Shown here: positions 1 to 28,291 of the stretch, piece after piece | Layout: each line of letters starts with the position of its first letter | How positions within the stretch are numbered: position 1 is the stretch's first letter | Virus record (IMG/VR): IMGVR_UViG_3300025598_000130 | Coordinates: 1 to 28,291 of that record | Length of the DNA: 28,291 nucleotides | DNA from: a virus | Reading direction: 5' to 3' (one strand) | Translations under genes and position numbers: made by a program | The notes under the pieces: model-generated | What the model was told of the DNA's origin: nothing | The model's database searches: none | What the model saw: only the letters and a program-made list of their open reading frames with translations

Positions 1-180
1 GTAATCATGTGGACCCATGATGTTATTTTCAACGCGATATTCTGGTTCTTTTAATTTTGCCCACCGCCAAGCCATGCACTTTGGGCCTTCACACCAAATG
101 CTCATTTGATTTGGTTTATGGGGGCAGATTTTTTCTTCAGCCTCTTCAGGCGTCAAATAATGCGGATTGCCATCACTCAT
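1..180 (-). CDS. Small Cys-rich phage protein, C-terminus cut by window edge
   Basis: This leftward frame opens with ATG at 180 and runs off the left edge without a stop, giving 60 visible residues. The start overlaps the TGA of the gene upstream in an ATGA arrangement, the same coupling used by its neighbours. Seen directly: two Cys/His-containing clusters, ICPHKP (residues 18-23) and WCEGPKCMAWRW (residues 29-40). Short proteins with a CP...C..(K/R)CMAWRW pattern recur in unrelated tailed phages; the cysteines suggest a small zinc-binding fold, which is inference. No function is known to me. It is the last visible gene of the operon led by the DenV-type glycosylase. Confidence 0.75.
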   Translation of the reverse strand, partial: MSDGNPHYLTPEEAEEKICPHKPNQMSIWCEGPKCMAWRWAKLKEPEYRVENNIMGPHDY

Positions 181-446
181 TGCTTCGGCCTCCCGATATG
201 ATCCGTCATGATGATGGATGAAGGCGCTGGCGAGATCATTTTCACGAACGCATCGCAGTTTTTCTTGCGGCGCGGCGGCTCTTGCGAGTCCAAAATGGAC
301 TTCGTGAGATCGGCCAAAACATAAAGCACATCGCTGATCGGCAAATCATTCAGCGCTCTTCCGATCTTTTTCTGAACCTCAAGCAACCGTTTGTAATGCG
401 CGTGCTCGACTTCCAGCTCAGGCTGGGGCATTTTCTTCTCGGTCAT
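177..446 (-). CDS. Hypothetical phage protein, 89 aa
   Basis: I do not recognise a family. The protein is 89 residues and mostly helical-looking, with a charged N-terminal half (EVEHAHYKRLLEVQKKIG) and a hydrophobic stretch around LPISDVLYVLADLTKSIL, followed by a basic PPRRKK segment. It overlaps its upstream neighbour (ends at 443) and its downstream neighbour (starts at 180) by 4 bases each, so it is translationally coupled within the leftward operon. The Shine-Dalgarno site is weak, which fits reliance on coupling. No signal peptide or membrane segment is evident. The opposite-strand frame over the same bases is judged a shadow because it breaks the operon's packing. Confidence 0.7.
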   Translation of the reverse strand: MTEKKMPQPELEVEHAHYKRLLEVQKKIGRALNDLPISDVLYVLADLTKSILDSQEPPRRKKNCDAFVKMISPAPSSIIMTDHIGRPKQ

Positions 447-886
447 TTCTTTTTGCCTTTCTTCACGCTCGCCTTGCGCTTCGCGTTGAGCTCTTTGGCG
501 ACTTCCTTGGCTCTGGCTTCCGCCGTCCGACGAACCGTGGTCTGTTGTTTGGCCATCTCCGCATTATGAACATCAACATGCTTGAACGGCGTCCGTGGTC
601 CATCGCCGATGGAAAGCGACAACGCATTCATGAAATGTGCCGCATCGTTGATGGCTTCGAACTTTTCCTTCGGAACCAACCGCATGAGGTCTTCAATCAT
701 GTCCCGGCAGTGGATGAGCGCCATTTTGTATTCATTCACTCGCTTTTCCATTTTTTCGAGCTGATTGAACTTTTTATGGTTCGCCCGGTCGAATTCCATC
801 CAAGCCAGAACGATGCCCTCGATTTTTCTTTCGAGGGATTCAATTTGTGCGGACAAACTCCGCAGTGCGTTAGCCCTGATCGCCAT
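443..886 (-). CDS. Coiled-coil hypothetical protein with basic tail, 147 aa
   Basis: No family is recognised. Residues about 8-60 look like a coiled coil (heptad-like LRSLSAQIESLERKIEG, then NQLEKMEKRVNEYKMAL). The C-terminal 35 residues are very rich in Lys, Arg and Ala and end in KKGKKK, which suggests nucleic-acid or acidic-protein binding; that is inference. The ATG at 886 is preceded by a strong GGAGGAAG site about 6 bases upstream, which fixes the start. It overlaps the upstream gene by 17 bases and the downstream gene by 4 bases, so it belongs to the DenV-led leftward operon. Confidence 0.75.
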   Translation of the reverse strand: MAIRANALRSLSAQIESLERKIEGIVLAWMEFDRANHKKFNQLEKMEKRVNEYKMALIHCRDMIEDLMRLVPKEKFEAINDAAHFMNALSLSIGDGPRTPFKHVDVHNAEMAKQQTTVRRTAEARAKEVAKELNAKRKASVKKGKKK

Positions 887-1058
887 TGTTCACTTCCTCC
901 TTGTCCCATGACATTTTCGGCAGAGATATTTGCATTTTCTGCCCACCAACATTGAAAGTTCTGCGAATTTTCTCGACCCGCGATGCTGTTTTCAGCACCG
1001 AGAGCTTCTTTTGCCTCAGCTTTTCAGCTGCCGACACTGGTTTTTTCGGTTTCGTCAC
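870..1058 (-). CDS. Small basic hypothetical protein, 62 aa, GTG start
   Basis: A 62-residue frame starting with GTG at 1058. An AGGAG site lies seven bases before the GTG, which supports this unusual start. The N-terminal half is strongly basic (TKPKKPVSAAEKLRQKK) and the C-terminus is acidic. The start lies 35 bases inside the 3' end of the glycosylase gene, in a different frame, an overlap longer than the 4-base overlaps elsewhere in the operon. No family is recognised. It could be a nucleic-acid-associated small protein, but only composition supports that. Confidence 0.6.
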   Translation of the reverse strand: MTKPKKPVSAAEKLRQKKLSVLKTASRVEKIRRTFNVGGQKMQISLPKMSWDKEEVNNGDQG

Positions 1059-1497
1059 TCGTTTTCTCCTGTTCCAGCATTTCGTAATAGCCCACAGGCT
1101 TCCGCTTGGGCTTATTCTTCATTTCCTCGAGGCGTTCCGCGAGCCTCGCGCGGTTGGTCGCGAGAGCCTTCTCGTCCGGCTCCCAATCCCCGAACCATGA
1201 GCGGCGAATCCCCGCGAAAAGCTCATCGAACTTCACGAACTGAGGCCGCATCTTGCGCCGGAGCATCTCCTCCACCAGCGCTGTTTGCCTTTCCGCGAGC
1301 CATTTCAGCCGGGTGTAGAAAAACTTTACATGCCCCGAGCCAAGCGTATATTCGCTGAAAGAAGCGAAGTCCTTGGGCTCCAGCCCACGGGCGATGGCCT
1401 TCCGAACAAGGTTATAAACCCTTGGTAATTCATGATATTCCGCCACAAGGAACTTGTCATGAAGCTCCGACGGGGGAACGCAGTTTATTCTAGTCAT
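1024..1497 (-). CDS. denV: Pyrimidine-dimer DNA glycosylase / AP lyase, T4 endonuclease V family
   Basis: The protein cuts the N-glycosyl bond at UV-induced cyclobutane pyrimidine dimers and then the abasic site, starting excision repair. The N-terminus MTRINCVPPSEL followed by AEYHELPRV and GSGHVKFFY matches T4 endonuclease V closely. In that family Thr2, exposed after removal of Met1, is the attacking amine; Glu23 is essential and is kept here, as is Arg26, while T4 Arg22 is His. An upstream in-frame GTG at 1506 would add three residues and bury the Thr, and the AGGAGG at 1506-1511 sits 8 bases before the ATG at 1497, so 1497 is the start. At 157 residues it is about 20 longer than T4 DenV, with a Lys/Glu-rich tail. 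It leads the leftward operon. Confidence 0.93.
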   Translation of the reverse strand: MTRINCVPPSELHDKFLVAEYHELPRVYNLVRKAIARGLEPKDFASFSEYTLGSGHVKFFYTRLKWLAERQTALVEEMLRRKMRPQFVKFDELFAGIRRSWFGDWEPDEKALATNRARLAERLEEMKNKPKRKPVGYYEMLEQEKTSDETEKTSVGS

Positions 1498-1518
1498 TCT
1501 TTTCACCTCCTGAAGCTC

Positions 1519-1548
1519 ATCATGGCGGGTAAATCCGAAAAAGAAAAC
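1519..1548 (-). promoter_or_regulatory. Promoter-like element for the leftward denV operon
   Basis: Read on the minus strand, GTTTTC (1548-1543) is followed after 18 bases by CATGAT (1524-1519), which ends 21 bases before the denV start codon. The bases TCGTTTTCTTTT are identical to those of the element at 13152, and the 2111 element has the same layout. Repetition of the same box and spacing at three gene-free starts is the evidence. The hexamers are poor matches to the sigma70 consensus, so the recognising factor is uncertain. Confidence 0.5.
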
Positions 1549-1626
1549 GAATTTCTTTTGAAAAGTGAAAATAATTGCTTTTTTCCGAAATTAGGTTCAT
1601 AGTCAATTTCGAAAAAGGAGAATGCT

Positions 1627-2058
1627 ATGTTTTATGTCTACGAACACTGGGACCCGATTGAAAATAAATGTTTTTATGTTGGAAAAGGCCATGGTCCAAG
1701 AGCCATGAATTTCCATAAAGATAACAAACAATATAAAATTATTATAGAAAAGCTTAAATTATTGGGATTAAAGCCAGAAATTCGGTTTATTTATAAAAAT
1801 TTGAAAGAAAATGAGGCAATCGAAAAAGAAAAAGAACGAATTTTGCATTATGGCATCGATAATTTATGCAATTATCAACTTAATAATTCCGGAAAACGTA
1901 AATTCGTTGGCATGAAAGGCAAAAAACACGTTCCGGAAACGAAAAAGAAAATGTCAATGTCGCATTTTAATAAAAAGCATACCCTTGAAACAAAAAAGAA
2001 AATAAGCGAATCACGCAAAAAGAAACGTATTTTTGAAATGGATCGGATTGTGATCTGA
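1627..2058 (+). CDS. GIY-YIG homing endonuclease with NUMOD3 motifs
   Basis: A free-standing site-specific endonuclease of the GIY-YIG superfamily, expected to cut DNA lacking the element and so promote its own spread. The N-terminal domain (residues 1-90) shows FYVYEHWDP and CFYVGKGHGPRA, the GIY and YIG strands, with a later Glu-rich helix carrying NEAIEKEKE. The C-terminal part has two copies of a NUMOD3-like DNA-binding pattern, GMKGKKHVPETKKKMS and KKHTLETKKKISESRKK. AAGGAG lies just upstream of the ATG. The gene is far more AT- and Lys-rich than its neighbours, has its own terminator, and sits between two divergent operons, all signs of recent insertion. Confidence 0.88.
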   Translation: MFYVYEHWDPIENKCFYVGKGHGPRAMNFHKDNKQYKIIIEKLKLLGLKPEIRFIYKNLKENEAIEKEKERILHYGIDNLCNYQLNNSGKRKFVGMKGKKHVPETKKKMSMSHFNKKHTLETKKKISESRKKKRIFEMDRIVI

Positions 2059-2101
2059 ATCCGTTTTCAACCCCTAAAATTGAAAAAAGATTCAGTTTTT
2101 T
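2055..2101 (+). terminator. Intrinsic terminator of the GIY-YIG gene
   Basis: A 16-base inverted repeat (2055-2070 with 2080-2095, two internal mismatches, 9-base loop) is followed directly by six T at 2096-2101. The first arm contains the TGA stop codon of the endonuclease gene. This is a classical rho-independent layout, though the stem is AT-rich. It should isolate endonuclease transcription from the replication operon downstream. Confidence 0.75.
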
Positions 2102-2110
2102 AAAAAAACA

Positions 2111-2140
2111 GTTTTTCTTTTCTCGCGAATCAGGCAAAGC
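2111..2140 (+). promoter_or_regulatory. Promoter-like element for the rightward replication operon
   Basis: GTTTTT (2111-2116), 18 bases, then CAAAGC (2135-2140), inside the block GTTTTTCTTTTCT. It shares box and spacing with the elements at 1519-1548 (minus) and 13152-13181 (plus). It follows the terminator of the homing endonuclease and precedes the first gene of the long rightward operon by about 60 bases, the expected position for its promoter. A 17-codon frame (2157-2210) lies in this leader but has no ribosome-binding site. Confidence 0.45.
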
Positions 2141-2202
2141 TGGGCTAGCCGCAAAAATGGTTTCGGATGGTCCGTTATCTAAGTCGGCATGGAAAGAAAC
2201 TA

Positions 2203-3009
2203 ATGGTTAAGAAAACTGAAAGCACGGCGGTTGCTTCGAAATCCGCCTCCCACGTCTCCACCGAAAGCGATAATGTTGGGTTTTTCGATAAACTCAGCGG
2301 AGACGGCCTCGAAAACGTGACGGCGAAAGACCTGATCGTCCCTCGGCTCACGATCCTTCAAGGCCTGAGCCCGCAAGTCCAGCCCAAAAAGCCAGAATAC
2401 ATCAAAGGTGCGCAAGTTGGCGACATCTGCGATGTTGGCATGAATGAGGTGTTTGAACAGCCCCTCCTTTTCTTGCCTGTGCTTTTCATGAAGCAATACC
2501 TCGAGTGGGCGCCACGGGCCTCGGGAAAAGGTTTGGTCGCCATCCACAACGATGCCTCGATCTTGGACGGCGGCACGCGGAATGAATCGAACCAGATCAT
2601 TTTGCCGAACGGGAACTACATCGCCGAAACTGCTCAGTTCTTCGGTCTGAACCTCAGCGCGGGTGGTCGGCGTTCATTTTTGCCGATGACAAGCACTCAG
2701 CTGAAAAAGGCAAGGTCTTGGCTTTCGCTTTCCACTTCGGAGAAGGTGAAGCGCAAGGACGGCACCTCGTTCACGCCTCCGCTTTATTACCGCACCTATC
2801 ATATCTCGACCGTCGAAGAAAGCAATAGCAAGGGCGACTGGATCGGGTTCCGGATTGAGCGCGGCCCAACGATTGAAGAATATGCTGGCCCGGACGAGTT
2901 CGCGGATCTGGCAAAGGAAGCAATCGAATTCAAGAACTCCATCCAACGTGGCGAGCTCCGTGGCGACGTTGGAGAGAGCGATGATCACTCGTCAGAGGGG
3001 GCGATGTGA
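2203..3009 (+). CDS. Conserved phage protein, possible ssDNA-binding type, 268 aa
   Basis: The protein belongs to a phage family that I recognise by pattern: VPRLTILQGLSPQVQP (about residues 45-60), GAQVGDICDVG, LPVLFMKQYLEWAPR and GKGLVAIH. Members often sit at the start of replication operons and are sometimes annotated as single-stranded DNA-binding proteins; that function is not proven by the sequence. The C-terminus is acidic (GESDDHSSEGAM), as in many SSBs. An ATG at 2167 is in frame but lacks a ribosome site; the ATG at 2203 has GGAAAG nearby and gives a typical MVKKTEST N-terminus. It is the first gene of the rightward operon and overlaps the next by four bases. Confidence 0.75.
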   Translation: MVKKTESTAVASKSASHVSTESDNVGFFDKLSGDGLENVTAKDLIVPRLTILQGLSPQVQPKKPEYIKGAQVGDICDVGMNEVFEQPLLFLPVLFMKQYLEWAPRASGKGLVAIHNDASILDGGTRNESNQIILPNGNYIAETAQFFGLNLSAGGRRSFLPMTSTQLKKARSWLSLSTSEKVKRKDGTSFTPPLYYRTYHISTVEESNSKGDWIGFRIERGPTIEEYAGPDEFADLAKEAIEFKNSIQRGELRGDVGESDDHSSEGAM

Positions 3010-3590
3010 TCACTATGTCGGACTTTTTCGACATTGAGGAGGGGGCGGTTGCCCCCTCCGACAGCTCAACCATGCAGCGGATGATGCGTATGGCGGCTGA
3101 AGTTATTGAAACAGAGGAAACGATTGAATCGCTCGAGGAAAATCTTGCCGATTTGAAAAAGCGGCTGAACCATTTGAAGACGGTTGAGTTGCCTGACCTC
3201 ATGGCAGAAAACGGTTTGTCCTCATTCACGCATGCGGACAGCGGTCGCGAGATTGAAGTCAGCGATTTCGTGGCGGGGAGCCTGACGAAAAAGACGGATG
3301 AACGCAAGGTTGCTTTGGAATGGCTCGCGGCCAATGGTGCGGCGGACATGATAAAGTCCGAAGTCACCGTCGAGTTCGGAAAAACTGAACACAACATGGC
3401 CAAGGATCTCGCGGCGAAGCTGAAGGCGGATGGATATTTCGTGGAAGAAAGCGAAGGCATCCATGCTCAGACGTTGTTGGCGTTTGTCAGGGAAAAGCTC
3501 CGCAACGGCGAGGAAGTGCCGATCGACACGCTCGGTCTTTATGCAGGAAGAGTGGCAAAAGTGAAAGCCGCCGGAAAGCGCAGAAAATGA
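3006..3590 (+). CDS. Conserved coiled-coil phage protein, 194 aa
   Basis: Residues about 33-60 form a predicted coiled coil (ETEETIESLEENLADLKKRL). The middle part resembles a phage family with patterns ELPDLMAENGLSSF, ALEWLAANGAADMIKSEVTV and HAQTLLAFVREKL. I know no function for the family; it commonly accompanies the preceding ssDNA-binding-like protein, so a replication or recombination accessory role is plausible inference. The start is ambiguous: GTG at 3006 overlaps the previous stop as GTGA and lies 5 bases from AGGGG, while ATG at 3015 (191 aa) begins MSDFFDIEEG but is 14 bases from that site. The C-terminus is basic (KVKAAGKRRK). Confidence 0.75.
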   Translation: MITMSDFFDIEEGAVAPSDSSTMQRMMRMAAEVIETEETIESLEENLADLKKRLNHLKTVELPDLMAENGLSSFTHADSGREIEVSDFVAGSLTKKTDERKVALEWLAANGAADMIKSEVTVEFGKTEHNMAKDLAAKLKADGYFVEESEGIHAQTLLAFVREKLRNGEEVPIDTLGLYAGRVAKVKAAGKRRK

Positions 3591-3838
3591 AGGGCCGCAT
3601 AAAAATTGATGTCAATGCGGACGAGGCTGAAGAAGTTGGGCTGACGGCAGAGCATTTGAAAAATGCTGAAACCATCATAACAATTCAGCTCGTCGACACT
3701 GGCACGCATGTCGGGCTCATGTTTGGGATAAGTCCCGAAGCCTACGATCTGCCGGATGGGTTGAAGCTCAAACTGCTTCAGGGGTTGGGTGAATTGATCG
3801 ATTCAATCGTCAATGAGCCAGAGGAAACGCGCCAATGA
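3587..3838 (+). CDS. Hypothetical protein, 83 aa
   Basis: A small acidic protein with no recognised family. It begins MKGRIKIDVNADEAEEVGL and shows alternating hydrophobic residues consistent with a mixed alpha/beta fold, with a C-terminal amphipathic helix (LKLKLLQGLGELIDSIVNE). It overlaps the genes on both sides by four bases (ATGA), a strong sign that it is genuinely translated as part of the rightward operon. No Cys, membrane segment or signal peptide is apparent. Confidence 0.7.
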   Translation: MKGRIKIDVNADEAEEVGLTAEHLKNAETIITIQLVDTGTHVGLMFGISPEAYDLPDGLKLKLLQGLGELIDSIVNEPEETRQ

Positions 3839-4470
3839 ACCAGTTGAAAAAAGAGTTCACGGTCGCGTTTCAGCTTTCCTCCGTGAGCCGTTATTCACGC
3901 GACCACCTCCTGAAGCCGGAGAGCGTTTTGGAGCATGTGGGGTTTTGCATGGTTTATGGCGCTTTGTTGGCGGACAGGTTGGAGCGCTCCGGCTTCGTCA
4001 TCAACCGTGGTGAATTGTTCAAGAAGATTGCTTATCACGACATCGACGAAGCAATCCTCGGCGACATTCCCCGCACAACGAAATATTTCTCGGAAGGGCT
4101 GAGGTCGGCCATGAAGTCGGTCGAAGAAGAAACCGTTGGTCGATTGGATGGGTGGCTCCGGTCTCTCATCCGTTTGCCTTGGATGACGGCGAAGCATGGT
4201 CGGGAGGGCGAGGTCCTCCGGGTCGTGGATCTGGCGGCAGTGGTTTACAAAAACTGGACGGAGGTTGTCCTTTTGCGTAACCGTTCGTTCCTCCGGGTGT
4301 GCGTCGAAACCCAACGCTACCTCGAGGAGCTCGACCTCATGAGCATATCGCAGATGCTCCATAGTGAAATAGAAGAATTGAAACAACTGAACAAAGAAAT
4401 TCTGGATACATTCGTGCCGACTGAAGAAGACATGATGTTCATCCGGATGCAGGAGGCGAACAATGGTTAA
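3835..4470 (+). CDS. HD-domain 5'-deoxynucleotidase, YfbR-like
   Basis: The protein likely removes phosphate groups from deoxynucleotides, shaping the dNTP pool. Residues 15-140 follow E. coli YfbR: SRYSRDHLLKPESVLEHV gives the substrate-side Arg and the first metal ligand His34; AYHDIDEAILGDIPRTTKY carries His68-Asp69, Glu72 and Asp77; VVDLAAVVYKNW supplies Asp132. All HD metal ligands are therefore present. The length of 211 residues is close to YfbR (199). Phage HD enzymes of this fold also include the dATP hydrolase DatZ of Z-genome phages, so substrate specificity is open. It overlaps both neighbours and starts the nucleotide-metabolism block that ends near 6900. Confidence 0.85.
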   Translation: MNQLKKEFTVAFQLSSVSRYSRDHLLKPESVLEHVGFCMVYGALLADRLERSGFVINRGELFKKIAYHDIDEAILGDIPRTTKYFSEGLRSAMKSVEEETVGRLDGWLRSLIRLPWMTAKHGREGEVLRVVDLAAVVYKNWTEVVLLRNRSFLRVCVETQRYLEELDLMSISQMLHSEIEELKQLNKEILDTFVPTEEDMMFIRMQEANNG

Positions 4471-5560
4471 AGTTGAATGGGTCAAGGCTGAGCTGATTTC
4501 CCATGGCTCATTCGAAGACGTGAAACGTGCATGGGAAACTTCGCGTCCAGCGGACACGGACGTGGACATGAAAAAGGTCGTGTCCATGGATGTTCCGGTG
4601 AATGAATTTTTGCCGTTGCATTTTGAAATCAAAGCACCGATCCTGATCCGTGAGGTCATTTGCTCTTTCCGTAACCACAACGTCTGGGCGCGTTCATCGC
4701 GGGTCGATGATTTGCGGGTTTGGGAAGTGTGGCATGGACTCGACGGGAAGGGCGTGGCGGAGTGCCAGCGGTCGTATGATTATATGATGGTTGAAATGGA
4801 AGGCAAAGCCTCTCATCAAGATGATTTCCGTCGTCATCTCCCGTTGGCATACATGACCACGTTTTCGTTCGCGATGAACTTCCGTGATTTCGTGAAGTTC
4901 ATCCTTGCGCTCCGGAGGGAAAAGCTGAAGCTGTTCGATGAAGTCGCGGATGAATTGCTCAATGCTGTTTGGCGCAAAAATTATATCATTCATGAATGGG
5001 CAACCCTTGCCTCGAATGAAAAGTGGTACAAGGCCGGGCCGCTGAACCCATTGCCCTTGAACCATGCACCTTCAGGCCGGATCGGGGATTTCATCTACAT
5101 TGAATCCACCATCAGCTTCAACCTCCGTGCTCAGCTGATCCGTCACAGGGCATTGCAGGTGAAAGATACACTCTGGATTTATTTCACGCCGGACAAAATG
5201 ACGTTCACCATGGCGCATAGCCTGACGGCGCAAATCATGATGCCTATCGACTTCGCCGAAGACCTTGTGCGCAAGCGGTCATGCTGGATTGCGCAGACGG
5301 ATCTTTGGGAGCCGATCGTTTCTCAGCTCCTGACCATCCTCGGCAAAGACAAAATTATGTTGCCTTGCGATGACGGAAAATGCCGTTTCATTCGCGACAA
5401 TGATTTGAGGAAAGCGGGCCATGATCCATCGCCCCCTTGCCCAGTGCTCGCGAAGATTGAAAAGGAAAAGATGCTCCCGGCCCACGCCGAAGAAGCAAAA
5501 ACTTATGCCGCTCGTCGGCCCCACACTGACTTTTGGATGAAGGTGATTGAAAATGTCTAA
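4463..5560 (+). CDS. ThyX-like protein with two tandem ThyX-type repeats
   Basis: ThyX enzymes methylate dUMP to dTMP with FAD. This 365-residue protein appears to hold two ThyX-like units. Repeat 1 (about 51-175) has LHFEIKAPILIREVICSFRN, then WARSSR and LALRREKLKLFDEV, paralleling the ThyX FAD motif and the later substrate-binding Arg. Repeat 2 (about 215-292) has SFNLRAQLIRHRALQVKD, then RKRSCWIAQTDLWEPIV. Neither keeps the full RHRxxSxNxxSxR signature: repeat 2 keeps RHR but not the serines; repeat 1 keeps SSR but not RHR. Canonical ThyX is about 220-250 residues and works as a tetramer. AGGAGG precedes the ATG at 4463. It could be a pseudo-symmetric or altered-specificity enzyme, or inactive. 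Confidence 0.75.
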   Translation: MVKVEWVKAELISHGSFEDVKRAWETSRPADTDVDMKKVVSMDVPVNEFLPLHFEIKAPILIREVICSFRNHNVWARSSRVDDLRVWEVWHGLDGKGVAECQRSYDYMMVEMEGKASHQDDFRRHLPLAYMTTFSFAMNFRDFVKFILALRREKLKLFDEVADELLNAVWRKNYIIHEWATLASNEKWYKAGPLNPLPLNHAPSGRIGDFIYIESTISFNLRAQLIRHRALQVKDTLWIYFTPDKMTFTMAHSLTAQIMMPIDFAEDLVRKRSCWIAQTDLWEPIVSQLLTILGKDKIMLPCDDGKCRFIRDNDLRKAGHDPSPPCPVLAKIEKEKMLPAHAEEAKTYAARRPHTDFWMKVIENV

Positions 5561-6050
5561 GATAGAATACGATTACGATATTTACCTCGCTGGTCCTTTT
5601 TTCAATGACGAGCAAAAAGCACGCATGGACAATGTTAAAAACATGCTCGTTGAATTGGGATACGTTGTGGCAGATCCCCGAGAGCTCGGGCCAGTCATCG
5701 TTGACTCCGCGCCGGAAGCCAAAACCCCTGCGTTCTTCAAAGGGATTTTTGACGGCAACATTCAAGCAATGGATAAATCTTTCATGGTGCTTGCCTCGTT
5801 GGATGACAAAGACATCGGCACTGCTTTTGAGTTGGGACATATGTATGCTTCGCTGAAGTTCGTCACTTCATTCGCCTTCGGCGGTGGGAAAACAAATGTC
5901 ATGCTTGGCCAAGCCGTAGATCAGCATTTCACCTCGCCGGAAGAGTTGCGGGAGTTTTTCCTGAAATATCGCAGGGTTCTTTTCCAGCGCGACGATATGG
6001 CGATTATTGATTTGTTCGAAAAATCCAAAAAGGCCGAGGCCGATGAATAA
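5553..6050 (+). CDS. Nucleoside 2-deoxyribosyltransferase family protein
   Basis: Enzymes of this family move 2-deoxyribose between bases or hydrolyse deoxynucleoside monophosphates through a covalent glutamyl-sugar intermediate. The protein shows the N-terminal IYLAGPFF (10-17), GIFDGNIQAMDKSFMVLASLD (65-84) and DIGTAFELGHMYAS (87-100), where Glu93 is the expected nucleophile. The length of 165 residues is normal. An in-frame TTG at 5547 would add two residues, but AAGGTGA is correctly spaced for ATG at 5553. It overlaps the ThyX-like gene by eight bases. Substrate, free base or nucleotide, cannot be told from sequence. Confidence 0.88.
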   Translation: MSKIEYDYDIYLAGPFFNDEQKARMDNVKNMLVELGYVVADPRELGPVIVDSAPEAKTPAFFKGIFDGNIQAMDKSFMVLASLDDKDIGTAFELGHMYASLKFVTSFAFGGGKTNVMLGQAVDQHFTSPEELREFFLKYRRVLFQRDDMAIIDLFEKSKKAEADE

Positions 6051-6510
6051 TCATCCGGGAAAAAACCGTTGCATTGTGTTCGACATTGACGGAACGATTT
6101 CGGACGCAACGCATCGGCTTCAATTCGCATACATGAAAGAGTGGGACAAGTTCAATGAGCTTGCCTCGCAAGATCCGGTCATTGTGAAACTGGCGGACTT
6201 TATGCGCTCGATAAATTGGATGACGAATGTTATCCTTTTCACCGGGCGCAGTGAAAAATATCGCTACATCACACTCGACTGGTTGAAAGATGCAGAGCTC
6301 GATGCGTCTTTCGAAGAGTTACTCATGCGTCCGGACAATGATTTCCGTCCGGACCATGAAGTGAAAATCGAACTGCTCGAAAAGCGGTTCGGTGGAAAAG
6401 AAGGGGTTATGAGAAGCGTCTGGTTTGTGGTCGATGACCGCGACCAAGTCGTCGAAGCCCTGAGAAACTATGGACTGACTGTTCTTCAACCCGCCAATGG
6501 AGGTTATTAA
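6043..6510 (+). CDS. HAD-superfamily phosphatase, polynucleotide kinase 3'-phosphatase-like
   Basis: The protein resembles the C-terminal phosphatase domain of T4 polynucleotide kinase without its kinase domain. Motif I is VFDIDGT with Asp14 (nucleophile) and Asp16; motif II is FTGR (66-69); motif III is Lys108; motif IV is VDDRDQVVEALRNYG with Asp131-Asp132, very like T4 IDDRTQVVEMWRRIG. It could remove 3' phosphates from nucleic-acid ends or act on nucleotides; the location in a nucleotide cassette favours the latter slightly. ATG at 6043 overlaps the previous stop and follows a GAGG site; the longer in-frame reading from 6007 lacks support. An SD-rich GGAGG at its 3' end serves the next gene. 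Confidence 0.85.
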   Translation: MNNHPGKNRCIVFDIDGTISDATHRLQFAYMKEWDKFNELASQDPVIVKLADFMRSINWMTNVILFTGRSEKYRYITLDWLKDAELDASFEELLMRPDNDFRPDHEVKIELLEKRFGGKEGVMRSVWFVVDDRDQVVEALRNYGLTVLQPANGGY

Positions 6511-6513
6511 ACT

Positions 6514-6900
6514 ATGGCAAATGTACCTGATATGCTGCGCTCTGCAGCCAAGCTCTATGAAGACCGTAACAAAATTTACGGTGATAACTACAAGCGCTTC
6601 GGCCCGGCCCTGAATGGGCTCCTCAATGGGGTTGCGCTCAGCACCTCCGACGACTTCAATCGGTTTGGGATCCTCGTTCAAATCTTCTCAAAGATCTCGC
6701 GCTATTGCAATATGTTCGACAAAGGTGGTCACAATGACTCGCTGGACGATATTGCGGTTTATGCTATGATGCTGAAAGAGTTGGACTCCGGCGCAAAGGT
6801 GAATAAAATCACCGATGAAATCAGCTCGGCAATGATGCCGAAGGTTTCCGTTTTTGCAAGCAACCCATTGCTCAACACACCCACGGCAGAAGACCAATGA
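6514..6900 (+). CDS. DUF1599/MazG-like nucleotide-metabolism protein
   Basis: Residues 16-26 (EDRNKIYGDNY) and 74-90 (HNDSLDDIAVYAMMLKE) match the pattern of phage DUF1599-type proteins, related to the all-alpha MazG/dUTPase pyrophosphohydrolase fold, in which acidic residues of the last helix bind Mg. The classic MazG ExxE...ExxD set is not complete, so activity on NTPs is uncertain. The C-terminal 30 residues look unstructured. GGAGG lies 8 bases upstream of the ATG at 6514. Its place after deoxyribosyltransferase and phosphatase genes supports a role in nucleotide control. Confidence 0.65.
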   Translation: MANVPDMLRSAAKLYEDRNKIYGDNYKRFGPALNGLLNGVALSTSDDFNRFGILVQIFSKISRYCNMFDKGGHNDSLDDIAVYAMMLKELDSGAKVNKITDEISSAMMPKVSVFASNPLLNTPTAEDQ

Positions 6901-7427
6901 GAACGCTTGTGCTGGATACTGAGACGACCGCTCTCATAAAAAATAAGCTCCAGCCTCTCGACCGTCAGCCACGGATCATCGAATTCTTCGCACTGTCTTT
7001 GGACAGTGCGGGGGAGGAGCTGGACACATTCAGTTATCTTTTCAATCCCGGCATAAAGATCGAAGATAAGATAACCGAAATCACAGGCATAAAACAAGAA
7101 ATGCTGGATGACCAAAAGCCATTCAGTTCAATCGCTCAACACATCCTCGAGGTGATTGAGGTTCACGACGAAATCGTTGCGCACAATATGTCTTATGACA
7201 AAGCGGTGATTGATTTCGAGATGAAACGCCTCGGCAAAAAGGTTCGGTGGCCCGAGCTGATTTGCACGGTTGAGTCGACGGAATACATGAAAGGCCACAG
7301 AATGAATTTGCGTTCATTGCATGAGTTCCTTTTTGGGGAGCCATTCGAAAATGCCCATCGTGCAGAAAATGACGTTCGGGCAACAGCGAAATGTTTTCTT
7401 GAATTAAGGAAGATGGGTGTGGTTTAA
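6897..7427 (+). CDS. DnaQ-type 3'-5' exonuclease (proofreading subunit-like)
   Basis: A DEDDh-family exonuclease. Exo I is LVLDTETT with Asp7 and Glu9; Exo II is VAHNMSYDKAV with His96-Asn97 and Asp101; Exo III is HRAENDVRATAKCF with His154 and Asp159. All five catalytic residues are present, so it should be active. It resembles the N-terminal domain of polymerase III epsilon and at 176 residues lacks the epsilon C-terminal extension. It overlaps the previous gene by four bases and ends two bases before the dnaE-like gene, so it very likely supplies proofreading in trans to that polymerase. Confidence 0.92.
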   Translation: MRTLVLDTETTALIKNKLQPLDRQPRIIEFFALSLDSAGEELDTFSYLFNPGIKIEDKITEITGIKQEMLDDQKPFSSIAQHILEVIEVHDEIVAHNMSYDKAVIDFEMKRLGKKVRWPELICTVESTEYMKGHRMNLRSLHEFLFGEPFENAHRAENDVRATAKCFLELRKMGVV

Positions 7428-7429
7428 TC

Positions 7430-10300
7430 ATGCGTATAAGAACGGGTTATTCATTCCGCACTGCGGTGGGGATGATTGAAGATGTTATGGGAAGAGTTCA
7501 AGAAACTGGGATGAAATATGCGCCGATCTCGGACAGAGCCTCGACGTTTGGATTTAATCGTTGGACCAAGCTCGCCAAGAAAGCGGGTCTGCAACCGATA
7601 TATGGGGTCGAAATTGCCGTCACATCCTCCCTCAATGCAAAAAAGCCAGTGGTCGATCACTGGACGTTTTTCGCTCAAGATGACATACGTGTCATCAATG
7701 AATTGCTACATCTTGCGACCAATCAGTTCCGCTACGAACCCCTCCTCACCTATGAACAAGCCATGGAACTGCGAGGATGCACGAAAATCACTGGCAGCCG
7801 CGCTCTATTCGAACAATTTGAACCAAGGCCTGATATCTATGTGGGCCTCAGTCCCTCCGGATCAAAAGGCTTCATTTCGTCAGCCGCCGAACTCGGCCAC
7901 CAATTCATCGCATGTTCCGACAACAAGTTCATTCGCCCAGAAGATGAAGGATTTTACGAAGTTCTTATCGGGATGGGGGCTTCTACCCAAACTTACCCTC
8001 AATGGATCCTCGATGAAGAAGAATGGCGCAAGTCCGTCAAAAGAATTGCCACGCCTGAGCAAATCGAAACGGCCCTAGCCAACGCTCAGAAGGCGCAGGA
8101 AGGCTGCAACGCGAAACTGAGGGCCGGAACCCTTCTCGCGCCGCCTCGCCCGTCCACGCTCCTCGAGATGTGCAGAGAAGGCGCATTCAAGCTCGCCATC
8201 GATTTGACGGATGAAATTTATTCCGCACGGCTCGAGCGAGAGCTGAAGCTCATCGCGGAAAAAGAGTTCGAGGATTATTTTTATATCATCGCGGACGTGA
8301 TGAAGTGGGCGCGTCAACAAATGATTTGTGGCCCGGCCCGTGGTTCATCGTGCGGGAGCCTTGTTTGCTATCTTCTAGAAATCACCACGATCGATCCGAT
8401 AAAATACGACCTGTTGTTCGAGCGGTTCATTGATATCACCCGCAATGATTTGCCGGACATTGATTTGGATTTTTCGGATCAAAACCGTCATTTAGTTTTT
8501 GAATACATGGAGAACAAATATGGAAAAGAGCGGGTCGCGCGGCTCGGAACCGTTGCGTTATATCGCCCACGTTCAGCAATTGATGAAGCAGGAACTGCGC
8601 TGGGTATTCCAAAATACCTCTGCACTCGAGTCCTTGACAGCCTCATCATTCGATCTTCCGGAGACTCTCGAGCAATGCATACGCTTGAGGACACATTTAC
8701 GTCGACTGCTGCAGGAAAGGAGATTTTGGAAAAATACCCAGAAATCCTTATCGCAACCAAAATGGAAGGACACCCTCGACACTACTCGCAACATGCAGCG
8801 GGAATTGTTGTTACTGCGGATCCAGTCACTGATTACGTGGCTGTCGACGCTCGCACTGGAGCAACTCAATGCGACAAGAAAGATGCAGAAGAGCTTAATT
8901 TACTTAAGATCGATGCCCTTGGGCTCACGCAACTTTCCGTTTTTGAAGATGCACTCCTCCTTGCCGGAAAAGACATCCATTTTCTCGAGCGTGTCCCGTT
9001 GGATGACAAGCCTTCTTTCGAGGTGATTAATAAAAAGCAGTTCTCTGGGATCTTTCAATTCAATGGCCCGGCATTGCAGTCGATTTGCAACCAGATCAAA
9101 ATTGAAAACCTCGAGGACATCATCTCCGTGACTTCGCTCGCTCGGCCCGGCCCGATGGCTTCCGGCGGAACGAACGAATGGACAAAGCGGAAAAATGGCA
9201 AGGCGGTCGAATATCCTCATCCCACGTTTGAACCATACCTGAAAACCACGCTGGGCATGGTCGCTTATCAAGAGCAGGTCATGCAAATCTGCCGCGAAAT
9301 CGGAGACATGAGCTGGGAAGATGTTTCGACGCTCCGCAAGGCAATGAGCAAATCGCTTGGCAAAGAGTTCTTCGATCAATATGGCAACAAATTCAAAGAA
9401 GGTGCCATGCGGCGCGGAATGTCCGGCCCGATGCTGGACAAAATTTGGGACGACCTCTGCGCGTATGGAGCTATGTGTTTCAATCGCTCGCATGCGGTGG
9501 CTTATGGGATCATATCTTATTGGTGCGCATACATGAAGGCGCATTTCCCCCTCGAATTCGCTGCAGCCACGCTGACGCATGAGCCGGATCCCGCAAAGCA
9601 AATTAAGATCCTTCGGGAAATGAATGAAGAAGGAATTGAATACATTCCGGTCGACCGCGAGCTTTCCGTGGACAAATGGACGGTAGGCTGGAAAGATGGC
9701 AAAAAGGCACTCGTCGGCCCGGTTCAAAACGTGCGCGGCATTGGGCCGAAGATGGTTCAGCAAATTATGGCTTCGCGAGTCAGGGGTGAGCCTTTGCCAG
9801 CGAAAGCGGAAAAAATGCTTGCCCATGCGACGACCGAGATCGACAGCTTATGGCCCATCCGCGATGCTTTCAATCGGATCATGCCCGATCCTTCGGAGCG
9901 AAACATTTTCACGCCACCCACAAAAATCATCGACGTGGTGACGAAGGGCTACGACTACGACGTTCTCGTTTTTTGTACGCCACGGCAAATCAAGCCGCGA
10001 GATGAAAACGAAGCCGTGAACGTGGCCAAGCGCGGCGGCAAGGAGGTCGTCGGGCCCACGCAATCGCTGAACCTCACGCTCGCCGACGACACGGACGTCA
10101 TTTTCGGGAAAGTGGACAGGTTTCAGTTCGAGCAAATGGGCAAAGAGTTCATCGACCGAGGTAAGCCGGGCAAGGCGCTCTACGCGATAAAAGGTCGGGT
10201 TCCGCCCGACTTCCGGATGATCCGGGTTTCACAAATACGTTTCATTGGTTACACTGACGATATAGAGGACAAAGAAAATGCGCATCAAGTCACTGAATGA
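7430..10300 (+). CDS. dnaE: DNA polymerase III alpha subunit (DnaE-type, C-family)
   Basis: The replicative polymerase. The palm is clear: GPARGSSCGSLVCYLLE (301-317) is the GRGSAAGS motif, PDIDLDF (342-348) carries catalytic Asp343 and Asp345, and LLKIDALGL (491-499) carries Asp495. Fingers follow (SLARPGP, AYQEQVMQICREIG). A helix-hairpin-helix (VRGIGPKMVQQI) lies about residue 770, and the C-terminus (about 885-950) looks like an OB-fold (NLTLADDTDVIFGKVDRF). The N-terminal PHP domain keeps its outline (SDRASTFGFNRWTKLAKKAG) but lacks the HxH and other metal ligands. At 956 residues it is about 200 shorter than E. coli DnaE and appears to lack the tau-binding end. No sliding clamp is seen nearby. 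Confidence 0.95.
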   Translation: MRIRTGYSFRTAVGMIEDVMGRVQETGMKYAPISDRASTFGFNRWTKLAKKAGLQPIYGVEIAVTSSLNAKKPVVDHWTFFAQDDIRVINELLHLATNQFRYEPLLTYEQAMELRGCTKITGSRALFEQFEPRPDIYVGLSPSGSKGFISSAAELGHQFIACSDNKFIRPEDEGFYEVLIGMGASTQTYPQWILDEEEWRKSVKRIATPEQIETALANAQKAQEGCNAKLRAGTLLAPPRPSTLLEMCREGAFKLAIDLTDEIYSARLERELKLIAEKEFEDYFYIIADVMKWARQQMICGPARGSSCGSLVCYLLEITTIDPIKYDLLFERFIDITRNDLPDIDLDFSDQNRHLVFEYMENKYGKERVARLGTVALYRPRSAIDEAGTALGIPKYLCTRVLDSLIIRSSGDSRAMHTLEDTFTSTAAGKEILEKYPEILIATKMEGHPRHYSQHAAGIVVTADPVTDYVAVDARTGATQCDKKDAEELNLLKIDALGLTQLSVFEDALLLAGKDIHFLERVPLDDKPSFEVINKKQFSGIFQFNGPALQSICNQIKIENLEDIISVTSLARPGPMASGGTNEWTKRKNGKAVEYPHPTFEPYLKTTLGMVAYQEQVMQICREIGDMSWEDVSTLRKAMSKSLGKEFFDQYGNKFKEGAMRRGMSGPMLDKIWDDLCAYGAMCFNRSHAVAYGIISYWCAYMKAHFPLEFAAATLTHEPDPAKQIKILREMNEEGIEYIPVDRELSVDKWTVGWKDGKKALVGPVQNVRGIGPKMVQQIMASRVRGEPLPAKAEKMLAHATTEIDSLWPIRDAFNRIMPDPSERNIFTPPTKIIDVVTKGYDYDVLVFCTPRQIKPRDENEAVNVAKRGGKEVVGPTQSLNLTLADDTDVIFGKVDRFQFEQMGKEFIDRGKPGKALYAIKGRVPPDFRMIRVSQIRFIGYTDDIEDKENAHQVTE

Positions 10301-12554
10301 TATTCCTGCGGTCGCTTCCTATTTGAAAAGGATCGGGGCCGAGCCACGCTCTCTGCGCGCAGCGGTGGTGAGGGAAAACAAAGGCCCATATTGGGAGGAC
10401 ATCGCGGTCATCTTTTTCGAGCAAAACGGAACAGTGAAAGCGCCGGACAATTATGCTCCAACGGAAAAAGAAAAGCTCGCCATCGAGGTCGATTGCCAAA
10501 GCGTCCAATGGCCCCAGATCCGTTTGCTTAAAAATGTGGTCGATTTGCCGGATGAGGTGAAAAAACTTCCGCCACGCAACGTGTTCGAATTCCGGAACCT
10601 GAACGATGAAATCATCATGCTTCAAACTCGCGTCGATCTCGGCGAGGGCGAAAAGAAATATGTTCCGTGGACCTATTGGGACGATGGCCAATGGCGCAAG
10701 ATGGAAAGCGAGGGGCCGCTTCCGCTTTGGGGCATTGATCAGCTGAAAAACAATACGACCGTTTTCATTCATGAAGGCGCGAAAGCCGCTCGCGCCATGC
10801 GGGAAATGGTCGAGGGCAAATCGCCAGAGATGAAAAAGAAGCTCGCCGCACATCCATGGGGCGAGGAGCTTTCCGCCGCCGCACACATCGGTTGGATCGG
10901 CGGAGCGCTGAGTCCAAGCCGCACCGACTGGTCAATGCTTCAAAAACTCGGAGTGAAACGTGCATACATTATATCTGATAATGACGCGCCCGGCATTGCG
11001 GCAGTTCCTTCGATCTCTTTCCATCTCAGAATACCAACTTTTCACGTGCAGTTTACTTCAGAGTGGCCGCAGGGCTTTGACCTTGCCGATGACTTTCCGA
11101 AAGTTATGTTCAAAACCGTGGAAGGACGCGAGTATTATACTGGTCCATCGTTCAGAAGCTGTCTGCATCCTGCTACTTGGGCGACCGACCAAATCCCTAA
11201 CCCTCGCGGCAAACCATCGATCGTCCTTCGTAAGAATTTTAAGGAAATGTGGACATATGTCGAAGAGGCCGACCTCTTCGTCTGCACGGAAATGCCGGAA
11301 ATAATTCGTGCCGAAAACATCATGAACAAAATGCTGTCGGCGTTCAGCAATACGAACCAAACGTCTCAGCTGATCGTGAAGGCATACAACGGGCGCTCCG
11401 CGAAGCTTTGCTACCGCCCGGACATAAAAGGCAAGATCGTGACGGACAGCACGACCTCCGCGATCAACCTCCACACCCCGACCCACGTGAAAAGCAAGCC
11501 GGGCAATGCGGAACCTTTTCTCGAATTCATGCGTTATATGTTCCCGAATGACAGCGAGCTGAAAGAAGCGCTCCGTTGGTGCGCAACGCTCATTGCGCGG
11601 TTGGATGTCAGAATGGAGTATGGGCTCCTCCTTGTCAGCGAACGCCAAGGCGTGGGCAAAACCACGCTCGGGAGCTCCATCCTCGGCCCATTGGTGGGGA
11701 TGCAAAACGTGGGCTTCCCAACTGAAAATCAGATCGTTCAGTCCGAGTTCAATGGTTGGCTCGCCAACAAGCGCCTCATCGTGATCAATGAGATCTATTC
11801 AGGACACAGTTGGAAAGCATACAACAAGCTGAAGTCTGCGATCACCGACAAAGAGGTCGAGGTGAATGAAAAATACCAGCGACCCTACATCATCGAGAAC
11901 TGGTGCCATGTATTCGCTTGCTCGAACTCAATGCGAGCGCTGAAGATCGAGGAGGACGATCGTCGTTGGTTTTATCCCGAGGTCACCGAAGAAAAATGGC
12001 CGCGCAATAAGTTCGAGAGCTTTCATAACTGGCTCAAGAGCGGTGGCCTGAATATAATCAAAAGCTGGGCCGAGAACTACGGTGACTACGTTTTGAAGGG
12101 CCAACCTGCTCCGATGACAGAGCGCAAGAAAGAGCTTATAGTGGCCTCTCGGACGGAAGGCCAACAGGAAGCCGCAATCCTTGCCGAAGCCATGAATCGC
12201 CAAGAGGAGCCGCTTGTGCTCACGATGAAGGATATTGTGGAATGGGTCAGGTCTTCTATTCAGGGTCGACTTTATGACACGGACCTCGAACTCCGGAAGG
12301 CGATGAAAGAGGTGGGAGCCGTTTGGTACGAAGACAGGTTTCTCATCGGAGGTCGGCTTCAGCTCGCGGCGATGAATTGCCGGGCGCTGGACATGATGAA
12401 AAATAAACATAGCTTGAAGGTCATAAAAAACGTGGTCGGCCTGACCAAAACGGAAGAGGAGCCTGAAATCGCGCTTCAACGCAAATCGGCAGTCATTGAT
12501 GATTTGCGGAGGATGATGAAAAAACCCGGCGATGTCGCCAATGCTAGCATGTGA
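10278..12554 (+). CDS. Primase/helicase: Toprim domain fused to SF3-type helicase
   Basis: The protein should unwind and probably prime phage DNA. A Toprim domain is marked by VFIHEGAKAARAM (Glu166) and YIISDNDAPG (DND 234-236). The helicase part has Walker A ERQGVGKTT (455-463), Walker B RLIVINEIY (499-507) and a motif C/sensor region HVFACSNSMRALKIEEDDRRWF (Asn550, Arg562-563). This arrangement is that of D5/DUF5906-type phage primase-helicases. Residues 1-150 show no family I recognise and may be a degenerate primase domain; no zinc finger is visible. It starts 23 bases inside dnaE, with GAGGA upstream, so the two are co-translated. At 758 residues the length is typical. Confidence 0.9.
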   Translation: MRIKSLNDIPAVASYLKRIGAEPRSLRAAVVRENKGPYWEDIAVIFFEQNGTVKAPDNYAPTEKEKLAIEVDCQSVQWPQIRLLKNVVDLPDEVKKLPPRNVFEFRNLNDEIIMLQTRVDLGEGEKKYVPWTYWDDGQWRKMESEGPLPLWGIDQLKNNTTVFIHEGAKAARAMREMVEGKSPEMKKKLAAHPWGEELSAAAHIGWIGGALSPSRTDWSMLQKLGVKRAYIISDNDAPGIAAVPSISFHLRIPTFHVQFTSEWPQGFDLADDFPKVMFKTVEGREYYTGPSFRSCLHPATWATDQIPNPRGKPSIVLRKNFKEMWTYVEEADLFVCTEMPEIIRAENIMNKMLSAFSNTNQTSQLIVKAYNGRSAKLCYRPDIKGKIVTDSTTSAINLHTPTHVKSKPGNAEPFLEFMRYMFPNDSELKEALRWCATLIARLDVRMEYGLLLVSERQGVGKTTLGSSILGPLVGMQNVGFPTENQIVQSEFNGWLANKRLIVINEIYSGHSWKAYNKLKSAITDKEVEVNEKYQRPYIIENWCHVFACSNSMRALKIEEDDRRWFYPEVTEEKWPRNKFESFHNWLKSGGLNIIKSWAENYGDYVLKGQPAPMTERKKELIVASRTEGQQEAAILAEAMNRQEEPLVLTMKDIVEWVRSSIQGRLYDTDLELRKAMKEVGAVWYEDRFLIGGRLQLAAMNCRALDMMKNKHSLKVIKNVVGLTKTEEEPEIALQRKSAVIDDLRRMMKKPGDVANASM

Positions 12555-12568
12555 AAAAGGAGGTTGAG

Positions 12569-12730
12569 ATGAAAAAGACAGTGTTTACGAAAGTTTGGAT
12601 GAAAAGCAAGGCTTACAAAAAAGTCATGAAGCTCATGGGGCGGTGTTTGCAATCCGGCGGATGGGTTGAATTCGATCAATCCGGGGAGTTCATCGACTGC
12701 ACGCTGAATTGGGAGGGCCCAAATGTATGA
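12569..12730 (+). CDS. Small hypothetical protein, 53 aa
   Basis: ATG at 12569 with a perfect AGGAGG (12558-12563) five bases upstream; the frame runs to TGA at 12728. The protein begins MKKTVFTKVWMKSKAYKK and ends LNWEGPNV; its centre has GGWVEFDQSGEFIDCTLNW, a pattern that looks like a beta-hairpin pair. Its stop overlaps the next start. It is shorter than the cut-off of many gene finders, but the ribosome site and packing make it real. Function is not known. Confidence 0.7.
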   Translation: MKKTVFTKVWMKSKAYKKVMKLMGRCLQSGGWVEFDQSGEFIDCTLNWEGPNV

Positions 12731-12944
12731 TTCCATTTTTAATCGTTTTCAGTCCCGCAATCGGGACAGGGATCATGCTCTTGGGGATGTGTCTCACAGA
12801 ACTGATCAAGCCCGAATCATCGTCCATTACCACGGAGCGGAAATCCTCACAATCTCCTGTCGATTGGGAAAAAAGGAAGGGTTTCTGGCGAAGATTAAAA
12901 GAGCGTTGGTGAAACGCAGGAGGCCGCTCCATGATCCGTATTGA
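12723..12944 (+). CDS. Small basic hypothetical protein, 73 aa
   Basis: ATG at 12723 lies five bases after GGGAGGG (12711-12717) and overlaps the stop of the preceding small gene. The protein is basic (KKEGFLAKIKRALVKRRRPL near the C-terminus) and has a short strand-like ARIIVHYHGAEILTISCRLG segment. A competing frame over the same bases (12709-12912) has no correctly spaced ribosome site and is judged a shadow. No family is recognised. It overlaps the next gene by 14 bases. Confidence 0.6.
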   Translation: MYDSIFNRFQSRNRDRDHALGDVSHRTDQARIIVHYHGAEILTISCRLGKKEGFLAKIKRALVKRRRPLHDPY

Positions 12945-13143
12945 TCCGCCGCTCCCGCTGGAAACCCCCAAAGGGAAGGCCATGGCCCATTTTCTCATAG
13001 ATTACGGCCCAGAGCACCATTTGCTTTGGGTTTGTTTCCAAGATTTGACCGGGGAATGCTGGACTTGGGCCAATCCAGAGGTCAGATTGCAGCTAAATTC
13101 GTCAATGTTAAGAACGACTTATAAAAAAGATGACATTTTGTGA
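12931..13143 (+). CDS. Small conserved phage protein, 70 aa
   Basis: ATG at 12931 follows AGGAGG (12917-12922) at normal spacing. The opening MIRIDPPLPLETPKGKAMAHFLIDYG followed by HLLWVCFQ and ECWTWANPEVRLQLN matches a type of very short protein common in tailed phages: a small beta-rich domain with 'ID-P...ETP.G.A...(F/I)DYG...WV'. The family has no known function. It ends just upstream of the promoter-like element at 13152. Confidence 0.7.
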   Translation: MIRIDPPLPLETPKGKAMAHFLIDYGPEHHLLWVCFQDLTGECWTWANPEVRLQLNSSMLRTTYKKDDIL

Positions 13144-13151
13144 AAAAAATC

Positions 13152-13181
13152 GTTTTCTTTTCTGTACAGTTCGGGCATAAG
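13152..13181 (+). promoter_or_regulatory. Promoter-like element before the second rightward gene group
   Basis: GTTTTC (13152-13157), 18 bases, then CATAAG (13176-13181). The 12 bases TCGTTTTCTTTT are identical to those before the denV operon on the other strand. It lies in a 93-base gene-free gap and 55 bases before the next start, where a new transcript is expected. Confidence rests on repetition, not on match to the sigma70 consensus. Confidence 0.5.
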
Positions 13182-13236
13182 GATGTCATCGGGCTGGTCC
13201 GCCGATTCGAACACGGGCCTACAACGGAGAAACAAA

Positions 13237-13527
13237 ATGTCGAACGTAAATGCTCTTGCTGACCAATACGGCGCAATCAAGACCCAGATCGAAGCGCTCA
13301 CCGCTCAACTCAAAGAAGTTCACAAAGACATCGTCGCAACTGGCACTGACCGCATCGTTGGCGAAAACTTCCTTGTCATGGTCAACCTCCGCAAAAACAC
13401 CGAAATGTCCGAAGAAAAAGTCATGGCGACTTTCGGCGTCACCCTCTCTCAGTTCAAAAAGATGTCCGATGCCTGCAAGGTCGAAAAAGATCCTTCAGTC
13501 GTCGTCACTTATGAATCACGTGTTTGA
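13237..13527 (+). CDS. Hypothetical protein, 96 aa, coiled coil
   Basis: The N-terminal 35 residues (ADQYGAIKTQIEALTAQLKE) look like an amphipathic or coiled-coil helix; the rest is a small alpha/beta region with FLVMVNLRKNTEMSEEKVMATFGVTLSQF, which resembles a short helix-turn-helix-like segment. ATG at 13237 has GGAG (13226-13229) seven bases upstream; an in-frame GTG at 13183 would run through the leader and is not supported. It is the first gene after the promoter-like element. I know no function. Confidence 0.7.
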   Translation: MSNVNALADQYGAIKTQIEALTAQLKEVHKDIVATGTDRIVGENFLVMVNLRKNTEMSEEKVMATFGVTLSQFKKMSDACKVEKDPSVVVTYESRV

Positions 13528-13538
13528 GGGAGGAAAAG

Positions 13539-13742
13539 ATGTCCTACGCAACAAGCAAACATTTCGCTGGCGGAAAAGAAATCATCGTCTATCATATTTT
13601 CCCACCAGTTCCCGTTCGTCATTGGGATTACCAAGCCATCCTTGAAGAAGATCACGACAATGAAGATCCGATCTACGGCCAAGGGGCCACCATTGAAGAA
13701 GCAATCCAAAATCTTATCGAGATCATCGAGGACGAACAATGA
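13539..13742 (+). CDS. Hypothetical protein, 67 aa, acidic C-terminus
   Basis: ATG at 13539 is preceded by GAGGGAGGA at ideal spacing; the in-frame TTG at 13524 overlaps that site and is rejected. The protein begins MSYATSKHFAGGKEIIVYHIFPPVPVR and ends in an acidic helix (ATIEEAIQNLIEIIEDEQ). The end resembles HicB/UPF0150-like 'G.T..EAI.N..E.I' segments, so a HicB-like fold is possible, but the toxin partner HicA is not seen. It overlaps the next gene by four bases. Confidence 0.65.
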   Translation: MSYATSKHFAGGKEIIVYHIFPPVPVRHWDYQAILEEDHDNEDPIYGQGATIEEAIQNLIEIIEDEQ

Positions 13743-14344
13743 AAACTTTTACCGCACATTTCGCAGGGAAGGAATTCGGCGCAATCAAGGCTTATCCCTC
13801 CCGTACCCTCGCCAACAAGCATGGCAATGGGTTCACGATTTTCTCCGACGAAGCTGATCTCATCGAAAACGAGAGTTTAACTTTGTCGCAGATGGTGACG
13901 TTCTACAATCACCACAATAAGGCCCAGCCAGTGAAAAATTTCTCTGACCGGGAAACTGCTGCAAAGCGTATTTTCACCCTCGCTCAAGCCAAGGCTGAGC
14001 TCATTCAAATCCAGAAGGAAACACCTGCTATGACTACTGCACCGAAGGAAACTGTTAAGGAAACTGTTGCCAACTTGAAGAAGGCAAAGGTTGCTGCCCC
14101 AAAGAAAAGTGCCGCTCCGAAGGCTGAAAAGGCTCCACGCAAGTCCGAGTTTGCTGGCGTGAAGATCTTCCCGAAGGAAGGCCTGACTGAAAACCCACGC
14201 CGCGAAGGTGGCTTTGGATATAAGGCCATGGCTTTCATCATGGACAATCCGGGCATCTCGTATGAAGATTTCGTCGCGGCAGGTGGTCGCCGTCAGGATC
14301 TCGCTTGGGACCTCGCGAAAGGCAACGTCACTATTCAAAACTGA
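13739..14344 (+). CDS. Two-domain phage protein with Lys/Ala-rich linker, 201 aa
   Basis: The N-terminal domain (1-90) starts MKTFTAHFAGKEFGAIKAYPSRTLANKHGNGF in general outline, with a conserved-looking MVTFYNHH segment and DRETAAKRIFTLAQAK helix. A linker (about 98-138) is rich in Lys, Ala, Pro and Thr. The C-terminal domain (140-201) contains NPRREGGFGYKAMAFIMDNPGISYEDFV and GGRRQDLAWDLAKGNV, which looks like a winged-helix or similar DNA-binding unit. Similar N-domain/linker/C-domain proteins occur in phages without known function; a nucleoid- or DNA-associated role is inference. ATGA overlap with the previous gene. Confidence 0.75.
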   Translation: MKTFTAHFAGKEFGAIKAYPSRTLANKHGNGFTIFSDEADLIENESLTLSQMVTFYNHHNKAQPVKNFSDRETAAKRIFTLAQAKAELIQIQKETPAMTTAPKETVKETVANLKKAKVAAPKKSAAPKAEKAPRKSEFAGVKIFPKEGLTENPRREGGFGYKAMAFIMDNPGISYEDFVAAGGRRQDLAWDLAKGNVTIQN

Positions 14345-14351
14345 ACCCAAC

Positions 14352-14372
14352 GGGCCGGGTTCGTCCCGGCCC
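14352..14372 (+). promoter_or_regulatory. GC-rich intercistronic hairpin
   Basis: A perfect 8-base stem (14352-14359 with 14365-14372, GGGCCGGG and CCCGGCCC) with a five-base loop, placed 7 bases after the previous stop and 33 bases before the DUF932 start. There is no T-run after it, so it is probably an mRNA-stability or attenuating hairpin instead of a full terminator. Confidence 0.6.
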
Positions 14373-14405
14373 ATTCACCCAACACCGTAAAAAGGAAAAT
14401 TAAAA

Positions 14406-15380
14406 ATGGCACACGAAGTTGAAACAATGGCATTCGCAAACGCAGTTCCTTGGCATGGCCTCGGTAATCGCGTCGATCCAACAGTCTCCGTGGACGACAT
14501 GCTCGTTGCCGCAGGACTGGATTGGGAAGTCAAGCTCCGTCCTTTATTCGCTCAAGCGGAAGACGGCTCAATGGTCAAGCTCCCGCTCCGCCGCGCTCTG
14601 GTGCGTTCGTCCGACAACAAAGTTATGACGGTCACAGGCGACATGTGGAAGCCATTCCAAAATAAGGATGCGCTCGAGTTTTTCCGTGAATACACGGAAG
14701 CGGGTGGCGCAAAGCTCGAAACCGCCGGGTCGCTCCGTGGGGGCAAAATGGTTTGGGCCTTGGCCTCGATCCAAGAAGGCTTCACTGTGAACAAAACGGA
14801 TCACTCCAAGGGCTACGTCCTGCTTACCTCGCCGCATGAAGTCGGCAAATCAATTACTGTCCGCACCACGGTCGTGCGGGTTGTTTGCGCCAACACCATG
14901 GCCATGGCTCTCCGTGGAGCGGAAGCGGATTATTCGCAAAACCATCTGAGCAAATTTGACGCCGCCGCCGCGAAGGAAACGATCGGCCTCGCTCGCGAGC
15001 AAATCGTTCAGGCTGGCCTCGATGCAAAGGTTCTGAGCCAACTCAAAATGTCCGAGTTCGACACAGTTCGTTTCCTCGCCAAGTTCTTTCAGCCTATGCC
15101 GGAAACGATCGTCGGTCAAAATGACCAAAAAGACTGGGTCAATGGCCTGTTGAACGATCCAGGTGCAATCGACAAGCGCTTCGATCAGGTCCTATGGTCC
15201 GTGAAAAAGGCTCCGGGTGCTGTCCCCGGCAATGCATGGGGCGTCCTCAACGGCGTGACACATTGGGCCGATCACGTGGCCGGAAATAAGTCCGAAGCCC
15301 GGCTCTACAACGCATGGTTCGGCGACAAAGCAAAGCTCAAGCTCGATGTGCGTGACGAGCTCCTTCAGCTCGCCGCCTGA
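14406..15380 (+). CDS. DUF932-family (phage/plasmid-like) protein
   Basis: The whole 324 residues fit the DUF932 / phage-plasmid primase-associated family TIGR03299: the N-terminal MAHEVETMAFANAVPWHGLG, DPTVSVDDMLVAAGLDWEV, then TGDMWKPFQNKDALEFF, GKMVWALASI and the central TTVVRVVCANTMAMAL. Members are found on phages and plasmids of many bacteria, often near replication genes; biochemical function is unknown to me. AAAAGGAAAA lies just before the ATG. The gene is followed by the structured leader of the helicase gene, so its transcript probably continues into it. Confidence 0.93.
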   Translation: MAHEVETMAFANAVPWHGLGNRVDPTVSVDDMLVAAGLDWEVKLRPLFAQAEDGSMVKLPLRRALVRSSDNKVMTVTGDMWKPFQNKDALEFFREYTEAGGAKLETAGSLRGGKMVWALASIQEGFTVNKTDHSKGYVLLTSPHEVGKSITVRTTVVRVVCANTMAMALRGAEADYSQNHLSKFDAAAAKETIGLAREQIVQAGLDAKVLSQLKMSEFDTVRFLAKFFQPMPETIVGQNDQKDWVNGLLNDPGAIDKRFDQVLWSVKKAPGAVPGNAWGVLNGVTHWADHVAGNKSEARLYNAWFGDKAKLKLDVRDELLQLAA

Positions 15381-15392
15381 GCCCAAAAACTC

Positions 15393-15529
15393 GGCGGGAG
15401 CGGTAAGTCATTGAAATCGCTATTTACCGTTTCCGCCAGAAGTCTTATTTCATCTGTTGCTGTCAGATTTTCTAGAGAAAGAAAAGAGAAGAGAAAGGGC
15501 CGAATTAAGGTTCGGAATGGAAACGGTAA
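15393..15529 (+). promoter_or_regulatory. Structured helicase leader with three mutually complementary arms
   Basis: This 149-base gene-free gap (15381-15529) holds three related arms. Arm 1 (15393-15406) pairs with arm 2 (15424-15437) over 14 bases including two G-U pairs. Arm 2 (15424-15434) also pairs exactly, over 11 bases, with arm 3 (15519-15529), which directly abuts the ATG at 15530. The two pairings exclude each other. Arm 3 would hide the ribosome-binding region. A 5-base hairpin (15500-15504 with 15511-15515) puts AAGG in its loop, and a 25-base purine tract lies at 15475-15499. The same boxes could instead be protein-binding operators. Confidence 0.5.
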
Positions 15530-17230
15530 ATGAATCTTTTGATCGAAGGCAATCGCGTAAAAACCACATCGGATTATGACGTGCGGATGATCCGGGCGCT
15601 CCCAAAGCTCGAGGGCATGAAACGGTGGGCGAGCGGCAAAGTTTTCACGTTCGAAAACACCCCTTACAACATTGAGGTTTGGAAATCCGTATTTCCTTTC
15701 GCCGAGGTGAAGGGTATGACGGGCGCTACGGCCCCTAGGGAGGCCACCAGCGGCTCTTCCGAGCCCGACGAGGCCCGACCCACCTTCGCCTTCAAAACGC
15801 CGCCCAGAGCCCACCAGACTCGCGCTTTGGAAAAAATGTTCAAAAAAGGTGAATACCCCGACTGTTTCGGCCTGTTCATGGACATCGGCACAGGCAAAAG
15901 CTGGACGGGAATTGCGATGATGGGCATCCGTTGGTGCGATGGGCTTTCGGACCATGTGCTTTTGGTCGCCAAGAACGGCGTCCACGCTCAATGGGTGAAC
16001 GAGCAAATCCCGAAGCACATGTCGGAGGTCGTGCCATGGAAGGCTTGGGTCTGGAACAAGACCAAAAAGGGCGAGCGCGAATTCGAGGAGATGATGCGGT
16101 TCAAAGGGCTGAAAATTTTCGCAATCAATATCGATGCGTTGATCACTGGCCCGGCAGAAGAAAAGATCCTGCGTTTCCTGAAAGCCGCCAAGGGCCGGGC
16201 GACCATGATCGTCGATGAATCGCAAGACATAAAAAACATCACGGCCTCTCGCACCAAAATGGCAATTCGCTATGGGGCACTGTGCAAATACAGGATGATC
16301 ATGACTGGCACGCCGCTCGCCAAAAACCTCGTGGACGCATTCAGCCAGTTCAAATTTTTGGACGAGCGCATTTTCGGCCACCGTTATGTGACCACGTTCC
16401 GTTCGCGGTATTGCCAGTTGCGCGACAACGGGTTCGGCCTCGAGATCGTGGGCCACAAAAACGTCGAGGAGTTTTATCGAAAAATTGAACCGCATATTTT
16501 CCGGATAAACGCCGACGAGGTTTTGGACCTGCCGCCCAAGGTTTATGTCCAGCAACCTTTCACGCTTTCCGATGAACAGAAAAAATTGATGAAGGATTTG
16601 CGCCAGACGTTCATGGCACAAACGGCGGGTGGCGTCACGCTTTCCGTCCCCAATGCCGCCGCGCTCGTGACGAGGATGCAGCAGATCTCCTGCGGCTTCG
16701 CTGTGGACGAGAACGGAATTGCTCGCGACCTACCCAACCCCCGGCTCCAGGAGCTCCTGAACGTGCTGGATCAGCGCTCGGGCAAGGCCATCATCTGGTG
16801 CCGTTTCAATGAAGACATAAAACGAGTTATGAAAACCCTTGGCCCATCAGCCGTGGACTATTATGGAGGAACATCCAACAATGATAGACAAAAACATATC
16901 ACGGCATTTCTCGATCCCGGAAGCAGCATCACTTATCTCGTGGCATCGCCCGAGGCGGCGGGTACTGGACTTAACCTTCAGGGTATCTGTCGGACAAACA
17001 TCTACTATTCAAACAGCTTCAATAGTCTTGCAAGATGGCAATCTGAAGGAAGAACATGGCGCGACGGAACCACTGGAAGTGTCACTTATATCGATCTCGT
17101 TGCAAAAGGAGCTCCGGACGCTCGGATCTTGAAAAACCTTCAGGACAAAAAATCAATTTCCGATCTCGCATTGGATGAATACCGCAAACTCATCATGATG
17201 GAGGAAGCCGATGAAATTTTCGAGTCGTGA
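15530..17230 (+). CDS. SNF2-family DNA helicase/translocase
   Basis: A superfamily 2 ATPase that should translocate on or remodel DNA. AHQTRAL (94-100) is the Q-like motif, FMDIGTGKSW (116-125) is Walker A with Lys123, IVDESQD (227-233) replaces DEAH, IMTGTPLAKNL (257-267) is motif III, and SEGRTWRDGT near 510 is motif VI with both arginine residues. The first 60 residues form an extra domain (GNRVKTTSDYDVRMIRALP), reminiscent of the HARP-like region of annealing helicases such as SMARCAL1; this is tentative. Length 566 suits phage SNF2 proteins. A role in fork restart, or like T4 UvsW, is inference. No clear strong Shine-Dalgarno is visible, matching the structured leader. Confidence 0.93.
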   Translation: MNLLIEGNRVKTTSDYDVRMIRALPKLEGMKRWASGKVFTFENTPYNIEVWKSVFPFAEVKGMTGATAPREATSGSSEPDEARPTFAFKTPPRAHQTRALEKMFKKGEYPDCFGLFMDIGTGKSWTGIAMMGIRWCDGLSDHVLLVAKNGVHAQWVNEQIPKHMSEVVPWKAWVWNKTKKGEREFEEMMRFKGLKIFAINIDALITGPAEEKILRFLKAAKGRATMIVDESQDIKNITASRTKMAIRYGALCKYRMIMTGTPLAKNLVDAFSQFKFLDERIFGHRYVTTFRSRYCQLRDNGFGLEIVGHKNVEEFYRKIEPHIFRINADEVLDLPPKVYVQQPFTLSDEQKKLMKDLRQTFMAQTAGGVTLSVPNAAALVTRMQQISCGFAVDENGIARDLPNPRLQELLNVLDQRSGKAIIWCRFNEDIKRVMKTLGPSAVDYYGGTSNNDRQKHITAFLDPGSSITYLVASPEAAGTGLNLQGICRTNIYYSNSFNSLARWQSEGRTWRDGTTGSVTYIDLVAKGAPDARILKNLQDKKSISDLALDEYRKLIMMEEADEIFES

Positions 17231-17480
17231 AAAACTTTTGATTGAATTCATGCAGCGTAACGCTGGTCAAGAGTTTACGATTGATGAACTTATGAAAAAT
17301 ATGAACCGCAGAGTTCGAGTCAAACCTGAATATTTTCGACAGTCCATTTTGTCCTCGTTGGGCAAGCTCCGTGGCAAACTGTCGATTTACGGAATCGATC
17401 TGGTGACGGTCTCACCAGTCGGTCGTGGACACAAGGCCATCTATTTTATCGATGGAAGGATCTCCACGTTAATCACCTGA
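17211..17480 (+). CDS. Winged-helix DNA-binding-like protein, 89 aa
   Basis: The sequence FTIDELMKNMNRRVRVKPEYFRQSILSSLGKLRGKL followed by GIDLVTVSPVGRGHKAIYFID has the order of the OmpR-type winged helix: helix, turn, recognition helix, then a wing with GRG. It is therefore probably a small DNA-binding regulator. It begins 20 bases inside the helicase gene, with GGAGG (17201-17205) upstream, so the two are translated from one message. No other domain is present, and the target is unknown. Confidence 0.7.
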   Translation: MKFSSREKLLIEFMQRNAGQEFTIDELMKNMNRRVRVKPEYFRQSILSSLGKLRGKLSIYGIDLVTVSPVGRGHKAIYFIDGRISTLIT

Positions 17481-17501
17481 AAAACGAAAAGGAAAATTGA
17501 A

Positions 17502-18209
17502 ATGCGTATACCAAATAACCCATCAGTCTTGGCTCAAGTGAAAGTCATGCTTCATAAAATGCCTCTCGGGACCTCGCTGACGCTTCACGATGTCATGCGT
17601 GCTTTCCCTGACCAAGATGAAACGACGTTGTCTGCCGCGCTTTCCACGCTTGCGAACAATCGTTTCATGGAAGTCGAAGACAGCAAGGTGTTTTCTGTTT
17701 TCGTTGGCAAAGACGGTCGCCAACGGGCCAGCAACCTGAAATCATATAAACTTGTTGAATATCCTGAAGGCGGACTGCATACCAAACCTGCGATTTTCAA
17801 CCGTGCGAAAAGTGGCGCTTCTGCTCTGGTCATTTCCGCGAAAGACGTTCCGCTGAAAGCCGGGGAGAAATACGACAAAGCATTCGCTTTGAACCCAAAC
17901 TTGAAATGGGATCCGGAGCCGTTGTTCAAAATGGCAAATGACGTGACTTACGTTTGCGATTTTCCGGTCAGGGACGAGATGGCTGGAGAGCGCTCAAGGA
18001 CAGTTTACGAATGGACGATTGCCAATCGGTTGAAAAACTTCAACCCCATTCGTGACATTTTGGTCATTTATGGGGATCCAATGATCCTTGCGATGGCGGT
18101 TTTCTACCTCGCGATGAAGCAAGTTAAAAGGCTAAAAATTGCTCGGTTTTCATTGAGAACAAATTCATACGAAATTCGCGAGATTGCAATCGCTGATTTC
18201 GCAATATGA
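17502..18209 (+). CDS. Hypothetical protein with N-terminal winged-helix-like domain, 235 aa
   Basis: Residues 1-70 (GTSLTLHDVMRAFPDQDETTLSAALSTLANNRFMEVED) resemble a winged helix. The C-terminal 130 residues have DEPL-type charged stretches and a hydrophobic helix (PMILAMAVFYLAMKQV, about 197-212), probably buried and not a membrane anchor. I do not recognise the remainder. ATG at 17502 follows AAAAGGAAAA. It is the last rightward gene and ends four bases before the bidirectional terminator, so it closes the operon. A regulatory role is plausible from the N-terminus and its partner gene. Confidence 0.65.
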   Translation: MRIPNNPSVLAQVKVMLHKMPLGTSLTLHDVMRAFPDQDETTLSAALSTLANNRFMEVEDSKVFSVFVGKDGRQRASNLKSYKLVEYPEGGLHTKPAIFNRAKSGASALVISAKDVPLKAGEKYDKAFALNPNLKWDPEPLFKMANDVTYVCDFPVRDEMAGERSRTVYEWTIANRLKNFNPIRDILVIYGDPMILAMAVFYLAMKQVKRLKIARFSLRTNSYEIREIAIADFAI

Positions 18210-18213
18210 AAAA

Positions 18214-18244
18214 GGGCCGGGGAGCGGTTTCGCTCAACCCGGCC
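18214..18244. terminator. Bidirectional intrinsic terminator at the convergent junction
   Basis: A stem of 7 pairs (18215-18221 with 18238-18244) continues into 4 more (18222-18225 with 18232-18235) around a six-base loop, with an AA bulge. On the minus strand it is followed by CTTTTTC from the A-run at 18209-18213, a full intrinsic terminator for the leftward late operon; on the plus strand only AAGTTT follows, a weaker terminator. It sits exactly where the two operons meet. Confidence 0.8.
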
Positions 18245-18250
18245 AAGTTT

Positions 18251-18285
18251 ACTCAGGCTGCACTGGGAGGCTCAGCAGCCTGAGT
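18251..18285. repeat. Perfect inverted repeat overlapping the end of the 69-aa gene
   Basis: ACTCAGGCTGC (18251-18261) and GCAGCCTGAGT (18275-18285) are perfect 11-base inverted copies around a 13-base loop. The left arm contains the TGA stop of the 69-aa gene on the minus strand. Together with the neighbouring terminator it forms two tandem hairpins for leftward transcripts. Confidence 0.7.
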
Positions 18286-18462
18286 ATCTTCATTCGCTGC
18301 AACTGGTGCAGCATTCGCAGCGGTTTCAATTTGCGGTTTGGCTTGGCCATGAAGCAGCTGAATGAGATCAGCAACCTCTGCATAAACTCCCGCTCCAAGA
18401 TGTTTCAAAACAGTGTTCACGTGAGCCACCGTGAGTTTCAAGTCGAGTTCAAAATTTTCCAT
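18253..18462 (-). CDS. Small hypothetical virion-region protein, 69 aa
   Basis: The first 45 residues have an amphipathic pattern (ELDLKLTVAHVNTVLKHLG, EVADLIQLLHG) seen in short phage proteins of unknown role found after tail or ejection genes. The C-terminal 25 residues are Ala/Pro/Glu-rich and probably disordered. ATG at 18462 follows GAGGGAAATT, whose bases overlap the stop of the 836-aa gene, so it is translated after it. It is the last gene of the leftward late block; its 3' end lies inside a perfect inverted repeat. Confidence 0.75.
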   Translation of the reverse strand: MENFELDLKLTVAHVNTVLKHLGAGVYAEVADLIQLLHGQAKPQIETAANAAPVAANEDTQAAEPPSAA

Positions 18463-18470
18463 AATTTCCC

Positions 18471-20981
18471 TCAGATGTGTTTGTTGGCCACAGCCAATGC
18501 TTTCGCAACAGTCGTATCGTCCAAATTCAAAAGCGGTGCGGTATCTTTAGTTTGCTCGCTTTTCACGCGATTGGCAAGCGCGATTAATTTTTCTGCCGAT
18601 GCTTTCGGATCTTTTCCGGTGCGTCCGCCGCTCGCTCTTCCGACGCGACCGCCTTTGAAAAAAGCACGACCGCCTTTTTTCCAGCCACGACGAATTTTGT
18701 CATTTGAATTCAAATTTTGTTCGTTGGATAAACCCAAGTTAATCCCCCTGTAAACTGCACCGTAAAGTGGATTCGTTCGCATCAGCCGTGAGAGCTCCGC
18801 GAGGTCGCGAACATTTCCCGTCGACATTTTCAGCACGATGTCATTCGCCGCCCGTTTCACTGCCGAATCATTCACGAGCTTTGCGGCAGTTCCCATTCCG
18901 GCCAACGCACCAACTCCCGCCAGACCTGCCGCTGTCATGAGATTCGAGTTGATGAGAAAATCCTGCAAATAATTCGCCGCAACCGGAAGACCCGACCCGG
19001 CCCCTGCCGCCAAAGCAGTTATCATATTTGGATGACGCTGAGAAAATGAGGGCGGTGCGCTTTTTATGTCGACATCCCAAGCTGGAATATTTGCTCGCGT
19101 TTGAGCGGCCAAAACTTTTCCGCGCAATGCGTCGTAGTCCGACAAATCGATCGAACCATCCGGAGCACGTTTGCCGAGCAACATTTGCATTTTACGGTTG
19201 AACGTAGCGTCCGTGTCGAATTTTTTCGCCGCCCAATTCAGTCCGCCTTTGTTGTCGTCGGAAATTATTTTGTTAAATTGGTTCAACGCGCCATAGGTCG
19301 CCGCCCCGCGCTCGTCAGGATCCAAGCTATCGAATGCACGTTCGGAGGCTTGTGCTTCGCTTGCGGTTTGCGGTTCTTCATTCAGGAAATTTTCACCGAC
19401 CCCAATGATGTTGTCCGCATTGAAATGATCCTGAGCGATACCACGCGCATTTGCCGAAAGCGATTGGCCATCGACCGTCATGTGTTTGTCGAGAGCGCTT
19501 TTTATTCCTTGAGCAGCATCACGCGCATTGCTGATGTTTATTTCATCCGTCGGCAAATTCGCATTTTTCAAAAATGCTGAATCGCGAAGCTGACGATAAA
19601 CCTGCTCGTAATAAGCATAATTGCCCGGTGTTGTGTCGGTTGGGACAACAATATCTTTGTAACGAGGGTTGCTTGGGTTGCTGGCGATTGCATCTTGAAT
19701 TTGCTTTTCCGCAGCATTCACGATTGGTGTTTCCGCGTATCCGCCGAAAACATCTCTCGGAACGGCTTGACCGGGGGCGCTCGATTTTGCGGCATCGTAG
19801 GCTGCAGTTTTCCGACCGCTGAATTCGTTATTGATTGCCTCTTGCGCTTCGAGAGCATTGTTCGAAGGAATGTTTGTTATTTTTTCAATGTCGCCAGTGA
19901 TGTCGTTGACTAACTGACCGCGCAACTGCCCATGGTCCATGGCACCTTTTGCTGTGCGGTTGAATTCAGCAAAATCGCCCGTGTCGGTTGCGACTTGAGA
20001 CTGCTGTTTTGCGAGACGACGCAAAGCGCTTGCGTTCGGACGATTGAAAGGAATGTCCGTGATTTTCATGTCCGGCGTGATTTTCGACGGATCAATGTTT
20101 CCTGTGCGGACATCCTCATCGTAGGCTTTTTTCAACGCGGAAACATAGCGCGATTCGCTGTCGTTCAATGTGGCAAAAGTTCCTGCGCCTGTTTCGCCAA
20201 GGATCTGACCGACCAATGGGATGGCTGCTCCTGCGCCGGGCAAAACTGATTCCGCGCCACGGCCAATTTGCTCGAGGCCAGCTCCTGTCACTGCACGAAA
20301 AGGTGTACCAAAGGCGGATTTTGGAGACAAAGCGGCCCATGTGCCACCAGCCTCGATGTCGCTCGCGATGTTCTTTTCGGATTCCGTTTGGGGCGTGTAA
20401 AGATAAGGCGCGACACGTTGTTTCGCCTCGGCCGAAGTGCCAACGTCCATCGGCATCCAGCCGAACCCTGCCGCCATCCCCATGACATCCGGATGCTCTT
20501 CAGCCCATTGTTGAGCTTGGGCGGTACGGGCGCGGGTTTTCGAAGCCATCGCTTGCGAAGGTGTTTCCGGCAAAGCATTCACGTCCCCCGGCGCAACCGT
20601 TGGTGCGGGTTGCTGAGGTTTTTCTTCGCCGAATATTTTTCCATATCCCCATGAGCCAACGTCCTTGGCCATTTGGACAGTGTCGGGAATACGATAAGCC
20701 GTGTTCAATGCGACATTCGCGAGACCTGTTCCGGCGGATTTTATTCTGCCCATATAATTTGCGTATGGGTCGGGCTTCGGCGGAACAAGGGCTGGGGTTC
20801 CTTCCGTGGCGGAAGGTGTGGGTTGATTGGATTCGATCTTGTTCGCCGCCAACGAGGATTCATAATGCTGTGGCATACCAAAAGTCGTTTCCGCGAAAGG
20901 ATCCGAAGAAGGCGCAACGCCTCTTGGTTTGCCGAGAAAATCAATATTTCCAAATGGATCAGGATTCGTCTCATTGCTCAT
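18471..20981 (-). CDS. Probable internal virion / ejection protein, 836 aa
   Basis: A large protein placed last but one in the late block. The N-terminus is polar and Pro/Gly-rich; Ala/Gly-rich hydrophobic stretches lie near 160-180, 240-265 and around 660-700 (TALAAGAGSGLPVAANY, AAGLAGVGALAGMGTAA), which could insert in membranes. Long helical regions fill the middle. The C-terminal 80 residues carry WKKGGRAFFKGGRVGRASGGRT then PKASAEKLIALANRV and TVAKALAVANKHI, a tail module I recognise from phages and prophages of Alphaproteobacteria. This composition fits proteins carried in the head and ejected through the tail, an inference. Stop/start overlap (TAATG) couples it to the 1453-aa gene. Confidence 0.7.
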   Translation of the reverse strand: MSNETNPDPFGNIDFLGKPRGVAPSSDPFAETTFGMPQHYESSLAANKIESNQPTPSATEGTPALVPPKPDPYANYMGRIKSAGTGLANVALNTAYRIPDTVQMAKDVGSWGYGKIFGEEKPQQPAPTVAPGDVNALPETPSQAMASKTRARTAQAQQWAEEHPDVMGMAAGFGWMPMDVGTSAEAKQRVAPYLYTPQTESEKNIASDIEAGGTWAALSPKSAFGTPFRAVTGAGLEQIGRGAESVLPGAGAAIPLVGQILGETGAGTFATLNDSESRYVSALKKAYDEDVRTGNIDPSKITPDMKITDIPFNRPNASALRRLAKQQSQVATDTGDFAEFNRTAKGAMDHGQLRGQLVNDITGDIEKITNIPSNNALEAQEAINNEFSGRKTAAYDAAKSSAPGQAVPRDVFGGYAETPIVNAAEKQIQDAIASNPSNPRYKDIVVPTDTTPGNYAYYEQVYRQLRDSAFLKNANLPTDEINISNARDAAQGIKSALDKHMTVDGQSLSANARGIAQDHFNADNIIGVGENFLNEEPQTASEAQASERAFDSLDPDERGAATYGALNQFNKIISDDNKGGLNWAAKKFDTDATFNRKMQMLLGKRAPDGSIDLSDYDALRGKVLAAQTRANIPAWDVDIKSAPPSFSQRHPNMITALAAGAGSGLPVAANYLQDFLINSNLMTAAGLAGVGALAGMGTAAKLVNDSAVKRAANDIVLKMSTGNVRDLAELSRLMRTNPLYGAVYRGINLGLSNEQNLNSNDKIRRGWKKGGRAFFKGGRVGRASGGRTGKDPKASAEKLIALANRVKSEQTKDTAPLLNLDDTTVAKALAVANKHI

Positions 20982-23900
20982 TATTGCGCCCCTGCGTATT
21001 GTGTGCGGATCCGTGGGAAATAACGGAAGATCGATGGATCAGCACCGAATTCTGCCGCGATTGCTTTCAGCTGTTTGCCGCTCAACTTGTCGCCGTAACG
21101 CTGAAGGAACGAGAACATCGTTGGCATTGGCTTGCCTGTTTCTGGATCCTTTATTGGATCCGCAGAAGCCGTCACAGGCGGCGTTGTCATCATTTTTTCG
21201 AGAACGGTTGCTTCTTTGGCTTGAAGCGGCTGAGCGCGGCGATTGTATTGATCAGCAAAATTTTCGCCAACGTATTCGCTTTCAGGCAACCATTTCCCGA
21301 CGCCGCCCGTGGAGGAAACCATGTTGCGAGCGAGGCGATTTTGATCGATTGGCATTTGCGTATTTGTCATGATTTGAGCCATGTTTTTCGCGGAGCCAAG
21401 TTGCGTGTTGTTTATCCAAGGATAAGTCTTCGCCAAAATATTCAGCTTCCCGACCGTTTGGTTATCGCCAGCTTTTTGAGCGGCGTCCAAATTTTGAGCG
21501 TAAATCTTTTGAGCTTCTTCCAGAGCAGCACCTTCTTTGTAGTGATAGCCCGACCCACCAAACTTTCTCGAAATGTCGTCGAGCGTCGAACGCAATCCTT
21601 CGAACCATTCGGCGTATTTGCCGCCGCCCGTCAATTCATGGTCGTCGCGCGATGTCAAAATGTCAGCATAAATGCCATTGTTTTTCTGAACAGGGGCGGC
21701 GTCCAACGCAGCTTGGCGATATGTATTCGTCAAGTTCGGACGAACTGTTTGAAGCGAGGCAAGATCCGGCGTTCCGTCTGGCTTGCGGTATTTCCCGGCC
21801 AACTGAATTGTTTCCGCCGCAACAGCTTTCTTTTCATCGTCCGAAAGGGCCATCGGATCTTCGGCGTCAATGACGCCCTTCTCGTCGCCCGTGAGCGGGG
21901 CAACAGGCGGCGTTTTCGTTCCGCCGAGGCCAGTCGCCGTTCCGGTGTCGCCAGCGGCTCCAGCGAGCCCTCTGGCGGTTCCTGCGCCGCCTTTAACTCC
22001 GTAGTTCCAGAGTTTGACTTGCTCAGGATGCGTGAGTTTAAGAATTGAATATTCTTGAGCGCCCATTGGAATTGGCTTGCCGTCTGGTCCTTCAACGAGA
22101 ACATCACCGTTCGGCAAAAAGTTTTCGCGTGGAATGCCCTGAAGAACAGCCATCGTCTCGGCGCGGGTTTGTTCGGTTTGAGCTTGTTGAGGCTGGAGCT
22201 GAGAATATGCTGCCGCGCCGCCCACGAGCCCTTCGCCGAGAGCTGGCAGGAGATACGGGCTTTTCGATGAAAGCATTGAACCAAGTCCCGCCAAAGCCGG
22301 AATCCAAAGATTCGAATCTTGATATTTTTCAGGAACACCAAGTCCTTTTCCGACTTCGCTCCAAACGCTCGGTGGATTCAATGCCTTTTTCGCAGCTTCG
22401 TATCCTTCATTCGGAGCGAGGCCGCCTGTTGGTGTTGCGGCAGGAGGAGCCGCAGGAGTTGTGTCTTCCGTTCCGCCAACTTGTTTCGTTGCGGTCGGAA
22501 GGTCGGCCTCTGCATATTGGTTCGAGCCGGGAAGAGCTTTGTATGAATCCGCGACTTCGGGATGAAACCATGAAGGTTGTTGAGTGTCGTCTCCGCCGCC
22601 GCCAATTTGATCGAGGCCAGCAACTTGACCGAGACCTGCAGCTTTGTTGAAGCGCTGAAGATATTTCGGAACAGTCGTGCCAGTTATGTCAGCTGTTTGT
22701 TGCGTGGTTTTTGCGAGCGGTTTGCCTGTGAACCAAACGGAAGCGGCATCTTGCGGGGTTCCGTATTTGCTTAAGGCTTGACCAAAATAATGATTCGCGA
22801 CTGCTTCTTGCGCGTTTTTGTCCGCTAAAAAATCATCCGGCGTCATTGCTTTGCCAAGAGCTTCCTGCGTCCATGGGCCAACATTCGAGCCCATGACTTG
22901 ATATTTACCATAAGCCCGATCGCCTCTTTTCGTCGTTGGGCCGAGTGCGCCGTAGTTTCCGCCGCTTTCGATTTTGCCGAGAGCGTTCAAATAGTTCGGC
23001 AAATTTTCATCGTCGGAAACTGTGCCTGTTGTTGCGTGGCCCATGCGACCGCCTTTTGCCGCCATAAGCATTGGCAAAAAGTCCATGAGCGCAGATCCAG
23101 CACTCGCCGCGCCTTTTGCCAAAGCCAATGCATCCCCAACACCCAATCCTGTTTGCGAAGTTGAACCTGTTGGATTTTGCGCAGTCATGAGAGCATGCTG
23201 ATTTTTTTCGTCAGGAATATCTAATTTACCACCAGAATCATCTGCATAAGGCGTATCCCCGCCACCGAGCGAACGATGCATTCTTCCACCTGTTGTGGCA
23301 GTCAAATCATCGCCGGGCGCGAAATCAGCGCTCGCCAAACCTTCCGGGCGCATCGGAGGAAGCGGAATTTCCGATTCTGAATGTTGAGTATCCGGTGTTT
23401 TTACGGGTGGGGTTGGCGCAGGAGCCGCAGGAGCAGGATTTTGCGACTGGTTTTGTTGAGTATTTTGATCTGCGTTCTGGGATTTGTTCATTCCCATTTT
23501 ATCCATTAACATTGCAGCAAAACCTTTGTCGCCAGTTTTTGGATTGTTTTTGAACAAATCAGCAATTGTTTCAGCGGTTTTCAGTCCGCCCATCGTTTGT
23601 TCCATGCCCGTTGGATGCTGAGCCGGATTCCCTTCCGCTCTCAACAAACTGTAATGCGGGCCTTGTTCAAGAGGAACGCGCGAGGCTTTGCCTGTTGCGT
23701 TGGCCAACTGGCGAGCCGCTGGGACAAAGCTATTTTCGCCAGAAGCCAAACCTGCTTGTTGACGGGCAACAATATTTTGTATGCTGTTCGGATCGTATGG
23801 ATTATAATCTGAGCCGACTGCGCTTCCATAAGCATGATGCTCGCGTCCACCAGCCATGAACCCTGAACCTTCATGCTGAGGTCCGACCATGCCGCCTTCT

Positions 23901-25342
23901 GAGCGGCCATTGTCGTTGGCAATTTTGTCGTAATCAACCGTTTTGTATCCACCCGCGAGGCCGACTGCTTCGGGGTGAACATGCTCGACTTCATCTGCCA
24001 TGAAACCAACATGCGTGTGGCCTTCTGGATCATGTTTATATTTGAACGCATAAATCGGGAGACCATGGTCGGACTCGCCGATACGTTTGATATCATGCTT
24101 GAGCCGACGATCCGAGAAAAACGGCATAGGTTGATTCGTCGTTGTCGTCGAACCCGAAAGCGCTCCCGTGCCTTCCGCGATATTCGCCAAGAATTGAGAA
24201 ACCTGAAACGGATAAGCTTGCTGTTGAAGGAATTGATTGTAAAGCGCCGTATTCCCAGCTTGCTGAGTTTGTTGGCCGAGCGTTCCTGCGCCGAGCTGAG
24301 CCTGAGCACCTTGAAGTCCTGCAGCTTGCGCACCTGCGCCTAATTGTCCATATTGAGCACCCGCAGCCATCGATAATGGAACGCTTTGTAATGCAGCATT
24401 TTGCGCAGCTGTTCCCAAAGCCCCATATTGATTCGCCCCCGCCATCCCTTGGCCCGCAATATTGGCAATATTGGCAGCTCCCTGTTGCTGAGCTTGACCA
24501 GCATTAATAAGAGCTTGTTGGGCTTGCCCGCCAAGTTGGCCGTATTGATTTGCCAAAGCGCCTTGCTGCGCTGCAATATTAGCTTGTTGTCCAAGACCTG
24601 ACATATAATTTTGAGCAGCGTTTTGATAGCCTTGATTAGCCATATTGGAAAGCGTGTTGCCCATAGCAAGATTTTGCTGGCCCATGAGAGCAGCCTGAGC
24701 GATATTTCCGCGATCTCCGCCAAATGCCCCTTGGCTGATTGCATTACCTTGCAATTGTTGTTGTTGTTGCTGGTTTTGATTTTGTAGATAATTAGCAGTG
24801 GCCCCCATTGCTTGATTAACAAACGGGTTCATGTAACCAGCTACGCCCTGTTGATAATTTTGAGCATTATAACCTTGAGAGATACCACCCAATTGATTGG
24901 CAGCTCCCATAGTTCCAGCTTGTGCAGTTTGATAAGAAGGTTGCGCGGCATAAGTCGCTTGTTGCAACGGGGTCATTGCTGCGCCAGCTAATCCGGCGGC
25001 TTGTTGATACTGCGGCAAAACGCCAGCGGCCATCGTTTGCGCGCCTTGGAAGTAAGGTTGCGCTACATTTTGCCCTCCTTGAATGGCTTGCATTGCAGCA
25101 TCAGTTGCTCCATAGCCAGCTTGGTAACCCGGCTGAGCAGCATTGGCGTATTGATTTATATTGCTGATGCCAGTCAACTGTTGTTGGTTCAACGGAGCAA
25201 CAAAAGCATTTGGATCGGTGCTGTATTGCTGAAACGGTTGAGCAGCGGTTTGTTGCGCTTGAGTGTTGACCGAGTTATACCTCGCCAATACCTCTGGTGG
25301 AATTTGAACGCTTTGGGTAGTCGTCCCGGTTTTGCCGCCCAT
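20981..25342 (-). CDS. Giant virion protein with internal S74 chaperone motif and lysozyme-like domain
   Basis: A 1453-residue protein. Residues 1-400 are extremely Gln/Ala/Gly-rich with degenerate repeats. Residues 408-472 match the peptidase S74 intramolecular chaperone: FFSDRRLKHDIKRIG, YAFKYKHDPEGHTHVGFMADEV, HPEAVG and YKTVDYDKI, with Ser410 at the position where S74 domains self-cleave. A Pro/Gln linker follows (about 620-665). Residues about 778-880 resemble a lytic transglycosylase or lysozyme: LNALGKIESGGNYGAL (candidate Glu792), RAYGKYQVM, AVANHYFGQALSKYG. The rest is helical. This suits a particle-borne protein that digests peptidoglycan during DNA entry. S74 domains are usually C-terminal in tail fibres; the internal position is unusual. 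GGAG lies before the ATG. Confidence 0.85.
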   Translation of the reverse strand: MGGKTGTTTQSVQIPPEVLARYNSVNTQAQQTAAQPFQQYSTDPNAFVAPLNQQQLTGISNINQYANAAQPGYQAGYGATDAAMQAIQGGQNVAQPYFQGAQTMAAGVLPQYQQAAGLAGAAMTPLQQATYAAQPSYQTAQAGTMGAANQLGGISQGYNAQNYQQGVAGYMNPFVNQAMGATANYLQNQNQQQQQQLQGNAISQGAFGGDRGNIAQAALMGQQNLAMGNTLSNMANQGYQNAAQNYMSGLGQQANIAAQQGALANQYGQLGGQAQQALINAGQAQQQGAANIANIAGQGMAGANQYGALGTAAQNAALQSVPLSMAAGAQYGQLGAGAQAAGLQGAQAQLGAGTLGQQTQQAGNTALYNQFLQQQAYPFQVSQFLANIAEGTGALSGSTTTTNQPMPFFSDRRLKHDIKRIGESDHGLPIYAFKYKHDPEGHTHVGFMADEVEHVHPEAVGLAGGYKTVDYDKIANDNGRSEGGMVGPQHEGSGFMAGGREHHAYGSAVGSDYNPYDPNSIQNIVARQQAGLASGENSFVPAARQLANATGKASRVPLEQGPHYSLLRAEGNPAQHPTGMEQTMGGLKTAETIADLFKNNPKTGDKGFAAMLMDKMGMNKSQNADQNTQQNQSQNPAPAAPAPTPPVKTPDTQHSESEIPLPPMRPEGLASADFAPGDDLTATTGGRMHRSLGGGDTPYADDSGGKLDIPDEKNQHALMTAQNPTGSTSQTGLGVGDALALAKGAASAGSALMDFLPMLMAAKGGRMGHATTGTVSDDENLPNYLNALGKIESGGNYGALGPTTKRGDRAYGKYQVMGSNVGPWTQEALGKAMTPDDFLADKNAQEAVANHYFGQALSKYGTPQDAASVWFTGKPLAKTTQQTADITGTTVPKYLQRFNKAAGLGQVAGLDQIGGGGDDTQQPSWFHPEVADSYKALPGSNQYAEADLPTATKQVGGTEDTTPAAPPAATPTGGLAPNEGYEAAKKALNPPSVWSEVGKGLGVPEKYQDSNLWIPALAGLGSMLSSKSPYLLPALGEGLVGGAAAYSQLQPQQAQTEQTRAETMAVLQGIPRENFLPNGDVLVEGPDGKPIPMGAQEYSILKLTHPEQVKLWNYGVKGGAGTARGLAGAAGDTGTATGLGGTKTPPVAPLTGDEKGVIDAEDPMALSDDEKKAVAAETIQLAGKYRKPDGTPDLASLQTVRPNLTNTYRQAALDAAPVQKNNGIYADILTSRDDHELTGGGKYAEWFEGLRSTLDDISRKFGGSGYHYKEGAALEEAQKIYAQNLDAAQKAGDNQTVGKLNILAKTYPWINNTQLGSAKNMAQIMTNTQMPIDQNRLARNMVSSTGGVGKWLPESEYVGENFADQYNRRAQPLQAKEATVLEKMMTTPPVTASADPIKDPETGKPMPTMFSFLQRYGDKLSGKQLKAIAAEFGADPSIFRYFPRIRTQYAGAQ
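24308..24553 (-). repeat. Degenerate coding repeats, QYG(Q/A)LG units
   Basis: Within the giant virion gene three copies of a QYGxLG..AQxA unit occur at about residues 265, 304 and 329, separated by Gln/Ala-rich segments, with related ALAGQ/GAQAQ fragments between. The DNA is correspondingly rich in TTGCTG-like triplets on the plus strand. It looks like divergent protein repeats made by local duplication. Confidence 0.55.
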
Positions 25343-25343
25343 T

Positions 25344-25859
25344 TCAATGCTCCGTCAAATGCGTGTCGGCCATGGAATCATCTTTCCACTCGCCTGTTCT
25401 TCCGCCATAAATCCAATAAGCCCCAGACTGAGGCCCAAACTGTCTCTCATAAAGCCGAACTTTACCTTCGACTCGCTGGGAGCTGAGAATTCCAATAACA
25501 AGTGGGATCTGAAGAACCTCTGCGGTTTGTTTCGCGAATTCGCAAAGTTTTCTCGCTCGACCACCTTTTGCACTACGAAAGTCAGGATGAACGAAAATCG
25601 CACGTTCGACAATCGTTAAATCATCAGAATACCACAAAGGTTCCGTTCTGAGCAAAATAGCTGCCTCGAATTGCTCGCCAGAGCGACCAATGATCCCAAC
25701 AATACCATATTGCCTCGTCAATCCGGCCCAAATCTCGTTCAACAATTTTGCTGGATTCGGATTTGTCAATCCATTTTCTTCGCAAGCTGCAAGCGCAAGC
25801 TGCATCATTCCGTCCACGTCTTCGGGTGTTCCGACCCTGACATTTAGTTCATTTTCCAT
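25344..25859 (-). CDS. GNAT-like acetyltransferase-fold protein, 171 aa
   Basis: The pattern NVRVGTPEDVDGMMQLALAACEENG at the N-terminus, then IVERAIFVHPDFRSAKGGRARKLCEFAKQTAE and IGILSS fits a GNAT N-acetyltransferase fold: the strand before HPDFR and the helix after it form the acetyl-CoA pyrophosphate loop, although the usual R/Q-xx-G-x-G/A is seen only loosely (RSAKGGRA, 95-102). Proteins of this fold sit among late genes in many podoviruses, sometimes without shown activity. A TTG at 25868 lies in frame but is too close to the AGAGGG site; ATG at 25859 fits. It lies one base upstream of the giant virion gene. Confidence 0.75.
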   Translation of the reverse strand: MENELNVRVGTPEDVDGMMQLALAACEENGLTNPNPAKLLNEIWAGLTRQYGIVGIIGRSGEQFEAAILLRTEPLWYSDDLTIVERAIFVHPDFRSAKGGRARKLCEFAKQTAEVLQIPLVIGILSSQRVEGKVRLYERQFGPQSGAYWIYGGRTGEWKDDSMADTHLTEH

Positions 25860-25864
25860 TTGAC

Positions 25865-26647
25865 TCAATCCCTCTTTGGTCCAGGAAGTTTCTTCAACGT
25901 ATCGATCGTCTTTTTACGGTAGCCTTTCACGAACTCGTCCAAGATTTCATGACCATGGTCGATGTCGCCTCCTCCAAGGTGCGTAACGTCTTCCGGAGAA
26001 ATTACGTATTCCCCGCCAGCCGCGACGATCTCGACTGGAGTTTTCCCGCCGCTCGCGCGAGCGCCGTATGGTTTGCCTTCCGAATAAGGCGCGGAGCCGG
26101 GAGCGTAGGGCTGTTTTTGTTTATTGAAATAAGGCGGAGAGCTGAACATTCGCCGAGCAATTTTGAACCCGGCCATCGTGTTGCCTTCGCCCATTGCGCC
26201 GATGATGTCGGCAGGGATGACGTATGAACCAGAGGCCACCGTCATTGGCAAATGGTCCGTGCGTCCCGCGACCGGGGAGTGGATCGGGCCTTCATGGAAC
26301 TGATGCTGAATCGGAAAATTCGACTTTGTGTAAGACATGTCGCCTTTGTCGTAACTCATGTCGGCGAATGGCCCACCTTCAGCTTTTGCTGTGCGAGCGG
26401 ATGCCGCAAATGCTTCATCGGTCGGTGCGCCTTTTGAACCGGGCTTACGCATGTGTTCTTTTGAACCATGGGCGATGCGCTGTTGCTTGGCGTGAATATT
26501 CGCATACAATCCGCCACCAGTCGCTTTCGTGTGACGAGCAGTGTTCAGCGCCGCAGCGATTGCTTGATCGCGAGGATGACCAGCATGGATCATTTCGGAG
26601 ATGTTATGGCTGATTGTTTTTTGTGATTTACCGTGGATTAATGGCAT
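25865..26647 (-). CDS. Conserved phage structural-region protein, 260 aa
   Basis: The N-terminus MPLIHGKSQKTISHNISEMI followed by GHPRDQAIAAALNTAR is a small module (about 1-40) common at the ends of phage structural or scaffold proteins: a KS.KTIS.N...M...G.P..QA.A.A motif. Two Gly-rich stretches follow, and residues about 128-170 have GPIHSPVAGRTDHLPMTV and YVIPADIIGAMGEGNT, a pattern often seen with such modules in phages of Alphaproteobacteria. Function is unknown; a minor virion protein is likely from position. The GAGGT site fits ATG at 26647; a longer in-frame reading from 26677 lacks support. Confidence 0.75.
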   Translation of the reverse strand: MPLIHGKSQKTISHNISEMIHAGHPRDQAIAAALNTARHTKATGGGLYANIHAKQQRIAHGSKEHMRKPGSKGAPTDEAFAASARTAKAEGGPFADMSYDKGDMSYTKSNFPIQHQFHEGPIHSPVAGRTDHLPMTVASGSYVIPADIIGAMGEGNTMAGFKIARRMFSSPPYFNKQKQPYAPGSAPYSEGKPYGARASGGKTPVEIVAAGGEYVISPEDVTHLGGGDIDHGHEILDEFVKGYRKKTIDTLKKLPGPKRD

Positions 26648-26654
26648 GACGACC

Positions 26655-27002
26655 TCAACTATACGACACGGCAACAATCATGCCTGTGCCGGGGGTGATA
26701 ACAATACCCTTGTTGACGGGCATATTAATAGTGTAGATGCCAACTGTGTTAGGGATAATGGCAAGGCGAAAGCCTGTTACGGCAGTTCCAACAGAATTGG
26801 CATCATATATGGTTCCAGTAGTGGACCCCGCAACAATAACGCTTACTTTAGCAACCCAACCAATTGTCGTTGCAAAATACGTTGTTGTGCTAATTTCGTA
26901 TGTATTAACAGTACCAGCAATATTTTGCGTTGTGTGATTTAGAGCGTTGATGCCCTGTACGCCGTTTTTCTGCGTGGTCAAAATATCGTCAAGTGATGCC
27001 AT
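26655..27002 (-). CDS. Small structural protein, beta-rich, 115 aa
   Basis: The opening MASLDDILTTQKNGVQGINALNH is typical of short virion-associated proteins that have a helical start followed by a beta sandwich. The remainder is rich in Thr, Val, Ile and Gly with alternating hydrophobic residues (VSVIVAGSTTGTIYDA, GIVITPGTGMIVAVSYS), suggesting a small decoration or fibre-associated fold. GGGAGGTTCT directly precedes the ATG. It overlaps the stop of the preceding nozzle-like gene as TAATG, so it is co-translated with it. No enzyme motif is present. Confidence 0.75.
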   Translation of the reverse strand: MASLDDILTTQKNGVQGINALNHTTQNIAGTVNTYEISTTTYFATTIGWVAKVSVIVAGSTTGTIYDANSVGTAVTGFRLAIIPNTVGIYTINMPVNKGIVITPGTGMIVAVSYS

Positions 27003-28291
27003 TAGAACCTCCCGTCAATCTGATAACGGTATCGGATTGCACCCAAACGCCAAAACGTCCCAACATCGTTGGACGATATATTAAATGCCATAAGACGCGC
27101 CCTGATCCGAACGGAAATGTATTCAGTTGCTTGTGTCATTGTGTAAGGACCATACGCCACTGGCGTATCGCCGGGGTAATTGGTAACGTAAAATGTAATT
27201 TGCACCGTAGCATTAGGGTTACCAGAATACGTTCCCCATTTCATATCCGGCCAAATTTGATCAATAAAAATTAAGTTATCGGCTTCGTTAAGCTCAAAAT
27301 AACCTGTTTGGAAAGACGACAACATGGCAGTAGTTTGATTGCCATTAGCCGCATCGTTGCCTACCTCGTGCTGATATAAGTAATTATCAGACCCAGCACC
27401 AATAGGAGGCCCAAGGACAGATTGATCAATCCAAGCAGTACGACCCAAAGTCCCAAAATCCCACTGCTGGAGAACCGTATTGTATTTAACATAGCTATCA
27501 TTCTCGGTGGATGATGCGGATGGATAGTACCATGTAATTTCGTTGAACTGACTGTTTACGCCACAAGCAACCTTATAAAGATACGATGTATTGATATTTT
27601 GAAAAATCACGTCCCAGACAGGGCATGGAATAGATTGAGGCCCAGACCCCATCGACATAAAAAATTGCTTCTGTGACATCCAATAGATAGCGCCGTTCAA
27701 CTGACCTGTGCAGTGCCTTGATATTGCGCCGCAGTTTGAACCAATTTTGTTGAACCCGTAAACGAACGGAGGCCCGATGTATTGCATCGCCCAAAGGTCC
27801 AAATCCGTCCATAAAAGACCTTGTTGTGGCCCTTGAATACCCGCAACTATCTTAGAACCCGTTGGGATGCGATAAGACCCTGCCTGATTTGTCGGTGTTG
27901 CATTCCATTGAGTAAAGTCCCCAATGTCAGACCAACGGATAAGGAGAGGATCCGGCGATAGCGTAAACGACGACCCATAAGCAATAACTTGGCGCTCAGG
28001 CATTGCTACAAAAATACCGCTGTTAACGAGGGGAGCATTGCCGCCAACAATTTGAGCCGTTTGAAGTTGCCCACTTGGATCCCAATAATAAATTGCTCCT
28101 CCGGCTGGACAGGCAATAAGATCTTGTCCAAAGTTATCGAGCGTCCAGTCAGTTGTTGTAATTGGCGTACCGGGTACACTGGGTTGTGTTGTGCCGACGC
28201 CAAAGCCGCCTGTTCCATAACCGCCAACGCCAAACCCTGTACCTGCGGGTTGTGGGCCTAAGGCAATATAAAACGTCGATTGAATTTTACC
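27002..28291 (-). CDS. Tail nozzle/hub-like structural protein, N-terminus beyond window
   Basis: The frame stays open from the stop at 27002 to the right edge, so the Met at 28003 is internal and 430 residues are visible. The part upstream of it is Gly-rich (QPAGTGFGVGGYGTGGFGVG) then LDNFGQDLIACPAGGAIYYW. Repeated Trp/Asp strands (LLIRWSDIGDFTQWNATPTN, LLWTDLDLWAMQYIGP, AIYWMSQKQFF) suggest a beta-propeller. The C-terminus (ISVRIRARLMAFNIS, WRLGAIRYRYQIDGRF) resembles the ends of podovirus tail nozzle/hub proteins such as P22 gp10 and T7-type tubular protein B. Assignment is by pattern, not by search. It would be transcribed before the ejection proteins. Confidence 0.75.
   Translation of the reverse strand, partial: GKIQSTFYIALGPQPAGTGFGVGGYGTGGFGVGTTQPSVPGTPITTTDWTLDNFGQDLIACPAGGAIYYWDPSGQLQTAQIVGGNAPLVNSGIFVAMPERQVIAYGSSFTLSPDPLLIRWSDIGDFTQWNATPTNQAGSYRIPTGSKIVAGIQGPQQGLLWTDLDLWAMQYIGPPFVYGFNKIGSNCGAISRHCTGQLNGAIYWMSQKQFFMSMGSGPQSIPCPVWDVIFQNINTSYLYKVACGVNSQFNEITWYYPSASSTENDSYVKYNTVLQQWDFGTLGRTAWIDQSVLGPPIGAGSDNYLYQHEVGNDAANGNQTTAMLSSFQTGYFELNEADNLIFIDQIWPDMKWGTYSGNPNATVQITFYVTNYPGDTPVAYGPYTMTQATEYISVRIRARLMAFNISSNDVGTFWRLGAIRYRYQIDGRF

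Follow-up and report, generated by a model that had tools for sequence, protein, structure and literature searches.

Alternative RNA folds and RNase III control the translation of the lambda cIII and N genes through their leaders. Those leaders resemble the locus described here in having exclusive folds at a phage start codon and in the involvement of RNase III, which for our locus is proposed below, whereas the exclusive folds here occur only in a single clade; we know of no sequence relation between them and the element that we report. In phage T7, RNase III cuts polycistronic mRNA at specific sites, and one substrate, R1.1, comprises 60 nt and is cut at one bond (PMC4858673). The T7 hairpins (R1.1 and others) are similar to ours in lying between genes of a polycistronic phage mRNA, with several copies per genome; however, compared with the 60 nt and single cut of R1.1, our element has ~115 nt and 30–40 pairs, is present in only two copies and is a putative RNase III substrate. 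The Correia repeat enclosed element (CREE) of Neisseria can bind RNase III and generate promoters, and there is evidence of its mobilization (PMC2649163). It shares with our element the form of a small repeat with inverted repeats adjoining genes but shows signs of mobilization, whereas ours never exceeds two copies, and these sit at constant, orthologous positions. The put RNA of HK022 is ~70 nt long with two stem-loops, and putL and putR are its two copies (PMC9378689). The likeness is that of a structured RNA with two copies in two phage transcription units, although our element forms one long hairpin rather than two stem-loops.

The locus lies in a virus record of 28,291 bases (the window, meaning the whole stretch analyzed; all coordinates refer to it). 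It contains what appears to be a discrete cis element of ~115 bases that folds into one long, nearly double-stranded hairpin, characterized by its structure, compensated conservation, an almost invariant length, a constant orientation and its occurrence in duplicate, at the helicase and packaging units.

The leader between the DUF932 and helicase genes

In the window, a DUF932 gene (PF06067, E = 1.3e-36; 14,406–15,380, + strand) is followed by an SNF2-type helicase gene (PF00176 and PF00271; 15,530–17,230, + strand), with the DUF932 stop ending at 15,380, the helicase ATG at 15,530 and an intergenic gap of 149 bases. A sequence-only reading had proposed that three arms in this gap form two exclusive structures. 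Reading the + strand directly, we found the arms exactly where it had put them: arm 1 (GGCGGGAGCGGTAA, 15,393–15,406), arm 2 (TTACCGTTTCCGCC, 15,424–15,437) and the core of arm 3 (GGAAACGGTAA, 15,519–15,529). Arms 1 and 2 form hairpin 1 with the 14 pairs claimed, two of them G-U, and a small local hairpin (CCGAATTAAGGTTCGG, CCGAA-TTAAGG-TTCGG; 15,500–15,515, + strand) and a purine tract (15,474–15,499, + strand) are likewise present. The exact match of arms 2 and 3 is also real but had been understated at 11 bases: it is a perfect 13-bp repeat of a 5′ basal arm (ATTTACCGTTTCC, 15,422–15,434, + strand) with a 3′ basal arm, the full arm 3 (GGAAACGGTAAAT, 15,519–15,531, + strand), which extends over the A and T of the helicase ATG. 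This repeat in turn forms just the foot of a longer, imperfect stem with some 30 Watson–Crick pairs. The complete long hairpin (15,421–15,532, + strand, about 112 bases) is made up of a pyrimidine-rich 5′ arm, to which arm 2 contributes, an apical loop whose 3′ side is the purine tract (purine-rich in all relatives) and a purine-rich 3′ half that includes the small hairpin; L024 and L026 have analogous small hairpins in the corresponding position.

The 13-bp repeat is the longest perfect inverted repeat in the window (loops of 8–220 bases scanned), and of 3,000 dinucleotide-shuffled leaders, 9 contained a perfect repeat of at least 11 bp; by itself, a 13-bp repeat would not stand out when the whole window is considered (0.2 expected). 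We therefore judged the hairpin to be real because it is conserved in relatives, not because of this length alone. Scans for loose-stem local folds were not informative, and we relied on perfect-repeat and duplex-score scans instead.

Conservation and covariation of the long hairpin

A search with the helicase protein yielded 12 loci in viral contigs, and alignments of the helicase, primase, TerL and DUF932 proteins added many more; all element-bearing relatives are metagenomic fragments. The element stands before the SNF2 helicase in phages with helicases 55–99% identical, and its upstream neighbor varies (DUF932, primase or a small gene). L010, L011 and L028 are without DUF932 here and retain just the hairpin of arm 2, loop and arm 3, in the order primase gene, element, small gene of ~70 codons and helicase. 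Stem sequences differ from copy to copy (CATTTTCCATTTCCA in L024, TTGATTCCATTTCC in L028, AGTTCCGTTTC in L031 and GTTTCGGTTT in L010), each of these having its own complement some 75–90 bases downstream.

Pairing of arms across clades scored high because arm sequences are partly shared, and we used column covariation instead. In an alignment of 15 copies (A4), 80% of cells in a 30-pair structure were paired, compared with 72% in shuffles. With four further copies added (A7, 19 copies), the figure was 81%, against 72 ± 1.1 in shuffles and 33–58% when the pairing partner was slid, with 21 of 30 pairs doubly changed (13.2 in shuffles) and 56 double-change cells (25.6 in shuffles). Loops and near-apex arms were aligned by sequence, and in the window's clade their placement may be off by one or two bases. 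The duplex score of the element topped every other interval of its own locus in 18 of 21 loci, on a coarse 15-base grid that lowers some scores. Complementarity runs through ~40 bp, inner helix included, and length is nearly constant in the main group (103–121 bases). Every copy is oriented alike relative to the gene that follows, its 5′ half rich in pyrimidines and its 3′ half rich in purines.

A covariance model built from the element (R1) gave matches in 21 of 30 records, with one or two sites in each. Matches outside training were the second copy of G018 (1.3e-10), G029 (2.5e-14), L209 (2.6e-17) and L210 (5.2e-14), these E-values being rough and the scores of training sequences circular. 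No Rfam covariance model matched at its gathering score, and the sub-threshold matches were of microRNA type. The element is absent from Rfam and is strongly conserved in a group of uncultured phages.

DUF932 relatives with 31–40% helicase identity carry unrelated but equally long hairpins before the helicase, with 21 perfect base pairs in L215, 16 in L217, 17 in L221 (L036 type) and 13–14 in L220 and L224; those of L215, L217 and L221 end immediately before AGGAGG or TGGAGG. Because these distant relatives have other long hairpins before the same helicase, the architecture is wider than the sequence family. In the cultured phages examined around their SNF2 helicase or DUF932 genes, namely phiVC8, Pluto, FoX7, Kyle, ZP6, DSL-LC04, Erebus and RHph_I1_18, the element was not found, and none of seven phage records tested had an inverted repeat of at least 9 bp before the helicase. 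GTDB genomes contained only distant helicases (21–27% identical).

Two further hairpins deserve mention. A near-perfect one of ~50 bp with GA-rich outer arms lies between VRR-NUC-like and nuclease-like genes of a GC-rich, 65.7-kb relative (L073:7,926–8,112) and was left out of the family, as its position and sequence differ. In another lineage, a 13-bp perfect inverted repeat (AGACTATTTACCG, loop 116; L226:1,427–1,568, also L227–L231) belongs to a long hairpin that precedes DUF932 by about 0.9 kb.

Exclusive folds and start codons

Arm 2 had been proposed to pair with either arm 1 or arm 3, one fold exposing the helicase start and the other hiding it. Both structures are more stable than shuffled sequence, with −25.2 kcal/mol for the arm 1:arm 2 hairpin (z = −5.4) and −34.6 kcal/mol for the stretch from arm 2 to arm 3 (z = −2.5); forced pairings in the window gave −49.8 (arm 1:2) versus −46.6 kcal/mol (arm 2:3). 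Two mutually exclusive structures of comparable energy, 2–7 kcal/mol apart, were recovered computationally in all six clade members tested (the window, L001, L002, L003, L005 and L006). The preferred fold is that of the window in L001, L002 and L005 but is reversed in L003 and L006, and in these models the balance between the two folds drifts among relatives.

Compensatory changes are present in the arm 2:arm 3 hairpin, but the arm 1:arm 2 helix, although 94% paired in six sequences, has one doubly changed pair (GC to AU in L003 and L006), and its covariation score, reached by 33 of 500 shuffles, is not convincingly above them. All three arms are found in the leaders of L001–L008, but arm 1 belongs to the window's clade only: it was not seen in L010, L011 or L028, nor clearly in the copies at packaging genes described below. 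Downstream of the DUF932 stop, L024, L026, L030, L031, L217 and L224 have a strong, separate hairpin; a T run comes after it in L217 and TTTT in L031. Members of the window's clade have hairpin 1 (arm 1:arm 2) at this position, its arm 2 serving in the long hairpin as well. Because it replaces the separate hairpin of relatives, the switch layout is best seen as a local merger of two neighboring hairpins, which may still be put to use. The conserved unit is the hairpin of arm 2, purine-rich loop and arm 3, not a three-arm switch.

An RNA switch in which arm 1:2 and arm 2:3 pairing toggles access to the helicase start, perhaps under the influence of ribosomes that terminate on DUF932, 12 bases before arm 1, would draw on the closeness of the two folds, on the compensated and largely paired arm 1, and on the position of arm 3, which directly adjoins the start or runs into it in the window, L001, L002, L005, L011, L064 and L072. 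We nevertheless consider such a switch unlikely: arm 1 is clade-specific, the start lies 13–26 nt past arm 3 in L003 and L006 of the window's own clade, and the independent hairpin of relatives at the arm 1:arm 2 position suggests that the overlap may be a by-product. What stands of the three-arm proposal is its arms, exclusive folds and compensation; it does not stand as the general story.

Start codons beyond the hairpin also bear on start hiding more broadly. The start lies 13–35 nt beyond the hairpin in eight relatives (L003, L006, L024, L026, L030, L031, L215 and L217) and 13–99 nt past it in more than half of the copies listed. Because of these eight relatives, the conserved function cannot be simple start hiding, and we rejected sequestration of the start codon as a general role; it would apply only where arm 3 overlaps the start, as in the window, L011, L064, L072 and, by reading, L010 and L028.

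A second copy and the proposed role of the element

In several clades, a second copy stands upstream of a VRR-NUC-like gene, TerS and TerL. Such packaging copies were found in L064, L072, G018, G029 and the window's clade (L353 and L356–L358), the latter located through a 19-base conserved block on separate contigs that we assigned to window-like genomes by their sequence. G018 has one extra small gene between the element and the VRR-NUC gene, and the packaging copies of G018 and G029 lie 37–100 nt before the start. Copies within a genome are 66–96% identical by halves over the unit, and their flanks are near the level of unrelated sequence; the window's clade is an exception, with about 15 bases upstream of the unit also common to both copies. 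This shared block (GTAAGTCATTGAAAT; window 15,403–15,417, and upstream of the element in L353 and L356) lies outside the long hairpin and, in packaging copies, is part of a weak sigma-70-like promoter match. A near-perfect palindrome of GTTTCGGTACCGAAAC type is located directly 3′ of the stop of the gene preceding the packaging copy (L356:375–420, also L353, L357 and L358).

The identity between copies of the same genome suggests recombination between them or a sequence-specific factor. A factor acting on DNA, at two inverted binding sites ~90 bp apart that loop the DNA or at a replication-initiation palindrome, would fit the neighboring replication and packaging genes, the nearly fixed length across divergent phages, the similarity of same-genome copies as sites of one protein and the promoter match that immediately precedes the packaging copy of the window's clade (a sigma-70 scan of the helicase-side element gave no match). 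It would also fit the wobble pairs, since G-U pairs do not significantly outnumber A-C mismatches in the stem as transcribed (49:35, p = 0.16). However, the box or arm sequence, which is the same in the two copies of G013 and G015, differs in G018, where each basal arm is complementary to its own partner. This self-complementarity of differing copies makes one shared binding motif less likely and weakens the sequence-only reading's alternative of operator boxes. The complementarity through ~40 bp including the inner helix, the constant orientation to the next gene, the one or two units per genome and the lack of an excess of single boxes in the window also argue against a DNA element, which we regard as improbable. 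Three free operator boxes were rejected: the window has just two exact matches to the 8-mer GGAAACGG, and the 11-mer, with two mismatches allowed, is about as frequent as expected by chance.

The borders of the unit are sharp, it has terminal inverted repeats and two similar copies per genome, and its upstream neighbor is variable, all of which recall a MITE-like or recombination-junction element, a 115-bp repeat that marks or exchanges gene modules. Multiple, variably placed copies are not seen, however: there are at most two, always before the same two gene units. A shallow look showed no target-site duplications or related transposase, and the element is kept across phages with helicases 55% identical, making this explanation very unlikely.

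Constant orientation, a position near the ribosome-binding site and compensated pairing instead favor action in the transcript. We tentatively prefer, at a little under even confidence, an RNA hairpin beside the ribosome-binding site that serves as an RNase III-type processing site or a translational gate. In most copies, the hairpin reaches the ribosome-binding site or stops shortly before it and, like a T7-type site, is an intercistronic hairpin just upstream of it, whereas its near-constant length of 103–121 bases exceeds the needs of a nuclease site. The element would act in the mRNA, transcribed toward the downstream gene. Host RNase III or a similar double-strand nuclease would cut the stem and separate the upstream transcript from the helicase or nuclease–terminase message, whose start would then be open, while an uncut hairpin would limit translation of the downstream gene. 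In the window's clade only, hairpin 1 (arm 1:arm 2) could capture the 5′ arm and free the start without cutting. That stems go on pairing through sequence change suggests that double-strandedness itself is what is used.

Another role in the transcript would be antitermination, with the element's RNA modifying RNA polymerase to read through terminators as put does. The presence of a copy in each of two transcription units, which parallels putL and putR (PMC9378689), and the terminator-like hairpin with a T run after DUF932 in L217 and L031 point this way, as does, weakly, a search for T7-like RNA polymerase that gave no match in seven records, nor in control genomes. But put consists of two adjacent stem-loops in ~70 nt and the element of a single long hairpin, which is found inside operons, after rather than before the nearest terminator-like hairpin; we view antitermination as highly improbable.

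The element links two gene units that need mutual timing, replication and packaging. On a more speculative and rather doubtful extension of the processing or gating role, one class of long-hairpin RNA before the replication-helicase and packaging units would let a single host or phage factor time both, its stems having re-evolved repeatedly with the architecture kept.

Other repeats were observed before TerS. Among more distant TerL relatives (80–83% TerL identity), many direct and inverted copies of a 12–14-bp motif around TAATCGTTCGGG precede TerS (L146:2,570–2,890 and L159:2,300–2,440, also L142, L155–L157, L165–L167 and L180) and look like operator or origin repeats, and several direct and inverted copies of CGAAAGCCCGG lie before TerS at L189:2,495–2,860. 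Elsewhere in the window, a 12-bp perfect hairpin (TACTCAGGCTGC/GCAGCCTGAGTA; 18,250–18,286, also in L002 and L005) between convergent gene arms is probably a two-way terminator. A gene at 1,627–2,058, in the kilobase where the window is richest in AT (GC 0.43), has a start (MFYVYEHWDP...FYVGKG) that, judged by eye, resembles a GIY-YIG endonuclease.
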